Assembly (NCBI GenBank): GCA_001799635.1
Contig: MGTV01000037.1
Span: 1 to 64,000 of the forward strand
Source of the DNA: Elusimicrobia bacterium GWA2_62_23
Lineage (GTDB): Bacteria > Elusimicrobiota > Elusimicrobia > Elusimicrobiales > UBA9959
DNA length: 64,000 nucleotides
Direction: 5' to 3'
Below, piece after piece: positions 1-64,000 of the stretch. Made by a program: the position numbers and the translations under genes. The number at the start of each line of letters is the position of its first letter. Positions within the stretch are counted from its first letter, which is position 1. The notes below the pieces were generated by a model, which made no database searches, was not told the origin of the DNA, and was given only the letters and a program-made list of their open reading frames with translations.

Positions 1-182
1 TGAGCGGCATATCAAAGATTTACGACGAAGAAGGCGTGCTGACAATTAAAACCAACTATTTGGACGGTAAAAAGAACGGGGTCGAAGAAATTTACAAGCA
101 CAAAAGCGGTCTCATCGTCAGAAAGACATACAAACTGGGGAAATTGGTAAAAGAAGAAACCGTCCGTTCCGTCCAACCCTGA
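1..182 (+). CDS. C-terminal fragment of a MORN-repeat (YwqK-like) protein
   Basis: An open frame enters from the left edge and ends at the TGA at 180-182, giving about 60 residues. The sequence shows the alternating pattern of MORN_2 / YwqK-type repeats: a G-x-x-K-x-Y-x-x-x-G-V-L element, then a Y-L-D-G-K-K-N-G-V element and a further Y-K-L-G-K element. Such repeats form beta-hairpin arrays and occur in surface, lipoprotein and toxin-antitoxin contexts. The N-terminus lies outside the window, so a signal peptide or function cannot be judged. It converges with glgA, with a hairpin terminator between them. Confidence 0.6.
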   Translation, partial: SGISKIYDEEGVLTIKTNYLDGKKNGVEEIYKHKSGLIVRKTYKLGKLVKEETVRSVQP

Positions 183-191
183 AGAAAGAAA

Positions 192-212
192 AAGCCCCTT
201 GCGGGGCCTTCT
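192..212 (-). terminator. Rho-independent terminator of the glgA operon
   Basis: The hairpin GCCCC-TTGC-GGGGC (194-207) is followed, read on the minus strand, by TTTTTCTTTC. It lies 20-40 bp past the glgA stop codon. On the plus strand the tract after the stem is C/T-rich and weaker, so it serves mainly glgA but may also end the MORN gene. Confidence 0.75.
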
Positions 213-232
213 CCTAATGACCTGGCCGTCTT

Positions 233-1690
233 CTACAGCTGCCGGCGCTGGATGGCTATGTTGAAGAGTTTTATGTAGGCTTCGGCCGACTTGTGCCAGG
301 CGAAGTCGCCGCGCATGGCGTTGCGCACCATCATGTTCCAGTTCTCGCGCCAGCCGTACAGCGACACGATATGCCCCAGCACCGAGTGCAGCTGCGCCGG
401 GTCAGCGTTGTCTATCGCGAAGCCGTTGGAATCCTTCGGCTCCCCGTTATAGAACACCGTATCCTTCAGCCCGCCCGTGCGCGTCACCACCGGCAGCGTG
501 CCGTAGCGCATGGAGATCATCTGCGAAAGCCCGCACGGTTCGAAGCGCGAAGGCATGATAAAGATATCCGACCCGCCGTAGATCTTGTGGGCCAGCGCCT
601 CGTCCATGCCGGTGCGGAAAGCCACCCGCTTGGGGTTGGCCGCCGCCAGCGCGCCGAAAGCGTCCGCCAGGCCCGGGTCGCCCGCGCCCAACACCACGAA
701 CTGCATCTTATCGAGGAAATCAGGGGCCGCCTTCAGCAGCACGTCCAGGCCCTTCTGCTGGTCCAGCCGGCTCACCACGCCGGCCAGGATCAGGTCCTTG
801 TTCTCCTCCAGGCCCAGCTCCTTCTGCAGCGCCTTCTTGCAGGCCGCCTTGCCGCGCTGGAAGCTCTTGAGCTCGTAGCCGCGGTCCAGGAAAGTGTCGG
901 TGGCCGGGTCCCAGATCTCCTCGTCGATGCCGTTGAGGATGCCGAACAGGTCCGAGGTACGGTGCTTGAGCACCCCCTCCAGCCCGTGGCCGAACTCCGG
1001 CCGGTACTGGATCTCGCTGGCGTAGGTGGGGCTCACCGTGGTCACCAGGTCCGAGAACACCAGGCCCGACTTCATGAAATTTATGCCGCCGTAGAACTCC
1101 AGCCGCTCGGGCGTGAAATCCAGCCAGGAGAAGCCCGCCTTCAGCAGCGTTTCCTTGGGGAACATGCCCTGGTAGGCGATGTTATGGATGGTAAAGACAG
1201 AGGCCGTCTTGGCGAAGAAGGAGTCTATCTTATAGAGCGTGCGCAGATAGGCCGGCACCAGGCCGGTCTGCCAGTCGTGGCAGTGGATCACGTCCGGCTT
1301 GAAACCTATGAACTTGGCGCCTTCCAGCACCGCGCGCGAGAAGAACACGAACCGCTCGTCGTTATCCTCGTAATCGCCCTGCGCCGAACGGTAGATGCCG
1401 GGCCGGTCGAAAAATTTCGGGTTCTCTATGAAATAGACGGCCACCTTGCCCCACTGCACGCGGCTCATAGTGGCGGTCTCCACCCTGCCGCCCACCGGGA
1501 TGAGGAAACTGCCGCCAGTGGCCTTGGGTGAGAACGCCCCGCCGCCCACGTTGCGGTAGCGCGGCAGGAACAGCACCACCTCCGCGTCCTCGGCCCGGGA
1601 GAAGACCTGCGACAGGGCTCCGGTCACGTCGGCCAGGCCGCCGGTCTTGCAGAAAGGGAAAGCTTCGCTGGCTGCGATGAGTATCTTCAT
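233..1690 (-). CDS. glgA: Glycogen synthase (ADP-glucose type, GT5)
   Basis: 485 residues, the usual length for bacterial GlgA. It transfers glucose from ADP-glucose to the non-reducing end of glycogen in the cytoplasm. The N-terminus carries the ADP-glucose-binding K-T-G-G-L-A-D-V motif at about residues 16-23. The C-terminal GT-B half holds the conserved E-P-C-G-L-S-Q and T-G-G-L-K-D-T-V region around the catalytic glutamate. The ATG at 1690 has GGAGG a few bases upstream. It is the last gene of the minus-strand run starting at the site-2 protease gene and lies 18 bp after galT, so both sugar-nucleotide genes are probably co-transcribed. Confidence 0.95.
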   Translation of the reverse strand: MKILIAASEAFPFCKTGGLADVTGALSQVFSRAEDAEVVLFLPRYRNVGGGAFSPKATGGSFLIPVGGRVETATMSRVQWGKVAVYFIENPKFFDRPGIYRSAQGDYEDNDERFVFFSRAVLEGAKFIGFKPDVIHCHDWQTGLVPAYLRTLYKIDSFFAKTASVFTIHNIAYQGMFPKETLLKAGFSWLDFTPERLEFYGGINFMKSGLVFSDLVTTVSPTYASEIQYRPEFGHGLEGVLKHRTSDLFGILNGIDEEIWDPATDTFLDRGYELKSFQRGKAACKKALQKELGLEENKDLILAGVVSRLDQQKGLDVLLKAAPDFLDKMQFVVLGAGDPGLADAFGALAAANPKRVAFRTGMDEALAHKIYGGSDIFIMPSRFEPCGLSQMISMRYGTLPVVTRTGGLKDTVFYNGEPKDSNGFAIDNADPAQLHSVLGHIVSLYGWRENWNMMVRNAMRGDFAWHKSAEAYIKLFNIAIQRRQL

Positions 1691-1708
1691 AAATCCTCCG
1701 CCCCGGGG

Positions 1709-2695
1709 CTAAAGCTTGAACTTCCGCCCCGTATTGAGTATCTCGGCCGCGTCCTCCGGCGAGACGGTATTGATGTAAAAACCGGTGCCCCATTCGAAGC
1801 CCGCCACGTGGGTGAGCTTGGGCATGATCTCGATGTGCCAGTGGTAATGCTCGGCCGAAGGCTCCTGCACCGGCATGGTGTGCACTATCAGATTGTAGGA
1901 GAGGTCCGGCAGGGAGGCGTTGAGCTTGGCCAGCGTGGTCTTGAGCACGGCGGCCAGGGAAGACGCCTGGGAGCCGGGCAGGTCCTCGAAGTGGCTGGCG
2001 TGCTTCTTGGGCAGGATCCAGGTCTCGAAGGAGAACCGGCTGGCGTACGGGGTCACGGCCAGGAAATCGGCGTTCTCTCCCACCACCCGCAGCTTGAAAT
2101 CGCTCTCCTCTCGCACGATATCGCAGAAGACGCAGGTGCCGCGCTCGCGGTGGTAGTCGGCCGCGCCGTCTATCTCCTGCATCACGCGCAGCGGGGCCAT
2201 GGGCATGGCGATGATCTGGGAATGCGGGTGCAGCAGGCTCGCCCCGGCGTTGCGGCCGTGGTTCTTGAAGATCATCACGTACTTGATGCGCGCGTCCTTC
2301 TTGATCTCCTTCACCCGCAGGGCGAAGGTGCGCACCACGTCGGCCACGGCTTCATCGGACATCTGCTCCAGCAGCCGGCCGTGTTCCGGGGTCTCTATGA
2401 CCACTTCGTGGAAGCCCATGCCGTCCATCTTGTCGTAGATGCCGGAATGGCGGTTCTCCACGGAGCCGCCGGCCTCGAGGGCAGGGTATTTGTTGCGCAC
2501 CACGCGCAGGCGCCAGCGGCCGTCGGGGCCTGGCAGGGAATAGATCTCGGGCGGGGTCAGACTCTCGTGACCGGCGCAGAAGGGGCAGGCGTAGCCCGAC
2601 TCGTGGCCGGCACGGAACTCGTTCGGGCGCAGGCCGCGCTCCGAGGCGATGATCACCCAGCGGCCGAAGACGGGATCTTTTCTTATTTCAGGCAT
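1709..2695 (-). CDS. galT: Galactose-1-phosphate uridylyltransferase family protein
   Basis: 328 residues, HIT superfamily. The active-site motif H156-P-H158-S-Q160 is present, with H156 or H158 as the expected nucleotidylated histidine. A zinc-type C-P-F-C sits near residues 37-40, and a second H-Y-H-W-H-I-E cluster lies toward the C-terminus. GalT swaps UDP between UDP-glucose and Gal-1-P; close relatives act on ADP-glucose or other hexose-1-phosphates. No galE or galK is nearby and glgA follows, so a role in nucleotide-sugar supply for glycogen is possible (inference). I see no clear Shine-Dalgarno before the ATG, which lies 22 bp after scpB, so coupled translation is likely. Confidence 0.88.
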   Translation of the reverse strand: MPEIRKDPVFGRWVIIASERGLRPNEFRAGHESGYACPFCAGHESLTPPEIYSLPGPDGRWRLRVVRNKYPALEAGGSVENRHSGIYDKMDGMGFHEVVIETPEHGRLLEQMSDEAVADVVRTFALRVKEIKKDARIKYVMIFKNHGRNAGASLLHPHSQIIAMPMAPLRVMQEIDGAADYHRERGTCVFCDIVREESDFKLRVVGENADFLAVTPYASRFSFETWILPKKHASHFEDLPGSQASSLAAVLKTTLAKLNASLPDLSYNLIVHTMPVQEPSAEHYHWHIEIMPKLTHVAGFEWGTGFYINTVSPEDAAEILNTGRKFKL

Positions 2696-2717
2696 TTAAT
2701 GACGGCGGCGGAAAAAG

Positions 2718-3527
2718 CTAGTTGTTCTCCCTCGGCTCCTCCGGGGAAGTCTCGGAAGGCTGCTCGGCCACGGCGGCCTCCACCTGGGCCTCTTCGGGCG
2801 CCGGTTCGCCGGTCTCGGGCTCTTCGGCCTGGACCTCGGCGTTCTGCTCCCCCTCGGGGATGGCTTCGGCCGCGGGCTCGCCTTCGGCGGCCTCGACGGC
2901 GGCCTGGGCCGGGTCCTGCGGCGGGGCGCCTTCGGCCACCGGCTCGCCCAGGGAATCCTGCTCTATCAGCTCCACCGCCGTGCTCTGCGCGGCGGCGGCC
3001 ACGTTCTCTATGTTGAAGCTTTCGAGCTTGGGCAGGTCGTCCAGGGAATTCAGGCCGAACTGGCGCAGGAACTCGCTGGTGGTACCGTAAAGTATCGGGC
3101 GGCCTATGCTCTCGCGCCGGCCCACCACGGTGATGAGCCTGCGCTGGGTGAGGGTCTCGAGCGGGCCTATCACTTCCACGCCGCGGATGGCCTCTATCTC
3201 GGCCCTGGTCAGCGGCTGTTTGTAAGCGATGATGCACAGCGTCTCCAGGGCGGCCTGGGTCAGGCGCACGGTCATCTTGTTCTGGTACAGCTTGCGCACC
3301 CAGATGCCGTACTCGCTGCGGGTGGCGAGCTGCCAGCCGCCGGCCACCTGCATCACCTGCAGGGTGCGGCCTTCCTCGTCGTAAGTCTTGCGCAGTTCCT
3401 GCAGCAGGCCTTCCACGCGCTCCTTGTTGCGGACCTCGCAGAGCTGGGCCAGGCGGTTCACCGGCAGCGGCGCGTCGGTGATGAACAGCAGCGTTTCCAA
3501 AATTTTCTTAAGTTCTGCGTCTTCCAT
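2718..3527 (-). CDS. scpB: Segregation and condensation protein B
   Basis: 269 residues. The first ~175 residues are a typical ScpB with two winged-helix units (L-E-T-L-L-F-I-T-D-A-P-L start; A-L-E-T-L-C-I-I-A-Y-K-Q-P-L-T-R in the middle; Y-G-T-T-S-E-F-L at the end). ScpB with ScpA and SMC forms the condensin-like complex needed for chromosome segregation. The last ~90 residues are an acidic, Ala/Pro/Glu-rich low-complexity tail absent from short ScpB proteins and probably disordered. Start ATG 3527 has GAGAGG upstream. It lies 14 bp after scpA, the classical pairing. Confidence 0.93.
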   Translation of the reverse strand: MEDAELKKILETLLFITDAPLPVNRLAQLCEVRNKERVEGLLQELRKTYDEEGRTLQVMQVAGGWQLATRSEYGIWVRKLYQNKMTVRLTQAALETLCIIAYKQPLTRAEIEAIRGVEVIGPLETLTQRRLITVVGRRESIGRPILYGTTSEFLRQFGLNSLDDLPKLESFNIENVAAAAQSTAVELIEQDSLGEPVAEGAPPQDPAQAAVEAAEGEPAAEAIPEGEQNAEVQAEEPETGEPAPEEAQVEAAVAEQPSETSPEEPRENN

Positions 3528-3541
3528 GTTTACCTCTCAGA

Positions 3542-4336
3542 TCAGTTCTGCTGAGCCGTGGGCGGCTCCGGCGCGGGCTCCTGCGGCGCGGCTTCGGCCG
3601 CGGGCTCGGCGTGGGGAGCCGGCTCGGCGGGCGCGGCTTGCGGCGGAGCAGGATAAATGCGCACCTCGGTATAGGCCTCGTCCTGCGAAACCAGTATCTT
3701 GCGCTGCTTGATGAGCTCCAGCAGGGCCATGAAACAGGTGATCACGCCCAGGCGCCTGGTCTCGGACGCGAACACGTCGTCGAGCAGCATCCACTCGCGG
3801 CCTTCCAGCATCTTCTCTATCTTGGCCACGCGGGATTCTATGGGGAACTGGTCGGCCTCCACTTCGCGGCTGGCCTCCACGCGCACGAAGGCCCTTTTTA
3901 CGGCGTCCATGAGCGCGTAGAAATCCAGGTCCAGGTACTTTTCCTCACTGGTGAACACCGGCGAGCCGCGGTAGAAGGAATCCTTGAACTTGTTGAAGCG
4001 GCCGTTCATCTCCCTGGAGGCTTCCTTGTAGCGCTGGTACTCTTCCAGCATGCTCACCAGGGCGCCGCGCGGGTCGGGGCCGTTCTCGCCGTCCTGCACC
4101 TCGGGCGCGGGCAGCAGCATCTTGGCCTTTATCTGCATCAGCGTGGCGGCCATCACCAGGAACTCGCCGGCCACCTCGAGGTTGAGGCTCTTCATCACGT
4201 CCAGGTACTGCAGGTACTCGGCCGTGATGTTGGAGATGGGGATATCGTAAATGTCCAGGTTGTTCTTCTTGATGAGGTGCATCAGAAGGTCGAGCGGACC
4301 CTCGAAATTCTCCAGGTGGATGTCTATGGCGCTCAT
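3542..4336 (-). CDS. scpA: Segregation and condensation protein A (kleisin)
   Basis: 264 residues. The N-terminal signature F-E-G-P-L-D-L-L-M-H-L-I is at residues 13-24, and the C-terminal winged helix, which binds the SMC cap, spans roughly 170-235. ScpA is the kleisin that bridges the two SMC heads. A 30-residue Ala/Pro/Glu tail ends the protein, similar in composition to the tail of the ScpB encoded next to it. The ATG overlaps the trpS stop by 4 bp, implying translational coupling. Confidence 0.94.
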   Translation of the reverse strand: MSAIDIHLENFEGPLDLLMHLIKKNNLDIYDIPISNITAEYLQYLDVMKSLNLEVAGEFLVMAATLMQIKAKMLLPAPEVQDGENGPDPRGALVSMLEEYQRYKEASREMNGRFNKFKDSFYRGSPVFTSEEKYLDLDFYALMDAVKRAFVRVEASREVEADQFPIESRVAKIEKMLEGREWMLLDDVFASETRRLGVITCFMALLELIKQRKILVSQDEAYTEVRIYPAPPQAAPAEPAPHAEPAAEAAPQEPAPEPPTAQQN

Positions 4337-5424
4337 ATCAGACCCGCCGCCTTGGAAACGGCCGCCATCTTGGCCGAAGCCGCCGCGCGCGCCTTGGCGG
4401 CGCCGGCCGCCAGCAGCTCCTCCGGGTTCACGGAGGCCGCGAGCTCCGCCCGGCGGGCGCGCAGGGGGGCGAGTTCCTTTTCCATAAGTTCGATCAATTG
4501 TTTTTTGCAGGCGCCGCAGCCCACCTTACCCTCGCGGCACTCGGCCTCGCGGGCTTTCCAGTCGGGGTTATAGAGCTTGTGGAAAGCGCAGGCCACGCAG
4601 CCCTCGGGATGGCCCTTGTCGTCCACCTTCACCTTGAGCGGGTCGGTGTACATCTTCTTCACCTTCGTCTCCAGGCCCTTGGCGTCCTCGAAAATGCCTA
4701 TGGTGTTGCCGTAGGACTTGCTCATCTTGCGGCCGTCGAGGCCCGGCACCACGGGGGAGCTGGTGAACAGCGGCTCCGGCTCCGTCAGCACGGGGGCGCC
4801 GAACATGTGGTTGAAGCGGCGGGCGATATCGCGCGAGAGCTCCAGGTGCGGCAACTGGTCGCGGCCGATGGGCACGAACCTGGCGTCGTAAAGCATGATG
4901 TCGGCGGCCTGCAGCACCGGGTAGCCCAGGAAGCCCAGCGTGGCCATGTCGGAATGCAGCGCCAGCTCTCCGGCGTCGTGGCCGTGGGCCTCGGCGAGCT
5001 GTTTGGTCACGCCCTCGGCCTGCTTCATCTTGTCTTCCTGGCCCTTGTATTTCTGCTTGTGCAGTTCCTGCAGCTGGTCCTTGAAAGTGGGGTTGCGCAA
5101 CAGCCAACTGATGGGGGCCACCATGCCCAGCAGCAGCGCGAGCTCCGCGTGCTCCTTGACGTCGGACTGGCGGAAGAAGACGCTGCGCTCCGGGTCCAGG
5201 CCGATGGCCAGCCAGTCCAGCACCATCTCGCGGGTGTTGGCGGCTATGTTCTCGCTCTTGTCGGCGCCGGTGGTCAGCGCGTGCCAGTCCGCCACGAAAA
5301 AATAGCAGCCGTATTTATTCTGCAGGTCCACCCAGTTCCTGAGGGTGCCCCAGTAATTGCCCAGATGCAGCCGGCCGGTGGGCCTGGCGCCTGAGACTAC
5401 CACGGATTTAGTTTCTTTTTCCAT
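4333..5424 (-). CDS. trpS: Tryptophanyl-tRNA synthetase
   Basis: 363 residues, class Ic aminoacyl-tRNA synthetase that charges tRNA-Trp in the cytoplasm. The HIGH-equivalent is P-T-G-R-L-H-L-G-N-Y (about residues 16-25) and the KMSKS loop is intact (G-R-K-M-S-K-S-Y-G-N). Residues 275-310 contain several Cys (C-V-A-C, C-R-E-G-K-V-G-C-G-A-C), matching the zinc or iron-sulfur type C-x-x-C insert seen in a subset of bacterial TrpRS. It sits 12 bp after the protease gene and overlaps scpA by 4 bp. Confidence 0.95.
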   Translation of the reverse strand: MEKETKSVVVSGARPTGRLHLGNYWGTLRNWVDLQNKYGCYFFVADWHALTTGADKSENIAANTREMVLDWLAIGLDPERSVFFRQSDVKEHAELALLLGMVAPISWLLRNPTFKDQLQELHKQKYKGQEDKMKQAEGVTKQLAEAHGHDAGELALHSDMATLGFLGYPVLQAADIMLYDARFVPIGRDQLPHLELSRDIARRFNHMFGAPVLTEPEPLFTSSPVVPGLDGRKMSKSYGNTIGIFEDAKGLETKVKKMYTDPLKVKVDDKGHPEGCVACAFHKLYNPDWKAREAECREGKVGCGACKKQLIELMEKELAPLRARRAELAASVNPEELLAAGAAKARAAASAKMAAVSKAAGLI

Positions 5425-5436
5425 ATGTAAAGCCGT

Positions 5437-6069
5437 TCAAAAACCGCCCATCAGCGAGACCACCAGCAGCATGGCCAGGTTCAGCACCGGCCCCATCACC
5501 TTCTGCAGCAGGCCGGTGAACACCAGGGCGAGCAGGATATACATGCCGTAAGGGATATGCTTCTCGTAAATTTCCAGCGCCCGCCCCTTGAGCAGGCCAA
5601 GCGCGATCTGGCTGCCGTCGAGCGGGAACAGCGGGATCAGGTTGAAGACGGCCAGCATCAGGTTGATCAGCACCGCAAAACCGAACATGCGCAGCAGCGT
5701 CAGCGTCAGGTCCCCCGGCAGGAAGTCCAGCATCAGCAACTTTACGGCCGCGATGGAGAGCAGAGCCAGCAGGATATTCGAGAGCGGGCCGCTGAAAGCC
5801 ACCACGGCCATGTCCCTGCGCGGGCTGTGCATGCGGTACGGGTTCACGGGCACCGGCTTGGCCCAGCCTATGGCCGGGAAATTCATCAGCACGCAGACTA
5901 CCGGGATCAGCACCGTGCCTATGGGGTCCACGTGCGGCAGCGGGTTGAAGGAGAGCCGCCCGGAAAGATAAGCGGTATCGTCCCCGCGCCGGTAGGCCGC
6001 AAAGCCGTGCGCGAATTCATGAAAAATGACAGAAAAAAACAGCACCGGGAGCTGTAAAATCCACTCCAT
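5437..6069 (-). CDS. Site-2 protease family (M50) membrane zinc metalloprotease
   Basis: 210 residues, a compact M50 protease with about five or six hydrophobic segments. The zinc motif H17-E18-F-A-H21 lies inside the first membrane helix and the partner aspartate is in N-L-I-P-L-F-P-L-D-G near residue 150. Such proteins cleave substrates within the membrane; small stand-alone members without PDZ domains are widespread and mostly uncharacterised. A TATAAT on the minus strand ends 9 bp before the ATG, so the mRNA may be nearly leaderless. It is the first gene of the operon running through trpS, scpAB, galT and glgA. Confidence 0.88.
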   Translation of the reverse strand: MEWILQLPVLFFSVIFHEFAHGFAAYRRGDDTAYLSGRLSFNPLPHVDPIGTVLIPVVCVLMNFPAIGWAKPVPVNPYRMHSPRRDMAVVAFSGPLSNILLALLSIAAVKLLMLDFLPGDLTLTLLRMFGFAVLINLMLAVFNLIPLFPLDGSQIALGLLKGRALEIYEKHIPYGMYILLALVFTGLLQKVMGPVLNLAMLLVVSLMGGF

Positions 6070-6078
6070 AGATTTATA

Positions 6079-6084
6079 ATTATA
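6079..6084 (-). promoter_or_regulatory. -10 box of the protease-trpS-scpAB-galT-glgA operon
   Basis: TATAAT on the minus strand, 9 bp upstream of the ATG at 6069, inside an AT-rich stretch (6071-6093). The expected transcription start falls within about 3 bases of the start codon. No good -35 hexamer is visible at 17 bp. Confidence 0.5.
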
Positions 6085-6136
6085 TTAATATATCCACTAC
6101 TAAAGGAAGTCCGGCCCCCAAAATCGGGTTTTTTAG

Positions 6137-6163
6137 TATAATTCTAGGTGAATTTTCAGGGGA
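6137..6163 (+). promoter_or_regulatory. -10 box and Shine-Dalgarno of the UDP-sugar dehydrogenase gene
   Basis: TATAAT at 6137-6142 and AGGGGA at 6158-6163, 8 bp before the ATG at 6172. Transcription would start near 6149, downstream of an alternative GTG at 6148. This favours the ATG at 6172 as start. Confidence 0.6.
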
Positions 6164-6171
6164 TCATAACA

Positions 6172-7470
6172 ATGGAAAAACTCAAAAAACTCATCCTGGA
6201 GCGCAAGGCGAAGATAGGCATAGTGGGCCTGGGCTACGTGGGCCTGCCGCTCGCGGCCGAATTCGGCAAGGGCGGCTTCCAGGTGACCGGTTTCGAAGTG
6301 GACCAGCAGAAAGTGCGCGACATCAGGGACGCGGAATCCTATATCCCGGACGTGCCCACCGAAGAAGTGGCGAAACTCGTGAAGAAAGGCCTGCTCAAGG
6401 CCACCCTGGATTTCGCGGGCCTAAAAAAAATGGACGCGGTCATTATCTGCGTACCCACCCCCCTGCGCAAGAGCAAGGACCCCGACGTTTCCTATATAGT
6501 GGCCTCGGTCAAGGAAGCCCGCCGCTACCTGCGCCGCGGCCAGCTCATAGTGCTGGAGAGCACCACCTACCCCGGCACCACCCGCGAACTGGTGAAGCCC
6601 ATGCTGGAAGCCGGCGGCCTGAAAGCCGGCAAGGATTTCTTCCTGGCTTTCTCGCCGGAGCGCGTGGACCCGGGCAATAAGAAGTACGGCGTGAAGAACA
6701 CCCCGAAAGTGGTGGGCGGCCACACCCCCGCCTGCACGGAACTCGCCGGCCTGCTCTACGGGGCGGTAATAGACAAGGTGCTGAAAGTTTCCAGCACCGA
6801 GGCGGCCGAGCTGGTGAAGCTGCTGGAGAACACTTTCCGCGCCGTGAACATAGGCATGATCAACGAGATGGCCCTGATGTGCCACAAGCTGGGCCTCGAC
6901 GTGTGGGAGGTCATAGGCGCCGCGGCGTCCAAGCCTTTCGGCTTCATGCCTTTCTACCCCGGCCCCGGCATAGGCGGCCACTGCATCCCGCTGGACCCCC
7001 ATTACCTCGGCTGGAAGATGAAGACGCTCAACTTCGAGCCGCGCTTCATAGAGCTGGCCGGCGCCATCAATTCCTCCATGCCCGACCACGTGGTGGCGCG
7101 CCTCGGCGAGATCCTCAACACCCGCGGCCTGGCCCTCAGCCGCTCCAAGATACTGATGATAGGCATGGCCTACAAGCCCGACATCTCCGACCCGCGCGAA
7201 AGCCCGGCCCGGGACGTGCTGATACTGCTGGAGAAGACCGGAGCCAGGGCGGATTTCTACGACCCTTACGTCTCCGAGACCGACGTGGAAGGCGAGGTGC
7301 GCCGCGCCCGCAAGGACGCGCTGAAAAAAATAAAGCAGTACGACTGCGTGATGATAGTCACCCCGCACTCCTGCATAGATTACGCCGCCATTGTTAAGAA
7401 CGCCAGGCTGGTCTTTGACACCAGGAACGCCACCAAGGGCCTGAAAGGGAAGAATATCTTCAGGTTATGA
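6172..7470 (+). CDS. wbpA: UDP-N-acetyl-D-glucosamine 6-dehydrogenase (WbpA-type nucleotide-sugar dehydrogenase)
   Basis: 432 residues from the ATG at 6172. It should oxidise the C6 hydroxyl of a UDP-sugar to a uronate in two NAD-dependent steps. The Rossmann motif G-L-G-Y-V-G-L-P is at the N-terminus, F-S-P-E-R-V-D-P-G is typical of the WbpA/UDP-GlcNAc branch, and the catalytic cysteine is C271 in G-G-H-C-I-P-L-D-P. The expected use is in O-antigen or capsule sugar synthesis, but no other such gene is adjacent, so exact substrate is inferred. Its stop overlaps the next gene's start (ATGA), implying co-translation with a histidine kinase. Confidence 0.87.
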   Translation: MEKLKKLILERKAKIGIVGLGYVGLPLAAEFGKGGFQVTGFEVDQQKVRDIRDAESYIPDVPTEEVAKLVKKGLLKATLDFAGLKKMDAVIICVPTPLRKSKDPDVSYIVASVKEARRYLRRGQLIVLESTTYPGTTRELVKPMLEAGGLKAGKDFFLAFSPERVDPGNKKYGVKNTPKVVGGHTPACTELAGLLYGAVIDKVLKVSSTEAAELVKLLENTFRAVNIGMINEMALMCHKLGLDVWEVIGAAASKPFGFMPFYPGPGIGGHCIPLDPHYLGWKMKTLNFEPRFIELAGAINSSMPDHVVARLGEILNTRGLALSRSKILMIGMAYKPDISDPRESPARDVLILLEKTGARADFYDPYVSETDVEGEVRRARKDALKKIKQYDCVMIVTPHSCIDYAAIVKNARLVFDTRNATKGLKGKNIFRL

Positions 7471-9320
7471 CCGAAAACCAAGACCAAAAGCTGCTCTGGT
7501 TCAACTTCCTCAAGACCTTCACCCGGGCGCTGGTGCAGATCAACCTGTACAAGCCGGACCACCCGCAGGTAAAGCAGGCGCTCGAAGAAGGGCAGGCCCT
7601 GCTGGGCCAGATAGCCGACTCGCTGGGCGGCGGTGACTTCTCCGTTACCATAGACCACGACAAGCTGCTGGTCAACGGCGTACCGCTGGTGGCGGCGGAC
7701 AAACTCCCCAACTCGCTCAAGAACCTCTATTCCAAGTTCCGCATCCAGACCATCACCTTCTCCCCCGGCGCCGGCGGCGACGACCTGCTGGCCCTCTGCC
7801 AGGTGCAGGCTTTCAAGGGCGAGGCCAAGGCCTTCCTGGCCGAGCGCGGCATAGAGAAGATTAAGCTCAACGAGGCCGTTTACGCCAAGGTGGAAGCCGG
7901 CGCCCCCGCGGGCGCGGCCTCCGTAACGGCCCCAGGCCAGGCCGGCGCGGCCGGCGGTCAGGGCCAGGGGCAGGGCCAGGCCGGCGCACCCCAGGAAAAA
8001 GTGGCCGAGAAGATCTCCGGCCAGAATTTCGAGAACGCGCTGGCCACCGTGGTGGGCCGCGTCACCTCCGACCCGGCCGAACAGCGCCGTGTCATAGAGC
8101 TGCTGGAGGCCAAATTCAAGGAAGCCGTGGAAGCGGGCGTCACCAGGGCGCTGGAGGAAGTGCGCCGGGAGAAAAAGAAAGTAGAGAACGACATGGCCCG
8201 CACCGAGTCCGTCATGACCAGCATCGCCGACGGCGTGGTGGTGGTGGACAAGGAAGGCAAGATCCTGATGATGAACCCGCAGGCGGAGGCCATTTCCGGC
8301 AAGGCCCTCTCGCAGTTGTCGGGCAAGAACATAGTGGACCTCTCCCAGATAGAGAACCAGGTGGTCTCCCTGGCCAAGGAGATCAAGAGCGAGAACCGGG
8401 CCGATATTTCCAAGGAGATCGTCCGGACCGGGCCCGCCGGCATGGCGGAGACCGTGAAGAAGGCCACCGCCATCATCCAGAACGAGGACGGCAAGATAGT
8501 CGGCGCCGTGTCCATCCCCACCGACGCGGTCAAGCTCAAACAGGTGGAGCAGCTGCAGCAGGAGTTCATAGCCAACATGACCCACGAGCTGCGCTCGCCG
8601 CTCACGTCCATAAAAGCCGCGCTGGAGATCATGGGCAAGGACGCCGGCGGCGACGACGCCTCCAAGGGCGTGCTCAACACGGCCATCCGCAACACCGAGC
8701 GCCTCAATTCCATCATCACCGACATCCTGGACTTCTCCAAACTCCAGTCCGGCAAGATGGTCTTCCACCAGGAAGGTTCGCCGGCCGCGGAAATAGCCAA
8801 AGAGGCGGCCGAATCCATGCGCGCCTGGGCCACCTCCAAGGGCATCGACCTGGCCGTGAGCGTGGAACCGGGCGTGCAGCACATCTACGCCGACCGGCGC
8901 CGCACCGTACAGGTGCTCATCAACCTCATTTCCAACGCCATCAAGTTCACCCCGCAGGGCGGCACCATAGAGATCTCCGCGGACGCCGGCAAGGAGTCCC
9001 TGGCCGGCTTCACCTTCTTCTCCGTGAAGGACACCGGCTGCGGCATAAAGAAAGAGGACCAGGGCAAGATCTTCGAGAAATTCGTGCAGGTGGCCTCCGG
9101 CGAGAAAGTGGGCGGCACGGGCCTCGGCCTGTCCATTACCAAGGCCATGGTGGTAATGCAGGGCGGGCGCATCACGCTGGAAAGCGAGCCCGGCAAAGGC
9201 TCCACCTTCAGGGTCGGCATGCCGGTCTACAAGGGCCAGGGCGAACAGCAGGTGTTCGAGCAGGTCCCCGAGGTGAAGGCGCCGGAAAAGCCCTGGTGGA
9301 AGAAGCTTTTGGGGATGTGA
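7467..9320 (+). CDS. Soluble sensor histidine kinase with PAS domain
   Basis: 617 residues, no membrane segment. Residues 1-130 form a domain that I know only from uncharacterised signalling proteins (conserved Y-K-P-D-H-P-Q start, then D-K-L-L-V-N-G). A Gly/Ala/Gln-rich linker follows (about 145-175), then a coiled helix, a PAS domain (about 245-350), a HisKA domain with H373 in M-T-H-E-L-R-S-P-L, and an HATPase with N-L-I-S-N-A-I-K-F, D-T-G-C-G-I and G-G-T-G-L-G-L boxes. It should autophosphorylate and pass phosphate to a response regulator, but none is adjacent. Translational coupling to the UDP-sugar dehydrogenase suggests it monitors a cytoplasmic signal tied to envelope sugars (inference). 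Confidence 0.85.
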   Translation: MTENQDQKLLWFNFLKTFTRALVQINLYKPDHPQVKQALEEGQALLGQIADSLGGGDFSVTIDHDKLLVNGVPLVAADKLPNSLKNLYSKFRIQTITFSPGAGGDDLLALCQVQAFKGEAKAFLAERGIEKIKLNEAVYAKVEAGAPAGAASVTAPGQAGAAGGQGQGQGQAGAPQEKVAEKISGQNFENALATVVGRVTSDPAEQRRVIELLEAKFKEAVEAGVTRALEEVRREKKKVENDMARTESVMTSIADGVVVVDKEGKILMMNPQAEAISGKALSQLSGKNIVDLSQIENQVVSLAKEIKSENRADISKEIVRTGPAGMAETVKKATAIIQNEDGKIVGAVSIPTDAVKLKQVEQLQQEFIANMTHELRSPLTSIKAALEIMGKDAGGDDASKGVLNTAIRNTERLNSIITDILDFSKLQSGKMVFHQEGSPAAEIAKEAAESMRAWATSKGIDLAVSVEPGVQHIYADRRRTVQVLINLISNAIKFTPQGGTIEISADAGKESLAGFTFFSVKDTGCGIKKEDQGKIFEKFVQVASGEKVGGTGLGLSITKAMVVMQGGRITLESEPGKGSTFRVGMPVYKGQGEQQVFEQVPEVKAPEKPWWKKLLGM

Positions 9321-9323
9321 GTA

Positions 9324-9353
9324 TTGTTATCCCCGGCCGATAAATAATAAAAT
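9324..9353 (+). promoter_or_regulatory. Promoter of the tRNA-Arg gene
   Basis: TTGTTA (9324-9329), an 18-bp spacer and TAAAAT (9348-9353). The start point would fall near 9360, 13 bp before the mature tRNA 5' end. Confidence 0.5.
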
Positions 9354-9372
9354 ATACCTTCAGCTGTTCCTT

Positions 9373-9447
9373 GCGCTCGTATCTCAACGGATAGAGTCCC
9401 GCCCTGCGAAGGCGGTTATACAGGTTCGATTCCTGTCGAGCGCACCA
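9373..9447 (+). tRNA. tRNA-Arg, anticodon GCG, CCA encoded
   Basis: A 75-nt cloverleaf. The acceptor is GCGCTCG paired with CGAGCGC followed by A-CCA. The anticodon stem is CCGCC/GGCGG with loop CTGCGAA, giving anticodon GCG. The T-arm is ACAGG-TTCGATT-CCTGT. The D-stem has a U10-U25 mismatch where G10 is usual. GCG is uncommon because most bacteria read CGU/CGC/CGA with an inosine-modified ACG anticodon. The next gene starts only 10 bp after the CCA. Confidence 0.93.
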
Positions 9448-9457
9448 AATTTCCCGT

Positions 9458-9649
9458 ATGCCCGAAAACAAAGAGAATAAAAAGGCCGACAATAAGACCG
9501 GTCGCTACGTCTACGACGCCAAGCTGGGCAAGGTCGTGAAGGTCTCCGACGACATACCCGGCCTGAAGAAAGGCGGCTCAAAGCCCGTCGGCTGCCCCAT
9601 GAACCCCGGCGGCCACCAGTGCGGCGGCGGTTGCGGCTGCGGCGGCTGA
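9458..9649 (+). CDS. Small Cys/Gly-rich C-terminal-tail protein, unknown function
   Basis: 63 residues. I do not recognise a family. The first 45 residues are polar and lysine-rich. The end is a compact metal-ligand-like tail with C46, H53, C55, C59 and C61 separated by glycines. Such a tail could bind zinc, copper or an iron-sulfur cluster, which is inference. No Shine-Dalgarno is visible between the tRNA CCA and the ATG, so it may be translated from a processed tRNA-containing transcript. It lies 12 bp upstream of ppnP, so the two are probably one transcript. Confidence 0.6.
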   Translation: MPENKENKKADNKTGRYVYDAKLGKVVKVSDDIPGLKKGGSKPVGCPMNPGGHQCGGGCGCGG

Positions 9650-9661
9650 AAAGGGAAAAGC

Positions 9662-9946
9662 ATGTTCAAGACCAACGAGTATTTCGAAGGCAAAGTTAAA
9701 TCCATATCCTTCAGCACCGGCTGCGAACCTGCCACCGTGGGCGTGATGGCCCCCGGCGACTACGAATTCGGCACCGGCAAGAAGGAGATCATGACCGTGG
9801 TGAGCGGCAAGCTCACGGTGAAACTCCCCGGCGAGACCGCGTGGAAGGATTTCCCGAAAGGCAGCACCTTCATGGTCCCCGCCAGCTCCAAGTTCCAGCT
9901 CAAGGTGGGCGAAGACACCGCCTACCTCTGCCTCTACGTGGACTGA
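9662..9946 (+). CDS. ppnP: Pyrimidine/purine nucleoside phosphorylase (PpnP, formerly DUF1255)
   Basis: 94 residues, exactly the size of the single-cupin PpnP family (E. coli YaiE). The family signature N-E-Y-F-x-G-K-V-K-S-I begins at residue 5, followed by V-G-V-M-x-P-G-x-Y-x-F and the C-terminal Y-L-C-L-Y-V. PpnP phosphorolyses several nucleosides to base plus ribose-1-phosphate in the cytoplasm. It follows the Cys-rich small protein by 12 bp and ends at a strong bidirectional terminator. Confidence 0.92.
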
Positions 9947-9961
9947 CGCGGAAGAAGGCGC

Positions 9962-9992
9962 AAAAAAACCCGGGAGAGTTCCCGGGTTTTTT
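9962..9992. terminator. Bidirectional terminator between ppnP and the lipoprotein gene
   Basis: Stem CCCGGGA / TCCCGGG with a 4-nt loop, flanked by A7 on the left and T6 on the right, so it works in both directions for two convergent transcripts. Confidence 0.85.
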
Positions 9993-9999
9993 ATTGGCG

Positions 10000-10851
10000 T
10001 TATTTGCCGGCCTTAGCCTCCGCCAGGCGCAGTATGAGCCGCTGCTCCGGAGGCAGCCCGGCCCCGGAACCGTACCTTGAGAGAAAATCCTCCAGCGGCT
10101 TCGGGTCTTCGGTGACCCCGTAGAGCGCAGGGAAGATCTGCGCCAGGGCGTCGGGATACAGCGTTTCGGGCCTGTGCCCGCTCTTCACCCCCCCGGCCAG
10201 CCCCCAGTAGTAGAAACCGCCGGCCCGGTCGTAAAGGACCTCGGTTATGCCCTTTTTTATGGCCTGGGCCACGGTATCGTAATAAGGCTGCCGCCCGTAG
10301 CCCAGCGCCTCGGCCAGCCGCTGATAGGCGAGCAGGCCGGCGTAGCATTCGCAGTTGTCCATCAGGTATTTGCTGTCCGAGCCCGGCAGGGCCCGCACCA
10401 GGCCGTCCTTGTCCTGCAGGTAGGAAATTATGAACGCCACGTCCTTTATCTTCCCCCAGTTCCTGCGCACCAGGCGCGCGTCGCCGGAGACCGAATAATA
10501 CTTCTCCAGCAGTATCAGGAAGGTGGCGGCGTAGCTGTCCACGGAATCGTAACCCTTGCCGGCGGTCTCGCGCCCGTCGGGCCCTATATAGTAGTCGTAC
10601 ATGCTGCCGGTCACGCCGTGCTTGTCCGGATAATTGAGGTGGTCGATGTACCACTGGATATAGGCGCCGGTCTCCTCCACGTGGCTGCGCTTCTGCAGCA
10701 GCCCGAGGCCGATAACGTTGTTGAGGTACGGGTTCACGGCATGGGCGGCGGCGGCCGGCTCATAATGCCGCCACAGCGCCAGGGCGGGATTATACTCCCG
10801 GCCCGCGCACCCGGCCAGGAGCAGCAGCGTCAGCGGCAGTAATTTTTTCAT
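10000..10851 (-). CDS. Lipoprotein with predicted alpha/alpha-toroid (glycoside-hydrolase-like) fold
   Basis: 283 residues. The N-terminus M-K-K-L-L-P-L-T-L-L-L-L-A-G-C is a clear lipoprotein signal with Cys15. The rest is helical with repeated aromatic and Y-x-x-x-F-L-I-L-L-E-K-Y-Y segments, plus D-S-V-D-S-Y-A-A and D-N-C-E-C-Y-A-G-L motifs that resemble six-hairpin glycosidases; a glycan-related role is inferred from this look alone. Catalytic residues cannot be assigned. It starts 9 bp after moaD, so it is probably the third gene of the aor-moaD transcript, although its role there is unknown. Confidence 0.65.
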   Translation of the reverse strand: MKKLLPLTLLLLAGCAGREYNPALALWRHYEPAAAAHAVNPYLNNVIGLGLLQKRSHVEETGAYIQWYIDHLNYPDKHGVTGSMYDYYIGPDGRETAGKGYDSVDSYAATFLILLEKYYSVSGDARLVRRNWGKIKDVAFIISYLQDKDGLVRALPGSDSKYLMDNCECYAGLLAYQRLAEALGYGRQPYYDTVAQAIKKGITEVLYDRAGGFYYWGLAGGVKSGHRPETLYPDALAQIFPALYGVTEDPKPLEDFLSRYGSGAGLPPEQRLILRLAEAKAGK

Positions 10852-10860
10852 AAGAGCGGG

Positions 10861-11088
10861 CTAGCCGCCGGAGTAGATGTGGGAGATGACCACGCGGTCG
10901 CCGTCGGCCAGTTGGTCGCCGGCCACCACGGCCCGCCCGTTGCGCGTTATGATGGTGGGGCGCTTCTTATCGATCTTCACCAGTACGGAAAGCTCCCCGG
11001 CCGTCACCGGGCCGGGGAGTTCCAGCGTCCGCTCGCTGAACCCGCCCTCGTAGATGAGCGGGCCTATCAGCTTCACCGTTACTTTCAT
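10861..11088 (-). CDS. moaD: MoaD/ThiS-like sulfur carrier protein
   Basis: 75 residues with a beta-grasp pattern and the C-terminal S-G-G tail that is adenylated and thiocarboxylated in MoaD. MoaD supplies the sulfur for the dithiolene of molybdopterin. The ATG overlaps the aor stop by one base (TGATG), showing tight coupling with the tungsto-enzyme. Small MoaD genes next to AOR genes are a known arrangement. No moaE partner is visible in the window; it may lie elsewhere. Confidence 0.82.
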   Translation of the reverse strand: MKVTVKLIGPLIYEGGFSERTLELPGPVTAGELSVLVKIDKKRPTIITRNGRAVVAGDQLADGDRVVISHIYSGG

Positions 11089-12926
11089 CAGTTGAGCGCG
11101 GCCACCTTGGCGGCCGCGGCCGCCTCCGCCTCGAGCCCCAGTTTCTTCAGGGTCTCCAGGGTGGGAATACCGCGAGAGTCGTAGCCGCGAGCATCGTAGT
11201 AATGCTGCAGCAGCGAGTCGTACTTGTCGTACTCCAGCACCACGCCTTTCTGCGGGCCCTCGGTGTCGGCGTTGGCCTTGTCGAACCAGACCGCCGGCGG
11301 GTAGTCGTCTTTGCGCGTCGCGTTCGGAAACTCGCGCAGGTAATGCAGCTTGATCATGGAATAGGCGCGGTCGGCCGCCACCCAGAAATTCTCCAGCGTC
11401 CAGTCCAGCCCGGTGACCGCGTTGAAGAACTTGGGATAGTTCTCCAGCTCGTAGCCCACCTCCACCCAGGGGAAGCGGCAGGCCACCAGCATCTCGAACA
11501 ACCCGCCGCGGATGCGCTGCAGCTCTATCACCTTGGCCGCCTTCTCGGGGCCGTAGCTCTCGCGCTTGCTGTGCTTGAGCTCGAAGGTGATGATCCACGC
11601 CTCGCGGTGGTGGCCGCCTATGGCCGCCACGCCGAAGGCCAGCGCCTGGCCGGGGATGGACTTGCAGTTGTAGGCGGCCATCTCCAGGCCCTTTACCTGC
11701 ATGGCGTAGTCGGCGGAATTCTTGCCGTAAACCTTGGCGGCCTTCAGGGCGCCGTCAGCCAGCAGGTTGCCGGTTTCGCCCTTACGGGTGGCTATGTCCC
11801 AGAGCAGCGTCTTGCCTTTTTCGGCGTCGCCGAACTTAAAGTCGCCCTTCGCCGCGCCGTGCTCTATGGCGTCGCCGTAGAAGCCCAGCACCGCACCGGC
11901 CGAGATGGTGTCCAGGCCGTAATCGTCACACAGATAGTTCAGGGAGCCCACCTGCTTGAGGTCGAACACGTTGATATTCGGGCCCAGCATACCGATGTTT
12001 TCGTAGTCCAGCTCGCTCTCGCGGCCTTCCTTGTCGTGGATGGTGATGCCGCAGTGCATGGTGCAGGAGGGGCAGCCGTAGGTGGCTATGCGGGCCGCGT
12101 CCAGGCGCTCGCCGTCTATCTTGTGCGCCTCGGGGTGCGAGGTCTTGCGCATGTTCTGCACCGGCAGGCCGTTCACCTCGTTGCACCAGGCCAGCACGGC
12201 ATTGGTACTCTGCTTGCTCCAGCCGCTTTTCTGGTCCAGTTCGCGGGCCTTCTTCAGGCCGTCTATGCCCAGCTTGCGCATCAGCTCCGGGTCCGCCTGC
12301 GGGATCTGCTTGGTGCCCTTTACCACTATGGCCTTGAGCAGTTTGGAACCCATCACCGCGCCTATGCCGGGGCGCCCGCCGGCGCGGCCTTCCAGGCTGC
12401 GGATCACGGCGAACAGCACCTTGTTCTCGCCGGCCTGGCCGATGTTCAGCACGCCGGCGTTCTTGCCGTGCTTCTTATAGATCCATTCGTTGGAGAAGTA
12501 GGTGCCCTTACCCCACATCTCGTCCGCGGGCAGGAACTCCACCTTATCGTCCTCGATATTGAGATAGGTCGGCTTATCTGCCTTGCCTTCGATTATCATG
12601 GCGTCGTAGCCGGCCTTGCGCAGCTGACTGGAGACATTGGAGCCCAGGTTGCCGTCGCCGTAGAACCCGGTGAGCGGGGATTTGGCGGCCACAACAACCT
12701 TGCCAGTGTTGGGGGCGGGAATGCCGGCTATTGGGCCCAGGGCCACCACCAGTTTGTTCTCCGGGCCCAGCGGATCTATGCCGGGCTTCAGCTCGTCGAA
12801 AAGTATCTTGGCGGCGAAACCGCGCCCGCCTACCCACTTCTTGGCGAATTCTTCGGTAAAGGATTCTTTCTTCCAAGTCTTGTCGGTAAGGTTCACCCTC
12901 AGGATATTGCCGGTCCAGCCTTTCAT
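11088..12926 (-). CDS. aor: Aldehyde:ferredoxin oxidoreductase (tungsten enzyme)
   Basis: 612 residues, full AOR length. It oxidises aldehydes to acids with ferredoxin as electron acceptor, using a tungsto-bispterin cofactor and one [4Fe-4S] cluster. The cluster ligands are visible as C285-P-S-C288-T-M-H-C292 and C483 in L-V-A-C-R-F. The N-terminus M-K-G-W-T-G-N-I-L-R-V-N-L is typical, as are G-G-R-G-F and D-D-Y-G-L-D-T-I-S near the pterin site. GGAGG precedes the ATG. The surrounding mo- and tup-genes supply the cofactor. Substrate cannot be told from sequence. Confidence 0.95.
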   Translation of the reverse strand: MKGWTGNILRVNLTDKTWKKESFTEEFAKKWVGGRGFAAKILFDELKPGIDPLGPENKLVVALGPIAGIPAPNTGKVVVAAKSPLTGFYGDGNLGSNVSSQLRKAGYDAMIIEGKADKPTYLNIEDDKVEFLPADEMWGKGTYFSNEWIYKKHGKNAGVLNIGQAGENKVLFAVIRSLEGRAGGRPGIGAVMGSKLLKAIVVKGTKQIPQADPELMRKLGIDGLKKARELDQKSGWSKQSTNAVLAWCNEVNGLPVQNMRKTSHPEAHKIDGERLDAARIATYGCPSCTMHCGITIHDKEGRESELDYENIGMLGPNINVFDLKQVGSLNYLCDDYGLDTISAGAVLGFYGDAIEHGAAKGDFKFGDAEKGKTLLWDIATRKGETGNLLADGALKAAKVYGKNSADYAMQVKGLEMAAYNCKSIPGQALAFGVAAIGGHHREAWIITFELKHSKRESYGPEKAAKVIELQRIRGGLFEMLVACRFPWVEVGYELENYPKFFNAVTGLDWTLENFWVAADRAYSMIKLHYLREFPNATRKDDYPPAVWFDKANADTEGPQKGVVLEYDKYDSLLQHYYDARGYDSRGIPTLETLKKLGLEAEAAAAAKVAALN

Positions 12927-12962
12927 GTTCCCTCCGTTGAATAGGACTGCAAAAGATAATTA

Positions 12963-12968
12963 ATTTTA
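12963..12968 (-). promoter_or_regulatory. Probable -10 box of aor
   Basis: TAAAAT on the minus strand 36 bp upstream of the aor ATG, in an AT-rich stretch. No convincing -35 hexamer is seen. It would place the start point near 12956 and leave the dyads at 12996-13040 upstream of the promoter. Confidence 0.35.
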
Positions 12969-12995
12969 CCTTTTTAAAAAGCCGGCGCGCGGTAC

Positions 12996-13040
12996 TTAGG
13001 GCCCAGCCGGGGCTGGGTCCTAATTCCCCTGGAAATTAGG
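12996..13040. repeat. Overlapping inverted repeats in the aor divergent intergenic region
   Basis: A 13-bp imperfect dyad, TTAGGGCCCAGCC (12996-13008) against GGCTGGGTCCTAA (13011-13023), with one G-T pair. Its right arm overlaps a second perfect 7-bp dyad, CCTAATT (13019-13025) against AATTAGG (13034-13040). CCTAA can therefore pair with TTAGG on either side. The element lies between the divergent aor and secreted-protein genes, upstream of both predicted promoters, so it may be an operator; a read-through RNA switch is the alternative. Confidence 0.5.
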
Positions 13041-13132
13041 CACAAAGCCTTATGCGGGGCCGGGCGGGTAATTTGTAACCTAGCCTTTGTAAGTTTTAAA
13101 GGGCCGTACCGGGCCATATCAAGGAGACAATA

Positions 13133-13594
13133 ATGAAAATACTGATGACCGCCATCCTGCTTTCCGGCGGCTTTTCCACGCTGGCGGCCGGTTCTTTCGC
13201 CGACCTGAGCTCGCAGGCCCCGGCCAGCGAAATAAAGCTCTCCGCCCCGGTGCCGGCGCCCGCGCAGGACAAAGCCGCGCAGAGCTGGGCCGAAGCCGCC
13301 AAGACCGCTTTCGAGCGCGAGATAGAGGCCGGCGGCCTGACCAATTTCGCCGACCTTAAAGAACTCCCCCCCGGCGCCCGCGCCCGGCTGGAGACCGAAC
13401 TTGCCACCCTCCCCGAGGGGCCCGGCAACACTTCCGAAGCCTTCAAACTGAACGTGAACGGCCGCACAGCCTTCGTGGTGCAGAGCTACGTCTACGACGA
13501 CACCATGCGCGCCTGGCTCTTCAACGCGGCCGGCGTACTGGTGGCCCGCGGCGAAGGCAGCGTGGATAAGCCCTTCGCCTGGCTGCCGCTTTAA
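13133..13594 (+). CDS. Secreted protein of unknown function
   Basis: 153 residues. A signal peptide (M-K-I-L-M-T-A-I-L-L with cleavage near A-A-G) is followed by an Ala/Pro-rich stretch and a C-terminal globular part of about 100 residues with F-K-L-N-V-N-G-R-T-A-F-V-V and W-L-F-N-A-A-G elements, suggesting a small beta-rich domain. I do not recognise the family. AAGGAG precedes the ATG by 6 bp. It is divergent from aor and ends at a GC hairpin terminator, so it is a single-gene unit. Confidence 0.7.
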   Translation: MKILMTAILLSGGFSTLAAGSFADLSSQAPASEIKLSAPVPAPAQDKAAQSWAEAAKTAFEREIEAGGLTNFADLKELPPGARARLETELATLPEGPGNTSEAFKLNVNGRTAFVVQSYVYDDTMRAWLFNAAGVLVARGEGSVDKPFAWLPL

Positions 13595-13608
13595 ATGCGA
13601 GCTTTCGT

Positions 13609-13634
13609 GGCCCCGCAAACGCGGGGCCCCTTTT
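13609..13634 (+). terminator. Terminator after the 153-residue secreted protein
   Basis: Stem GGCCCCGC / GCGGGGCC (13609-13616, 13621-13628) followed by CCTTTTCCC. It separates this gene from the repeat-protein gene starting at 13658. Confidence 0.7.
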
Positions 13635-13657
13635 CCCACCCGCACTTTAAGGACTAT

Positions 13658-14920
13658 ATGACGAACTACCTGCGCCGGATCCTCTGCGTTCTTCTCCTGG
13701 CTGCGCAAGCCGCCCCAACCGGCGCGGCTATTGACCAACTGCAAGCAACCGCCCACGCCCTCGAGCAAAACAGGGCCCCTGCCCCCGGCGCCCCGGCTGA
13801 GGTAAAGTACTACCGCATAGACCGGGACTCCGACAACACCACCTATGATTACTCGGAAGAGGCCAAACTCGCCGCGGACGCGAAAGTTGTTGAAGCGCAG
13901 TTGAAGGCCGCCGGCTACACGATAGTTTCCAGCAAAGCCCTTAAAAAAGCCTTCGGATCGGGCTACTTCGATTACACCCTCGAACAGTTCATAGAATACT
14001 CCCCTCCCGCGGGCAGAGCCGCCTCTGACATCCAGTACTACTCTTTAGACCGCAAGGCGGACAACTCCCCTTACAGCTGGAGCGAGGACGACAAACTTAA
14101 GAATGACAGCGCAGCCATACAGGCGCAATTGAAGTCCGCGGGATATATAATCATCACCAGCAGGTTAATCCGCCTGTATTTCGGCCAAGGCTATTACGAT
14201 TACACCCTCAAGCACTACATCGAGTACCTGCCGCCAGCGGGCTTTCGCGCGGAGACGGTAAAGTACTATACCGCCGAGCGCAGCTACGAGAACACGCCGT
14301 ACAGTTGGAGCGATGACTACAAACTAAAAGCCGACGCCGCCCAGGTTGAGGCGGGGCTGAAGAACGCCGGTTACGTGATAATCCGGAGCAAGTTTTTAAA
14401 TATCAGCTACGGCCCGGGCTATTATGATTACAACCTGCGGTACTACGTGGAGTACCTGCCTCCGGTAGGCTTCACCGCGCAGGAGATAAAATATTACCGC
14501 CTGGACCGCGACTCCCAGAACACGCCCTACTCCTGGTCGGAGGAATCCGGAATTAAAACCGACGGAAAGTCCATGGAAGACCGGCTGAAGGCCGCCGGGA
14601 ATATAATCCTGAAGACCATGGCCTGGAAGGACGCTTTCGGACAGGGCTACTATGACTACAACTATGTATATTTCATTCAATACACCACGCCCCTGAACGG
14701 CTCCACAGCGGAGATATTGGACTACAGCCTGTGGACCGGCAGGGACGGCAATCCATACCTGGGCTGGTACGGCAAAAACCAGGCGGAAGCGGACGGCAAA
14801 GCCCTGGAGGCGAATTTCCGGGCCGCCGGGTACGTGGTCCTGGAGGCCAAAGTGATACAGGCCTACGGAGAGGACAGGTGGGGGTACTACATACGCTACG
14901 TGCGCCCGGTACAAAGGTAA
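13658..14920 (+). CDS. Secreted protein made of five tandem ~75-residue repeats
   Basis: 420 residues from the ATG at 13658 (AAGGA upstream); an in-frame ATG at 13595 lies before the terminator hairpin and is unlikely. After a signal peptide ending near residue 24 the protein is almost entirely five copies of one unit. Each has a K-Y-Y-x-x-D-R-x-x-x-N-T-P-Y-S-W-S-E opening, an A-x-L-K-A-A-G-Y-x-I-I helix-strand, and a G-Q-G-Y-Y-D-Y-x-L-x-x-Y-I-E-Y-x-P-P closing block. The fifth copy is the most diverged. I recognise no known domain. The pattern suggests a beads-on-a-string surface or periplasmic protein. Confidence 0.72.
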   Translation: MTNYLRRILCVLLLAAQAAPTGAAIDQLQATAHALEQNRAPAPGAPAEVKYYRIDRDSDNTTYDYSEEAKLAADAKVVEAQLKAAGYTIVSSKALKKAFGSGYFDYTLEQFIEYSPPAGRAASDIQYYSLDRKADNSPYSWSEDDKLKNDSAAIQAQLKSAGYIIITSRLIRLYFGQGYYDYTLKHYIEYLPPAGFRAETVKYYTAERSYENTPYSWSDDYKLKADAAQVEAGLKNAGYVIIRSKFLNISYGPGYYDYNLRYYVEYLPPVGFTAQEIKYYRLDRDSQNTPYSWSEESGIKTDGKSMEDRLKAAGNIILKTMAWKDAFGQGYYDYNYVYFIQYTTPLNGSTAEILDYSLWTGRDGNPYLGWYGKNQAEADGKALEANFRAAGYVVLEAKVIQAYGEDRWGYYIRYVRPVQR

Positions 14921-14922
14921 CC

Positions 14923-15750
14923 ATGAACGACAAAAAAATCATGTTTTCTGTTTCCATACTGCTGGCGGCTGCGGCCACGGCCAAAGCCGGTCCCCTAAAC
15001 CTGGATTTTGACGGAACTTCCGGCGCGGCTCAGAGTTTCAGCAATGAAACCCTGGCGGCCGGACTGGCCGCCGAGGCCGGCGACGCCGGCCTCGTCGAGT
15101 TCAATCGCGGGGAAATACCTCCGGCCAACGGGCCGTACTGCGTGGATTCCCCCTACGGCTGCCCGGGCACCGGGGGCGGCCAGGGCGGCGAACAGCCCGT
15201 GACCCCGCCGCCTTACTACTCCGGCCTGCAGGGCATTTTCCCCGCAGCCGTTTACGTGAACACCGGACTTCATGACAGCGCCCCCACGCTCATGACCGGC
15301 GAGCAGGCGGCAATAAAACTGAGCGCCACCGTAGTGAAGAGCATCTTCGTCAACGAGATGACGGAAACCCTGAAGTTCAAGTTCCCCTACCAGATGTCGC
15401 GCGTGGAGGCCATAAAGGCCATGGCCGAGCTGGAAATGGAGCTCATCAAACGAGTAAAGACCCAGCTCTCCAAGGACCTGCAGAAAATAATGCCCATGCC
15501 CTGGGAAAGCCAGGAGCAGCAGCAGCTCAAACTGGCCATGATCCGCAACGATGAAGCGGCCATAGACCTCTGGTGGCGCGCGGCCCGCGGCGAGACGGCG
15601 GACGGCCGCAACTGGACAGAACTCCCAGGCATGACCTTTACGTTCAAGGGCGGGCAGTCCTATAAACAACTCGGCCGCAGCCTGCAGTGCCGCAATTGCT
15701 TCCGCGCCAGGATTCCCGGCAGCCTCTTCGAAGAGCTGCTTAAGAACTGA
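14923..15750 (+). CDS. Secreted protein of unknown function
   Basis: 275 residues from the ATG at 14923, two bases after the repeat-protein stop, so the two are co-transcribed. A signal peptide (I-M-F-S-V-S-I-L-L-A-A-A-A-T-A-K-A) precedes a low-complexity part with C-V-D-S-P-Y-G-C and Gly/Pro stretches. From about residue 115 it becomes helical and charged, with M-T-E-T-L-K-F-K-F-P-Y and a later C-R-N-C pair near the end. No family recognised. A bidirectional terminator follows. Confidence 0.68.
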   Translation: MNDKKIMFSVSILLAAAATAKAGPLNLDFDGTSGAAQSFSNETLAAGLAAEAGDAGLVEFNRGEIPPANGPYCVDSPYGCPGTGGGQGGEQPVTPPPYYSGLQGIFPAAVYVNTGLHDSAPTLMTGEQAAIKLSATVVKSIFVNEMTETLKFKFPYQMSRVEAIKAMAELEMELIKRVKTQLSKDLQKIMPMPWESQEQQQLKLAMIRNDEAAIDLWWRAARGETADGRNWTELPGMTFTFKGGQSYKQLGRSLQCRNCFRARIPGSLFEELLKN

Positions 15751-15764
15751 ACTCACGGATAAAT

Positions 15765-15796
15765 AAAAAACCCGGGGCCAAACCCCGGGTTTTTTA
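15765..15796. terminator. Bidirectional terminator
   Basis: Stem CCCGGGG / CCCCGGG with loop CCAAA, preceded by A6 and followed by T6. It ends the plus-strand secreted genes and the convergent minus-strand repeat gene. Confidence 0.85.
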
Positions 15797-15811
15797 TTTC
15801 AGCGGGCGCGG

Positions 15812-17258
15812 TTATTTGCCGCCGGTGAACATACGGCCGGTTATCACGTAAAGCTCGCGGCCGCTCTTCTCGGTCCAGATCTCAGAATAGTCCAGGTGCA
15901 GGCCGCTCACCTTTATGGTGGTCAGGATGTCCACGTTCTCGCTGTAGGCCTCTTTCAGCACGACGTTGCCGTTCTCATAGGAGCCGGCGTCGGCGCCGTT
16001 CTGGTCCAGCAGCTGCGAACCTTTCTTGGTCCAGCGGGCCGGCTCGGAGGCCAGGCCCACGAAACCGCAGTCGAAATAGCCGTCCTTGCGCTCCAGGTAA
16101 TCCTTGCCGTCGTCGAAAAGCAGCCACATGACGTCGCAGCGGGTGCCGGACCCCTGGTAGGTCCATTCGCCCCAGCCGGTCCATTTGCCGGTCAGGCGGT
16201 TCTCCGGGTTGGAGGAACGGCCGCCCACCACCGGCAGGAACTGCCCGGTCTGAAGGATGTAGCCGGAGCCGTTGAACACGGCCGGCACGAACTGGCCGGT
16301 GGCCGCGTAGATGAAGCCGCCGCCCACCTGAATGACCGGCTGCACCTTGCCCGTGCGCGGGTCCAGGAGCAGCACCGTGCCGCGGCTGGAAGCGGCGGCC
16401 GCGTCCAGGGCGGGAATGAACCGGCCGGCGGCGTCCACGTAATGGTATTCGCCGAAATTGTCCACCCAGAGCAGCTTGCCGTCCTCACGCAGCTCGAAGC
16501 GCTGGCAGCTGGAGGAGATCCTGGTCTTATTGAGGTAGAGGTTGGAGAAGCCGTCCAGCCAGGCCACGTCGCCGGTGCGGTCGGCCACGAAGAAATTATT
16601 GCTGCTGCCGAGCTTCTCCCGGTTCTTGTAGAGATTGCCGAAGCTGTCGGTCCAGACCACGTCGCCCGTATGGGAAGCCATCTGGAAGCGGGAGGAGGCG
16701 CCCAGCTCTTCGGAATTCTTGTAGAGGCGGCCGTAAGGGATCGCGCCAGGCCACGTCGCCGGTCCAGTCGGCCACTATGAACACCTGCGCGCTGCCCACC
16801 TCGGCCGAGTTCCTGTAGAGGCGGCCGTAGGAATTCTTCCAGAAGACGTCCCCTGTGTAAAGGGCGATCTCGAAGTCCTGGGCGGAACTTCCCAGTTCGG
16901 CCTCGTTCTTATAGATGCGGCCGTAAGAATCGCGCCAGGCGGCGTCGCCGGAGCAGGCGCCTTTGTAGGCGGAGGCGTTGCGGCCGAGCTTCTTGCCGTT
17001 CTTGTACAGGTCCCCGTTCTTCACGTAGAGCACCGGCATATTGGGGCAGTTCTCGGGCAGGGCGTTGGCGGCCGGCTGGAAGGCCCGGGCCCTGGCCGGT
17101 ATCCCCGGCAGGTTTACCGCCGGCAGTTCACCGCCCGGCAGCGTAAAGCCCAGGGCAGCGGCCCCGGTCACCAGGCTGTCAGCGGGCTGCGCGAAAGCGG
17201 GGCCGGCCGAAAACAGGAAAGCCGCCGCGGCGCTTAAAGTTACGAGACAGTTCTTCAT
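15812..17258 (-). pseudogene. Secreted repeat protein interrupted by a one-base frameshift
   Basis: Two overlapping frames form one gene. The start is ATG 17258 with a signal peptide ending near A-F-A. Six consecutive ~31-residue units follow, each T-G-D-V-x-W-x-D-S-x-G-x-L-Y-K-N-x-x-x-L-G-S-S, resembling beta-propeller blades. At 16734-16736 (TAA on the plus strand) one extra base shifts the frame in the third unit; removing one A restores D-P-Y-G-R-L-Y-K-N and joins both parts perfectly. The C-terminal 120 residues (L-T-G-K-W-T-G-W-G-E-W-T start) look lipocalin-like. The rest is well preserved, so a sequencing error, recent mutation or phase variation are all possible. Confidence 0.75.
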
Positions 17259-17308
17259 TATTGCCACCCCACTTGTTCAGATACCTACCGCTCAAATTTT
17301 AGCATTTG

Positions 17309-17791
17309 CTAGTGCCCGCCGCCCCGGAGCATTTCCAGGGCGTGCGGGATCAGGTCCAGCACGGCTTCCAGATTTTCTTTCACGGCTTTGGGGCTGCCGG
17401 GCAGGTTGAGGATGATGGTATTGCCGCGTATGCCGCAGATGCCGCGGGAGAGAGCGGCCTTTTTAGTTTTCTTGAGGCCTTCGGCGCGCATCAGCTCGGG
17501 CAGGCCGGGGATATTGCGCTCGATAACCTGCGCGGTGGCCTCGGGGGTAACGTCGCGGCCGCTGAAACCGGTGCCCCCGGTGGTAATGACCACGCTCACC
17601 CTCAGCTCGTCGCAGTAGCGCAGCAGCTTTTCTTTTATGGCCGGGATCTCGTCGGGCACTATGTCGTAGGCGGCCACGCGGGCGCCTATGGGTTTTATCA
17701 GCTCGCCTATCAGCCGGCCGCTGACGTCTTCGGCCTCGCCGCGCGAACAGCGGTCGCTGGAAGTGAGCACGGCTATTTCAATAAAGCTCAA
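17309..17791 (-). CDS. mogA: Molybdopterin adenylyltransferase
   Basis: 160 residues of the MogA/MoaB fold. It activates molybdopterin by adenylation before metal insertion. The motif T-T-G-G-T-G-F-S-x-R-D-V-T-P-E-A (about residues 70-85) and L-P-G-S-P-K-A-V are diagnostic. The start is a TTG at 17791 with GGAG seven bases upstream, inside the end of the MOSC gene (14-bp overlap). It is the last gene of the minus-strand tungsten-cofactor run. Confidence 0.9.
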   Translation of the reverse strand: MSFIEIAVLTSSDRCSRGEAEDVSGRLIGELIKPIGARVAAYDIVPDEIPAIKEKLLRYCDELRVSVVITTGGTGFSGRDVTPEATAQVIERNIPGLPELMRAEGLKKTKKAALSRGICGIRGNTIILNLPGSPKAVKENLEAVLDLIPHALEMLRGGGH

Positions 17792-18227
17792 TTGGGTCTC
17801 CTACGGCTATGTCTCCGCCTTCCGCTACTTCGGCGAAAATGCCTTTACGGGGCATGATGCAGTCCCCTACCTGGTGGTAGATGGCGCAGCGGCTGTGGCA
17901 TTCCTTGCCTATCTTTGAAATTCTCAGTACGGCGGTCCTGCCCACGCGCAGCCGGTCGCCTATTTTGAGCGCGGCGAGGTTTACCCCTTCGGTGGTGATG
18001 TTCTCGGCGTAAATGCCGGGGCGGATCTCCACCGAAGCTTTCTTGGCTTTAGCGTCGGCTATCTGGCCGCGCACGCTTTCCATGTCCAGCAGGCTCACCT
18101 GGCGGATGTCCGTGCCTGCGTGCGCGTCCCCGGCTATGCCGGAGCCTTTCACGAGCACGGCCTTCTGGACGTTCTCTTTAGGCACGCCCTTTGCGGCGCT
18201 GCAGTTTATAGAGAAGATCTTGCCCAT
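17778..18227 (-). CDS. MOSC-domain protein
   Basis: 149 residues, a stand-alone MOSC domain. The motif G-K-E-C-H-S-R-C-A-I-Y near residue 107 and G-D-C-I-M-P-R-K-G-I-F-A-E-V after it are typical of short MOSC proteins found beside mogA. MOSC domains bind molybdenum-cofactor sulfur or deliver sulfur to metal centres; here a tungsten cofactor is the likely target (inference). A miniature inverted-repeat element lies directly upstream. Confidence 0.85.
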   Translation of the reverse strand: MGKIFSINCSAAKGVPKENVQKAVLVKGSGIAGDAHAGTDIRQVSLLDMESVRGQIADAKAKKASVEIRPGIYAENITTEGVNLAALKIGDRLRVGRTAVLRISKIGKECHSRCAIYHQVGDCIMPRKGIFAEVAEGGDIAVGDPIELY

Positions 18228-18250
18228 AGTCTTAAAATGTCTGGTCGGGT

Positions 18251-18403
18251 CTGACCGGGGTGTTACCCGCTCACCCGGACTGCAGGGAACCGTTGCGCGG
18301 TTCCCCTCAATCGCTCCGCGATTGAGGCACTGCAGTGACTATTCCGCTAACGCGCAATAGTCACCCCTCTCCCCAACGGGTTCGCCGGGCAACACCCCGG
18401 CCA
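18251..18403 (-). mobile_element. Miniature inverted-repeat element, copy 1
   Basis: The ends CCGGGGTGTTACCCG (18255-18269) and CGGGCAACACCCCGG (18386-18400) are inverted repeats with one mismatch. Inside are three hairpins: GGGAACC-GTTGCGC-GGTTCCC (18285-18305), CCTCAATCG-CTC-CGATTGAGG (about 18305-18327) and TGACTATT / AATAGTCA (about 18337-18363). A second copy at 43798-43912 shares the ends and a 31-bp core in the opposite orientation. No transposase is present. It separates MOSC from moaC within one co-directional cluster. Confidence 0.75.
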
Positions 18404-18417
18404 TCCCCTCCAACTCC

Positions 18418-18843
18418 CTAGCGTTTGTAATGGCCGCTCTTGCCGCCGAGCTTCTCCAGCAGGAAAATTTCGCCTATCTCCAGGTCCTGGGCGAACATTT
18501 TGCACATGTCGTAAATGGTGAGGGCGGCGGCGGAGGCGGCTACAAGGGCCTCCATTTCCACGCCGGTCTTGCCGGTGCAGCGGGCCTCGGTGGTTATAAG
18601 GATGCCCGCTTTTCCCACCTTGAACTCCACGCCTACGAAGTTCAGCGGCAGGTTGTGGCAGAGCGGGATGATGCCCGCGGTGTTCTTGGCGGCGAGGATG
18701 CCCGCGAACCGCGCGGCTTCCAGTACATTGCCCTTGGGAAGTTTGCCGGCTTTGATCAGGCCGACTATTTCAGGGTTCAGCTTTATATAGGCCTGCGCCC
18801 GGGCCGTCCGCTTGGTATCCTTCTTATTTCCAACGTCTATCAT
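18418..18843 (-). CDS. moaC: Cyclic pyranopterin monophosphate synthase
   Basis: 141 residues, slightly short at the N-terminus because the usual H-I-x-x-x-G segment is absent; it begins at M-I-D-V-G, the usual M-V-D-V-S point. MoaC converts the MoaA product to cyclic pyranopterin monophosphate. The motifs A-A-K-N-T-A-G-I-I-P-L-C-H-N-L-P-L and T-G-V-E-M-E-A-L-V-A-A-S are the active-site segments. It starts 7 bp after moaA ends. Confidence 0.93.
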   Translation of the reverse strand: MIDVGNKKDTKRTARAQAYIKLNPEIVGLIKAGKLPKGNVLEAARFAGILAAKNTAGIIPLCHNLPLNFVGVEFKVGKAGILITTEARCTGKTGVEMEALVAASAAALTIYDMCKMFAQDLEIGEIFLLEKLGGKSGHYKR

Positions 18844-18850
18844 AGGGTCC

Positions 18851-19831
18851 TTAACCGCCCAGGCTGCTCATCTCTATATTGCCGGCGGTAGGCGAATCTT
18901 TCTTGTACTTAGATTTTACTAAAAAGGCTTTCTTCAGGTAGTCGTCCAACGCCGCGTCCGGGGCGTTAGCGCGCAGCAGGTCGCGCAGGCTGTGCGTGGC
19001 GGGAGAGAACAGGCACGGGTAGATCCTGCCGGTGCAATCCATGCGCACCCTGTTGCAGGCGCCGCAGAAATAATCGCTGCGCCCGCTGATAAAGCCTATT
19101 TTACCGGCGGCGCCGCGCAGTTTATAGACGCTGGCGGGGCCGTCGGCGGCCGCGGCCGGCAGCTGCAGCAGCGGGCCCAGCGCCTCTTCTATGCGGCGCT
19201 TGGTCTCGGCGGTGGTCACCAGCGCGCCTTTAAGGCGTGAGGCCCTCTCGTTGGTAGGATAGAATTCTATGAACCGCACGCTCAAAGGGAGTTTGACGGA
19301 GAGCCGGGCGAAATCTGCGGCTTCCAGGTCGTTCAGGCCTTTCATCAGCACCACGTTCAGCTTCACTTCGCCGAACCCCGCGGCCAGGGCGGCCTCTATG
19401 CCCGCCCACACCTTGTCCAAGCCGGCCGAGCCCGTTATCTTCTTGAAAACGTCCTTCTTGAGCGTATCCAGGCTGACGTTCACCCGGTCCAGACCCGCCT
19501 CGCGCAGCGGCTCGGCCAGGTCTTTAAGCAGCAGGCCATTGGTGGTGAGCGCCAGTTCCTTCAGGCCGGGTATGGCGCTCAACATGTTTACCAGGCCCAC
19601 TATGTTCTTGCGCAGCAGCGGCTCGCCGCCGGTCAGGCGGATCTTCCTGACCCCGGCCCGCACGAAAGCCGCCGCGGCGCGCGCCAGTTCCTCGTGACGC
19701 AGCAGGTCCTCGTGTTTCAAATAACCGCTCTTCTCCCGCGGCGTGCAGTAGACGCAGTTGAGGTTGCACCTGTCGGTAAGCGACAGCCTGAGGTAATCTA
19801 CAGCCATGAAATGAATTTCGCCCGGCCGCAT
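18851..19831 (-). CDS. moaA: GTP 3',8-cyclase (radical SAM)
   Basis: 326 residues if started at ATG 19831, which has GGTGA 6 bp upstream; ATG 19807 is the alternative and gives the shorter overlap with moeA. The radical-SAM cluster is C22-N-L-N-C26-V-Y-C29, and the second, substrate-binding cluster is C-G-A-C with a third cysteine in Y-P-C-L-F. The protein ends in G-G, the conserved MoaA tail that enters the active site. It performs the first step of molybdopterin synthesis. It lies between moeA and moaC in one operon. Confidence 0.93.
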   Translation of the reverse strand: MRPGEIHFMAVDYLRLSLTDRCNLNCVYCTPREKSGYLKHEDLLRHEELARAAAAFVRAGVRKIRLTGGEPLLRKNIVGLVNMLSAIPGLKELALTTNGLLLKDLAEPLREAGLDRVNVSLDTLKKDVFKKITGSAGLDKVWAGIEAALAAGFGEVKLNVVLMKGLNDLEAADFARLSVKLPLSVRFIEFYPTNERASRLKGALVTTAETKRRIEEALGPLLQLPAAAADGPASVYKLRGAAGKIGFISGRSDYFCGACNRVRMDCTGRIYPCLFSPATHSLRDLLRANAPDAALDDYLKKAFLVKSKYKKDSPTAGNIEMSSLGG

Positions 19832-20979
19832 TTTTTCACCGCGCTGTTCTCGGCTATCATGGTAAAGCCGCCGGCCGCGGCCAGGGCCAGGATATCGGCC
19901 GAGCCGTTATTGCAGACTTCCCGCAGCGAGAAAGCGGCTTTCACGCCCACGGTGGAGAGCACCATGGCGCGGCGCGGGGTGCGCGGCTCGAATTTGGTCT
20001 CGCAGACCCCGTCCAGGAAAACAGGGGCGAAATCAGGGCGGCCCGCCATTTTGCGGATGGCCGGCCGGATATAGGCGAGGTAAGCCATAAAATTGGCCAC
20101 CGGGTTGCCGGGAATACCGAAGACCAGCGTACGGCCCTTCACTCCGAAGAACATGGGTTTGCCGGGACGCACCCGAACGGTGTGGAAAAGTTTTTTAACG
20201 CCCAGCTCTTTCAGGATGCCTGGCACCAGGTCGTAGTCGCCCATGGACACGCCTCCTGAAATAAGGGCGATGTCGGCTTTCAGGGCCTTGGCGAGCGCGG
20301 CTTTAAGTTTTCTGGGCTCGTCGCGCACTATCTCCGGCGCGGCGTTCACGCCGTCCGTCTTCAGGAGAGTCGCGAGCATGGGGCCGTTGCTGTTATAGAT
20401 GCGGTTCCTGCCGAGTTTCGCGCCGGGAGGCACTATTTCCCCGCCGGTATTCACCAGCGATACGCGCGGCAGCGCGCCGCACTTCACGGCGCCGCGGCCG
20501 GCGGCGGCCAGCGCCGCTATGTGCTGTACACCTATGACCGAACCGCGCCGCATTATCAGCTGCCCCTTTTTAATATCCTCGCCGCGCAGGGCGATATTGT
20601 CTTCTTTGTTCGCGCCCCGCGAGAACCAGACCAGGCCGCCGCTCTCCGAGGAGAATTCCACCATGATCACCGCGTCGGCGCCGGCGGGCACTGGCGAGCC
20701 GGTCATGATCTTCACGCATTCTCCGGAACCCAGCCTGCGGTTAAAGCTTTCGCCGGCCTGTATAAGCCCCAGGCATTTGAAGCCGCGGCCGGGCTTCACG
20801 TCCGCTGCGCGCACAGCGTAGCCGTCCACGGCGGATTTATTAAAAGGCGGCATGGCGAGCGCCGAACGCACGTCCTCGGCCAGCGCCCGGCCTACGGAGT
20901 CTTCGACACGGACCAGCACGGGAGGCAGGGGCTTCGCCCCCTTAATTACCGTGTCCATCGCTTCTTCGAAAGTTATCAT
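19798..20979 (-). CDS. moeA: Molybdopterin molybdotransferase (metal insertase)
   Basis: 393 residues from ATG 20979, which has AGAGGAA upstream and overlaps the tupC stop by 4 bp; a longer frame exists upstream but would run inside tupC. MoeA inserts molybdate or tungstate into adenylated molybdopterin. Diagnostic segments are N-K-S-A-V-D-G-Y-A, M-T-G-S-P-V-P-A-G-A-D-A-V, S-G-G-V-S-M-G-D-Y-D and G-I-P-G-N-P-V-A. Being in one operon with a tungstate transporter and near aor, tungsten is the likely metal (inference from context). Confidence 0.93.
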   Translation of the reverse strand: MITFEEAMDTVIKGAKPLPPVLVRVEDSVGRALAEDVRSALAMPPFNKSAVDGYAVRAADVKPGRGFKCLGLIQAGESFNRRLGSGECVKIMTGSPVPAGADAVIMVEFSSESGGLVWFSRGANKEDNIALRGEDIKKGQLIMRRGSVIGVQHIAALAAAGRGAVKCGALPRVSLVNTGGEIVPPGAKLGRNRIYNSNGPMLATLLKTDGVNAAPEIVRDEPRKLKAALAKALKADIALISGGVSMGDYDLVPGILKELGVKKLFHTVRVRPGKPMFFGVKGRTLVFGIPGNPVANFMAYLAYIRPAIRKMAGRPDFAPVFLDGVCETKFEPRTPRRAMVLSTVGVKAAFSLREVCNNGSADILALAAAGGFTMIAENSAVKKCGRAKFISWL

Positions 20980-22040
20980 AGGTTCCTCTTTATCAGGTGG
21001 GCGGCCACGGCCTTGAACGAGGCGTAAACTTCCGCCCCGGGCTTCAGGCCCAGCCCGTCCACCAGCTGTTTGGTCACGGCGGCCTGCAGGGTGAAACCAC
21101 AATCCAATTCCACCTTGTACTCCAGCCCCCACGGAGCCACGGAAGCCACCTTCGCCTTGAAGTTGTTGCGCCGTCCGCCGGCGTCCTGATTCAGCGATAC
21201 CGAGATGTCTTCGGGGCGCAGGCAGAAGAACACGTTGTCCCCGGCCACGCAGGAGGAAACGGCCATCAGCGTTTTCCCGCCGGCCTCCACCGAGCAGAGG
21301 TTATCCTGGTTGGAGGCCACTTTGCCGGGCAGGATGGTTTCTACCCCCACGAAATCGGCCACTTCTCTAGAGACCGGGCGGGCGAAGATCTCCTGCGGTT
21401 CGCCCTGCTGCGCTATGCGGCCGTTCACCAGCACCGCGAGCGTATCGGAGAGGGTCAGCGCCCCCTCCTGGTCCTGCGTCACCAGCACCACGGCGGCGCC
21501 CGAGATCTTTATGACCCGGCGCAGGTCGCGGATAATGGACTCTTTTACCCGCTCGTCCAGCGCGCCGAAAGGTTCGTCGAGCAGCAGCAGCTTAGGCCGC
21601 GTCACGAAAGCCCGCGCCAGCGCCGTCCTGTGGCTCTCGCCCTGCGACAGGGTTTTGGCGTTGCGCTCTTTCAGGTGCGTTATCTGAAAGAGCTCCAGGA
21701 CTTCGCCTACCGCCGCGGCGTCGCGCAGGCCGCGCAGCCGCAGGGGCAGGGCCACATTGTCGAAAACGGTGTCGTTGGTCAGGTAAGGCTGGGAGAACAC
21801 GGCGGACATGGCCCGGCGCAGGGGCAGCATGTTCGCGGAGGACAGGGCGTTCTTCCCCATGATCTCGAGCGTGCCGGCGGCCGGTCTGTTGAGCAGGGCC
21901 ATGGCGTTGAGCAGGGTGGTCTTGCCGGCGCCGTTGGGTCCTATAATGGCGAACACCTCGCCCTCGCGGACCTTGAGCGACTCCACCTCCAGCCTGAAGC
22001 CGGAGTCGAAAGCCACGCGCAGGCCGGAGAGCTTTATCAT
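20976..22040 (-). CDS. tupC: Tungstate ABC transporter ATP-binding protein
   Basis: 354 residues: an ABC ATPase (1-235) plus a C-terminal TOBE-like domain. Walker A is G-P-N-G-A-G-K-T-T and Walker B L-L-L-L-D-E-P-F-G-A-L-D-E. The signature is L-S-Q-G-E rather than L-S-G-G-E. The H-loop reads V-T-Q-D-Q where V-T-H-D is usual, so the switch histidine is replaced by Gln. It energises oxyanion import with the adjacent permease and binding protein. It overlaps tupB by 4 bp and moeA by 4 bp. Confidence 0.85.
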   Translation of the reverse strand: MIKLSGLRVAFDSGFRLEVESLKVREGEVFAIIGPNGAGKTTLLNAMALLNRPAAGTLEIMGKNALSSANMLPLRRAMSAVFSQPYLTNDTVFDNVALPLRLRGLRDAAAVGEVLELFQITHLKERNAKTLSQGESHRTALARAFVTRPKLLLLDEPFGALDERVKESIIRDLRRVIKISGAAVVLVTQDQEGALTLSDTLAVLVNGRIAQQGEPQEIFARPVSREVADFVGVETILPGKVASNQDNLCSVEAGGKTLMAVSSCVAGDNVFFCLRPEDISVSLNQDAGGRRNNFKAKVASVAPWGLEYKVELDCGFTLQAAVTKQLVDGLGLKPGAEVYASFKAVAAHLIKRNL

Positions 22041-22738
22041 CGCGTCAGCACCTTGTTCTGCTGGATCACCGTCAGCGCGAGGTTAACAACGAAGCCCAAC
22101 GCCAGCAGCACCAGGCCTATGGCAATGGCCATATCGAAATTCCCCATCTGCGTTTCCATCACGGTGGCCGTGGTGAGCATGCGGGTCTGGTGGCGGATAT
22201 TGCCGCCCACTATCATCACGGCGCCCACTTCGGCCACCAGCCGGCCGAAACCGGCTATGACCGCGGCCACTATGGTGAGGCGGATCTCTTTCAGGCAGAC
22301 CCAGATGGCCTGCCGGTCGCTGGCGCCGAGCGCCAGGATCTGGTTGTAGAACTTGGGGTCCACGTTCTGCATCGCGGAGATGGACAGCGCGGTGATGATG
22401 GGCAGCGCTATTATGAACTGCGCGATGATCATGCCCTTGGGCGTGTAGAGCCAGTTCAAGAACCCGAGCGGCCCGCTGCGCGCCAGGAACAGCATCACCA
22501 CCAGCCCTGCCACCACCGGCGGCAGGCCCATGCCGGTGTTCACCAGCGCTATCAGCAGTTTCTTGAGCGGGAATTTCTTTACCGCTATCCAGCTGCCGAG
22601 CGGCACGCCGGCCAGCACCGCTCCCGCTGTGGCGGCGAGCGACACGGTCAGCGACAGCCGCGCTATGGCGAACACCTCCGGGTTGCCGGAGAGGATGATG
22701 TGCAGGGCTTTCCTGAAGCCCTCGAGTATGAACTCCAT
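22037..22738 (-). CDS. tupB: Tungstate ABC transporter permease
   Basis: 233 residues with about five membrane helices. The binding-protein-dependent transport signature is G-F-G-R-L-V-A-E-V-G-A-V-M-I-V-G-G-N near residues 165-182, typical of TupB/ModB permeases. It forms the membrane channel with the ATPase encoded next (4-bp overlap) and receives tungstate from the lipoprotein encoded 25 bp upstream. Confidence 0.9.
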   Translation of the reverse strand: MEFILEGFRKALHIILSGNPEVFAIARLSLTVSLAATAGAVLAGVPLGSWIAVKKFPLKKLLIALVNTGMGLPPVVAGLVVMLFLARSGPLGFLNWLYTPKGMIIAQFIIALPIITALSISAMQNVDPKFYNQILALGASDRQAIWVCLKEIRLTIVAAVIAGFGRLVAEVGAVMIVGGNIRHQTRMLTTATVMETQMGNFDMAIAIGLVLLALGFVVNLALTVIQQNKVLTR

Positions 22739-22763
22739 GATGATATTCTAGATTATGTCTTGC

Positions 22764-23594
22764 CTATTTCACCGCGTAGTCGTAGAAGAACAGCTGCTGC
22801 CCGTATTTCTCCACTCCGAATTTCTCTATCAGCTCTTTGGCCGGCCGGGAGAGCACGAAATCGAAGTAGGCCCTGGCGCCGGGAGCGTTCACCTTGGGGA
22901 ACTTGGCTGGGTTGGCGAGGATCAGGCTGTAGCGGTTAATGAGTAGGTCGTCGCCTTCGCTCACGATCACCAGTTTCAGGTTTTTAGCCATGGACAGGTA
23001 GGTGGAGCGGTCTGCCAGCACGTAGGCCTTCTTCTCCTCGGCTATGGACAGCGTCCCCGCCATGCCCTGCCCGGCCTCGAGATAGTATTCCTTGGCGGGC
23101 TTGACCTTGGCGGCGTCCCAGACCTTCAGTTCCTTCTTATGCGTGCCGCTCTGGTCCGCGCGGGATACGAACAGCGCCTTAGCCGCGGCGATCTTCCTAA
23201 AGGCGTCGGCGACTTTCTTCGAACCTTTCACCTTGGCCGGGTCGGCCTCGGGGCCGAGGATCACGAAGTCATTGTGCAGGAAGGTGGTGCGCTCTACGCC
23301 GTACCCTTCCTCCACGAACTTCTTCTCGTCGTCCGGGCTGTGCACCCAGAGGATATCCGCCTCACCGGTGCGCCCCAGCTGCATGGCCTGACCGGAGCCC
23401 ACGGCTATGGCCTGCAGCGTGTACCGGCCGTCCGCCTGAAAAGTCTCGTTCAGTGCGTCCAAGAGGCCGGTGTCGCGCACGCTGGTGGTGGTGGCCAGCC
23501 GCACCACGCTCTTCGGCTCGGTCTTGGCGCAGCCCGCCAGCAGCAGAGCGGCCAGCGCGGCATTCAGCAAGGCCATGACATTCGTGTTCTTCAT
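22764..23594 (-). CDS. tupA: Tungstate-binding lipoprotein
   Basis: 276 residues. The signal ends in L-L-L-A-G-C, giving lipid-anchored Cys22. The mature N-terminus has R-L-A-T-T-T-S-V-R-D-T-G-L-L-D; the T-T-T-S motif is the oxyanion-binding signature of TupA and separates it from ModA and WtpA. Later D-Q-S-G-T-H-K-K-E and the Y-Y-L-E-A-G-Q-G-M segment are also typical. It captures tungstate in the periplasm. It starts 11 bp after the LysR-type gene, so the regulator and transporter probably share a transcript. Confidence 0.9.
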   Translation of the reverse strand: MKNTNVMALLNAALAALLLAGCAKTEPKSVVRLATTTSVRDTGLLDALNETFQADGRYTLQAIAVGSGQAMQLGRTGEADILWVHSPDDEKKFVEEGYGVERTTFLHNDFVILGPEADPAKVKGSKKVADAFRKIAAAKALFVSRADQSGTHKKELKVWDAAKVKPAKEYYLEAGQGMAGTLSIAEEKKAYVLADRSTYLSMAKNLKLVIVSEGDDLLINRYSLILANPAKFPKVNAPGARAYFDFVLSRPAKELIEKFGVEKYGQQLFFYDYAVK

Positions 23595-23605
23595 GATCCT
23601 CCTTC

Positions 23606-24541
23606 CTACGCTTTCGACAACTGCGTGGACTTGATGTTCAAAAGATAGTCGGCCAGCGCCTTGTGGCGGGCCAGTCCGGCCTTGCCGGCCTTCTGGTAAA
23701 GATAGAAATAGTCCTCCAGCAGCTTAAGGCGCGGGAAGACGTCGCGCAGGGCGCCGCTCTTCAGTTCCTTCAGCACGCAGTAGCGCGGCACGAAGCCCGC
23801 GCCCAGGCCTTCCATAGCGGCGTTGATCACCGCGCGGATATGGGTCATTTCCGTGATGTCACCGAACTCCGGGCGCTCGGCCGCGGGCAGGGCGTTGAGG
23901 AAGTTCCCCCACCAGCGGCCGCCCTTGTCCAGCGACAGGACCGGGCAGCGCTCCAGGTCCTTGGGCGCCTTCAGCCCTTTGCGGCGGATAAAGTCGGGCG
24001 ACGCGATGACCGCGTACTCCTCGCGGAACAGCGGGCGGCGCTCCAGGCCTTCCGCCCGGTGCTCGCGGCAGTCTATGGCCATGTCCAGTTCATCGTTGAG
24101 CAGGGGCTTGAGCAGGTCATGGCTGAAGAGGAAATCCACGTGCACCCCGGGATTGGCGCTTATGAAGCCCTTGAGGTATTTTACCAGCAGGGTGGTGCCG
24201 AACTCCACCGTGGCCCCCAGCCGGATGGTGCCGGTCCCGCCGCCGCGCGCGGCCAGCTGCTCCTGCGCCTTTTCCAGTTCGTAGAACACCGCCTCGCAGG
24301 CCTTGTAGAGGATGCGCCCGCCCTCGGTCAGCTCCAGGCCGCGGGCGGTCTTCTTGAACAACTCCTCGCCGGCCGAGCGCTGCAGCTTCTTTACGGCGTG
24401 GCTGACCGCCGGCTGGGTGACGCAGAGGCGCCGGGCGGCCTCGGTAAAATTGAGGGTCTGCGCCACCGCGAAAAAGGCCCGCAACTGGTACAGGTCCAGC
24501 GGCAGGCGCGGCACGACATTACTTTTGTTCATACTAGGCAT
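23606..24541 (-). CDS. LysR-family transcriptional regulator
   Basis: 311 residues. The N-terminal winged HTH is L-Y-Q-L-R-A-F-F-A-V-A-Q-T-L-N-F-T-E-A-A, followed by T-Q-P-A-V-S-H-A-V. Residues 100-300 are a LysR substrate-binding domain. It is divergent from pruA and directly upstream of tupA, so either could be its target. LysR proteins normally control the divergent gene; the 11-bp gap to tupA instead ties it to tungstate uptake. A TATAAT box at 24553-24558 leaves a leader of only a few bases for the ATG at 24541; ATG 24532 is an alternative. Confidence 0.88.
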   Translation of the reverse strand: MPSMNKSNVVPRLPLDLYQLRAFFAVAQTLNFTEAARRLCVTQPAVSHAVKKLQRSAGEELFKKTARGLELTEGGRILYKACEAVFYELEKAQEQLAARGGGTGTIRLGATVEFGTTLLVKYLKGFISANPGVHVDFLFSHDLLKPLLNDELDMAIDCREHRAEGLERRPLFREEYAVIASPDFIRRKGLKAPKDLERCPVLSLDKGGRWWGNFLNALPAAERPEFGDITEMTHIRAVINAAMEGLGAGFVPRYCVLKELKSGALRDVFPRLKLLEDYFYLYQKAGKAGLARHKALADYLLNIKSTQLSKA

Positions 24542-24608
24542 TAATACTATGAATTATACTAATGTCGCGCCGATTGTTACCATACTCCATATCCTTTAAG
24601 GAGGCCCC
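24542..24608. promoter_or_regulatory. Overlapping divergent promoters of lysR and pruA
   Basis: On the minus strand TATAAT (24553-24558) serves the LysR gene. On the plus strand TATACT (24555-24560) can serve pruA, whose AAGGAGG lies at about 24597-24603. The two -10 boxes overlap, so use of one excludes the other. An ATACTA repeat on both sides (24545-24550 and 24556-24561) may be a LysR contact site. Confidence 0.45.
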
Positions 24609-26246
24609 ATGAACACGCTCAACACCATCTTCCAGATCCCCGAACCGGTGAACGAACCCATTCTCAACTACGCCCCCGGCAGCCGGGAGCGCGCGGAGCT
24701 CAAGGCGAAGCTAGCCGAACTGCGCGGGCAGGTGATAGATATCCCCCTACTGATAGGCGGCAAGGAAGTGCGCACCGGCCGCACCGCCGACATAGTGATC
24801 CCCCACGAGAACCGGAAAGTAATAGGCCGCTTCCACAAGGCCGGCCCCAAAGAAGTGGAAATGGCCGTAAAAGCCGCGGCCGACGCGCGCGAAACCTGGG
24901 GCCGCATGCCCTGGCACGCCAGGGCCGCCATCTTCCTGAAGGCGGGCGAGCTGCTGGCCACCACCTGGCGCCAAACCCTGAACGCCGCCACCATGCTGGG
25001 CCAGAGCAAGAACCCATACCAGGCCGAAATAGACTCCGCCTGCGAGCTGGTGGACTTCTACCGCTTCAATACCTGGTTCGCCGAGCAGATCCACGACCAG
25101 CAGCCGCTCTCCCCCTCCGGCAGCTGGAACTACGTGGACTACCGCCCGCTGGAAGGCTTCGTCTTCGCGGTGACGCCCTTCAACTTCACGTCCATAGCCG
25201 GCAACCTGCCCACGGCGCCCGCCATCATGGGCAATACCGTCATCTGGAAGCCGGCCTCCAGCGCCGTGTACTCCGCCTACTTCCTGACCAAACTCTGGGA
25301 GGCGGCGGGCCTGCCCGCCGGCGCCATCAACATGCTGCCGGGGTCCGGCGGCGAGGTAGGCAACCCGGTCATCAACAGCCGCGACCTGATGGGCCTGCAT
25401 TTCACCGGCTCCACCGCGGTCTTCAACGGCATGTGGTCCACCATCACCGGCAATTTCAGCAAGTACCGCGGCTACCCCCGCGTGGTAGGCGAGACCGGCG
25501 GCAAGGACTTCATCTTCGCCCACGAGAGCTGCGACCCCGAGGCGCTCAAGTGCGCCATGATCCGCGGCGCCTACGAGTACCAGGGCCAGAAATGCTCCGC
25601 GGCCAGCCGCGCCTATATCCCGCGCTCGGTCTGGAACACCATAAAGGACAACCTGGTCTCGCAGATCAAGGGCATAAAGATGGGTCCGGCCGAGGATTTC
25701 ACAAACTTCTTCAACGCGGTAATAGATAAAGGCGCCTACAGCACCATAAAGGGTTATATAGACTTCGCCAAGACGGCGCCGGACGCCAAGATTCTGGCCG
25801 GCGGCGGCTGCGACGACTCCGAGGGCTACTTCATCCAGCCCACGCTCATAGAGACCACCAACCCCAGGTTCAAGACCATGGAAGAGGAAATCTTCGGGCC
25901 GGTGATGACGGTGTACGTTTACGAGGACGGAAAGTTCGACGAGACGCTGCGGCTCTGCGACGAAACCTCACCGTACGCGCTGACCGGGGCCATCTTCGCC
26001 CAGGACCGCGCCGCGGTGCTCAAGGCCGAGGACGCCCTGCGCGACGCCGCCGGCAACTTTTATATCAACGACAAGCCCACCGGCGCCGTGGTAGGCCAGC
26101 AGCCTTTCGGCGGCGCCCGGGCCAGCGGCACCAACGACAAGGCCGGCTCCATCCTCAACATGATGCGCTGGACCTCGCCGCGCGCGGTAAAGGAGAACTT
26201 CACCCCGCCGCACGACTACCGCTACCCGTTCATGCTGGAAAAATAA
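24609..26246 (+). CDS. pruA: L-glutamate gamma-semialdehyde dehydrogenase (1-pyrroline-5-carboxylate dehydrogenase)
   Basis: 545 residues, the size of the ALDH4 family. It oxidises glutamate semialdehyde to glutamate with NAD in proline and ornithine catabolism. The catalytic cysteine is C329 in Y-Q-G-Q-K-C-S-A and the general-base region is V-G-E-T-G-G-K-D-F. The N-terminal N-E-P-I-L-N-Y-A-P-G-S and the C-terminal Q-P-F-G-G-A-R-A-S-G-T-N-D-K are family-specific. A strong AAGGAGG precedes the ATG. No proline dehydrogenase gene is adjacent. Confidence 0.93.
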   Translation: MNTLNTIFQIPEPVNEPILNYAPGSRERAELKAKLAELRGQVIDIPLLIGGKEVRTGRTADIVIPHENRKVIGRFHKAGPKEVEMAVKAAADARETWGRMPWHARAAIFLKAGELLATTWRQTLNAATMLGQSKNPYQAEIDSACELVDFYRFNTWFAEQIHDQQPLSPSGSWNYVDYRPLEGFVFAVTPFNFTSIAGNLPTAPAIMGNTVIWKPASSAVYSAYFLTKLWEAAGLPAGAINMLPGSGGEVGNPVINSRDLMGLHFTGSTAVFNGMWSTITGNFSKYRGYPRVVGETGGKDFIFAHESCDPEALKCAMIRGAYEYQGQKCSAASRAYIPRSVWNTIKDNLVSQIKGIKMGPAEDFTNFFNAVIDKGAYSTIKGYIDFAKTAPDAKILAGGGCDDSEGYFIQPTLIETTNPRFKTMEEEIFGPVMTVYVYEDGKFDETLRLCDETSPYALTGAIFAQDRAAVLKAEDALRDAAGNFYINDKPTGAVVGQQPFGGARASGTNDKAGSILNMMRWTSPRAVKENFTPPHDYRYPFMLEK

Positions 26247-26279
26247 GGCCTGGCTGGCAACCAAAAAGCAGAAGTCTCA

Positions 26280-26309
26280 TTGACAAAACCGGGGGGGCGG
26301 CTGTATAAT
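26280..26309 (+). promoter_or_regulatory. Near-consensus sigma70 promoter of a small RNA
   Basis: TTGACA (26280-26285), an 18-bp G-rich spacer and TATAAT (26304-26309). Both hexamers are perfect. Transcription should begin at about 26316, exactly where the first hairpin arm starts. Confidence 0.8.
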
Positions 26310-26315
26310 ATTTCT

Positions 26316-26416
26316 GAAGAGCGGTAAGTCCGTTGCAGGTGGTCCGGGTGTTCCCCTCCGTATGGTGGCTAATAGCCCGGATATTGTCCCTGCTCGGCGC
26401 GCTCTTCTTCTTTTTT
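26316..26416 (+). ncRNA. Predicted ~100-nt small RNA gene
   Basis: The 5' arm GAAGAGCG (26316-26323) pairs with CGCTCTTC (26400-26407), followed by TTC and T6. Nested inside are GCAGG/CCTGC, TCCGGG/CCCGGA and a small apical hairpin whose 5' side is C-rich (TTCCCCTCCG). No reading frame of note is present. I do not recognise a known family: it lacks the GGAAGG motif of SRP RNA and is too short for standard 6S RNA. The promoter, exact stem start and U-tract together mark a complete independent RNA gene. The CCCCTCC segment could pair with Shine-Dalgarno sequences (inference). Confidence 0.65.
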
Positions 26417-26423
26417 ACGGCAA

Positions 26424-26455
26424 ACAAAAATCCGCCAGGGAAGCCCGGCGGATCT
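26424..26455 (-). terminator. Terminator of the thioredoxin-like lipoprotein gene
   Basis: On the minus strand the stem ATCCGCC / GGCGGAT (26447-26453 and 26430-26436) is followed by TTTTTGTTT. It lies 25 bp past the stop codon. Confidence 0.8.
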
Positions 26456-26479
26456 ATTTGCGGTAAGGGGCGAGTGAAA

Positions 26480-27388
26480 CTATTTTGACGCGGCCGCGGC
26501 GGTAGAAACCGAGATCGCCGACAAACCTTTAAAGAACTCCGTCCTGCCGAAATCAGGATTCTTCCTGTTGCTCCACCCCGTAAAGGCATAGGCTATTTTC
26601 CCGTCGCTGAGAAAGTAGAAGTTGGGAGAAGAGTCAAAATCAAAACCGGGGAACGCGGACGGCTTGTATGCGATGTGGACTTGCGGAAATTTGAAATGGT
26701 CGCGCCATAGCGCCATGCTCCTTGGATCGAAGCGCAGCGTGAGCAGGCTGCCCTGAGCCTTGAACACTGCGCCCATCTCCGGGTCGGCCAGAATATCCTC
26801 CATGGCCTTTTCGCTTGCGCCGCAACCGGGGAACATCCCCATTACCACCTTAGCGCCCCTGGCCAAGGGGAGAACTCCGAGGCTAGCCTCTTCTGCCGAG
26901 GGAGAGATAGAATATGCCAGCCAGAAAGGGCCGCCGGCCGGAGAACCTGAGATCTTCGGCAGATACTGGTATTTCAGCCCCGGGAACCGCCCGCCGAGCG
27001 CTTCCGCCTCGGGGAACCTCCTGGCGCCGACATATGCCCGGTGCAACCTCTCTATGTCGGAGTCGCTCTTCTGCCCGCGCCGCAGTTTTTCCTCGAGTAT
27101 TTTAGCCTGCAGGTCGGCGCTGCGCGGATGTTCCGGGAAGAAAAAAGAGATACGGAAAAGCGCGTCATATATCTTCGCCAGCGCGGAATCCGCATAACCA
27201 GAAAGAACCACGGGCTCAAAAGCCTTCTCTTCGAACCCGGAGGCAAGAAAAAGCACCTTCGGCAGGTCGGGGTCGTCCGACTTCATTATCCCTTCGGCTA
27301 TGCGCAAATTAGCCGCTCCCGGCCCGGCGCAGGCGGCAGAAAATATCGCCAGCGACAGGACGCAAAAATATTTAGCGCAGGATGTCAT
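26480..27388 (-). CDS. Lipoprotein with thioredoxin-like C-terminal domain
   Basis: 302 residues from ATG 27388 (a TTG three codons earlier is less likely). The signal ends in F-S-A-A-C, a lipobox. The first half is helical, with a TPR-like look (A-L-F-R-I-S-F-F-F-P-E-H-P-R-S-A-D-L). The second half has the order of a thioredoxin fold: V-V-M-G-M-F-P-G-C-G-A-S, then D-P-E-M-G-A-V-F, then P-N-F-Y-F-L-S-D-G-K. The usual C-x-x-C is reduced to one cysteine (G-C-G-A-S), so disulfide oxidoreductase activity is doubtful. Confidence 0.6.
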   Translation of the reverse strand: MTSCAKYFCVLSLAIFSAACAGPGAANLRIAEGIMKSDDPDLPKVLFLASGFEEKAFEPVVLSGYADSALAKIYDALFRISFFFPEHPRSADLQAKILEEKLRRGQKSDSDIERLHRAYVGARRFPEAEALGGRFPGLKYQYLPKISGSPAGGPFWLAYSISPSAEEASLGVLPLARGAKVVMGMFPGCGASEKAMEDILADPEMGAVFKAQGSLLTLRFDPRSMALWRDHFKFPQVHIAYKPSAFPGFDFDSSPNFYFLSDGKIAYAFTGWSNRKNPDFGRTEFFKGLSAISVSTAAAASK

Positions 27389-27443
27389 ATTTTCCAAGCG
27401 CGCCGGGGCAAGCCCCGCCCCGGCGCACGGAACTCAACGAAGC

Positions 27444-28169
27444 CTAATTGCACGAACTATCGCAAGACCAGTCCAGATCGGTAGACCTGCAACCGGACTG
27501 ACCGCTGCCGTTGCCGACAAGCACGCACTTGGCATACTGGCAGGTGCCGCCCCAACAAAGGGCCTTAGGATTTTCCGGAGCGGCTGGATTCGTCGCCAAA
27601 GCGCGAAGCGCTTTTCTCAACCCCTCGTCGCCAAGACTTTTGCGCAGGCCTCCGACATAAGCGGACAAGAAAGCCCCGTTACGGAAGACGAGATTATCCA
27701 GGAACTCCTCCCTGGCATCGTGGGGCACATTTTTTAGAAGCTCCGAAATTTCCGTGTATCTGGCCGGCGAACCCGGATTCTCGAAGGAAAGTTTCTTTTC
27801 GAGATGCCTGTTCGCATATATCGTGTCCAGTATCTCATTAAGCCTGTCTTCACTCACACTCTTTCTAAGAGGGGCGAGATAGGCGGAAACGATATGCCCG
27901 TTTTTAAGCATAAGACTAGAGAGGAACGCCAAGCGCTCAGCGCGCGGAACATCGCTCAAGAACTCCCCCATAGTCTTAAGCGCCATGGGTGCGGGCGCCT
28001 CCGCAGTTCGGGCCGGAACTTCAACCCTGCTTCCCCCCTGGGCTTTCAGCGCGGTTTGCGGATTACGATAGACCGGGTCGAAAGCCAGCAGCTCTCCGGC
28101 CGCGGACATACTTACGCAAACCACCACCCCGACGAGACAAAGAAACATTGCCTTAATTTTACCTTTCAT
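27444..28169 (-). CDS. Secreted protein with duplicated helical unit and six-cysteine tail
   Basis: 241 residues with an N-terminal signal peptide and GGGGAGG before the ATG. Two ~48-residue units are clearly duplicated: each has F-L-S-D-V-P or L-L-K-N-V-P, then F-L-x-x-L-x-x-x-N-G-x-x-x-S-A-Y-x-x-x-L-R-K-S. The last ~38 residues hold six cysteines (C-W-G-G-T-C, A-K-C, S-G-C, W-S-C, S-S-C), like a disulfide-stabilised knot peptide. I recognise no family. A cleavable Cys-rich C-terminal peptide or a surface anchor is possible (inference). Confidence 0.6.
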   Translation of the reverse strand: MKGKIKAMFLCLVGVVVCVSMSAAGELLAFDPVYRNPQTALKAQGGSRVEVPARTAEAPAPMALKTMGEFLSDVPRAERLAFLSSLMLKNGHIVSAYLAPLRKSVSEDRLNEILDTIYANRHLEKKLSFENPGSPARYTEISELLKNVPHDAREEFLDNLVFRNGAFLSAYVGGLRKSLGDEGLRKALRALATNPAAPENPKALCWGGTCQYAKCVLVGNGSGQSGCRSTDLDWSCDSSCN

Positions 28170-28202
28170 AAACCTCCCCTTTTTCCCCCTACGCTATTCT
28201 AA

Positions 28203-28237
28203 CAAAAAAGGGAAAGCGCGTATGAGGCGCTTTCCCT
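28203..28237 (-). terminator. Terminator hairpin at the end of the structured region
   Basis: Stem GGGAAAGCGC / GCGCTTTCCC with a 7-nt loop followed on the minus strand by TTTTTTG. Confidence 0.85.
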
Positions 28238-28380
28238 GGATGCGTCCGGTTACGGCCGGACCGTGGATACCCGGGGGCCGATTCCCCCGATTACAAGGTT
28301 GCTACAGCCATAGGATAGCGCGCAAAACTGGACACGCCAAGGGCACTATGGGCACAGGGGATTGGGCCAAAAGGCCTATG
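28203..28380 (-). ncRNA. Candidate structured RNA or long structured 3' UTR
   Basis: Read on the minus strand this stretch contains consecutive hairpins: GGCC-TTTT-GGCC, CCATAG/CTATGG (28350-28355 and 28306-28311), GGGGG/CCCCC, GTCCGG/CCGGAC, and finally a 10-bp GGGAAAGCGC / GCGCTTTCCC stem followed by T6, which is a strong terminator. It starts just after the LPP20-type gene, so it may be that gene's 3' UTR or a separate RNA. No promoter was identified and no known family matches. Confidence 0.4.
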
Positions 28381-28391
28381 CGACGGCCACT

Positions 28392-28793
28392 TCAAATATT
28401 ATCGATATCGAGTTTTGCCAGGGAGTAGACGGAACCATCGGGGGCGATATAGCGGTCCACGATCTGTACCCAGGAGATCTTGCCGCTCTGGAAGGTTTTC
28501 ATCACACGCTCCACGCGCTCGGCGTCGTTGGAGGTATAAGTGGTCATGGCGCCTTCAACGGTAGAGCTGAAGACGCGCTGAATGTCGGCCCGGGCGCGGT
28601 TGTCGGCGGCCTCGCGGCGCAGGGAGTCGTCGGCAATATTAGCGGGAGCTATCCCTACGCCGTAAAACACGCGGCCGCCGGCATCACCAAAAGCGCCCGC
28701 CCCTTTCAGAGCCCACTGCGGCGCGCCCTTGAGCATCCCGCCGGCACAGCCGGCCAGAGCGAGCACCAGGGCAAACGCGAAAAGTTTTTTCAT
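28392..28793 (-). CDS. LPP20-family lipoprotein
   Basis: 133 residues from ATG 28793; an upstream in-frame start would add a non-signal segment. The N-terminus M-K-K-L-F-A-F-A-L-V-L-A-L-A-G-C is a textbook lipoprotein signal. The remainder has the LPP20 pattern: Y-G-V-G-I-A segment, A-A-D-N-R-A-R-A-D-I-Q-R-V-F and a closing V-D-R-Y-I-A-P-D-G-S-V-Y-S-L-A-K-L-D. LPP20 proteins are small envelope lipoproteins of unclear function that often occur with LPS/peptidoglycan-associated factors. Confidence 0.75.
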   Translation of the reverse strand: MKKLFAFALVLALAGCAGGMLKGAPQWALKGAGAFGDAGGRVFYGVGIAPANIADDSLRREAADNRARADIQRVFSSTVEGAMTTYTSNDAERVERVMKTFQSGKISWVQIVDRYIAPDGSVYSLAKLDIDNI

Positions 28794-28855
28794 GGTTACA
28801 TATCCCTTTAATTCCGCAACACACAAGCGACAACGCCTTTAAGCCCATATTCCCA

Positions 28856-30085
28856 CTATTGGCTATATACTTCCCCGAATCCCTTAAGAACTATTTTAGA
28901 GGAGACAACCGAATAAATCGCGGTATGAGGGTTTTGCGTCAGAACCCTCGCTTCTCTCTCAGCCTCTTGCGTGATACGCCCCCCGCCACCTGTCATTATT
29001 GATATTTTACGGAAACTATCAAGCATTTCATTTAACGCCTCCTCCCGCGTCTGCATCCTTACCGGCCGAAAGAGGATCTCCTGATAATAAGAGCCTTTAT
29101 TAAGCGCTTGAATTTGTTCCCCTTGTCTCTCACCCACCCGCACCAGGGGGAACTGAATTCGGCCATTTTTAAAAATGCCCCGCACCTCATTTAACTTTGG
29201 TTCTCCGGAGAGATCATAGGCTTTCGCCTCGAAATTATAAGCCGGAAGTCTCATCAAGAATTTTATGCCATATATCGAAGTGGTTACCTGCTGAAATCTG
29301 GCCTCCACGTTCTTCGCGTCCCGCCGGAGTTCGAATTCATTGTTGCCATAAGTGGTTTTTTCCAGAGCGGAAACGATCTGTTCCCAAACAGCGTAATCCC
29401 CTGAGTTAGATTCCCGGAGATCGAACCAATACCGGGCCGATTCACGCAAATCCTTGTACTCCGAAATTTTTCTCTTTTCCCGGTCCTTCTCCTCTTGCGC
29501 ACTGACTTCCGCCGCCACCTGGTTGTACCGAACGGACACATGATCATACCGAGCGGACACCTCCGCCGATCCGGGAGCGGAGCTCTTTGCCACCGTCAGT
29601 TTCGCCTTTGCGGCGGCCACGTCCCGCTTTTCCAGCGCCGCAAACGCTTCTTCTATGAGCGCCATAGATCTTCCGATCTTGGCGTCGATATCGGCCACGG
29701 CGGTTTTGGCTGATTTTCCGATATCATTATTTTCTGACGCCAACGGAAGAAGGATCTCCCTCCCGGCGTCCAAATTCGACTCCGCGACCTCAATGCCGAC
29801 CGCAACACGGCGCTTATTGACTTTTTCGGGAGAATACCCGGCCGCCAGTGACTTGTCTAAATCCTCAAGAGCTCTTTTTCCATCCTCCAGCAAACCAATT
29901 CTGTAATGCGCCTCCGCAACTTTTTTCCCTGAAGGATTTTTTGCCACGTAAAGATTATAAAAGTAAATCGCAGCCCGCCTCTTACCCTGTTTTTCCTGTC
30001 GCTCAGCCTTTTTAAAATTGTCGGCGCATCCGCCCAAGGCAAGCACAAAAATCATTGCCGCGACACAAAAGGGAAAACGAGTCAT
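28856..30085 (-). CDS. TPR-like lipoprotein with coiled-coil centre
   Basis: 409 residues. The signal ends L-A-L-G-G-C. Residues 25-110 are TPR-like (A-A-I-Y-F-Y-N-L-Y-V-A-K-N-P-S-G, A-E-A-H-Y-R-I-G-L). The centre is long charged helix (E-E-K-D-R-E-K-R-K-I). The C-terminal 130 residues contain beta-type segments and a G-G-G-G linker. GGAGGAG precedes the ATG. Base composition is visibly lower in GC than the flanks, a hint of separate origin. Its position suggests it is an assembly or scaffold lipoprotein (inference). No family recognised. Confidence 0.62.
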   Translation of the reverse strand: MTRFPFCVAAMIFVLALGGCADNFKKAERQEKQGKRRAAIYFYNLYVAKNPSGKKVAEAHYRIGLLEDGKRALEDLDKSLAAGYSPEKVNKRRVAVGIEVAESNLDAGREILLPLASENNDIGKSAKTAVADIDAKIGRSMALIEEAFAALEKRDVAAAKAKLTVAKSSAPGSAEVSARYDHVSVRYNQVAAEVSAQEEKDREKRKISEYKDLRESARYWFDLRESNSGDYAVWEQIVSALEKTTYGNNEFELRRDAKNVEARFQQVTTSIYGIKFLMRLPAYNFEAKAYDLSGEPKLNEVRGIFKNGRIQFPLVRVGERQGEQIQALNKGSYYQEILFRPVRMQTREEALNEMLDSFRKISIMTGGGGRITQEAEREARVLTQNPHTAIYSVVSSKIVLKGFGEVYSQ

Positions 30086-30104
30086 ATTCTCCTCCGCCGC
30101 AAGA

Positions 30105-32987
30105 TTATCTCACTACCACCACGCGGCGGGTCTGGTTTATGCCGCCGCCTTCCACTTTTATGGTGTAGACGCCGCTGGACACGCGCTGGCCGCCGTCGTT
30201 GCGGCCGTCCCACTGCATGGCGTTAAGGCCGGAGGCCGAGGAACCGCTGTAAAGGTCGCGGACTTTGCGCCCGGAACTGTCGTAAACCTTAACGGTTACC
30301 ACCGCGGCAGCTGGCAGGTTAAAGGCCACGCTGGTCTTTTCGTTCTCGCCCGGCTTGAAGACACCGTGATAGACCTTAACTTCCGCAGCAGGCGGGGCGG
30401 CGCTGGTTCCGATCACCAGAGGGCCGGTTTTTTCGGAGAGAGGCCCACCCGAGGCCTCCCCGGAGTAAAGGTCTGCCGCCTCGAACAGGTAGGAATAATC
30501 ACCAGCCGCTAGTGTCTTGGAGATAGAATAAACCGCTCCGGTATTATTGGCTCCGGACACATAGCCCAGCGCGAAAGGGCTGCCGGGGATCTCAGAGCCG
30601 GACTTCTTTATCCGCACCCGCGGATAACCGGCGACGGGCGCGTCGTTGTCGGCGTCGGAGTACTTCACGCGGAAAACGAAGCTGTCCGCGGAATTCCCGG
30701 AACGTGGGTAGACGCCGTCGGACGCGTAATTTGTCTCCGCCGTCCAGGCCAGGGCCGGCAGTTGATTGCTTACCTCAGGCCCGGCGGCCTCCCCAGAGGG
30801 AACGCCGGTGGCGTCAACCAGGTCTGAATCCTGCGCCGAGAAGGCGTAGGTGTAAGCTCCCGGGGTGAGGGTGCGGGAATATGTATAGATTGCCCCCGTA
30901 TTGTTGGCCCCGGAGACATAGCTCATGGCGAAGGGACTGCCTGAGATATCGCTGCCGCCCTGCTTAATATAGACTTTGGGATAGCCGGCCGCCGGCGCCT
31001 GGTTGTCGGCATCGGAATATTTCACACGGAAGACATAGGTGGCGTTCCTGTCGCCGGAAGCCGGGTTAAGCCCGTCCACGGCATAGTTGGCCTCCCCCGT
31101 CCAAGCCAGCACCGGCGCGTGGTTGGAAACAATAGGCCCCGCAACCGGCGTCAGAGGCGTGCCCGTAGCGTTGGCGGCATAGGCGTCCTGCGCCTCGAAA
31201 TAATAGGTGTAGTCCGAGCCGGTAGCCGACAAGGTTTTCGTATAGCTATAAATGGCACCGCTGGCCGGCTCCCCTGAAACATAAGACATCGTGAACGGGC
31301 TGCCGGAAATATCCACCCCGCCTTTCTTTATGTACAGCTTCGGATAGCCGGCCGCCGGCCCGTCGGTATCCGAGTCCGTATATTTCAGCCGGAACACAAA
31401 GTTGGTGGCTGGATCCCCGGTATTTGGATTAATCCCGTCTCCCGTATAGTTGGTCTCGCCGGTCCAGGCCAGCACAGGAGCGGAGTTTGTCACGCTTGGC
31501 CCGGACATCACCACCACCGGAGTACCGGTAGACAGTGCATTATACGAGTCTTCAGCCTCAAAGGAATAAGTATAGTCGGTCCCGGTGGAACTCAGCACCT
31601 GGGAATAAGAATAAACCGCTCCGGCCGTATAGGTCACGGAGGAAATCAGCGCCATAGAGAACGGGCTTCCAGATATATTCGTCCCGTTCTTTTTAATATA
31701 AACCCTAGGATATCCCGCCGCTGGGTCGTCATTATCTGAGTCGGCGTACTTGACCCTGAAAACGAATGTCCCTCCGGGCCTTCCGGCAGCAGGATTAATC
31801 CCGTCGCTGGTATAGTTTGACTCCCCGGTCCACCCAAGTTTTGGGAGAATATTTCTTAGCACCGGCACTGATCGATCCACAAAGTCACCGAGGCCCAGTC
31901 TTCCTGAAATGTTGCTTCCCCAAACCCATAAGGTCCCATCGGCCTTTACGCCTAACGTGTGACTACCCCCTGCGGACAATTCCGCCCAACTACTCCCAGA
32001 ACCCACCTGAGTCGGACTATTTCTATCCGTATCATCCCCAAGTCCCAGACACCCATACACGTTATCCCCCCAAGCCCATACGGTGCCATCATCCTTTTTC
32101 GCCAGCGTGTGATTCTCCCCAGCAGAAACTAAAGCCCAGCTTGTCTCTGCCCCTATTTTCGCAGGAGAATTTCGCGTGGTTGCATCCCCAAGTCCCAACT
32201 GCCCAGCAAGGTTATATCCCCAAGCCCAAAGTGTGCCATCAGTTTTTATGGCAAGAGCATGATTCCCGCCAGCAGTGACGCTCTCCCAATCACTCGCAAC
32301 CCCCACCTGTGTTGGCACATCTTTGCTACCCCATTCGCCGAGGCCCAATTGCCCATATGGGTTCCGTCCCCAAGACCACATTGTGCCATCGGTTTTCAAT
32401 GCCAAAACAAATTCTTTTCCTCCGAAAATTTCACTCCAATTACTCCCAAGCCCTACTTGCACTGGGGAATATCGAGCAGTCGAATCACCTAGCCCCAATT
32501 GCCCGTAGTAATTCCATCCCCAAGCCCACAATGTGCCATCAGTTTTTAGAGCAATGGTATAGGCATCCCCGGTGTGAACAACTGCCCAATTATTAGCGGT
32601 TCCCACCTGCACTGGGATATTTCTGCTAGTCGTGTCCCCGAGCCCCAACTGTCCAGCGGTGTTTCCACCCCAAGCCCACAAAGTCCCGTCCGCCTTTATC
32701 GCCACACTATGGTTCCACCCTGCAGAAACCATAGCCCAGTTTGAGGCAGACCCAACTTGCACAGGAATATTTCTGTTGCTTGTATCGCCAAGACCCAGTT
32801 GAGAGTCATTGTTATATCCCCAAGCCCATAATGTCCCATCGGTTTTTACAGCCAAGGTGTGATTGGTCCCAGCAGAAACAGGTCCCCACCCTGCCACACT
32901 TGGAGTAGCGACAACGCATAAATGCATAGCCACAAAAATCCCGCTACGCCAAACCACTCGTGATTTTAATACGCGTGGAATAGTCAC
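30105..32987 (-). CDS. Large secreted RCC1-repeat surface protein with FlgD-like C-terminal cap
   Basis: 960 residues. The GTG start at 32987 overlaps the upstream stop by 4 bp, and a signal sequence ends near S-V-A-G. Residues 35-385 hold about seven RCC1 repeats (S-A-G-x-N-H-T-L-A-x-K-x-D-G-T-L-W-A-W-G), a seven-bladed propeller. Residues 385-860 are four tandem Ig-like units, each with L-A-W-T-G-E-x-N-Y-x-x-D-G-x-x-P and A-G-Y-P-x-V-Y-I-K. The end (about 870-960) is a FlgD Ig-like cap, typical of secreted proteins. It is likely a surface adhesin or binding protein. DNA of the RCC1 part is less GC-rich. Confidence 0.8.
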   Translation of the reverse strand: MTIPRVLKSRVVWRSGIFVAMHLCVVATPSVAGWGPVSAGTNHTLAVKTDGTLWAWGYNNDSQLGLGDTSNRNIPVQVGSASNWAMVSAGWNHSVAIKADGTLWAWGGNTAGQLGLGDTTSRNIPVQVGTANNWAVVHTGDAYTIALKTDGTLWAWGWNYYGQLGLGDSTARYSPVQVGLGSNWSEIFGGKEFVLALKTDGTMWSWGRNPYGQLGLGEWGSKDVPTQVGVASDWESVTAGGNHALAIKTDGTLWAWGYNLAGQLGLGDATTRNSPAKIGAETSWALVSAGENHTLAKKDDGTVWAWGDNVYGCLGLGDDTDRNSPTQVGSGSSWAELSAGGSHTLGVKADGTLWVWGSNISGRLGLGDFVDRSVPVLRNILPKLGWTGESNYTSDGINPAAGRPGGTFVFRVKYADSDNDDPAAGYPRVYIKKNGTNISGSPFSMALISSVTYTAGAVYSYSQVLSSTGTDYTYSFEAEDSYNALSTGTPVVVMSGPSVTNSAPVLAWTGETNYTGDGINPNTGDPATNFVFRLKYTDSDTDGPAAGYPKLYIKKGGVDISGSPFTMSYVSGEPASGAIYSYTKTLSATGSDYTYYFEAQDAYAANATGTPLTPVAGPIVSNHAPVLAWTGEANYAVDGLNPASGDRNATYVFRVKYSDADNQAPAAGYPKVYIKQGGSDISGSPFAMSYVSGANNTGAIYTYSRTLTPGAYTYAFSAQDSDLVDATGVPSGEAAGPEVSNQLPALAWTAETNYASDGVYPRSGNSADSFVFRVKYSDADNDAPVAGYPRVRIKKSGSEIPGSPFALGYVSGANNTGAVYSISKTLAAGDYSYLFEAADLYSGEASGGPLSEKTGPLVIGTSAAPPAAEVKVYHGVFKPGENEKTSVAFNLPAAAVVTVKVYDSSGRKVRDLYSGSSASGLNAMQWDGRNDGGQRVSSGVYTIKVEGGGINQTRRVVVVR

Positions 32988-33715
32988 AAGTTCACCTTCA
33001 GCCTGATAGTCGTCCCACCACTCACCTGAAACACTGACGTGGCATCAAAGAAAGTCGAAAGCGTTTTCATCTTGTCATGAAGTTGACCTCTCCAAAAACT
33101 CTGCTTTGGGAATTCATCCTCCTGCATAATCAGATTTAAAACGAACAACCCACAGAGGGCTTCCAACATGTCCCCCAAAGTAGCGCCCGTGGCCCCACCT
33201 TTTTGATCATGTTTTAGTTTGTTGTATGCGGTAAACCATCCAGGATTCTTACATGCCCCAGGCTGCCATGATGAAAATGGAGAAATCTTAACTTTACTAA
33301 AGTTCTGATAAGGCCAAACAATATCTATAGATACTGAGGACAACTTGTGATATTTGCCAAGCAAAGCTGCCCCACATTTCCCAAAATTAATCCTAGATAA
33401 ACCCCGCAATGAGTGTTTTAAAATTATCTTTTTCGCTGATTTCTCACATCCAGAACAGATGTTTAATAGCAAACCAGATATCGCATGAGAATATACTGGC
33501 AAGTGGACATCTGTAAAAGAAATGTTGTAGGACAACTCTTTCACCTCTTCCTCCATCTTCTGATACACTGGCCAATAATTTTTCCACATATGCACATCTC
33601 CCGCATTTTGTTCTAAATCACGATTAAACCACAAGCTTCCAAGATTTAACGACCCCACATAAGAGGAACCTTTATTCCAAACACAATTCCCCAATAGCCG
33701 CCACAGCCCAAACAT
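32984..33715 (-). CDS. Hypothetical protein, AT-rich, possible helical HEPN-like bundle
   Basis: 243 residues, no signal peptide. DNA composition is clearly more AT-rich than the neighbours, suggesting acquisition. The segment G-W-F-T-A-Y-N-K-L-K-H-D-Q near residue 165, followed by A-T-L-G-D-M-L-E-A-L-C-G-L-F-V-L, resembles a helical arrangement seen in uncharacterised HEPN-like or defence-associated proteins; I cannot confirm this. No Shine-Dalgarno is evident at ATG 33715, so the true start is uncertain. It overlaps the RCC1 gene by 4 bp. Confidence 0.5.
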   Translation of the reverse strand: MFGLWRLLGNCVWNKGSSYVGSLNLGSLWFNRDLEQNAGDVHMWKNYWPVYQKMEEEVKELSYNISFTDVHLPVYSHAISGLLLNICSGCEKSAKKIILKHSLRGLSRINFGKCGAALLGKYHKLSSVSIDIVWPYQNFSKVKISPFSSWQPGACKNPGWFTAYNKLKHDQKGGATGATLGDMLEALCGLFVLNLIMQEDEFPKQSFWRGQLHDKMKTLSTFFDATSVFQVSGGTTIRLKVNL

Positions 33716-33841
33716 CGTTGAATTTCAAAAACACCTGCAATCCTATATACGCTTACAGAGTTGTGTTTATTCCACTTATCATGAAGTTCATATGTTTTTT
33801 TATCCATAGCTAACACACACCCAAATCTCGCTTTTCAACAC

Positions 33842-36800
33842 TTACCGATACCGGCCCATTTCGAGCTTGCCTTCGTTGGAGCAGACGGGGGTCTGGCGGC
33901 CGGAGGTGGCTTCGAACATGCTGGCCTTAACGTAGGCGCAGAGTTCGGAGTCGGTTACGGCCCCGTCGGAGTTGCCGTAGGGCGCGGCGTCGGCCTGGCC
34001 TTTAAGGCCCAGCAGCATGTAATAGGTGAAGTAGCCATGGCCGGCCTTTTCAAACTCGAAGCTGGCCTGGCCGTTATTGGCGCCGGACAGCACCACCGCT
34101 TTCTGCTGCCTGAACAGGGGGCCGGCCATGAGGCCGCGCGAGCCTTTAAGCCCGGAATAGCAGGCGTCCAGCAGCACCAGCACGTTTTTGGCGGTAGAGC
34201 CTTCCAGCCTGGCAATGAGGTCGCGCAGGTTTATAAGGGTGCCCCGGGCCTCCGGATCGCCGTCGGCTGGCACCAGGAAGGTATCCCCCTCTTTGGGATT
34301 GGCCGGGTCCGGCAGGCCGTGGCCCGCGAAGTAAAAGATTATAGTATCCAGGCCCGGCTTGGAGGCCAGCCAGTCGGCCCATTTATCCACGATGGTGGTC
34401 TTGGTGGCGTCGCCGTCCACCGCCAGTTTTATATTCTCCTCCGGCACGCCCATAACGCCGCCAAGATACTGGGCGGCCAGGCGGGCGTCGGCGGCGGCGT
34501 AATTCAGCGCGGAGAAGTTCTTGTAGCCGCCTATACCCACCACCACGGCGGCGGCATTTGGCCTTTTGCCGGAATTATCCCGGGGCACTGGCAGTAAGCC
34601 GGCCAGCTGCTTTATAATTTTTGTTTCTTTAGGCTGGAAGGCCAGGCGGGTTTCTTCCAAGGTTGAGGCGCTGAAGCCGCGGGCCTCGGTAACCTTTATG
34701 GAGAACGAGCTCTCCTTGCGCGGAACGCTGTTAGGCACCTGCGCCTGCAACAGCACGGCGCGGCTGCCGCCGGGCGGGATATCCCCGGCGCTGTGGCCGC
34801 CCAGCAGGGCGGCGGCGGTTTCGTCGCCGGCAATGGCCACGCGCACGTTACGCGCGGCCTGGCCGCCGGTATTGCGGATGGCGACTTTTATTTTTACCGT
34901 TTCGCCGGGCTCATATACGCCGTTGCCGTTCAAGTCCCCGTCTTTAAGTACCTGCTTTTCGAATTCAAGCTCCGGAGGGGTGTCCGCGATCTGTCTTATT
35001 ACGGTTTGCGCCTGCGCGTCGGAAACAGGCCCCGGCAGCGCCGGCACGGCGGCCAGCGCCGCCGAAGTTTCAAGATCGGGGAAGACGGGCTCTATGGGGT
35101 CGCGATAAAAACTGCCCAGCGCCAGTTTAAGCTGCTGCTGCCGGCCAAAGCGCAACCTCTCCTCGGAAATATTGAGCACAACAGGCAACTGGTTCCCCCC
35201 GGAATAATCCGCTGGCAAACCAAAGTTGAACACCACCTTGCGGAACTGCCCCGGGCGCAGAACGCCAAGGTCTCGTTCAGAGGGGAGACTTATCTTTATT
35301 CCCTGCCCGCCTTCAACGGCCCAGGTCGCCCGCCTAGCTTCAGTAAGGCCGGCGTTCACAACGTAGCCGGTGAGTTCCACCCGCTCGCCGCGCTCTATAA
35401 TACCGTTGCCATTGCCCTCGGAATTGCCGGTGCCGTCCTCTTTAAAAGTATACCGGGCCAGAGCAAGCTGCGGTGGCGTAAAGCCCTTAAGAGTGACCGC
35501 GAAAAGCACAGATTCAGCGGTAAAGCCCCGTGCGTCTTCCACCTGTATTGTAAATTCCAGGCTGGAGCGTTCCGACTCGGCCGAGGCCGTTACCGGCACC
35601 TTGACCACGGCGGTCTGCCCGGGTTCAAGGCCGGAGAGCTGCCCGTTGTAAGCGCCCACCCGCAGGCCGGGGGCGACGGAGCCTTCGGCATCTGGCAGGA
35701 CTTTAAAGCCCCCGGTCGGCGCGGGAGCGGCTGCCGCCGCGGCCTGGTCAGTTCCGGCGGGTGGCACCTCCGCTTCGGGGAGCTCCGGGAGGTTCCCTTC
35801 TAAAAGTTTCATTGAGGCGTCCGGCGACGCACCGGGATCCTGGGGCGCCAAGTCGTCCAGGGATTTATACTGGGAAGGGGCCGCTTGAGCTATTTCGGCA
35901 GGGGGCGGAACACTCTTTTTAGGCGCGGCCGTAAAGAGCAGCTTCTCAAACCTGGCCGGGATTGCGCCTGGCAGAGACACCACGCACTTTGGCGAAGCCG
36001 CGTAGCCGCGCCCGCGATTACCCACCGTTACAACTATCTCCCCTGTCTCACCCGGAGAAAGTGTGCCATCGCCGTTGGCGTCCACAAGGCGGGCCTCGGC
36101 ATAAAGTTCCGGAGGATTGGCATACTGCCTAATGGCCTCGCGCGCCTGGGCGTACCGGGGCTCGGAGGGGCGCACGTCGCCCCAAAGCGCCATGGCCTTC
36201 TTCTTCATGCCGCGGGCCAGGTATTTTTCCGCGGCGGCATATTGGCCACTGGGGCCAAAAGTCCAATTGAGGGCGAACCTGAGCGGAGACTGCTCTTCTT
36301 CCACTTTCTGCGAGGAGAGATCGTAGCCGAAATCCAGGGCGAAATTGCCCCAATTCAGCCCCAGGCCGCCGGCAAAAGTGGCCCCTTCTTCGTTCTTGTT
36401 CACGCCGGCGCGGACCGAGACAAACGGGATATTGGGGAACCACTCGGCCCCGGCGGAGTAATTTTTTTCAGCCGCAGAGGTGGCGTAACCCAGGCCCAGC
36501 ACAACTTTCTGCCCGGGCGCGGGCCGCAGTTTGCGGGTATGCCCCAGTTTTATCTGGGTGGGCACCGGCTCCTGTGTTTCATAGTACTTCAGTTTCCCGC
36601 CGAAATTTACCACCGCGGCGCCGAAGGTGTATTTGTCGTCCAAGGAGCGGTACACCAAACCCAGGTCCCCCAGGGCGGCGTTGGCGCTATAGGTGTCGGC
36701 AAGCGTACTTGAGAGATATTTGAGGGCGCCGCCGGCATAGAATTTTTCGCCGATAGCGCGGCCCCAGCCGAGCGACAGCAGCTTGTTGCTTTCAAGTTGT

Positions 36801-37156
36801 ATGCTGCGGGTAGTGCCGTCCAGTTCTTCCACGGTTTCGGAACCGGTACCATAGTTGAGATAGGAGACGCTGAAACCGCCAAGGCCGCGGCCGGGCACTA
36901 CCGCGGAAACGAAGTTGTACTGGCTTTCCTTTACCGCGCCGGGCCAGTGGGAAAGATGAATGGCCGGGGACACGGCGTAGCCGAGTTCCCAGGGCTGGCT
37001 GGCGGCATCCGTGAAGCTGAGAGAGGAGAGCACTCCGCCCATGGCGTACTGGCGGACATTGGGCTGCGCGTCCAGCAGGAACAGGGCGGTTGGCTCGGCG
37101 GCATAAACGGCCGGGACAAGGAGGAGAGCTATTAGCCCGGGACATGCGCGCTTCAT
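33842..37156 (-). CDS. Outer-membrane barrel fused to a caspase-like (C14) protease
   Basis: 1104 residues with a signal peptide (cleavage near V-Y-A-A). Residues 20-315 have the PorV/UPF0164-type barrel pattern (R-Q-Y-A-M-G-G near the start, repeated G-x-G-x-x-Y strands, ending F-A-L-N-W-T-F). Residues ~330-840 are three beta-sandwich units, each preceded by a calcium-type D-x-N-G-D-G-x-L-S-P-G-E, G-N-G-N-G-I-I-E-R-G-E or D-L-N-G-N-G-V-Y-E-P-G-E loop, like CARDB adhesion modules. Residues ~870-1104 are a caspase fold with H946 in F-A-G-H-G and C999 in L-D-A-C-Y-S-G, so the catalytic dyad is intact. Its ATG overlaps the DUF4384 gene stop by 4 bp. A surface-anchored caspase is unusual. Confidence 0.82.
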   Translation of the reverse strand: MKRACPGLIALLLVPAVYAAEPTALFLLDAQPNVRQYAMGGVLSSLSFTDAASQPWELGYAVSPAIHLSHWPGAVKESQYNFVSAVVPGRGLGGFSVSYLNYGTGSETVEELDGTTRSIQLESNKLLSLGWGRAIGEKFYAGGALKYLSSTLADTYSANAALGDLGLVYRSLDDKYTFGAAVVNFGGKLKYYETQEPVPTQIKLGHTRKLRPAPGQKVVLGLGYATSAAEKNYSAGAEWFPNIPFVSVRAGVNKNEEGATFAGGLGLNWGNFALDFGYDLSSQKVEEEQSPLRFALNWTFGPSGQYAAAEKYLARGMKKKAMALWGDVRPSEPRYAQAREAIRQYANPPELYAEARLVDANGDGTLSPGETGEIVVTVGNRGRGYAASPKCVVSLPGAIPARFEKLLFTAAPKKSVPPPAEIAQAAPSQYKSLDDLAPQDPGASPDASMKLLEGNLPELPEAEVPPAGTDQAAAAAAPAPTGGFKVLPDAEGSVAPGLRVGAYNGQLSGLEPGQTAVVKVPVTASAESERSSLEFTIQVEDARGFTAESVLFAVTLKGFTPPQLALARYTFKEDGTGNSEGNGNGIIERGERVELTGYVVNAGLTEARRATWAVEGGQGIKISLPSERDLGVLRPGQFRKVVFNFGLPADYSGGNQLPVVLNISEERLRFGRQQQLKLALGSFYRDPIEPVFPDLETSAALAAVPALPGPVSDAQAQTVIRQIADTPPELEFEKQVLKDGDLNGNGVYEPGETVKIKVAIRNTGGQAARNVRVAIAGDETAAALLGGHSAGDIPPGGSRAVLLQAQVPNSVPRKESSFSIKVTEARGFSASTLEETRLAFQPKETKIIKQLAGLLPVPRDNSGKRPNAAAVVVGIGGYKNFSALNYAAADARLAAQYLGGVMGVPEENIKLAVDGDATKTTIVDKWADWLASKPGLDTIIFYFAGHGLPDPANPKEGDTFLVPADGDPEARGTLINLRDLIARLEGSTAKNVLVLLDACYSGLKGSRGLMAGPLFRQQKAVVLSGANNGQASFEFEKAGHGYFTYYMLLGLKGQADAAPYGNSDGAVTDSELCAYVKASMFEATSGRQTPVCSNEGKLEMGRYR

Positions 37157-38085
37157 TTGTTGCCCCCTCTTATCCCGTACAGGAGCACCTGGCTGGTCCA
37201 GTCCGCGCGCTGGAATTTAGCCAGGCGCCCGGATAAGTCTTTGAGTCCGCCCAGGGAATATTTGACGAAGCCGCTTTCCCCTTCTTCCTTGAGGGCGGAA
37301 ACGGCGAAAAGCGGCTGGCTTTTGGTGGCTATAACATGCAAGATCTCGCCGCTTTCAGCGCGGCCCTTGGGCAGGAAGGCCTTGAGGTAAAAGGGAAGGT
37401 CGCGGGGGATGTTAAGTTCTTTGCCGGCCTTTAAAAAATTATCCTTGGCGTACCTGTTAGGGAAGACCAGGGAGGCGTTGCCGTCCTCGTCGCAGCTGAT
37501 CACGGAGATATAAGAATCCTTGCTGACGCTCACCTTCACGTTCACGTCGTCGCCGGCATAGTAGGCGGGCTTGTCCAGGGAGGCCTTGAGCTCAAAGACC
37601 GGGTCGGCCTCTCCGCGGAAATACACCTTGCCGCGTATTTTCACCAGGCAGCGGTAAATATCGCCGTCCATGGCGCAGGCCGGCGCGGCAGTTCTTTCGT
37701 ACTGCACCAGGTTGGCGGCCCAGACATTAAGGTAACGCCCGACAAAGCTATACCCGGTATTGCCGTACTGGGCGGCGACGTCCTGAAAGCCGGAGTAAAC
37801 ATACACCCCGGCGGCCTTCACGGCTTTATCCAGGGCATCCTCTTCGGCGCGCTTCTCCGCGTTCACGGGTTTCTCGTATTTAGTGCTTATTCCCTGTCCT
37901 TCAGCCTCAAACTCAACCGCATCTTTGCCGCGGCGCAGTTCGCGCGCGGGAGTGGAAACGGCCAAGGAACCGGCAAGGACCGCCGGAGTTGCCTTCGGAC
38001 CTTGTTCCGCCTTGCCGCCGGGTTGCGGCCCGGAGGCGCAGGCGGACAGGAAAATGAAAGCGGGCAGCAGAGAGTTATATCTCAT
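37153..38085 (-). CDS. Lipoprotein with DUF4384 domain
   Basis: 310 residues from ATG 38085; an open frame continues upstream but overlaps the promoter. The signal is M-R-Y-N-S-L-L-P-A-F-I-F-L-S-A-C, a lipobox. Residues 70-190 contain A-E-K-R-A-E-E-D-A-L-D-K-A-V-K-A-A-G and Y-V-Y-S-G-F segments, and residues ~195-290 are a DUF4384 domain (D-K-P-A-Y-Y-A-G-D-D-V-N-V, S-Y-I-S-V-I-S-C-D-E-D-G, V-F-P-N-R-Y). DUF4384 modules are often found with caspase-type peptidases, matching the overlapping next gene. A perfect promoter precedes it. Confidence 0.78.
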   Translation of the reverse strand: MRYNSLLPAFIFLSACASGPQPGGKAEQGPKATPAVLAGSLAVSTPARELRRGKDAVEFEAEGQGISTKYEKPVNAEKRAEEDALDKAVKAAGVYVYSGFQDVAAQYGNTGYSFVGRYLNVWAANLVQYERTAAPACAMDGDIYRCLVKIRGKVYFRGEADPVFELKASLDKPAYYAGDDVNVKVSVSKDSYISVISCDEDGNASLVFPNRYAKDNFLKAGKELNIPRDLPFYLKAFLPKGRAESGEILHVIATKSQPLFAVSALKEEGESGFVKYSLGGLKDLSGRLAKFQRADWTSQVLLYGIRGGNK

Positions 38086-38131
38086 GGTTCTTTGTCCGGG
38101 ACTTGGAAGCGAAGCAGGAAAGTTTCCCCAA

Positions 38132-38178
38132 ACATTAGAATTATAGCCCCCGGCCGCGAGGCTGTCAATGCCTAATGT
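38132..38178 (-). promoter_or_regulatory. Perfect sigma70 promoter of the DUF4384-caspase operon, flanked by an inverted repeat
   Basis: On the minus strand TTGACA (38163-38168), a 17-bp spacer and TATAAT (38140-38145). A perfect 7-bp inverted repeat, ACATTAG (38132-38138) and CTAATGT (38172-38178), brackets the promoter with the -10 and -35 boxes just inside it. Such a placement suits a repressor operator pair. Confidence 0.75.
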
Positions 38179-38211
38179 ATCTATATTATTAAGTGCGTTT
38201 GCGTATGTGGC

Positions 38212-38236
38212 CTGCCCCGGGCAGAGGTTATACAAT
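38212..38236 (+). promoter_or_regulatory. XRE gene promoter with palindrome
   Basis: TACAAT (38231-38236) is the -10 box, only 6 bp before the ATG at 38243, so the mRNA is probably leaderless. The perfect palindrome CTGCCC-C-GGGCAG (38212-38224) lies between -35 and -10 positions and may be an autoregulatory operator. Confidence 0.5.
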
Positions 38237-38242
38237 TTCCAC

Positions 38243-38599
38243 ATGGCAGAACACGATTTCCGCGCGGCGGCGGGCAAGAAAATACGATTGGAAAGGCTGA
38301 AACTGGGCTGGTCCCAGGAAGAGCTGGCTGAAAAGGCCGACCTGCACCCTTCTTTTATCGGCCAGATAGAGCGCGGGCTGCGCGCGGCAAGTTTCAAGAC
38401 CCTGGAGAAACTTGGCGGAATTTTCGGCATTAAGCCGGCCGATTTTTTGCTGGAGGCCGGCGGCGGACCCGAATATAAGCCGCAGCCGCTGGAAAGGAAG
38501 ATCCTGGGCCTGCTGCGCGGCCGCTCGGTGCGCGAGCAGCAACTTGTCTACCAGACCATAAAGCACCTGTTTCGCCAGGACCGTAAATTATCCAAGTAG
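38243..38599 (+). CDS. XRE-family helix-turn-helix regulator
   Basis: 118 residues. The HTH spans about residues 8-65: G-K-K-I-R-L-E-R-L-K-L-G-W-S-Q-E-E-L-A, then H-P-S-F-I-G-Q-I-E-R-G-L and F-K-T-L-E-K-L-G-G-I-F-G-I. A short C-terminal region with a Leu-rich helix may dimerise. No Shine-Dalgarno precedes the ATG. It is divergent from the DUF4384-caspase operon with 157 bp between, so it is the natural candidate regulator of that operon. Confidence 0.85.
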   Translation: MAEHDFRAAAGKKIRLERLKLGWSQEELAEKADLHPSFIGQIERGLRAASFKTLEKLGGIFGIKPADFLLEAGGGPEYKPQPLERKILGLLRGRSVREQQLVYQTIKHLFRQDRKLSK

Positions 38600-38642
38600 G
38601 CTCTCCCTTAACCGACGGGAAACGCCGCTGAGAATTACACGC

Positions 38643-38687
38643 AAAAACAAAGGGCGGGCGCCTCAAAGCGGCCCGCCCTTTGTTTTT
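38643..38687. terminator. Bidirectional terminator between the XRE and MazG-like genes
   Basis: A perfect 17-bp stem from AAAAACAAAGGGCGGGC (38643-38659) to its complement (38671-38687), with A-rich left and T-rich right ends, so it serves both convergent genes. Confidence 0.88.
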
Positions 38688-38697
38688 GAGAGGCGAC

Positions 38698-39045
38698 TTA
38701 CAGGTTGGTGTATTTGGTGTGCCGGTTGCGGGCTTTCTTTACAGGGTACTTCTTCGCGTTCTTCTTTAGTTTGCGCGCCACGGCGGCGCCCAGGTCTATA
38801 TCCAGGTCATGGCCCAGCAGCAGCACCCAGTACAGCACGTCGGCCAGTTCGTCCGAGACGTCGGCCTTGCGGGCCTTCACGTGGCGGGCTATCTCCTCAG
38901 GATTCTTCCACTGGAAATGCTCCAGCAGTTCGGCCGCCTCCAGGGCCAGCGAAATAGCGACGTCCTTGGGGTTGTGGAACTGCCGCCAGTTGCGGGCGTC
39001 GCGGAAGGCTATCACCTTGCGGGTCAGTGTTTTCAGGTCTGTCAT
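38698..39045 (-). CDS. MazG-like nucleotide pyrophosphohydrolase
   Basis: 115 residues, all-alpha NTP pyrophosphatase of the RS21-C6/dCTPase type. The metal-binding pattern E-A-A-E-L-L-E-H-F-Q-W and D-E-L-A-D-V-L-Y-W gives the expected E-x-x-E and E-x-x-D pairs. It would hydrolyse non-canonical or excess (d)NTPs to monophosphates and pyrophosphate, cleaning the nucleotide pool. The gene is 4 bp downstream of the permease gene on the same strand, so they are co-transcribed. Confidence 0.85.
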   Translation of the reverse strand: MTDLKTLTRKVIAFRDARNWRQFHNPKDVAISLALEAAELLEHFQWKNPEEIARHVKARKADVSDELADVLYWVLLLGHDLDIDLGAAVARKLKKNAKKYPVKKARNRHTKYTNL

Positions 39046-39049
39046 AGGG

Positions 39050-39949
39050 TCAGGCGAGCAGGCCGAACAGCAGGCCGGCCCCGAGGGAGAAGAGCAGCCA
39101 CCAGGCCGCGTAGAAGAACAGGCCGCGGCGGCCTATGAGCTTCTGGGACATGATCATGGTGGGGATGCAGGTCCCCACAGAACCGAGCAGGAAGGTGAAG
39201 GCGGGGCCGGGCCCGAGGCCGAGTTTCATCAGCGAAAGCGTCAGCGGGATCTCCTCGCCCTCGCAGACATACAGCGGCACGCCCAGCAGGGCGCTGGCGA
39301 GATAGGCGAGCGGCCCCGAGGAGCCGATATACTTCATGATGAAGCCGGGCGGCAGCAGCACGGTCAGCAGCGAGGCGATGGCCATGCCCAGCAGGAAATA
39401 CTTGCCAAGTTCTTTGAGGATATCGACGAATACCGGCCAGAATTTTTTAGGTTCGTCCTCTTCGGCGCCGCCCCCGCAGCCGCAGCCGGAGCAGCATTTC
39501 TTTTCAGCCGCCGGGGCCTGGATGTCCGGCAGGGCCCCGGCGCGCTCCAGTTTAAGGAACAACGCCCCGACGCCTATAGCGCCGAGCAGGGCGGCCAGCA
39601 GGCGGGCCAGGGTGAACTTCCAGCCCAGCACCGCGAAAGTAAGGATGAGCGTCTGCGGGCTGACCAGCGGCGAGGCCAGCAGGAAGCTCGTGACGGTGCC
39701 CAGGTCCGCGCCTTTGCGGCGCAGGCCCTCGGCCATGGGCATGGTGGCGCAGGAGCAGCCGGGCATCACCATGCCGAGCACGGCGGCTTTCGTCATGGAC
39801 AGCCAGCCGCCCTTGAGGTGCTTCAGGGCGAACTCCGGCTTGAGAAAAACGTCCAGCGCGGCCCCGAAAGCCGCGCCGCCCAGGAAATACGGCAGCACCA
39901 GCCAGGTAAGCGACAGGAACTCTTTAGCGAAAGCGTGAAAGTATGACAT
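39050..39949 (-). CDS. UPF0718/DUF318 family permease with Cys-rich cytosolic loop
   Basis: 299 residues, eight or so membrane helices in two halves. The family motifs P-G-C-S-C-A-T-M-P-M-A-E-G-L and S-P-L-V-S-P-Q-T are present, with a partly matching P-L-Y-V-C-E-G-E-E-I-P in the second half. The central loop carries C-C-S-G-C-G-C-G-G-G, a likely soft-metal ligand. Members are tied to copper, zinc or arsenic/metal efflux (SO_0444 type); the substrate here is not known. It follows the hybrid kinase by 6 bp. Confidence 0.8.
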   Translation of the reverse strand: MSYFHAFAKEFLSLTWLVLPYFLGGAAFGAALDVFLKPEFALKHLKGGWLSMTKAAVLGMVMPGCSCATMPMAEGLRRKGADLGTVTSFLLASPLVSPQTLILTFAVLGWKFTLARLLAALLGAIGVGALFLKLERAGALPDIQAPAAEKKCCSGCGCGGGAEEDEPKKFWPVFVDILKELGKYFLLGMAIASLLTVLLPPGFIMKYIGSSGPLAYLASALLGVPLYVCEGEEIPLTLSLMKLGLGPGPAFTFLLGSVGTCIPTMIMSQKLIGRRGLFFYAAWWLLFSLGAGLLFGLLA

Positions 39950-39955
39950 AGCTCC

Positions 39956-42514
39956 TCAGGTTAACAATTTAGAAAGCGCCGCGGACAGGTCCTCCACGCG
40001 GTAGGGTTTGGCCAGAACACCGTCAAAGCCGTAAGACGCGTATTCCGCCATGATGGGATCATCGGAATAACCGCTGGAAACCAGGACCTTCGCCTTATTA
40101 TCCGAAGTTTTGAGCAGTTTAACCGCCTCGGCGCCGCCCATCCCGCCGGGGATGGTCAGGTCCATTATTGCCGCGAGGAAAGGCCGGCCGGACTTTTGCG
40201 CAGCCGCCCAAGCCTCCAGCGCTTTGCGGCCGTCACCCACAACCTCGGCTTCATAGCCAAGAGCGCTGAGCATGCGGCGCAGGGCCTTGTAAACGACCTC
40301 TTCGTCGTCCATTACAAGCACCCGGCCGGAACCGACCTTTAGCGGCGCAGGAGCCGTACGGCCGGAATCCGAGGGACTCCGGTCGGTCAGGGGCAGATAG
40401 ACGCTAAAAGCGCTGCCCTTCCCAGGCTCGGAAACTACGGCAATGGCCCCCCCGTGCTTTACGACCACCGAGCGGCAGACGGCCAGCCCCAGCCCGCGCC
40501 CCTGCCCTTTGGTGGAGAAATACGGGTCGAAGATGCGCGGCAGGGATTCGGCGGCTATGCCGGAACCTGAATCTCTCACTTCAACACATACGTACCGGCC
40601 GGCTCTCAATGCCGGGACTTTACCTTCGGAGACATCTTCAGCCCTCACCGAAACAAGGACCACCCCGCCTCCGGCCATGGCCTGTGCGGCGTTCACGGTG
40701 AGGTTCTGCAGCACCTGGAAAAGCTGCTCCCTGTCGCCCAAGACCCGCAAGCCTTCGCCGCCACTGATCTCCGCCCGCGCGGGAGAGCCCCGCAGGGAGA
40801 AGGGAACGCTTTCACGGACCAGCGCCGCCATATCCACCGTAACCTTTACCGGCTCCCCCCCGGAAGCGAAGGCGAGCAATTGCCGCGCCAGGCCGCGCGC
40901 GGTAAAGCAGGCGGTTTCCGCCTCCTGCACCAGTTCCCCTATATCCCGTCCGGAAGCGGCCATGTTCCTCATCATGGAGAGGTTCCCCGTGATCCCGGTC
41001 AGCAGGTTGTTGAAATCGTGCGCGATACCGCCAGCCAGCGTACCGAGCGCATCCAGTTTCTGCGCCACCAGCATGGCCGACTCCGCTTTTTTAAGGCTGG
41101 TAATATCCTCGGCTATAGCCAGCAGGATGTTCTTTCCGCCCATGCTCACGCGCTCACAAGCGTAAGAGCAGACCACCGGCCGCCCGCCTTTGGCCGTCAG
41201 CGTTAGTTCCGGTATGCGCAGACTGCTGCCGTTGGATTCACGCAGCAGCCTGGCCCTGGCCTCGCAGCCTATCCAGCCGATCTCGGTGGAAGTCCTGCCT
41301 AAGAGCTCTTCCCGGGAAAAGCCGGTCACTTCGCAGAATTTATCGTTAACCTCGATGTAACGGCCGGTTTCTATCTCGCTGAGGGACATCAGAAAAGGCG
41401 CCGCGTGAAACGCTTTCTGGAATCTTTCTTTACTGGAGCTGAGCTCCGCCTCGGCCATTTTTCTGTCAGTTATGTCCTGGGCATAGCCTTTTAGCACAGA
41501 GGGCGCGCCGGCTTCGTCCTTTAGCAGCTCGGAAGCCTCCGCGTAAACCCAGTGCATACCGCCGTCAGGCCAGATCACCCGGTAGGCCAACCCGGCCGGG
41601 GCACCATCCCTTATGACCTTGGTGTTGGAAGCCTCTACCGCCGCCCTGTCGTCAGGGTGTATGGCCCGCGCCACCACGTCGCCCAGGTCCCCGGTAAAAC
41701 TGTTTTTGTCTATGCCGAAGATGGAATACATCCCGTCCGACCAGTTGAGCCGGTTCGACTTTATATCCCAGCGCCAGGTGCCCAGTTTAGCCACTCTTAA
41801 AGCCCCGGAAAGGACTTTTTCGGCTTCCATCCTGCCGTTGAAATCCGCTTCCATATCAGACATAAGCCTGCGGTTGACCAGAAGGAACAGGCTGAAGGTC
41901 AGCATTCCCACCAGGGCAGAATAGACCATGATGAAGACCGAGTCCGGCGAGGCCTCCCGCAGGAACTCGTGCGCCGGATGCCCTATGAGCACGTAAGAGA
42001 TGCGAAGCAGACTTAGACCGCAAAAGGCCAGGAGCGTGTGCCTTAATGGCAGCGAAAGACGGCGCAGCTCCCCCGCTTCCGCCCTTGCCGTAAACCAGGC
42101 GCAACGAGCACAAAAGAACAGCAGGAAAGCGTTGAAATTAAGGTTGCGGTGCGGCAGGCTGGGCTGCACGGCTGTGTAGTAATACAGAACGGAGACGAAT
42201 ACGGCCAGCCCCCCCAGGTTCACCGGGTCCAGGTCCAAAGGCCGGCCGAAGAACCTCCGAAGGCCCGCGCATAAAAAAAGTATCCCGCCGACACCTATAG
42301 TATTGGCGAGAACTATAGAGACAAAATCGGGGACATGCCCTCGCAGCAACAGCAGCGCCATGTAAACGGCCTGCGTAACATAGCTCCAGAACCAGAGGCC
42401 CAGGCCGTCGTAGCGGTCGCGGTTATTTTTCCAAAGCAGGAAGACGGTAAGCGCGCAGACGGCGCTGACCAGGAGCTGGCCCATCAGCAAGGTGTATATA
42501 TCGAGATTCATCAT
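39956..42514 (-). CDS. Membrane hybrid histidine kinase with two PAS domains and receiver
   Basis: 852 residues. Residues 1-220 have about seven membrane helices (a 7TM-type sensor). Two PAS domains follow (about 235-360 with a G-T-W-R-W-D start, and 365-480), then HisKA with H499 in G-G-I-A-H-D-F-N-N-L-L, an HATPase (D-S-G-S-G-I, G-R-G-L-G-L-A-V) and a C-terminal receiver with D785 in M-D-L-T-I-P-G-G. It would pass phosphate internally or to another partner. It is first in a transcript with the UPF0718 permease and the MazG-like gene, so it might sense a metal or membrane stress (inference). Confidence 0.88.
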   Translation of the reverse strand: MMNLDIYTLLMGQLLVSAVCALTVFLLWKNNRDRYDGLGLWFWSYVTQAVYMALLLLRGHVPDFVSIVLANTIGVGGILFLCAGLRRFFGRPLDLDPVNLGGLAVFVSVLYYYTAVQPSLPHRNLNFNAFLLFFCARCAWFTARAEAGELRRLSLPLRHTLLAFCGLSLLRISYVLIGHPAHEFLREASPDSVFIMVYSALVGMLTFSLFLLVNRRLMSDMEADFNGRMEAEKVLSGALRVAKLGTWRWDIKSNRLNWSDGMYSIFGIDKNSFTGDLGDVVARAIHPDDRAAVEASNTKVIRDGAPAGLAYRVIWPDGGMHWVYAEASELLKDEAGAPSVLKGYAQDITDRKMAEAELSSSKERFQKAFHAAPFLMSLSEIETGRYIEVNDKFCEVTGFSREELLGRTSTEIGWIGCEARARLLRESNGSSLRIPELTLTAKGGRPVVCSYACERVSMGGKNILLAIAEDITSLKKAESAMLVAQKLDALGTLAGGIAHDFNNLLTGITGNLSMMRNMAASGRDIGELVQEAETACFTARGLARQLLAFASGGEPVKVTVDMAALVRESVPFSLRGSPARAEISGGEGLRVLGDREQLFQVLQNLTVNAAQAMAGGGVVLVSVRAEDVSEGKVPALRAGRYVCVEVRDSGSGIAAESLPRIFDPYFSTKGQGRGLGLAVCRSVVVKHGGAIAVVSEPGKGSAFSVYLPLTDRSPSDSGRTAPAPLKVGSGRVLVMDDEEVVYKALRRMLSALGYEAEVVGDGRKALEAWAAAQKSGRPFLAAIMDLTIPGGMGGAEAVKLLKTSDNKAKVLVSSGYSDDPIMAEYASYGFDGVLAKPYRVEDLSAALSKLLT

Positions 42515-42544
42515 AGGTCATTTCCGGAACACACCCATTAAAGC

Positions 42545-42573
42545 AAAAAACCCGGACGCGGGGCCGGGTTTTT
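42545..42573. terminator. Bidirectional terminator between dut and the hybrid kinase
   Basis: Stem CCCGG / CCGGG with A6 before and T5 after. On the minus strand it follows the dut stop codon by about 15 bp and lies upstream of the kinase gene. Confidence 0.7.
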
Positions 42574-42588
42574 GGGCACGCCGGGGCG

Positions 42589-43032
42589 TCAGTGCTTGCC
42601 GGTGCTGCCGAAGCCGCCTTCGCCGCGGGTGGTGGCGGTAAGTTCGGGAGTTTCCACAAACTCGGCGTGCTGCACCTTGGCGAAGACCATCTGCGCCACT
42701 TTCTCGCCCTTCTTTATTTCGTAAGGCGTCTTGGTGTCAAGGTTTATAAGGATGACGCCCACTTCGCCGCGGTAGGGCGCGTCCACGGTACCGGGGGTGT
42801 TGAGCACGGAGATGCCGTGCTTGAGAGCGAGACCGCTCTTGGGCCGCACCTGGCCTTCGTAACCCTCGGGAATGGCCATCTTGAGGCCGGTGGGCACCAG
42901 CACGCGCGCGCCGGGCTGCAGGGTGTGGTCTATGGTGGAGAACAGGTCCAGGCCGGCGTCGCCGTGATGGGCGTAGGCGGGCATTTTTACGTCCGCGTGA
43001 AGTTTCTGCACGTGTATCTCTAATTTCGACAT
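42589..43032 (-). CDS. dut: Deoxyuridine 5'-triphosphate nucleotidohydrolase
   Basis: 147 residues of the homotrimeric dUTPase fold. It hydrolyses dUTP to dUMP and pyrophosphate, preventing uracil incorporation. The five motifs are visible: A-G-L-D-L-F-S, R-P-K-S-G-L-A, N-T-P-G-T-V-D-A-P-Y-R-G-E, the V-A-Q-M-V-F region and the C-terminal G-G-F-G-S-T-G lid. It is the last gene after nrdG, linking dNTP synthesis and clean-up. Start ATG 43032 lies 3 bp from the nrdG stop. Confidence 0.95.
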   Translation of the reverse strand: MSKLEIHVQKLHADVKMPAYAHHGDAGLDLFSTIDHTLQPGARVLVPTGLKMAIPEGYEGQVRPKSGLALKHGISVLNTPGTVDAPYRGEVGVILINLDTKTPYEIKKGEKVAQMVFAKVQHAEFVETPELTATTRGEGGFGSTGKH

Positions 43033-43035
43033 GGT

Positions 43036-43761
43036 TCAGCCTCTTAACTGCGTATTAGGAAGATGCTTCAGCACTTCCTTGTGGATATCCTGCAAAAGCT
43101 GCGGCGGGGTTTCAGGGAAACTCTCCAGGCGCTTGTCCAGCAGGCCGTCCTTGCGGGGCACGAACTTCTGGACATAATATTTGTGCACGGGCGTGCCGGT
43201 GACCTGTATCACGTGGCGGGCGGCCGCGGCCATCTCCTGCACGGTGAGGAAGGAGATCTCCCCGTCGCCGCGTATCACCGGGGCCACCGTGGTGCGGAAT
43301 TCATAGACCGGGAACCGGGCCACCAGGCGCAGGCTCTCGTCCATGGCCGAGCAGTGCCCGTCCACGCCGGCGGTCTCCGGCCAGAGGAACTTGGGGCCTT
43401 TCACGTCCATGGCCACATAGTCCACGAGTTTTTCCGCGAGAAGCTTTTTGAGAACTTTAGGATTGCTGCCGTTGGTGTCGAGCTTCACGGACAACCCCTT
43501 GGCGCGCACCTTCTCTATAAAAGGGATGAGGTCCGGCTGCAGCGTGGGTTCCCCGCCGCAGATCACCACGCCGTTCACCCATTCCTTGACGGTATCGAGA
43601 TACTCAAAGAAGCCCTCGTCGCCTATATCCTTGGCGTTGGCGAGCAGCGGTGCCGCGTGGCAATGCGGGCAGAGGTAGTTGCAGCCCGGCGTAAAAGCCA
43701 CCGCCGCTATCCTTCCGGGATAGTCTATGAGGTTGAACCCTAATGCCGCGCCTATTTTCAT
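43036..43761 (-). CDS. nrdG: Anaerobic ribonucleotide reductase activating enzyme (radical SAM)
   Basis: 241 residues from ATG 43761, which has AGGAAA upstream; a longer frame runs into the mobile element and is not credible. The radical-SAM cluster is C27-N-Y-L-C31-P-H-C34, followed by V-I-C-G-G-E-P-T-L-Q. It generates the glycyl radical on NrdD. The order nrdR-nrdD-nrdG-dut on one strand supports the call. A miniature inverted-repeat element lies between nrdD and nrdG. Confidence 0.9.
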   Translation of the reverse strand: MKIGAALGFNLIDYPGRIAAVAFTPGCNYLCPHCHAAPLLANAKDIGDEGFFEYLDTVKEWVNGVVICGGEPTLQPDLIPFIEKVRAKGLSVKLDTNGSNPKVLKKLLAEKLVDYVAMDVKGPKFLWPETAGVDGHCSAMDESLRLVARFPVYEFRTTVAPVIRGDGEISFLTVQEMAAAARHVIQVTGTPVHKYYVQKFVPRKDGLLDKRLESFPETPPQLLQDIHKEVLKHLPNTQLRG

Positions 43762-43797
43762 TTCAGTTATTTTCCTAAAACGCTTAACCCTTAAAGG

Positions 43798-43912
43798 CTG
43801 ACGGGGTGTTGCCCCGAGCGCCATTTGGGGAGGGGAGGCTCCAACCGCAGGTTGGAGGGGAACCGCGCAACGGTTCCCTGCAGTCATGGCGAGCGGGGCA
43901 ACACCCCGTCAG
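43798..43912 (+). mobile_element. Miniature inverted-repeat element, copy 2
   Basis: 115 bp bounded by a perfect 19-bp inverted repeat, CTGACGGGGTGTTGCCCCG (43798-43816) and its complement (43894-43912); with three mismatches it extends to 27 bp. Internal hairpins include CCAACC/GGTTGG and GGGAACC-GCGCAAC-GGTTCCC. The core and ends match copy 1 at 18251-18403, which lies in the opposite orientation. No clear target-site duplication is visible. It sits between nrdD and nrdG. Confidence 0.82.
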
Positions 43913-43972
43913 ACTTCCAAGCAAGCGCCGGCCTCAAGTGAAGCCGGCGCTTCCTGTCCCCTTGGTGGACGC

Positions 43973-46900
43973 TTACTTCACCGCGTAAGCGCCTTCCACC
44001 ATCTTATAGTATTCAACTTCCTTGCGGTGCACCGGCTTGCCGCGCTTGAACTCCAGTTCGTAGCGGGAGGAGGTGCCGTTATTCTTAACGAGCACGGTGG
44101 GGATGGGGTCCAGCGGCACGTTCCAGCGGGCCGCCGCCAGGCGCGCCTCGGGCTTGGTCAGGTCGAGGAATTCCACCGGGATCTCCATGCCCTTTTCCTT
44201 CAAGGCCTTGGTCAGCGAGACCTTGGCCTCCTCGCACATGGAGCAGCCGGCCTTGCCGAACACCATCACCTTCTTGGACGGGTCCTTCTCGTGCAGCCAG
44301 CTCACCTTCGGGGAGAAGTCCGCGTAGTGGTGCGCCACGGCCTCGCGGGCGCGGCTGATCTCCAGCTGGGAGTCGTTCCAGCCGGGGAGGTTGGAGAAGT
44401 ACCCCACTATCTTGGTGCGCTTGGTCATGTTCTCGCTGCCGCACTTGCCGCACTTGTCCTTGAAGCCGAAGTAGTTGGTGTGGCAGTTGTCGCAGTGCGT
44501 GAACTCGGGCGACACGGTGACCTGGGAAGCCCGGGTATTGCGGTAGGTCTTCTCGATCAGCGTGCCGATGCTCTCCGGCGGGATCTGGCTCTCGCCGCAG
44601 TACACGTGGATAATGGAGCCGGACTCTATCATATCGTGGAACTTGCTCTGCAGCTCGATGCGGTCGAGGATGCTCACGTCCGCGCCGGGGTTGAGGTGGA
44701 TGGAGTTGGTGTAGTACGGGGCCTTCACCAGGTCGCCCTTGATCACCTTCTTGGCCTCGGGGTAGCGGGCCATGTCGCCCTTGGCGAGCTTCTGCGTGGC
44801 CGATTCCGCCGGGGTCTCCTCCAGCGTCACCTTCAGGCCGGTCTTGGCGCGCAGGTCGCTGATCTTGGTGTACATGTAGTCTATGACCTGCAGGCCGGTC
44901 TCGTAGGCGTCGCGGCTCTCGTGGAGCTCCTTGCCGGTAAGGTACTGCACCACTTCGTTAAGACCTATGAGGCCCATGATGTAGGTGGCCTTCTCCAGGT
45001 TCACGTAGGGCGTGCCGTCGTCCGAGGCCACGCCGAGCGAGCGCAACGGGGAGCCGTCGGTGTCCAGCAGGGTCTGCGTGTAGGCCTTCTTCTCCAGGTG
45101 AGCGCGCATGGCTATGTCCATGGCCTTGCCTATCTGGGTCAGCGTGCCCTCCAGGGTCTTGCCCTTGAAGGCGGCCTGCGGCAGGTTGATGGTCACGTTC
45201 TGGAAGCCCGTGAAGCGGATGTTCTCCGGGTGCTTGAGCAGGTACGGGTCGGTGACCTTTTCCTTGAGGCGGCAGCACTGCGCCAGGGTCGCCCCGGCGC
45301 CGTCGCGGTCGAACATGAAGTAGGTGGAACCGTTCTTGGCGGCCAGGCGGCAGCCGTAGTCGTACACCTCGCGCTCGTCGGCGTTCTCCAGGGCGTCCTT
45401 GCTCACGTGCAGATCGCACTTGGGGAAGGCGAACTGGATGCCGTATTTGTCGCCGTCTTCCCAGACCTTCATGAGCTCTATGGCGAACTCCTGCGAGGTC
45501 TTCACCAGGCGGGGATCGCCGTAGGTGATGAACTTGCGGCCGTCGGCCGGGTGCACCACGTCGCCGTTGCGGGAATCGCCTTCCACGCCTTTAAAGCGGG
45601 GCGCTTCGTCCACCAGCTCTATGTTGCCGTGGCCGTCCTCCAGCATGTACTTGCCGCCGGGGCCCATGGCCGGCACGTTCTGCATGTACTGCGGCACGCC
45701 GGTATGGATATTGAAGTCTATGAACAGCGTCTGGCCGCCGCGGCTGAACGCGTTCTGGCTGGCCGAGAAGATGAGGTTCTGGGCTATCTGGCGCATTTCC
45801 TTGCGGGAATGCTTGCTGAGCACGCGCACCTCGCCGGTCTTCTTGAAGTAGGGGACCTGGGTGCCGTCCGTAAGGCTCACGGAGCCGGCCTCCACCATAG
45901 CCTCCAGCGCGTCCTTCTTGAGGCGCACGGGCTTGCCTTCCAGCTCGCCTTCCACCATCACCTCGGGGCAGTTGAGCATGGGGGCGTAGAGGATATTAAG
46001 GAAGCCGAAGCCCAGCGCCCCGGCGTAGCGGCTCTGCATGGCCGCGAGGAAAGTCTGGATATGGCCGTTCAGGACCATGGCGGACTTGGCCGGGCGGCTC
46101 TTGTTCTGCAGGTTGGAGACGATCTTGTCCAGGCCGTACTTCTTGATGTATTCCACGGAGTGGGAGGAGCAGTACACGCGCTGGGGATAGCCCAGGTCGT
46201 GGATGTGCACCATGCCGTTATTGTGGGCTTCGGCCACCTCTTCGGAAAAGACCTTGCGCAGATTGTACTGCTTCAGGACGTATTCCGCTATGCCCAGGTT
46301 CACGGCCTCGGGGTTGTTGGTGGTGATGTTGCTGTTCTCCTTGCTGTTGCCGATCACCAGGGATTCCACGGTGGAGATGGGCATGGCCAGGGCGGAGTTC
46401 TTGAGCGGGATGCCCATCATGGACAGGTGGGATTCCGCTATGCGGCGCAGGAACTGGGTGTCGTAGGACTTGGTGCCGTATTTCTCGGAGAGCTCGTAGG
46501 CGTTGTTCTCGGTCTCCTTGGCTATCATGGCGGCCAGGTCCGGGGTCAGAGCGTATTCCTTCTCCAGGGCCTCGGCCAGCTTCTTGCGGGAGAAAGGTTC
46601 TATGGTCTCGTTGGTAATGCTCTGCACCAGCAGCATCTGGTCGGTGATGTCGGCCTTGCCGGCCTTCTTCTTGACGGTCAGGCCGCTGCGGCGCACGCGG
46701 TTGCGGTCCAGGGCGTAGAACTCGAACTTGTCGGCGGTGCGGTCGAACTTCTTCTCGCGCAGGACGGTGACGCACATGGCGTTGGAATCGTCCACGGTGG
46801 GAATGTGGTTCTTCAGGGTAAATTCGTTGTTGAGCCGGCGGGCCACTTCGTTGGCCACTTCCACGGCCTTTTCCTCGTCGCGGCCGCCCAGCGTCAGGGC

Positions 46901-46993
46901 CGCCTTGGAGATGGCGGTCTTTATCTTGTCCAGGTTGAAAGGCGCCACTTTGCCGTCACGCTTCTTGATCACTTTCGGAAAAAATTCGTTCAT
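43973..46993 (-). CDS. nrdD: Anaerobic ribonucleoside-triphosphate reductase with fused glutaredoxin-like domain
   Basis: 1006 residues, far longer than the usual ~600-750. Residues 1-95 are an ATP-cone (R-D-G-K-V-A-P-F start). The central barrel is class III RNR. Zinc ligands C-D-N-C and C-G-K-C precede the glycyl-radical site, with Gly864 in K-I-V-G-Y-F. The last ~100 residues (907-1006) form a glutaredoxin/thioredoxin-like domain with C917-S-M-C920. The enzyme makes dNTPs without oxygen. The built-in C-x-x-C domain suggests thiol reduction by its own redoxin rather than formate (inference). Confidence 0.92.
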   Translation of the reverse strand: MNEFFPKVIKKRDGKVAPFNLDKIKTAISKAALTLGGRDEEKAVEVANEVARRLNNEFTLKNHIPTVDDSNAMCVTVLREKKFDRTADKFEFYALDRNRVRRSGLTVKKKAGKADITDQMLLVQSITNETIEPFSRKKLAEALEKEYALTPDLAAMIAKETENNAYELSEKYGTKSYDTQFLRRIAESHLSMMGIPLKNSALAMPISTVESLVIGNSKENSNITTNNPEAVNLGIAEYVLKQYNLRKVFSEEVAEAHNNGMVHIHDLGYPQRVYCSSHSVEYIKKYGLDKIVSNLQNKSRPAKSAMVLNGHIQTFLAAMQSRYAGALGFGFLNILYAPMLNCPEVMVEGELEGKPVRLKKDALEAMVEAGSVSLTDGTQVPYFKKTGEVRVLSKHSRKEMRQIAQNLIFSASQNAFSRGGQTLFIDFNIHTGVPQYMQNVPAMGPGGKYMLEDGHGNIELVDEAPRFKGVEGDSRNGDVVHPADGRKFITYGDPRLVKTSQEFAIELMKVWEDGDKYGIQFAFPKCDLHVSKDALENADEREVYDYGCRLAAKNGSTYFMFDRDGAGATLAQCCRLKEKVTDPYLLKHPENIRFTGFQNVTINLPQAAFKGKTLEGTLTQIGKAMDIAMRAHLEKKAYTQTLLDTDGSPLRSLGVASDDGTPYVNLEKATYIMGLIGLNEVVQYLTGKELHESRDAYETGLQVIDYMYTKISDLRAKTGLKVTLEETPAESATQKLAKGDMARYPEAKKVIKGDLVKAPYYTNSIHLNPGADVSILDRIELQSKFHDMIESGSIIHVYCGESQIPPESIGTLIEKTYRNTRASQVTVSPEFTHCDNCHTNYFGFKDKCGKCGSENMTKRTKIVGYFSNLPGWNDSQLEISRAREAVAHHYADFSPKVSWLHEKDPSKKVMVFGKAGCSMCEEAKVSLTKALKEKGMEIPVEFLDLTKPEARLAAARWNVPLDPIPTVLVKNNGTSSRYELEFKRGKPVHRKEVEYYKMVEGAYAVK

Positions 46994-47024
46994 TTTCGGT
47001 CTTGTCCCCTCTTATTTTCTGATT

Positions 47025-47474
47025 TCACTTCTTGATCGATTTGATCTCTTTCTCAAAGTCCGTCACGTCCTCGAAGTCCTTGTAGATGGACGCGAACCGG
47101 ATATACGCGACCTTATCGAGTTTCTTGAGTTTTTTGGCCACCAGTTCCCCTATAAGGCCGCTGGGTATCTCGTACTTGTCCTCGCTCCTCAAGACCGCCT
47201 CGATCTCGCTGCCAGCCTCCTCCATTTTCTCCATGCTGACGTCCCGCTTCTGGCAGGACTTCACTATGCCGTTCATGAGCTTCTCCCTGAGGAAACTCTC
47301 CCTCCTGCCGTCCTTCTTGATGACCACCAGCGGGTGCGACTCTATGCGTTCGTAGGTGGTGAACCTCTTCTGGCATTTTTCGCACTCGCGCCGGCGTCTT
47401 ATTTCAAAGGCTTCGGAGGAATCGCGGCTGTCGGTGACCTTGGTCTCCTCGGCGCCGCAGAACGGACACTTCAT
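47025..47474 (-). CDS. nrdR: Transcriptional repressor NrdR
   Basis: 149 residues. A zinc ribbon (C-P-F-C-G-A-E-E and C-E-K-C-Q-K-R-F-T-T-Y-E-R) is followed by an ATP-cone with V-V-I-K-K-D-G-R-R-E-S-F. NrdR senses ATP/dATP and represses ribonucleotide reductase genes. GGGAGAG precedes the ATG. It lies 31 bp upstream of nrdD and is preceded by three NrdR-box-like sites, so it likely represses its own operon. Confidence 0.95.
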   Translation of the reverse strand: MKCPFCGAEETKVTDSRDSSEAFEIRRRRECEKCQKRFTTYERIESHPLVVIKKDGRRESFLREKLMNGIVKSCQKRDVSMEKMEEAGSEIEAVLRSEDKYEIPSGLIGELVAKKLKKLDKVAYIRFASIYKDFEDVTDFEKEIKSIKK

Positions 47475-47496
47475 GCTTGCTCTCCCTGTGTTTTAA

Positions 47497-47511
47497 GGGC
47501 CGAAGGCCCCC
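47497..47511 (-). promoter_or_regulatory. Hairpin in the nrdR leader
   Basis: GGGCC-TTC-GGCCC on the minus strand followed by TTAAAAC, between the NrdR-like boxes and the nrdR ribosome-binding site. It may be a weak attenuator or an mRNA stability hairpin. Confidence 0.35.
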
Positions 47512-47524
47512 CTGGCAGGAGACG

Positions 47525-47602
47525 TTACTATACTAGTATCGTCACTCGCCCGGCTACTATACGTTGTGCTTTAAACTACCCTCACCACTATTAGTAGTAG
47601 TG
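47525..47602 (-). promoter_or_regulatory. Three NrdR-box-like sites
   Basis: ACTATA/ACTATT half-sites occur at 47527, 47556 and 47587, that is, 29 and 31 bp apart, close to three helical turns. The middle one, CTACTATACGTTGTGC, matches the general NrdR pattern ACACTATATATTGTGT at 11 of 16 positions. They lie at and just downstream of the predicted nrdR start point, a position suited to repression. Confidence 0.6.
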
Positions 47603-47607
47603 CCGAT

Positions 47608-47637
47608 ATTTTACACCATATCCGGTTTTTGGCGCAA
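47608..47637 (-). promoter_or_regulatory. Promoter of the nrdR-nrdD-nrdG-dut operon
   Basis: On the minus strand TTGCGC (47632-47637), an 18-bp spacer and TAAAAT (47608-47613); the start point would be near 47601, inside the first NrdR-like box. The rest of the gap up to the pilin gene (47638-47865) holds an isolated TTGACA at 47671 without a matching -10 and shows no other clear signal. Confidence 0.55.
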
Positions 47638-47865
47638 ATTTTTCGGGTTTTTCATTGGGGAAAATATTTATTGACATAAAACGGGAATAATACAGGAAGT
47701 TTTTCGCGCGCGTTCGGAGGGCCTTTTGGCTCCCTCTGTAACCTTGGGCAAATGTACTCGGCAGGCGGTAGATAACCGCCCGCGCGGAGGCTAGAATATA
47801 GGCTGACGGCGCCCGCGCGGCATCATTCATCTATTATCCCGCGGATACGGCGTCAAGGAGGCAGT

Positions 47866-48354
47866 ATGACCAAGAAAACGAAGCAGGGGTTCACCCTGAT
47901 CGAGTTGATGATCGTCGTGGCGATCATCGGTATCCTGGCGGCAATAGCGATACCGAAGTTCGCGGACCTCATCAACAAGTCCAAGGAGGGCGCTACCAAA
48001 GGCGCGCTCTCTTCGGTCAGGAGCGCGCTGCAGGTGTACTACGGCGACAACGAGGGCTGGTTCCCGACGGACGACCTGGCCATCCTCATAGCCAACGCCA
48101 AGTACATCAACGAAATACCCGTGGCCAAAGTACCGACCACCGGGCACGCCGACACCAAGGCCGTGGCGCTGTTCAGCTCGGCCACCGTGGCGGGCGTGTT
48201 CTCGGGCGGCAGCGGCACGGCGGACGCCGGCGGCTGGGCGTACTTCAACGACCCCGCCGTCTCCAGTATGTGGGGCACGTTCGTGGCGAACTGCACCCAC
48301 GAGGACATAAAGGGCCAGAGCGTACCCGCGGTCACGCCCTGGAGCGCCTTCTAG
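47866..48354 (+). CDS. Type IV pilin-like prepilin (GspG/PilA-type)
   Basis: 162 residues. The leader M-T-K-K-T-K-Q-G is cut before F in G-F-T-L-I-E-L-M-I-V-V, and the essential Glu at +5 is present. The hydrophobic helix follows, then a small globular head with two cysteines absent except one near the end (A-N-C-T-H). AGGAGG lies 8 bp before the ATG. It is a single-gene unit with a terminator; no secretion or assembly genes are nearby. It could form a pilus or pseudopilus assembled by genes elsewhere. Confidence 0.9.
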   Translation: MTKKTKQGFTLIELMIVVAIIGILAAIAIPKFADLINKSKEGATKGALSSVRSALQVYYGDNEGWFPTDDLAILIANAKYINEIPVAKVPTTGHADTKAVALFSSATVAGVFSGGSGTADAGGWAYFNDPAVSSMWGTFVANCTHEDIKGQSVPAVTPWSAF

Positions 48355-48370
48355 CGGGAGGGACCAGGAC

Positions 48371-48408
48371 AAAAAAGGCCCCGCGCCGTACGCGCGGGGC
48401 CTTCTTTA
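48371..48408. terminator. Terminator between the pilin and the methylase-like gene
   Basis: Stem AAGGCCCCGCGC / GCGCGGGGCCTT with loop CGTAC, A-rich before and CTTTAT after. It serves both convergent genes. Confidence 0.82.
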
Positions 48409-48425
48409 TACGGCCGGGCCGCCGC

Positions 48426-49121
48426 TCACCAACCGGTGACCGGAGGGATATACAGGCTGGTGTCGAATTCCACTGCCGTCAGGGCCCTTCCAAAACTGGC
48501 CACCCTCACACGGCGCTTTAGAGCAGGCCGCGACGCGGCATCCGCGCACTTGATGAAATAGATGGCGTGCCCCGGCGGATAGTTCTTTTTCACATACGCC
48601 GCAAGACCGGCCAGACACCCCTCTTTATCGCCATTCAGCCGCGCCCGGTCAGGGGAGAATACCAGCAGCGGTATTCTATTGGACGCGTATTTCCCGGCCT
48701 CGGGCCATGAGTGCGCGTTGGTCAGGCACAGCCCCAGCGGGCCCAGGCCGCCAAGATCGAATTCGGCCAGGATGGCGTTCAGGGAGGAGATCGCCCGGAG
48801 CTCTTTGAAAGCCACGCCGCGTCGGCCGGCAGCCGCGCGGAGCCTTTTCGAGAACTCGCACAGGAAGGCCGGGTCCCCGTGATCCACCACCCCCACGCGC
48901 CCGCAGCTGGCGAAAGCCCCCATAACGGTAAGGATCAGCCCCTCAAAAGGCACGTCGTTGAGCAATTCCGCTCCGGGAAAAAGCGAGAGCATGAGCCGGG
49001 AATTCTCCCTGCTCAGGGAAGTGAAATAAACCTTCTCACATTTTTTCAGGTCCGCCACCGCTTCCAGGGTCATCTGCTCCGGATAGAGTCCGAAGGAAGC
49101 GAACAATAGTTCTTTTTTCAT
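48426..49121 (-). CDS. Tetrapyrrole-methylase-superfamily-like protein
   Basis: 231 residues from ATG 49121 (GGAG upstream; a GTG three codons earlier is possible). The order L-L-F-A-S-F-G-L-Y at the start, V-G-V-V-D-H-G-D-P-A-F-L-C-E-F-S-K-R-L in the middle and A-I-S-S-L-N-A-I-L after it matches the SAM-binding half of tetrapyrrole methylases, a superfamily that also includes diphthamide, RsmI and the peptide-backbone N-methyltransferases of borosins. It lacks a clear match to a known subgroup. It follows recG by 12 bp on the same strand. Substrate unknown. Confidence 0.55.
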   Translation of the reverse strand: MKKELLFASFGLYPEQMTLEAVADLKKCEKVYFTSLSRENSRLMLSLFPGAELLNDVPFEGLILTVMGAFASCGRVGVVDHGDPAFLCEFSKRLRAAAGRRGVAFKELRAISSLNAILAEFDLGGLGPLGLCLTNAHSWPEAGKYASNRIPLLVFSPDRARLNGDKEGCLAGLAAYVKKNYPPGHAIYFIKCADAASRPALKRRVRVASFGRALTAVEFDTSLYIPPVTGW

Positions 49122-49133
49122 GATCTCCACCTT

Positions 49134-51209
49134 TCAGGCCAGGTCTATCAGGTTCCAGCGGGCGGCGTAGAGGTCGCGCAGCTTCCGGTGCAGCCCTTTA
49201 TTTTCGCTCTTCTCCAGGTCGGGGTCGTCGGCCAGGATGGCCTCGCGGTCCTGCATGGTCTGCTCCAGTATTTCCTTGTCCCGGGACATGTCCGCCAGCT
49301 TGAAGTCCATATCCCCGTGCTGGCGCACGCCCAGGATCTCGCCGGCGCCTCTTATATATATATCCTTTTCACTTAGTTCGAAGCCGTTGGAGCTCTGCAC
49401 CATGGCCCGCAGCCGCTCGGCCGAGTCGCCGGTGCGGGCGTGCGGCACCAGCAGGCAGCGGGAATCCCACCGGCCGCGGCCCACCCGGCCGCGCAGCTGG
49501 TGGAGGCTGGCCAGCCCGTAGCGCTCGGCGTTGTTTATCACCATCAGGGTGGCGTTCGGGACGTCTATGCCCACCTCTATCACCTGGGTGGCCACCAGGA
49601 TATCCGTGCGGCCGGCCGCGAAATCTTCCATGACCCGCTTTTTCAGTTCCCCGGGCATACGGCCGTGCAGCATGTCCACCTTCCGCCCCCGGAAAAAGAC
49701 CTTCAGGCGTTCGAATTCCGCCTTTACGGAGCGCATGTCCGCCTCGGCGGTCTCTTCTATCACCGGGTAAACCACGTAGACCTGCCTGCCCTTGGCCGCC
49801 TCGTCCCGGGCTGCCAGCAGGGCCACTTCTTCGGTTGCCTCGGTGGTCTTTATGGGGCGCCGCCCGGGCGGCAACTCCCGGAGCACGGAAAGGTCCAGGT
49901 CGCCGTAAAGGGCGAGGAACAGCGTGCGCGGAATGGGCGTAGCGGTCATAATGAGCATGTCCGCCCGGTCGCCTTTGGCGCGCAGGGCGGCGCGCTGGCG
50001 CACGCCGAAGCGGTGCTGTTCGTCTATGACCACCAGCCGGAGGTTCTTGAACTTCACCCCGTCGCTTATCACGGCGTGGGTACCCAGCAGTATGTCTATC
50101 TTCCCCTCGGCCAGGTCGGAGAGGATCTTCTTTTTCTCGGCCGCCTTCACCCGGCCGGTCAGCAGGGCGAAGCGCACCCCCAGCCCTTTCAGGAACCTCT
50201 CGAAAGTGAGAGCGTGCTGCTCGGCCAGGATCTCGGTGGGGGCGGCGAAAACGCTTTGCCCGCCGTTCTCGGCCGCCAGCAGCATGGCCGACAGGGCCAC
50301 CACGGTCTTGCCGCTGCCCACGTCGCCCTCCAGCAGGCGCGCCATGGGGGTAGGCGCCTGCATGTCGGTGAAGATCTCATTTATGGCGTGCGCCTGAGAA
50401 GCCGTGAAGGCGAAGCCCAGGTTGGCCCTGAACGGGGTCAGCAGGGTCTTCTTTATCTCGTAGGTGAAACCCTTGAGGACGCTGCGGGTCTGCCGCTTCT
50501 TTATGGCCCAGGCCAGGGAGAGCAGCAGCAGTTCTTCGTAGATGAAGCGGCGGCGCGCCTGCGCCAGCTCGAAATTATTCTCGGGGAAGTGGATAGCGCG
50601 CGCGGCCAGGTCCCTGGCGGCGAGGCCGCGCCTAAGGGCCAGGACCGGCGGCAGGAAATCCCCCACGGCCTCGTGCCCCGCCCGCACCGCCTCGTAAACA
50701 GCTTCACGCATGAATTTGGCGGTCAGGCCTTCGGTGAGCGGGTAGACGGGCACTATGCGGCCCACGTGCATCTTAAGGGCCCGCGCGTCGTCGTCGCCAT
50801 AATACTCGTCGGCGCGCAGGCGGCTGAGGAACAGCGGGTCCTCCGGCGTACCCGTGACCCAGACCGTGCGGCCCTCCCTCAGGTCCTTGCGCAGCGGCGC
50901 GAAAACGTCGAACCGGGGACTATGGCGCTTGAAGAAGCTGGCCTCCGCCTCCCCGTACTGGGTTTCCAGCACGATCTTGAAAATGCGAAGGCCGCTGCCG
51001 GTGTAAAGATCGCGGACCGACTTTATTTTGCCGCGGACCACGGGGGCGTCTTCCAGGAAAGGCAGCGGGTCCTTCTTGCCGGGCAGGCGGCGGTCCTCCC
51101 ACTTGCGAGGGAAATAGAAGAGCAGGTCGTCCAGCGTCTCTATGCCGAGGCGCGAGAAGAGTTCCGCTTTTTTGGGGCCTACGCCCTTTAAGAACTGTAT
51201 GGAAGGCAT
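49134..51209 (-). CDS. recG: ATP-dependent DNA helicase RecG
   Basis: 691 residues, full length. A wedge/OB domain occupies the first ~230 residues, then the SF2 helicase motor: Walker A G-D-V-G-S-G-K-T, motif II D-E-Q-H-R-F-G (the RecG form of DEAH) and motif VI Q-L-R-G-R-V-G-R-G. RecG remodels stalled forks and Holliday junctions. A minus-strand TATAAT at 51228-51233 is probably its -10. It is divergent from the small-RNA pair. Confidence 0.95.
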   Translation of the reverse strand: MPSIQFLKGVGPKKAELFSRLGIETLDDLLFYFPRKWEDRRLPGKKDPLPFLEDAPVVRGKIKSVRDLYTGSGLRIFKIVLETQYGEAEASFFKRHSPRFDVFAPLRKDLREGRTVWVTGTPEDPLFLSRLRADEYYGDDDARALKMHVGRIVPVYPLTEGLTAKFMREAVYEAVRAGHEAVGDFLPPVLALRRGLAARDLAARAIHFPENNFELAQARRRFIYEELLLLSLAWAIKKRQTRSVLKGFTYEIKKTLLTPFRANLGFAFTASQAHAINEIFTDMQAPTPMARLLEGDVGSGKTVVALSAMLLAAENGGQSVFAAPTEILAEQHALTFERFLKGLGVRFALLTGRVKAAEKKKILSDLAEGKIDILLGTHAVISDGVKFKNLRLVVIDEQHRFGVRQRAALRAKGDRADMLIMTATPIPRTLFLALYGDLDLSVLRELPPGRRPIKTTEATEEVALLAARDEAAKGRQVYVVYPVIEETAEADMRSVKAEFERLKVFFRGRKVDMLHGRMPGELKKRVMEDFAAGRTDILVATQVIEVGIDVPNATLMVINNAERYGLASLHQLRGRVGRGRWDSRCLLVPHARTGDSAERLRAMVQSSNGFELSEKDIYIRGAGEILGVRQHGDMDFKLADMSRDKEILEQTMQDREAILADDPDLEKSENKGLHRKLRDLYAARWNLIDLA

Positions 51210-51273
51210 GTGTTTTACCGCGGAGTTATTATATTATTTTCGCGCGCACGACGGAGAACCGCCCCCGGAGATC

Positions 51274-51327
51274 TTGAGCCCCTTTTGAGCCGGATTTGAG
51301 CGCTTCTTGAACCCTGTTTGTTATACT
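51274..51327 (+). promoter_or_regulatory. Promoter 1 with four TTGARC repeats at 11-bp spacing
   Basis: TTGAGC at 51274, 51285 and 51296 and TTGAAC at 51307, each exactly 11 bp apart, then a 9-bp gap and TATACT (51322-51327). One helical turn per repeat and a missing -35 hexamer are the layout of PhoB/OmpR-type activated promoters. The last 27 bp (TTCTTGAACC...TTATACTTTC) are almost identical before the second RNA. Confidence 0.8.
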
Positions 51328-51333
51328 TTCTAT

Positions 51334-51579
51334 GTAGCAGAACGCTCTTTAAAAACAGGCCGCCTTGCGCATAGCGCTCAATGCGGCACGTACACAGTAC
51401 AGATCCCCGGCGTTGTACGGTGCGCCCCCCTAACCCAAACCCCCAAGACTCGGGGCTTCGGCCCCGGGCTCTATGCACCTGCAGCGCCGGCTTTTTAAAA
51501 GCCCCGCCGGGCAACATTTCAGACTCCCCCCATCAGGCCAATGTCAGGCGCCATGGTATCCCGGCGGGGCGACTTTTTT
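51334..51579 (+). ncRNA. Structured small RNA, copy 1 (unrecognised family)
   Basis: Start point near 51334, end at the T6 of 51574-51579. The main hairpin pairs 51407-51423 with 51475-51490 (16 pairs, one bulged C). It encloses a 51-nt segment (51424-51474) identical in copy 2, which contains C-rich single strand and a CGGGGC-TTCG-GCCCCG hairpin. The terminator pairs GCCCCGCCGGG (51501-51511) with CCCGGCGGGGC (51560-51570) around a 48-nt loop containing GACTCCCC. A 32-nt element (51358-51389) precedes the main hairpin. No coding frame with a start signal fits. Confidence 0.8.
51358..51389 (+). repeat. Short repeat R, copy 1
   Basis: GGCCGCCTTGCGCATAGCGC... to GCGGCAC, forming a small hairpin (GCAT/ATGC). 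Inside the 5' part of RNA 1. The second copy is at 51587-51620, between RNA 1 and promoter 2. Confidence 0.65.
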
Positions 51580-51586
51580 AATATTT

Positions 51587-51620
51587 GGCCGCTTGTTGCG
51601 CATAGCGCCTGATGCGGCAC
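51587..51620 (+). repeat. Short repeat R, copy 2
   Basis: GGCCGCTTGTTGCGCATAGC... to GCGGCAC, nearly the same as 51358-51389 apart from a two-base insertion and a few substitutions. It lies upstream of promoter 2 instead of downstream, so the tandem units are not simple copies of one block. Confidence 0.65.
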
Positions 51621-51631
51621 CGACAAAAGTC

Positions 51632-51663
51632 TTGAACGGTTCTTGAACCGCGTTTATTATACT
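51632..51663 (+). promoter_or_regulatory. Promoter 2 with two TTGAAC repeats at 11-bp spacing
   Basis: TTGAAC at 51632 and 51643, then a 9-bp gap and TATACT (51658-51663). Same spacing as promoter 1, with two repeats instead of four. Confidence 0.78.
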
Positions 51664-51669
51664 TTCAGT

Positions 51670-51873
51670 GTCGTATCGCTCTTTACAAAAAACAGATCCC
51701 CAGTGTTGTTGTTGCGCCCCCCTAACCCAAACCCCCAAGACTCGGGGCTTCGGCCCCGGGCTCTATGCAGCAGCAGCACTGGCTTTTAAAAGCCCCGCCG
51801 GGCGACATCAGGTAAGACTCCCTAGTAAGTCCCACCGAACCTCATCATGACTGTCCCGGCGGGGCGCTTTTTT
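51670..51873 (+). ncRNA. Structured small RNA, copy 2 (unrecognised family)
   Basis: Start point near 51670, end at the T6 of 51868-51873. The main hairpin pairs CCAGTGTTGTTGTTGC (51700-51715) with GCAGCAGCAGCACTGG (51767-51782): 16 of 16 pairs, three of them G-U. Compared with copy 1, stem bases differ at several positions but pairing is kept. The enclosed 51 nt (51716-51766) are identical to copy 1. The terminator stem is the same 11-bp GC stem (51792-51802, 51855-51865) with a different 52-nt loop that contains GACTCCC and AGTCCCACC. Confidence 0.82.
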
Positions 51874-51888
51874 GCCCGGGAAAAGTAT

Positions 51889-51894
51889 TATAAT
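51889..51894 (+). promoter_or_regulatory. -10 box of the OmpR-type regulator gene
   Basis: TATAAT 14 bp before the ATG at 51909, leaving a leader of about 7 bases without a Shine-Dalgarno. Confidence 0.5.
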
Positions 51895-51908
51895 CAAGTT
51901 ATAAACCT

Positions 51909-52595
51909 ATGAAGGAACGCGTCCTTATCGTAGACGACGACCCCGAGCTGCTGGGCATCCTCCGGAAATACCTGGAGAACCACGGGCTGGAGACCATCAG
52001 CGCCGCCAACGGCGCCGAGGCCCTGGCGGCCGCTCCCGCCGGCAGGCCGGACCTCATCATAACGGACGTGGAAATGCCCCGCCTGGACGGGTTCGCGCTC
52101 TGCCGCCGCATAAAGGACAACAAGGCCCTGGCGGACATCCCCGTCATCATCATGACCGGTAAGAAAATTTCAGAGGCCGACCACGTAGCCGGTTACGGCT
52201 ACGGCGCGGACGATTACGTGGTAAAGCCGTTCTCCTACGCCGTGCTCCTGGCCAAGGTAAAGTCCATGCTGCGGCGGGCCGCGAGGGGCAGGAAGAAGCG
52301 GGACGTCTTCAAGGCCGGCGAACTGGAAATGAACCTGGAAGGCCGCACCATAAAGCTGAAAGGCAAACTGGTAAAGATCACCTCCAAGGAATTCGACCTG
52401 CTGCACACCCTGGTCTCCAAGCCGGGGAAGGTGCTCAGCCTCAACAGCCTGCTGGAAGCCGTGTGGGGCTACAACACGGCCGACTACAACGACCCGCACA
52501 CGGTAGAGGTGCACGTCTCCAACCTCCGCCGCAAGATAGGCGGCTTCGGCAAACGCATCAAGGCCGTGCCCGGCCACGGCTACAAGTTCGAATAA
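51909..52595 (+). CDS. OmpR/PhoB-family response regulator
   Basis: 228 residues. The receiver (1-120) has acidic pocket D9-D10-D11, phosphoacceptor D53 in I-I-T-D-V-E-M-P, and V-V-K-P-F. The winged-helix output (130-228) has the OmpR/PhoB pattern T-S-K-E-F-D-L-L-H-T-L, V-E-V-H-V-S-N-L-R-R-K-I and G-H-G-Y-K-F. Such proteins bind direct repeats 10-11 bp apart. The two adjacent RNA promoters carry exactly such repeats, so they are likely targets (inference). Kinase-like genes follow in the same direction. Confidence 0.92.
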   Translation: MKERVLIVDDDPELLGILRKYLENHGLETISAANGAEALAAAPAGRPDLIITDVEMPRLDGFALCRRIKDNKALADIPVIIMTGKKISEADHVAGYGYGADDYVVKPFSYAVLLAKVKSMLRRAARGRKKRDVFKAGELEMNLEGRTIKLKGKLVKITSKEFDLLHTLVSKPGKVLSLNSLLEAVWGYNTADYNDPHTVEVHVSNLRRKIGGFGKRIKAVPGHGYKFE

Positions 52596-52626
52596 ACCCG
52601 CGCGGAAGGATCCCGCCGGGCGGCAT

Positions 52627-54570
52627 ATGAAAAGATCTTCTCTAGCCACCAGCGACGCCGTCACCCTGGGCAAGGCCCTGCAGGCCATGCTCGGCACCGC
52701 TTTTTCCCCGGACAACTTCGGGCCCTTCCTCGAGAAAACCCTGCGCATCATGGCCGACAGCCCGGTCATCGGTCCCCGCGCGAAACTTGCGGTGACCCTC
52801 CGCTCCGGCCGGGTGGAAGGGGCGTTCCGTGGATTTTGCGCCAAGGACCGGGCAAGCCTCCTGGCCGGGCGTAAGCCCTCTACCGCTGGCCGGCTTATAT
52901 CGGAAACCGTCCGGCTGGGCAACGCCCGGGCCGGCCTGATGACCGTCCTTTTCCCCGAGCCGCCCGAAAACGTTCTGGCGGCGAAGGCCCTGCTCGGCAT
53001 GGCCGCCCAATTCGTCTCCGCCCGGTTGCAGTCGGAGAAGCGCGACGAAGAGCTGGCCTTCGAAAGGGACCTGGCCGCCTCCCTGAAGCACATAGAGGAA
53101 CTTTACCTGGCCTTTCCCGATATTTCCATAGAGGAGATCTCCCGGGCCGTGCTGGACGAGGCCCGGCGCATGACCGGCAGCGACTTCGGCTTCACCGGCC
53201 ACATAGACCCCGCCACCGGCTGGCTCCTCACCTCCTCTCTCACCACCGAAACCTACGACAAGTGCCAGATGGCCAAAAAGCCGGTGGTCTTCAAGGACTT
53301 CACCGGCCTGTGGGGCTGGGTGCTGAAGCGAAAAAAAACGCTGCTCACCAACAAAGCCGCTTCTGACCGGCGCGCCGGCGGGCTGCCTAAGGGCCATGTC
53401 ACGATAGAAAAATTCCTGGGCGTACCGGCCATGTCCGGCCGCCGGCTGCTGGGCATCCTGGCCCTGGCCAACCCTTCCGGGAGCTACTCGGCCCGCGACC
53501 TGGACACGGCCCAGAAACTCGCGCGCGCCTACGCCATCATCCTGCAGCGCAAACTGGCTGACGACGCGAGGAGAGAAGAGGATACCAGGTTCAAGACCAT
53601 CGTCTCCTCTACCAAGGACACCATCTACACCGCGGACCTCCGGGGACGGATCACCTACGTGAGCCCCAGGGTGGAAGATTTCGGCTACAGCGCGGAGGAG
53701 GTGATAGGCCTCAGCGTGACCGGGCTGGTGCACCCTGAAGATCTGGAATTCATAAAGAAGGCCTGGGCCAACGCCCTGGCCACCGGGCGCACACTGCCCA
53801 TCCTCCCTTACCGCATAAGGAAAAAAAGCGGGGACTTCGCCTACGTGGAGCAGAAGAGCGGGATAGTCTTTCACAACGGCCAGCCCCTCTACATCACCGG
53901 CGTCATCCGCGACGTGACCGAACAGAAGCAGACGGAACTGCTGCTCAAGGAAAGCGAGACCATGATGCGCATGGTCTTCGACACGGCCGCGGACCCCATC
54001 TTCATCAAGGACATGAACGGGATGTACGTGAAGGCCAACAAGGCCTGCGCCGACCTGATGGGCACTACCCCTGAGGCGATGATAGGCCGCTCCGATTCCG
54101 ACTATTTCCCCGCCGAGTCGGCCGCGGCCGTTTTCCGGACCGACAGCGAAGTGGTGCGCAGCGGACGCACCCTGTCGCTCTACAACTATCATCCTTTCCC
54201 CGGAGGCAGCCGGCACGTCAACATCATAAAGACCCCGCTGCGCAACGTCCGCGGCGAGACCATAGGCCTGCTGGGCATAGCCCGCGACATCACGGACCTC
54301 AAGCGCATGGAGGCCGAACTGGCCCTGGCGCGGGCGGCCGAAGCGATCAGCACTGTGGCGCGGCCGATGGCCCACGATTTCAACAACGCGCTGGCCGCCA
54401 TAAACGGCTACGCCACCCTGATAGCCGACGGGCTGGGGAAGAACAGCCCCATAAAGACGGAGATCTCCCGCATCATCGAAGCGGTAAAACGCGCGGCTGA
54501 GCTGACCTCCAAGTTCCAGGATTTCGCCCGGAACCCCAAAATAGGCGGCCGCCAAAACGGGCACGAGTAG
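52627..54570 (+). CDS. Sensor protein with GAF and PAS domains and a dimerisation/phosphoacceptor domain but no ATPase
   Basis: 647 residues, no membrane segment. Residues 1-140 are uncharacterised; a GAF domain spans about 155-315 (W-G-W-V-L-K-R-K-K-T-L-L and G-V-P-A-M-S-G). Two PAS domains follow (320-440 and 445-565). The end is a HisKA-like segment with H583 in P-M-A-H-D-F-N-N-A-L-A-A-I-N-G-Y, and the protein stops 64 residues later without N, G1 or G2 boxes. It therefore cannot phosphorylate itself. The next gene encodes a matching HisKA plus ATPase. Confidence 0.82.
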   Translation: MKRSSLATSDAVTLGKALQAMLGTAFSPDNFGPFLEKTLRIMADSPVIGPRAKLAVTLRSGRVEGAFRGFCAKDRASLLAGRKPSTAGRLISETVRLGNARAGLMTVLFPEPPENVLAAKALLGMAAQFVSARLQSEKRDEELAFERDLAASLKHIEELYLAFPDISIEEISRAVLDEARRMTGSDFGFTGHIDPATGWLLTSSLTTETYDKCQMAKKPVVFKDFTGLWGWVLKRKKTLLTNKAASDRRAGGLPKGHVTIEKFLGVPAMSGRRLLGILALANPSGSYSARDLDTAQKLARAYAIILQRKLADDARREEDTRFKTIVSSTKDTIYTADLRGRITYVSPRVEDFGYSAEEVIGLSVTGLVHPEDLEFIKKAWANALATGRTLPILPYRIRKKSGDFAYVEQKSGIVFHNGQPLYITGVIRDVTEQKQTELLLKESETMMRMVFDTAADPIFIKDMNGMYVKANKACADLMGTTPEAMIGRSDSDYFPAESAAAVFRTDSEVVRSGRTLSLYNYHPFPGGSRHVNIIKTPLRNVRGETIGLLGIARDITDLKRMEAELALARAAEAISTVARPMAHDFNNALAAINGYATLIADGLGKNSPIKTEISRIIEAVKRAAELTSKFQDFARNPKIGGRQNGHE

Positions 54571-54578
54571 GAAGCGCT

Positions 54579-55328
54579 ATGACCAAGATCATACCTGACA
54601 GGAGCAAGATGGACGCCGTCGGCCGCCTGGCCGGCGGGGCGGCGCACGATCTCAACAATATCCTGGGCGCCATAGAAGGCTATGCCACGCTCATGCAGAA
54701 TTCCCTGCCGGCGGGCGACCCGGCGCGCCAGGACCTCGACGAGATACGTAAAGCCGTGAGCAAGGCGGCCAGGCTGACAAAGACGTTCTTCATCTTCGGC
54801 CTGAAAACACCCATGCAGCGCGGCACGGTCAGCCTCCGCGCGGCGGCTGAAAAGCTCCGGAGCCGTGAAGGCGAACTGGCCGCCCGGGGGATAAAACTGG
54901 AACTGGACCTGGCCCCAGGCCCGCAGGACGTTACAGGCGACCCCGCCAGGCTGGACCTGCTGCTGGAACACCTCCTCTCCAACGCCAGCGACGCTATGCC
55001 TTCAGGCGGGACCCTCGCCGTGTCCGCCAGGCCTGCCGAACTGGCGCCTGAAGCGGTGAAGTCCGTGGACCCGGCCGGGGCCGGGACGGTTTTCTGCCGG
55101 CTTTCCGTGCGCGATACCGGCACCGGCATCCCGCCGGAAGACATGACAAGCATCTTCGAGCCCTTCTTCACGACCAAGGAGAAAGGGAAAGGCACGGGCC
55201 TCGGCCTCGCGATAGTTTACGGCATCGCCCGCCAGAGCAACGGCTGGGTAGAGGCGGAAAGCGAGCCCGGCAAGGGTTCGGAATTCTCCGTTTTCCTGCC
55301 CGCCGCGGCCCGGCCGGCCGGAGTCTGA
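54579..55328 (+). CDS. Sensor-less histidine kinase core
   Basis: 249 residues: HisKA with H23 in [17 protein letters not shown], then an HATPase with [16 protein letters not shown] and [10 protein letters not shown]. No sensor domain precedes it. Its H-box region closely resembles that of the protein encoded 8 bp upstream (A-H-D-x-N-N-x-L-x-A-I-x-G-Y-A-T-L), suggesting the two form mixed dimers or arose by splitting and duplication. It would phosphorylate the OmpR-type regulator or the dual receiver (inference). Confidence 0.85.
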
Positions 55329-55351
55329 GAGCCGCCGCGGGCGCAGGGTTT

Positions 55352-55362
55352 TATAATATAAT
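55352..55362 (+). promoter_or_regulatory. Overlapping -10 boxes of the dual-receiver gene
   Basis: TATAAT at 55352-55357 and again at 55357-55362, sharing one base, 14 bp before the ATG at 55377. The leader is short and lacks a Shine-Dalgarno. Confidence 0.5.
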
Positions 55363-55376
55363 CTAGGCAGAAAACT

Positions 55377-56168
55377 ATGGCCAAAATACTCATCATAGAC
55401 GACGACGGGATAGTGCGCGACGCGCTGACGGTTTTTCTCACCCGCGCCGGGCACCAGGTAAATACCGCGGCCGACGGCGGCAACGGCGTGCTGCTCTTCA
55501 AGAACACAAAGCCGGACCTGGTGGTTCTGGACCGGGACATGCCGGTAAAGACGGGCTCCGTGGTCTTCAAGGAGATCCGCGAGATCTCTAAGGCGACCCC
55601 GGTCATAATCCTGACCGGCTATGACGCCCCCGAGGACGCCGAATCCTACCTGCGCGACGGTGCCGCCTCCTTTCTCTCCAAAGCCGACGGCCTCTCCAAC
55701 GTGCTGGACGCCGTGGATAAGCTGCTCGGGAAAACCCCCACGGCCGCTCCCGCCGGAAGCCGCCCGACTTCACCGGAACCGGCCAGAAAAAGTGCCGGCC
55801 TCCTACTCGTGGCGGACGACGACCAGTCCATCCTGAACGTGCTTAAGCGCTTTCTTTCCTCCATAGGCTTCGAGGTCATTACGGCCGAAGACGGGGCCGC
55901 GGCCCTGCAGCTGGCGCGCGAGCGCAAACCCGACATAGTGCTGCTGGATATCCTGATGCCCAAAAAAGACGGCATCGAGGTGCTGAAGGAACTTGCCCGC
56001 GACCTGCCGAAGACCGGCGTAGTCATGATAACCGGTAACGAGGACGAGGACGTGGCCAAGGCCTGCCTCAACCTGGGAGCCTTCGATTACATAGAGAAGC
56101 CGGTCAACCTGGAACTGCTGGGGAATATCCTTAAAGCCCGCATGCTGATACAGCGCGGCCAGGGCTGA
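55377..56168 (+). CDS. Protein with two receiver domains and no output domain
   Basis: 263 residues. Receiver 1 (1-120) has D8-D9-D10, phosphoacceptor D52 in L-D-R-D-M-P, and I-L-T-G-Y. A Pro/Ala linker follows. Receiver 2 (about 140-263) has A-D-D-D, D191 in L-L-D-I-L-M-P, M-I-T-G-N and I-E-K-P-V. With no DNA-binding or enzymatic domain, it may act as a phosphate sink, relay or protein-interaction switch for the kinases upstream. It has its own -10 box and a strong terminator. Confidence 0.88.
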   Translation: MAKILIIDDDGIVRDALTVFLTRAGHQVNTAADGGNGVLLFKNTKPDLVVLDRDMPVKTGSVVFKEIREISKATPVIILTGYDAPEDAESYLRDGAASFLSKADGLSNVLDAVDKLLGKTPTAAPAGSRPTSPEPARKSAGLLLVADDDQSILNVLKRFLSSIGFEVITAEDGAAALQLARERKPDIVLLDILMPKKDGIEVLKELARDLPKTGVVMITGNEDEDVAKACLNLGAFDYIEKPVNLELLGNILKARMLIQRGQG

Positions 56169-56183
56169 CTACCATCGCAAAAT

Positions 56184-56214
56184 AAAAAAAGCCCGCTCCG
56201 GCGGGCTTTTTATT
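56184..56214. terminator. Bidirectional terminator
   Basis: Stem GCCCGC / GCGGGC with A7 before and T5 after, between the dual-receiver gene and the convergent nucleotidyltransferase gene. Confidence 0.85.
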
Positions 56215-56227
56215 TCAGGCAAAGGCG

Positions 56228-57112
56228 TTAGGGTCTTGCCCGCAGCCTGCCGGCCAGCTCCGCCAGCGCGGCGGTTTCCCGCCTGGAGAGGTTCAGGCCC
56301 GCCAGGAATTCCCCGCCCGCGGGGCCCATCAGCGCCGCTATGGCCGCAAGCCGCTCAGCCACCGGCGTCCTGGCCAGGGAAGGAGGGAAAGAAAAGGCCG
56401 GGTGTATGACCGCCAGGGCGCCTAACCCCTTCAGAAGTTCCAGGGCCGGCACCGGGTCGGCCTCCGCCAGGATCTTAACCAACTCGTTGCGCAGCCGCTC
56501 CCGGCTGAGCAGGGCGGGCCGGCCGGCCTTCACGGCCGCGAGCGCAAGTTCCAACGTGCCGCCCTCAAGCCGCCAGCCAAAGCGGCCGGCGAAACGGGCC
56601 GCCCTGTAAACGCGGGTGGGGTCGTCTTCGAAACTTTTCTCGTGCAGGACGCGCACCAGGCCATCCTTTATGTCCCGCAGCCCGCCGTAGGGGTCCAGCA
56701 GGGCGAATTTCTCCAGGCCGTTAAGCCGTAAGGCCATGGCGTTGCAGGCGAAATCGCGGCGCTTGAGATCTTCGGCCGCGGAACCGGCTTCCGAAACAAG
56801 CGGCAGGGCACCCGGCGCGGCGTAAGTCTCCTTGCGGAACCTGGCGAAATCCAGCCGGCGGTTGTTTTTGTCGAAGAACCGCACCGTCAGGAAGGGTTTG
56901 AATTTTTTATGGCCGCCCCCGTACGCCTCCTGCAGGGCGGCTACCAAAGGCTCGGGGTCGCCCCCCACCAGGAAATCTATGTCCGAACTTTCCCGCCCCA
57001 GCGCCCAGTCGCGCGCGCAGCCGCCCACGGCGTAGAGCTCCAGGCCGTAGCCGTCGGCCAGGGCGGCAGCCTTCTCCAGCAGCGGCAGGTCGTTGAGGGG
57101 CTTAAGTTCCAT
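56228..57112 (-). CDS. CCA-adding / poly(A)-polymerase family nucleotidyltransferase
   Basis: 294 residues, class II. The head has V-G-G-C-A-R-D (about residues 30-36) and the metal-binding D-I-D-F-L-V-G-G. R-R-D-F-A-C-N-A-M-A and the D-D-P-T-R-V-Y-R-A-A-R-F-A neck motif follow. It is shorter than typical CCA enzymes (about 400) and lacks an HD domain and long tail. It may add CCA or only part of it, as in split A- and CC-adding enzymes. The tRNA in this window encodes its own CCA, so repair is the likely use. It overlaps the CpXC gene by one base. Confidence 0.82.
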   Translation of the reverse strand: MELKPLNDLPLLEKAAALADGYGLELYAVGGCARDWALGRESSDIDFLVGGDPEPLVAALQEAYGGGHKKFKPFLTVRFFDKNNRRLDFARFRKETYAAPGALPLVSEAGSAAEDLKRRDFACNAMALRLNGLEKFALLDPYGGLRDIKDGLVRVLHEKSFEDDPTRVYRAARFAGRFGWRLEGGTLELALAAVKAGRPALLSRERLRNELVKILAEADPVPALELLKGLGALAVIHPAFSFPPSLARTPVAERLAAIAALMGPAGGEFLAGLNLSRRETAALAELAGRLRARP

Positions 57113-57756
57113 TAAACTTTAAGGAAGGGCAGGTCGTCGCCTTTCAGGGCGGCCAGGGCGTCTATCAGGTTCTTGACCCGGGGCAGGGCGTCGTTCCGGT
57201 CGCGCAGGGCCTGCGCGGCCTTGAGCGCGGCGGCGCGGCCCTTGAGGCCGGCGGGCAGAGGCAGGGAAAAGGGGATATCCAGCCGGCGGGCGGCGGCCGG
57301 CTGCACTGGCAGCAGCTGCAGGCCGTCTTCGCGGGCCATGAATTCCATCACCTCGGTCTCCTCTTCGCGGTCGCGGTCGGTTTCGAGCATGGCGGTCAGC
57401 GGGGCCAGGCCGAAGAGGAATAGCGGCTCCCCGCTCACGCCCTGGCCGGAGGCGAGGGCGGCGCGCATGGGTTCATAGTCCTTCTTCATGCGCGCTATCC
57501 ATTCGTCCTTCTTTTCCTGGTAGGCCTCCGGCATCACGAAGGCCAGGAGGTCGCGGGTGGGGTCTATATAAAGGAAAGGCTCCTCGTGCTGGAACATCTC
57601 CGAACACTTGGGGCACATCAGGATGTCGAACTCGCCGCTGAGGATCAGCTCCTTGACCTCCAGGTCGCGGTCCCCGCGGACCACGGTCCAGAAGTCGGCG
57701 TCAAAACTGTCGCCGCAGTGAGGGCATTCCACCCTGAAAGCGCCCTTCGTCGCCAT
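57112..57756 (-). CDS. CpXC-domain protein
   Basis: 214 residues. The N-terminal C-P-H-C and the later C-P-K-C frame a zinc-ribbon-like CpXC domain (about residues 10-110), with F-L-Y-I-D-P-T-R-D-L-L-A-F-V-M-P in between. The C-terminal half is helical. CpXC proteins are common in anaerobes and their function is unknown. The stop overlaps the following nucleotidyltransferase start (TAATG), and the PLP-enzyme gene lies 1 bp away upstream, so the three are a tight operon. Confidence 0.75.
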   Translation of the reverse strand: MATKGAFRVECPHCGDSFDADFWTVVRGDRDLEVKELILSGEFDILMCPKCSEMFQHEEPFLYIDPTRDLLAFVMPEAYQEKKDEWIARMKKDYEPMRAALASGQGVSGEPLFLFGLAPLTAMLETDRDREEETEVMEFMAREDGLQLLPVQPAAARRLDIPFSLPLPAGLKGRAAALKAAQALRDRNDALPRVKNLIDALAALKGDDLPFLKV

Positions 57757-57757
57757 T

Positions 57758-59206
57758 TTACAGGCCCACTTCCCGGTTGAACGCCTCTATCAGGCGGTCG
57801 TACTCCTCCACCAGCGCAAAGGTCTCGTCCCAGTAAGCCGGGTCCCAGAGACGGCGCAGCTCGTCGGAGGTGCGGCCCTGCTGCTCTATCCAGGTGAAAT
57901 ACTTGAGGTTGTGCACGGCTTTGCGGTCCGCGTAGGTGAGTTCCTTGAGGTAGTTAACGCTCTCGCCGAGCAGGCGGCGTTCGAAGTCCACCAGCGCGTT
58001 CTCGCGGGTGTACTTGCCCATTTCCTTCTCCATCTCCTTGAGGCGGGAGCCGTAGAGGTCCATGGAGTCGGTGAAGACGGTGACGATAACGTCGTCTTTG
58101 CCCATCTCGTAATACTTGGCGGTCTTGATGGCGGACAGCAGGTTGGAGATGCCGGAGAAGCCGAGCAGCGACAGCTTCTCGATGACCTCTTTCTTCACGC
58201 CGTACTGGGCCAGCACTTTCTTGCCCTCGGGCTCGTTGAAGAGGCGGGCTATGCGCACGCAGGCCTCGTCGTCGATGGCGGTGACCACGTCGGTGTTGCG
58301 CACGTTGTGCACCCACGGGATGTGCTTGTCGCCGATGCCCTCTATGCGGTGCTCTCCGAAGCCGTTATTGAGGATAGTGGGGCACTGCAGGGCCTCGGAG
58401 GCGGTGATCTTCATGCCCGGGAATTTCTTCTTGAGGTAATCGCCGGCGCCGATGGTACCGGCGGAGCCGGTGGCGGAGGTGAAGGCCGCGAGGCGGCTCT
58501 TGGGGCCCTTTATGGCGTTGAAGGCCTCTTCCAGGGCGGCGCCGGTCACGTGGTAATGCCAGGTGGGGTTGCCCATCTCCTCGAACTGGTTGAAGATCAC
58601 GCAGTCCTTGCGGGTCTTCTTGATCTCCCAGCACTTGTCGTAAATTTCCTTGACGTTGCTCTCCGTGCCGGGGGTGGCGATAACTTCGGACCCTATCTCC
58701 TTGAGCCAGTCGAAACGCTCTTTCGACATGCCCTCGGGCAGGATGGCCACGGGTGTGGTGCCTAGCAGCTTGCTGTCGAAGGCGCCGCCGCGGCAGTAGT
58801 TGCCGGTGGAGGGCCACACGGCCTTCTGGGCCTGCGCGTCGAACTCGCCGGTCACCATGCGGGGGGCCAGGCAGCCGAAGGCCGCGCCGACCTTGTGCGC
58901 GCCGGTGGGGAAATATTTACCGACGATGCCGATGACGCGGGCGTCGATACCGGTGATCTCGCGGGGGATCTCCAGCATGTTCACCGCACCGAAGCCGCCG
59001 GTCTTGTGGTCGTTCTTCCAGGTAATGCGGAAGAGATTTACGGGGTTGATGTCCCAGAGCCCCACGGGCTTCAGGGCCTTCTTTATCTTTTCGGGGATAA
59101 GGTTGGGGTCCTTCATCTGCTTGAAGGTGGGCATTATGATCCCGCGCTTCTTGCACAGCGCGGCGTTCCTTTTCACGATCACGGGATTAACTTTAAGTTT
59201 AGCCAT
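57758..59206 (-). CDS. PLP-dependent enzyme of the cysteine-synthase/TrpB fold
   Basis: 482 residues of the fold-type II PLP family. The lysine that binds PLP is K105 in P-T-G-A-H-K-V-G-A-A; the phosphate loop is S-A-T-G-S-A-G-T-I-G-A-G. It resembles proteins annotated as PLP-dependent protein subunit beta in anaerobes, whose reaction is not established; beta-elimination or replacement on an amino acid is expected. GGAGG precedes the ATG, and an extended -10 (TGGTATAAT) is upstream. It leads the operon with CpXC and the nucleotidyltransferase. Confidence 0.78.
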   Translation of the reverse strand: MAKLKVNPVIVKRNAALCKKRGIIMPTFKQMKDPNLIPEKIKKALKPVGLWDINPVNLFRITWKNDHKTGGFGAVNMLEIPREITGIDARVIGIVGKYFPTGAHKVGAAFGCLAPRMVTGEFDAQAQKAVWPSTGNYCRGGAFDSKLLGTTPVAILPEGMSKERFDWLKEIGSEVIATPGTESNVKEIYDKCWEIKKTRKDCVIFNQFEEMGNPTWHYHVTGAALEEAFNAIKGPKSRLAAFTSATGSAGTIGAGDYLKKKFPGMKITASEALQCPTILNNGFGEHRIEGIGDKHIPWVHNVRNTDVVTAIDDEACVRIARLFNEPEGKKVLAQYGVKKEVIEKLSLLGFSGISNLLSAIKTAKYYEMGKDDVIVTVFTDSMDLYGSRLKEMEKEMGKYTRENALVDFERRLLGESVNYLKELTYADRKAVHNLKYFTWIEQQGRTSDELRRLWDPAYWDETFALVEEYDRLIEAFNREVGL

Positions 59207-59243
59207 GGCAGCCTCCGGGTATTTTCAGAAAATCAGTGTTTAA

Positions 59244-59252
59244 ATTATACCA
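59244..59252 (-). promoter_or_regulatory. Extended -10 promoter of the PLP-enzyme operon
   Basis: TGGTATAAT on the minus strand, 38 bp before the ATG at 59206 and overlapping the last codons of the TPR gene. No good -35 is needed for an extended -10. Confidence 0.55.
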
Positions 59253-60771
59253 ATATCGCGGCCTTCTGTCGTCGGGGGAGCCAGAGGGCGAAAAGATAGG
59301 CCTCGTCGCGGCGGCAGCCCAGCGCCGCCGAGAACAGCGCCTGCGCGGCCCTCTTGAGGCCGGCCGGGTCCCCGGCCGCCGAGGCCAGCTCGCGGCAGAG
59401 TTCTTCGGCCGGGCCGGCTCCGAGGTTGGCCCTGGCCGTCAGGCGCATGGCTTTCGCTGCGCTCCGACCGTCTCCGGCCTCGAGTTCCAGGAGGACCAGA
59501 TTGAGGCCGGCCCAGAGCGAATGCCGGTACGGGAACGGCCCCTTCAGTGCCTGCAGGAGGTCGCGCCGCGAGGCGGCGAAGTCCCGCTTCAGCCGCAGGA
59601 CCTCCCCGCGGACCACCAGGGCCTCACCGTCCCTGGGATTGGCGGCTACCGCGCGGTTAGCCGCGGCGAGGGCGGGGCCCGGGCGCCCCGATTTTAGCAG
59701 CGCCAGGGCCAGCCAGGTATGCGCATAATACGCCTTGCGCGAGGCCGCGGCCCGCAGGTCTGCGAGCGCCCCGGGATAGTCTCCGGTAAAAAGTTTGAGC
59801 TCGCCGCGCCAGGCCAGCAGTTCCCCCTCCTGGTCCGGGCAAAACTTCATGCCCTTCGCCAGCCAGTTAAAGGCCTCCGGCTCGCGGCCCAGGCACAATT
59901 CCGCCTCGGCCATCCGGCCGAAAGCGTCGGCCTCCGGCGGCGGCGAGGCCAGGGCCAGGGCGAAAGCCTCGCGGGCCCCGCGGTGGTCCGGCGGCAGGGA
60001 AAAAAGCCGTTTGCGCCCTATTTCCTTGAACATCCACCCGTACCGGCGGGCGTCGGCCGGGCGGAAAGCCCTCCACTCACGCAACGCGCGGCGGCGCCCC
60101 TCATCCCACGCCCGCGTGGGGCGGAGCACGGGGACGCTGGCCAGGTAGGTGAGGTAATAGGACCGCCAGACTTCCAGCTCCCGCGGGAGCGCGGCGGCGT
60201 AAAGTTTTTTTATCCGGCGGGCCAGGTCGCCGGCAGGGTAAAGCACGCTCTGCGAAGTTATCGGGGCCGCCAGCGCGGAAATTATCTCGTTGCCGCGCGG
60301 CGCGCGCAGGTTCAGCAGATATTCGGCCAGGCCGAAGGCGGCGGGGTACGCCCCGGCGGAGAATTTTTCCTTGAACGCCCGGATCAGAGCGGGGACCTCG
60401 GCCGACAGGTTATAACGCTTTACGTCCCCGGCGAGGATCGCGGCCGCGTTGGCGGCCCAGGCGTGGTCCAGCCTTTTAGCCTCCCGCCTGGCTTCGGCCT
60501 CGCGGCCGGCCGCGAGGTAAAGCTGGGCGAGGGCCAGCCGGGCCCTGGGGTCGCAGGGGCGCAGCCCGGCGGCCACCGCCGCTGCCCGCATGGCCTCGGG
60601 CGCTTTCCCCGAAGCCCAGAGAGCCTCGGCGTAGGCCCGCAGCAGGGCGGAGGACCGGTCGCCGCCGGCGAGCGCCCGCCCGGCCGACGCCGCGGCTTCG
60701 CCGAAGCGCCCTTCGCGCATCAGCGCCTCGGCGCGCCGCGCCGCCCCGCTTTCTCCGCCGTTGCCTGTCAT
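59245..60771 (-). CDS. TPR-repeat protein
   Basis: 508 residues, no signal peptide. TPR-type helices run through both ends: A-L-M-R-E-G-R-F-G-E-A-A-A-S-A-G-R-A-L-A at the start and A-W-R-G-E-L-K-L-F-T-G-D-Y-P-G-A-L-A-D-L plus A-N-P-R-D-G-E-A-L-V-V-R-G-E-V-L later. The middle (about 125-260) is a different helical section. It is a protein-interaction scaffold of unknown partner. A perfect 16-bp palindrome (TTTTTGGCGCCAAAAA, 60787-60802) just upstream may be an operator. Confidence 0.72.
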   Translation of the reverse strand: MTGNGGESGAARRAEALMREGRFGEAAASAGRALAGGDRSSALLRAYAEALWASGKAPEAMRAAAVAAGLRPCDPRARLALAQLYLAAGREAEARREAKRLDHAWAANAAAILAGDVKRYNLSAEVPALIRAFKEKFSAGAYPAAFGLAEYLLNLRAPRGNEIISALAAPITSQSVLYPAGDLARRIKKLYAAALPRELEVWRSYYLTYLASVPVLRPTRAWDEGRRRALREWRAFRPADARRYGWMFKEIGRKRLFSLPPDHRGAREAFALALASPPPEADAFGRMAEAELCLGREPEAFNWLAKGMKFCPDQEGELLAWRGELKLFTGDYPGALADLRAAASRKAYYAHTWLALALLKSGRPGPALAAANRAVAANPRDGEALVVRGEVLRLKRDFAASRRDLLQALKGPFPYRHSLWAGLNLVLLELEAGDGRSAAKAMRLTARANLGAGPAEELCRELASAAGDPAGLKRAAQALFSAALGCRRDEAYLFALWLPRRQKAAILV

Positions 60772-60800
60772 AAGTAAAATCTACAATTTTTGGCGCCAAA

Positions 60801-60831
60801 AAAATACCCGCCTCACGGAGGCGGGTATTTT
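60801..60831. terminator. Terminator of the 293-residue secreted protein gene
   Basis: A perfect 14-bp stem, AAAATACCCGCCTC / GAGGCGGGTATTTT with loop ACG. On the minus strand it follows the stop by 18 bp. Confidence 0.85.
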
Positions 60832-60848
60832 GTCTGGAACCGGCCGGC

Positions 60849-61730
60849 TTACCTGGTGATGACCGGCGTCTTGTCCTTCTTCACGAAGTTGTCCTTCGAG
60901 ATGGTCCCTACGCGCTTGAAGCCCCATTTAAGGAAGTACTTCTTGGAGCCGCGCATCCCGTCGGCCGGGTCGGCCTCGGGCTTGGTCAGTTCGTCTTCGG
61001 CAAAAACCATCGTGTAGCCTTCCGCGGTGTCGAAGGTGAATTCCTTCTCGCCCTTGAAGGTGTCGAAGAACAGGGCGTTGTCCTTGTAGAGTTCCACCTT
61101 TATGGCCACCTTCTCGCCGGCGTATTCCTTGGCCCACTTATCGGTCACTTTGAAGGTATACTTGCCGTCGGCGTAGGAGAAGTCGGCGTAGTTCAGGCCG
61201 TCCTCGTCCGCCTTCATCGCCGTTTTCTCGTGGGAGGTAAGCGTGAAGAGCGTGAACCCGGGGCCGCCCGAGCGCTTGGCGGTATAGCGGTAGCCGGCGG
61301 CGTTCACATAGAGGTCCAGCCAGGGGCCCTGCAGGCACATATCGAAGCTCTCTTTTTCCCAGGGGAGCAGCGCGCGCTCGGCCATCTTGATCTGGCCGTA
61401 TTCGTACCAGGTCATACCGGGACGCTCGGAACAGTTCTGCACCGGCTGGTTATTGGGGCCCACGGTGGTGTGGCATTCGGTCACGTACTCCTGGCTGCGC
61501 ATGTAGACCTTCCGGGTCAGCGCGCCGCTGTCCTCGGGCCCGAACGTGAAGCGCACGCAGTCGCGGGTGGTATGGGTGCGGCCGGGCAGGGCCATGGGCA
61601 CCTGCACGTCGGAAACGACGGCCTGCCCTATGAAGTCGTTTACGTTCACGCCCTGGTCGAAATTCACCTGGGCGTTGGCAGCGGCCAGCAGGCTGGTCGC
61701 GGCAAAGACAGCTAACATGATTTTCTTCAT
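60849..61730 (-). CDS. Secreted protein of unknown function
   Basis: 293 residues with a signal peptide (M-K-K-I-M-L-A-V-F to A-N-A). Residues 20-140 contain several Cys (D-C-V-R-F-T-F, T-E-C-H-T-T, N-C-S-E-R-P, D-M-C-L-Q-G-P-W) that may form disulfides. The C-terminal ~120 residues are beta-rich and lysine-rich (Y-T-F-K-V-T-D-K-W-A-K-E-Y-A-G). I recognise no family. GGAGG precedes the ATG and it stands alone between terminators. Confidence 0.68.
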   Translation of the reverse strand: MKKIMLAVFAATSLLAAANAQVNFDQGVNVNDFIGQAVVSDVQVPMALPGRTHTTRDCVRFTFGPEDSGALTRKVYMRSQEYVTECHTTVGPNNQPVQNCSERPGMTWYEYGQIKMAERALLPWEKESFDMCLQGPWLDLYVNAAGYRYTAKRSGGPGFTLFTLTSHEKTAMKADEDGLNYADFSYADGKYTFKVTDKWAKEYAGEKVAIKVELYKDNALFFDTFKGEKEFTFDTAEGYTMVFAEDELTKPEADPADGMRGSKKYFLKWGFKRVGTISKDNFVKKDKTPVITR

Positions 61731-61813
61731 TTACTCGTTTACCTCCGGTCTTTTCCCCCCATGAAAATTCACGGGTTATCGCAATATTTTACTTTATTTT
61801 TTCCGCGCGCCGC

Positions 61814-62086
61814 CTAGGAAACCTTCACTTCCTTGCCTATCCAAACGAAGGCGGACGGCAGGACTATGCACTGGCAATGCGAGCTCAGGATGGAATTGTT
61901 CTCCGGCATGATATTCACCAGCCCGTTGCTCCAGGAAACGTAGCGGATATGTTCGGAGTCCAGCCATTCGTAGACCCTGGGCCCCACCCGCGGCATGACC
62001 GTCCAGACCACCGCGTTATCCCACGGGATCTCCTCCGCGTTGGACGAGAACTTTATCTCCGGTATCTTCGCCGCCATCGAGTCCAT
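61814..62086 (-). CDS. Small protein of unknown function
   Basis: 90 residues from ATG 62086, which has AAGGAG upstream; the frame is open further but would read through structured RNA. The sequence is a compact alpha/beta domain (P-W-D-N-A-V-V-W-T-V-M-P-R-V-G-P-R-V-Y-E and Y-V-S-W-S-N-G-L-V-N-I-M-P). No signal or metal motif. It is downstream of rnpB and a 12-bp inverted repeat. Confidence 0.6.
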   Translation of the reverse strand: MDSMAAKIPEIKFSSNAEEIPWDNAVVWTVMPRVGPRVYEWLDSEHIRYVSWSNGLVNIMPENNSILSSHCQCIVLPSAFVWIGKEVKVS

Positions 62087-62100
62087 AACAAGCTCCTTAA

Positions 62101-62260
62101 ACCCTGCCGCATGGAGGGTTTGACGCCGGGACAGGGTTAGCAAAACCCCCTCGGAAGCCCGAGCTTGCGTAGCGCGAGGGCTGAGAGCGGGAGGCGCGGC
62201 CACGGTGTGGCCGACGCCGTTTTTGCGTTCCTGTCCCGGCGGCGAACCCGGAATAATTTT
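62101..62260 (-). repeat. Structured gap between rnpB and the 90-residue gene
   Basis: A perfect 12-bp inverted repeat, CGCCGGGACAGG (62124-62135) and CCTGTCCCGGCG (62230-62241), encloses about 94 nt that fold further (GGCC/GGCC and AGCCC/GGGCT helices). A second pair, AACCCTG/CAGGGTT, lies nearer the start codon. This may be an rnpB trailer, an mRNA leader or an independent RNA. Confidence 0.45.
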
Positions 62261-62640
62261 AGACCGCGGACTGTACCCCGAATTCTGTCCGGCGCCTTGC
62301 GGCGCCTGGAGGACCATTTATCTATTGCGGCCCACTCCGCGCTGTACCCCGAAGGGCCGGACGGGCGGTCCGTGGCGCGATTTTGGCCTTGCTTCAGGAG
62401 GGGCTTGCCCTGCCGCGCCGGTCGCCCGGCGCGCGGTGCGCTCTTACCGCACCTTTTCACCCTTACCCTTGCGGGCGGTATGTTCTCTGTGGCGCTGTCC
62501 GTCGGCGGGGGATCTGGCCCCCGCCGCCCGGCCTATGCCGCGCACATATTATGCTGCGCGGTTTGAACCGGCACCCTGCCCTTGAAGTTCGGAAGTTCCT
62601 CCCCTCCCTCGCGGGAAGAGCGGCCCTCCGTCCGCGGTCT
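62261..62640 (-). ncRNA. rnpB: RNase P RNA, bacterial class A
   Basis: About 380 nt on the minus strand. The ends AGACCGCGGAC and GTCCGCGGTCT form an 11-bp P1. Conserved segments are GAGGAACTTCCG (P4 5' strand), GGGTGAAAAGGTGCGGTAAGAGC.CACCG (P10-P11 region), GCAAGGCCAAAA and the 3' ACAGAATTCGGGGTACAG (P4 3' strand, with matching P4 changes). It processes the 5' end of tRNAs. It starts 9 bp after the zinc-ribbon gene stop, a known pairing, so they may share a transcript. Confidence 0.95.
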
Positions 62641-62649
62641 AAAGCTGTG

Positions 62650-63393
62650 TCAGCCGAATATGGTGCTCTCGAGGTAGAGCAGGCGCCGGCAATCGGCGCA
62701 GACGGCGAAAGTGTCCGGCTTCTTCACGTCCATCATTTTCTGGGGCTTGAGGGTCATGTTGCAGCCCCCGCAGGAGAATTTGCCGGCGGAATCCTCGTGC
62801 GCCGGGACCACCGCGAGGCCGGCCCGGCTTCCCCGGATGGCCTCGTATTTTTCCAGCAGGTCCGCGCCGATGGCGGCAGCGGCGGCGGCGCGCCCCGCCT
62901 TCCCCTCTTCCAGGGCGGCGGCCAGTTTCCGGGCCTCGTCAGCGAGCGCGGCGGCCTCCGCGTTCTTGGAGACCTCTATCTTTTTGACCTCTTCCTGCAC
63001 GGCCTTATCCAGCACGGAGGCCTTGTCTATCTCCTCGAGCAGCATCAGTTCGGAGGTCTCCAGTTCGTCCTTGGCCTGCTTGTCGTGCTCTATCTCGGTC
63101 AGCAGCGCCTTGAAAGCGGCGTTGTCCTTCACCATGTTGAGCTCGCGCTGATGCTTGCGTATGCCCTCTTCGGCCTCGGCCAGCCGCAGCTCTATATCCT
63201 TCTTTTTGGACTGCAGGGCCATGAGCGCGTCCCGGGCCTCGCTCATGGAGCGCTTCTTGGCTTCGAAAGCGGCCTCCAGGGCCTTGAGTTTGGCGGGGAT
63301 GGCGGCCGCGGCGGCCGCCAGGGCGTCTATGGCCGTATCTTTGCGCTGCAGTTCTATCAAAGCTTTCGCGTCGGGCGTGTGCAATATTTCCAT
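62650..63393 (-). CDS. Coiled-coil protein with C-terminal C4 zinc ribbon
   Basis: 247 residues. Residues 1-185 are long antiparallel coiled coil (many E/K/A heptads). The C-terminus has C-G-G-C and C-A-D-C, forming a zinc ribbon of the CT398/zf-RING_7 family. These proteins are widespread, possibly RNA- or nucleic-acid-binding, and their function is uncertain. Location immediately upstream of rnpB is recurrent in bacteria. Confidence 0.85.
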   Translation of the reverse strand: MEILHTPDAKALIELQRKDTAIDALAAAAAAIPAKLKALEAAFEAKKRSMSEARDALMALQSKKKDIELRLAEAEEGIRKHQRELNMVKDNAAFKALLTEIEHDKQAKDELETSELMLLEEIDKASVLDKAVQEEVKKIEVSKNAEAAALADEARKLAAALEEGKAGRAAAAAAIGADLLEKYEAIRGSRAGLAVVPAHEDSAGKFSCGGCNMTLKPQKMMDVKKPDTFAVCADCRRLLYLESTIFG

Positions 63394-63410
63394 GGTTCCC
63401 CCGGGCCCCC

Positions 63411-64000
63411 TCAGGCCCCTTTCACGTTCTGCAGGATGGCCATCGCGGCCCGGCTGCGGTTAAGCGTATAGAGATGCAGCCCGGGCGCGCCGCCCTTGAG
63501 CAGGTCCAGCGCCTGGCGGGAGGCGTAATCCACGCTGAACTTGAACAGCCCGTCCTTATCGCCTTCCCAGCGTTCGATGCCCCGGCGCAGCTCGTCGGGT
63601 ATGCCCACCTGCATCATCTTGGTGAAGTTCTGCATCTGCTTGTAGCCGGTCAGCGGCATCAGGCCGGGCAGTACCGGCACGTTTATTCCGGCGGCGGCTA
63701 TCTTCTCCAGGAACCGGAAGTAATGCGCATTGTCGAAGAAAAGCTGGGTGATCAGGTATTCCGCGCCGGCGTCCACCTTCTCCCTGAGCCGGGCGATGTC
63801 CGCCTCCAGGGTCCCGGCCTCGGGGTGCTTTTCCGGATAGCAGGCCCCGCCCAGGGAAAAGCCGCCGGCCCGCTTCAGGTCGGTGATGAGCTGGGCCGCG
63901 TGGCTGTAATCGCTGCGGCGCGCCCCTGCGTCCACGTTATGCGGGTCGCCGCGCAGGGCCAGGATATTGGTGATATCCATCTTCTTCAGTCCGTCGCAGA
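63411..64000 (-). CDS. metF: Methylenetetrahydrofolate reductase, N-terminus outside the window
   Basis: The frame is open to the right edge, with residues C-D-G-L-K-K-M-D-I-T-N-I-L-A-L-R-G-D-P; the A-L-R-G-D motif is a MetF flavin/folate site. An internal Met at 63980 is not the start. Later G-G-A-C-Y-P-E-K-H-P-E and A-E-Y-L-I-T-Q-L-F-F-D are typical. It reduces methylenetetrahydrofolate to methyltetrahydrofolate for methionine synthesis or acetyl-CoA-type C1 metabolism. About 196 residues are inside the window. Confidence 0.9.
   Translation of the reverse strand, partial: CDGLKKMDITNILALRGDPHNVDAGARRSDYSHAAQLITDLKRAGGFSLGGACYPEKHPEAGTLEADIARLREKVDAGAEYLITQLFFDNAHYFRFLEKIAAAGINVPVLPGLMPLTGYKQMQNFTKMMQVGIPDELRRGIERWEGDKDGLFKFSVDYASRQALDLLKGGAPGLHLYTLNRSRAAMAILQNVKGA

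Follow-up and report, generated by a model that had tools for sequence, protein, structure and literature searches.

A conserved tandem pair of C-tract RNAs beside a two-component system in Elusimicrobia: a new RNA family with a proposed regulatory role

RNA regulators of the phylum Elusimicrobiota have, to our knowledge, hardly been studied; a full-text literature search for Elusimicrobia in combination with 6S RNA returned no paper. A tandem pair of transcription units in one genome of this phylum raises the question of what kind of RNA they specify and how it might act, which is addressed here with sequence evidence throughout. The window analyzed here is a stretch of 64,000 nt from Elusimicrobia bacterium GWA2_62_23 (GCA_001799635.1; contig MGTV01000037.1, positions 1–64,000, forward strand). 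A sequence-only reading of this DNA had placed two units at 51334–51873, each with a promoter, a long hairpin and a U-tract terminator, and had suggested a novel class of regulatory RNA. All of these elements are present in the sequence, and all of the features described below lie on the plus strand unless stated otherwise.

Copy A is preceded by four TTGAR half-sites at an exact 11-bp spacing (TTGAGC, TTGAGC, TTGAGC and TTGAAC; 51274–51312), the last of which is also its −35 element, followed by the −10 element TATACT (51322–51327). Its leader contains the boxA-like element GCTCTTTAAAA (51344–51354) and an optional small palindromic hairpin (51358–51387) that is missing from most other copies. 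Hairpin 1 (51407–51490) is composed of stem P1, an open C-tract strand (CCCCCCUAACCCAAACCCCC; 51425–51444) and the apical hairpin P2, and hairpin 2 (51500–51570) is a long-loop intrinsic terminator containing GUMAGRC-like repeats and followed by T6 (51574–51579). Copy B has two TTGAAC half-sites with 11-bp spacing (51632–51648), the −10 element TATACT (51658–51663), the boxA-like element GCTCTTTACAA (51678–51688), hairpin 1 (51700–51782) with its C-tract strand (51717–51736), and a second hairpin that again constitutes the intrinsic terminator (51791–51865) and ends in T6 (51868–51873). A simple promoter scan scored only the second promoter; both promoters fit those of homologous copies. Downstream lies an operon with the genes for an OmpR/PhoB-family response regulator of 228 amino acids (51909–52595), the proposed activator of both RNA promoters, and for its partner sensor protein (52627–54570). 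A palindromic element around TTGCGCATAGCGC occurs within leader A (51358–51389) and again between the units (51587–51618), and similar elements were seen near the RNA in L017 and L122.

The paired stem changes that had been noted between the two copies are real: CCGGCG/CGCCGG in copy A corresponds to CCAGTG/CACTGG in copy B, with the third pair changed from G-C to A-U and the fifth from C-G to U-A. Compared with dinucleotide shuffles, both RNAs had the better fold (z = −3.45 for copy A and −5.74 for copy B). In an alignment of 68 homologous hairpins, which was fitted to a covariance model and hence is biased towards structure, 94.8% of the cells were standard pairs, P1 (16 bp) was 99.2% paired, and double changes were found in 22 of 27 pairs compared with 13.3 in shuffles. 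None of 500 shuffles of this alignment reached any of five covariation measures, and sliding the register by 1–3 columns destroyed pairing, leaving at most 10 pairs with double changes. A structure-free MAFFT alignment agreed, as helix 1 was 98.9% paired and 15 pairs contained double changes. Thus, homologues preserve the stem pairing through many compensatory changes, as the sequence-only reading had expected. G-U pairs were common in the stem of the 68 hairpins, and length changes of 1–2 nt in the loop ruled out a coding sequence. The open region is one-sided, with about 22 nt facing 1–3 nt on the other strand. Covariation and folding computationally demonstrate the predicted rod that holds the C-tract strand open, and we have next to no doubt that this is a real structured RNA family.

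The apical run that is identical in the two copies had been given as 51 nt; we measured 57 nt (51421–51477 and 51713–51769). This identity had been taken as a sign of selection. P2 was 92% identical when the paired copies within a genome were compared and 83–86% identical between genomes, which points to partial homogenization of P2 between the copies within a genome, so that the identity of the two window copies is by itself no proof of selection. In contrast, identity of the C-rich strand was 95–97% and equal within and between genomes, indicating that this strand is under selection. Thus, the argument is weak as it was worded, and conservation of the C-strand across genera takes its place.

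By DNA search, the element was recovered from 31 of 61 related genomes, most of which have two copies within a few hundred bases of each other. When GTDB genome contigs were scanned for an exact pattern, the matches were almost exclusively in Elusimicrobia records, some of them titled just 'bacterium'. Matches in Clostridiales, Anaerolineaceae and Planctomycetota (L054, L059 and L067) were due to chance, being without stem, promoter or terminator on inspection, and no copy was found in viral contigs. A covariance model built from 56 hairpins was run on 341 Elusimicrobiota genomes and identified the RNA in 46, every one of which belongs to the same family as the window genome; a second model, built from 68 hairpins and used with a looser threshold, raised this number to 49 of 341. 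Such matches in relatives had been predicted. The E-values of these models are approximate, and since the genomes are mostly draft metagenome assemblies, absence from any single genome means little. Nearly all full-scoring copies were confined to one locus per genome. As had also been claimed, no known family was recognized: a search of the locus against Rfam 15 gave no family at gathering thresholds and nothing credible up to E=10. We class the RNA as a new family, probably within the kind of two-component-controlled sibling sRNAs, with boxA and the C-tract rod as its unusual features.

The promoters of the RNA carry a consistent signature. All 67 true copies that were scanned contained two to four upstream TTGAR half-sites at 11-bp spacing, with about 0.4 such arrays expected from shuffles. 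Most copies from the window's genus had four half-sites, and a single 12-bp spacing was found, in L040. The one array-less motif match among 68 scanned was a stray match in L111 (a single model hit). Known binding sites of the OmpR/PhoB family have the same direct-repeat geometry (PMC4832192), and a direct-repeat array of this type at the promoter is what a two-component-controlled sRNA should have. When 32 genomes of the genus were searched for arrays of three half-sites, 76 of the 85 arrays were located at the RNA locus; nine lay elsewhere, and the reversed pattern gave three. The near confinement of these arrays to the RNA locus makes the RNA look like the main output of the system.

A response regulator gene was found near the RNA, mostly adjoining it, in 43 of the 44 loci with enough flanking DNA, a count from which L012, L021 and L035 were left out because the sequence ends before the expected position of the regulator. 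In L023 the RNA was present and the regulator was not found within the flank fetched. The RNA is upstream of the regulator gene in genera g1, g3, g15 and g16, and downstream of the sensor gene with a promoter of its own in g2, g11, g12 and g14, indicating that the partnership between RNA and regulator outlived rearrangement. The distance from the last half-site to the −10 element is 17 bp in the window's genus and about 9 bp in those genera where the RNA follows the sensor gene, so the promoter architecture has changed. In genome G141 (L180, C1, near 2181), the gene for a related response regulator is immediately followed by a three-unit TTGAG array with 11-bp spacing, although the RNA is absent from this site; this arrangement supports a connection of the regulator with the array. 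A second TTGAG pair in the window's own genome (C7:68430) was intergenic and by eye lacked RNA-like structure. Judged from these arrangements, the adjacent regulator very probably controls the RNA. The regulatory role is inferred, and is backed by the response-regulator-type arrays and the conserved two-component neighbor.

The sensor protein contains GAF, PAS and HisKA domains, the last with an AHDFNN box. An ATPase domain was not detected in the window protein or in several orthologues across genera, and recurrence of this layout in orthologues of several genera argues that it is no local defect. Either another kinase phosphorylates the regulator, or the sensor serves as a phosphatase or scaffold.

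The leader element of copy A fits the published gamma-proteobacterial boxA consensus GYTCTTTAANA (PMC5725501) exactly, and that of copy B departs from it at one position. The 16S rRNA leaders of the same genus carry the boxA GCTCTCTAAAA, which the element in the RNA leader resembles. As in the Nus antitermination of rRNA leaders, boxA occurs soon after the start of an untranslated RNA, with the difference that here it is on an RNA of about 200 nt. The boxA survey states that non-coding RNAs were left out of consideration (PMC5725501). By its motif, the element likely shields this C-rich untranslated RNA from Rho.

All members share a constant plan, consisting of promoter, boxA, P1 (16 bp), the open and nearly G-free C-tract strand, P2 and the closing P1 strand, and terminators are conserved among the homologues. 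The 3′ part varies. Members from the window's genus have, after hairpin 1, a second hairpin with a loop of 40–50 nt, and this hairpin is the terminator. In distant genera (L109 and L112–L116) the U-tract follows hairpin 1, which itself looks like a terminator; distant members are only about 85–130 nt. In some species (L017 from about 4285, L018, L024 and L028), hairpin 1 is separated from the terminator by a structured insert of about 90–140 nt that contains several palindromes. Repeats of GUMAGRC were found 83 times in 57 hairpin-2 loops compared with 4.1 expected, a count made with slightly wider degeneracy and with some loops counted twice where hairpin 2 is only on the downstream copy. Pairs of GUMAGRC elsewhere in the window's own genome amounted to two sites, both unremarkable. 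Repeated GGA motifs of the kind recognized by CsrA/RsmA were not found in the loops, where the open strand is nearly G-free and the repeated motif is GUMAGRC.

In the most distant members the exact sequence of the C-strand drifts, and three to five C-tracts of 3–6 nt stay, separated by A/U spacers. Each loop contains several C-tracts with centers mostly 6–10 nt apart, and within the window's genus the A/U spacers are conserved too. This pattern suggests that selection may act on a multivalent array of C-tracts, more than on one exact seed. A long complementary partner was not found in the genus, as matches with up to three mismatches were almost all RNA genes and their relatives. When the C-strand was paired with the start regions of 48 genes in the window, the result was p=0.11 against shuffles and p=0.016 against intragenic stretches.

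In our favored reading, to which we assign a probability of roughly 45%, the adjacent two-component system would have as its main and perhaps sole transcriptional output two sibling sRNAs of about 245 and 204 nt, which would act through their multivalent C-tracts. The OmpR/PhoB-type regulator would bind the 11-bp-spaced TTGAR array and activate both promoters. The boxA in the nascent RNA would then recruit an rRNA-type antitermination complex, which would protect the C-rich untranslated transcript from Rho. The RNA folds into the rod with its nearly G-free C-tract strand open, as covariation and folding show computationally, and ends at the intrinsic terminator. An open loop of GUMAGRC repeats is added by the second hairpin in the window's genus. 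The weakest step is the last, in which the C-tracts would serve as a multivalent trans ligand, most likely by base-pairing to G-rich sequence around the translation starts of several mRNAs in the manner of LhrC. Action in trans is probable, and antisense pairing of the C-tracts with mRNA start regions, which we propose by analogy, is a tentative choice. Counting against this model are the variable geometry between half-site and −10 element, the locus without a regulator (L023), the ATPase-less neighboring sensor, the value of 0.11 for start-region pairing against shuffles, and the failure to find a long complementary partner in the genus.

The C-tracts could instead act on protein. Rho prefers C-rich unstructured RNA, and an RNA whose periodic C-tracts, with or without the GUMAGRC repeats, sequester a C-tract-binding protein, for example Rho or one of the KH/RRM type, much as CsrB or RsmY/RsmZ do, would explain why closely spaced C-tracts are kept while spacers and exact sequence change, why a second motif is repeated in the other loop, and why a long antisense partner was not found in the genus; boxA would then guard the RNA itself against Rho. 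The candidate protein is, however, only hypothetical, at about 22 nt the strand offers little length to a Rho hexamer, and the conservation of A/U spacers within the genus goes beyond the needs of a loose protein site. We regard sequestration as possible and rather doubtful. An extended version is unlikely: a Gac/Rsm-like circuit with another motif in an unrelated phylum, in which a two-component system with an ATPase-less sensor has as its only output a boxA RNA pair that titrates a C-tract-binding protein such as Rho. If it were true, arrays of C-tracts and GUMAGRC would reset termination or translation genome-wide.

Three other explanations fare worse. That the regulator gene follows closely on the end of the second copy in the window's genus would suit a cis-acting leader or attenuator of that gene, but there are two complete units, each with a terminator, and the RNA follows the sensor gene with its own promoter in four genera; we consider this very unlikely. 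A divergent 6S RNA, acting as a decoy for RNA polymerase, would account for the rod shape and the length of about 200 nt, and because the Rfam 6S model (RF00013) finds nothing in 46 relatives, 6S RNA is unseen there. However, the strongly one-sided opening is unlike the promoter-like bubble of 6S RNA, RF00013 did not match the locus even at E=10, and in the short distant members hairpin 1 looks like the terminator, which leaves this reading slightly less likely still. Least credible by far is an element that functions as DNA, or a mobile repeat. Small palindromes and the insert of about 140 nt in or beside some copies would fit such an element; the wide use of G-U pairs in the stem, the restriction of nearly all full-scoring copies to one locus per genome, and the promoter, boxA and terminator that the copies carry would not.

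The favored reading, with sibling sRNAs as the output of the two-component system, places the RNA near several known systems by logic only, as its sequence and structure fit none that could be tested. We know of no other case in which a response-regulator box found almost only at an RNA locus goes together with an rRNA-type boxA in a transcript of about 200 nt and with a rod that displays periodic C-tracts. The 6C RNA of Actinobacteria displays C-runs in hairpin loops; it shares this trait with the present RNA and differs in phylum and architecture, and here boxA and regulator arrays are added and Rfam is unmatched. The CiaR-dependent csRNAs of streptococci are likewise sibling sRNAs whose promoters contain direct repeats, spaced by 11 bp, for a regulator of the OmpR type, and the siblings share an open region between or within stem-loops (PMC3091779, PMC8186281). 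CiaR uses TTTAAG-N5-TTTAAG (PMC3091779), whereas the Elusimicrobia arrays read TTGAR-N6-TTGAR and the RNAs differ in sequence; the csRNAs belong to a wider CiaR regulon, they are not known to carry a boxA, and the covarying C-tract rod is a feature of the present RNA. Pairing of C-tracts with G-rich start regions was proposed for csRNAs and shown for LhrC of Listeria, which is also multicopy, two-component-dependent and poor in G, and whose several C-rich (UCCC) binding sites are located in loops and in a single-stranded segment (PMC4132741). Kinship with LhrC in sequence or structure was not detected, and the targets of the present RNA are only proposed. The RsmY/RsmZ and CsrB/CsrC sponges of the Gac system resemble it in that a two-component system acts chiefly through sibling RNAs with repeated loop motifs (PMC4132741); their motif is GGA, whereas here it is the C-tract or GUMAGRC, with a protein partner that is only hypothetical. 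If the reading is confirmed, a two-component system in a deep-branching lineage would speak mainly through RNA, and the choice between antisense action and protein sequestration by C-tract RNAs would become testable.

Several genomes of the family also contain a second, dispersed type of C-tract hairpin of about 75 nt with a CTCCCTAACCCAAACCCC-type loop, located before unrelated genes (seen in L160, L161, L163, L164, L252, L253, L255, L256 and L257). Elsewhere in the window, Rfam matches identified a 2dG-II purine-type riboswitch aptamer on the minus strand (28231–28301) and a DUF3800-V RNA on the plus strand (26314–26409).
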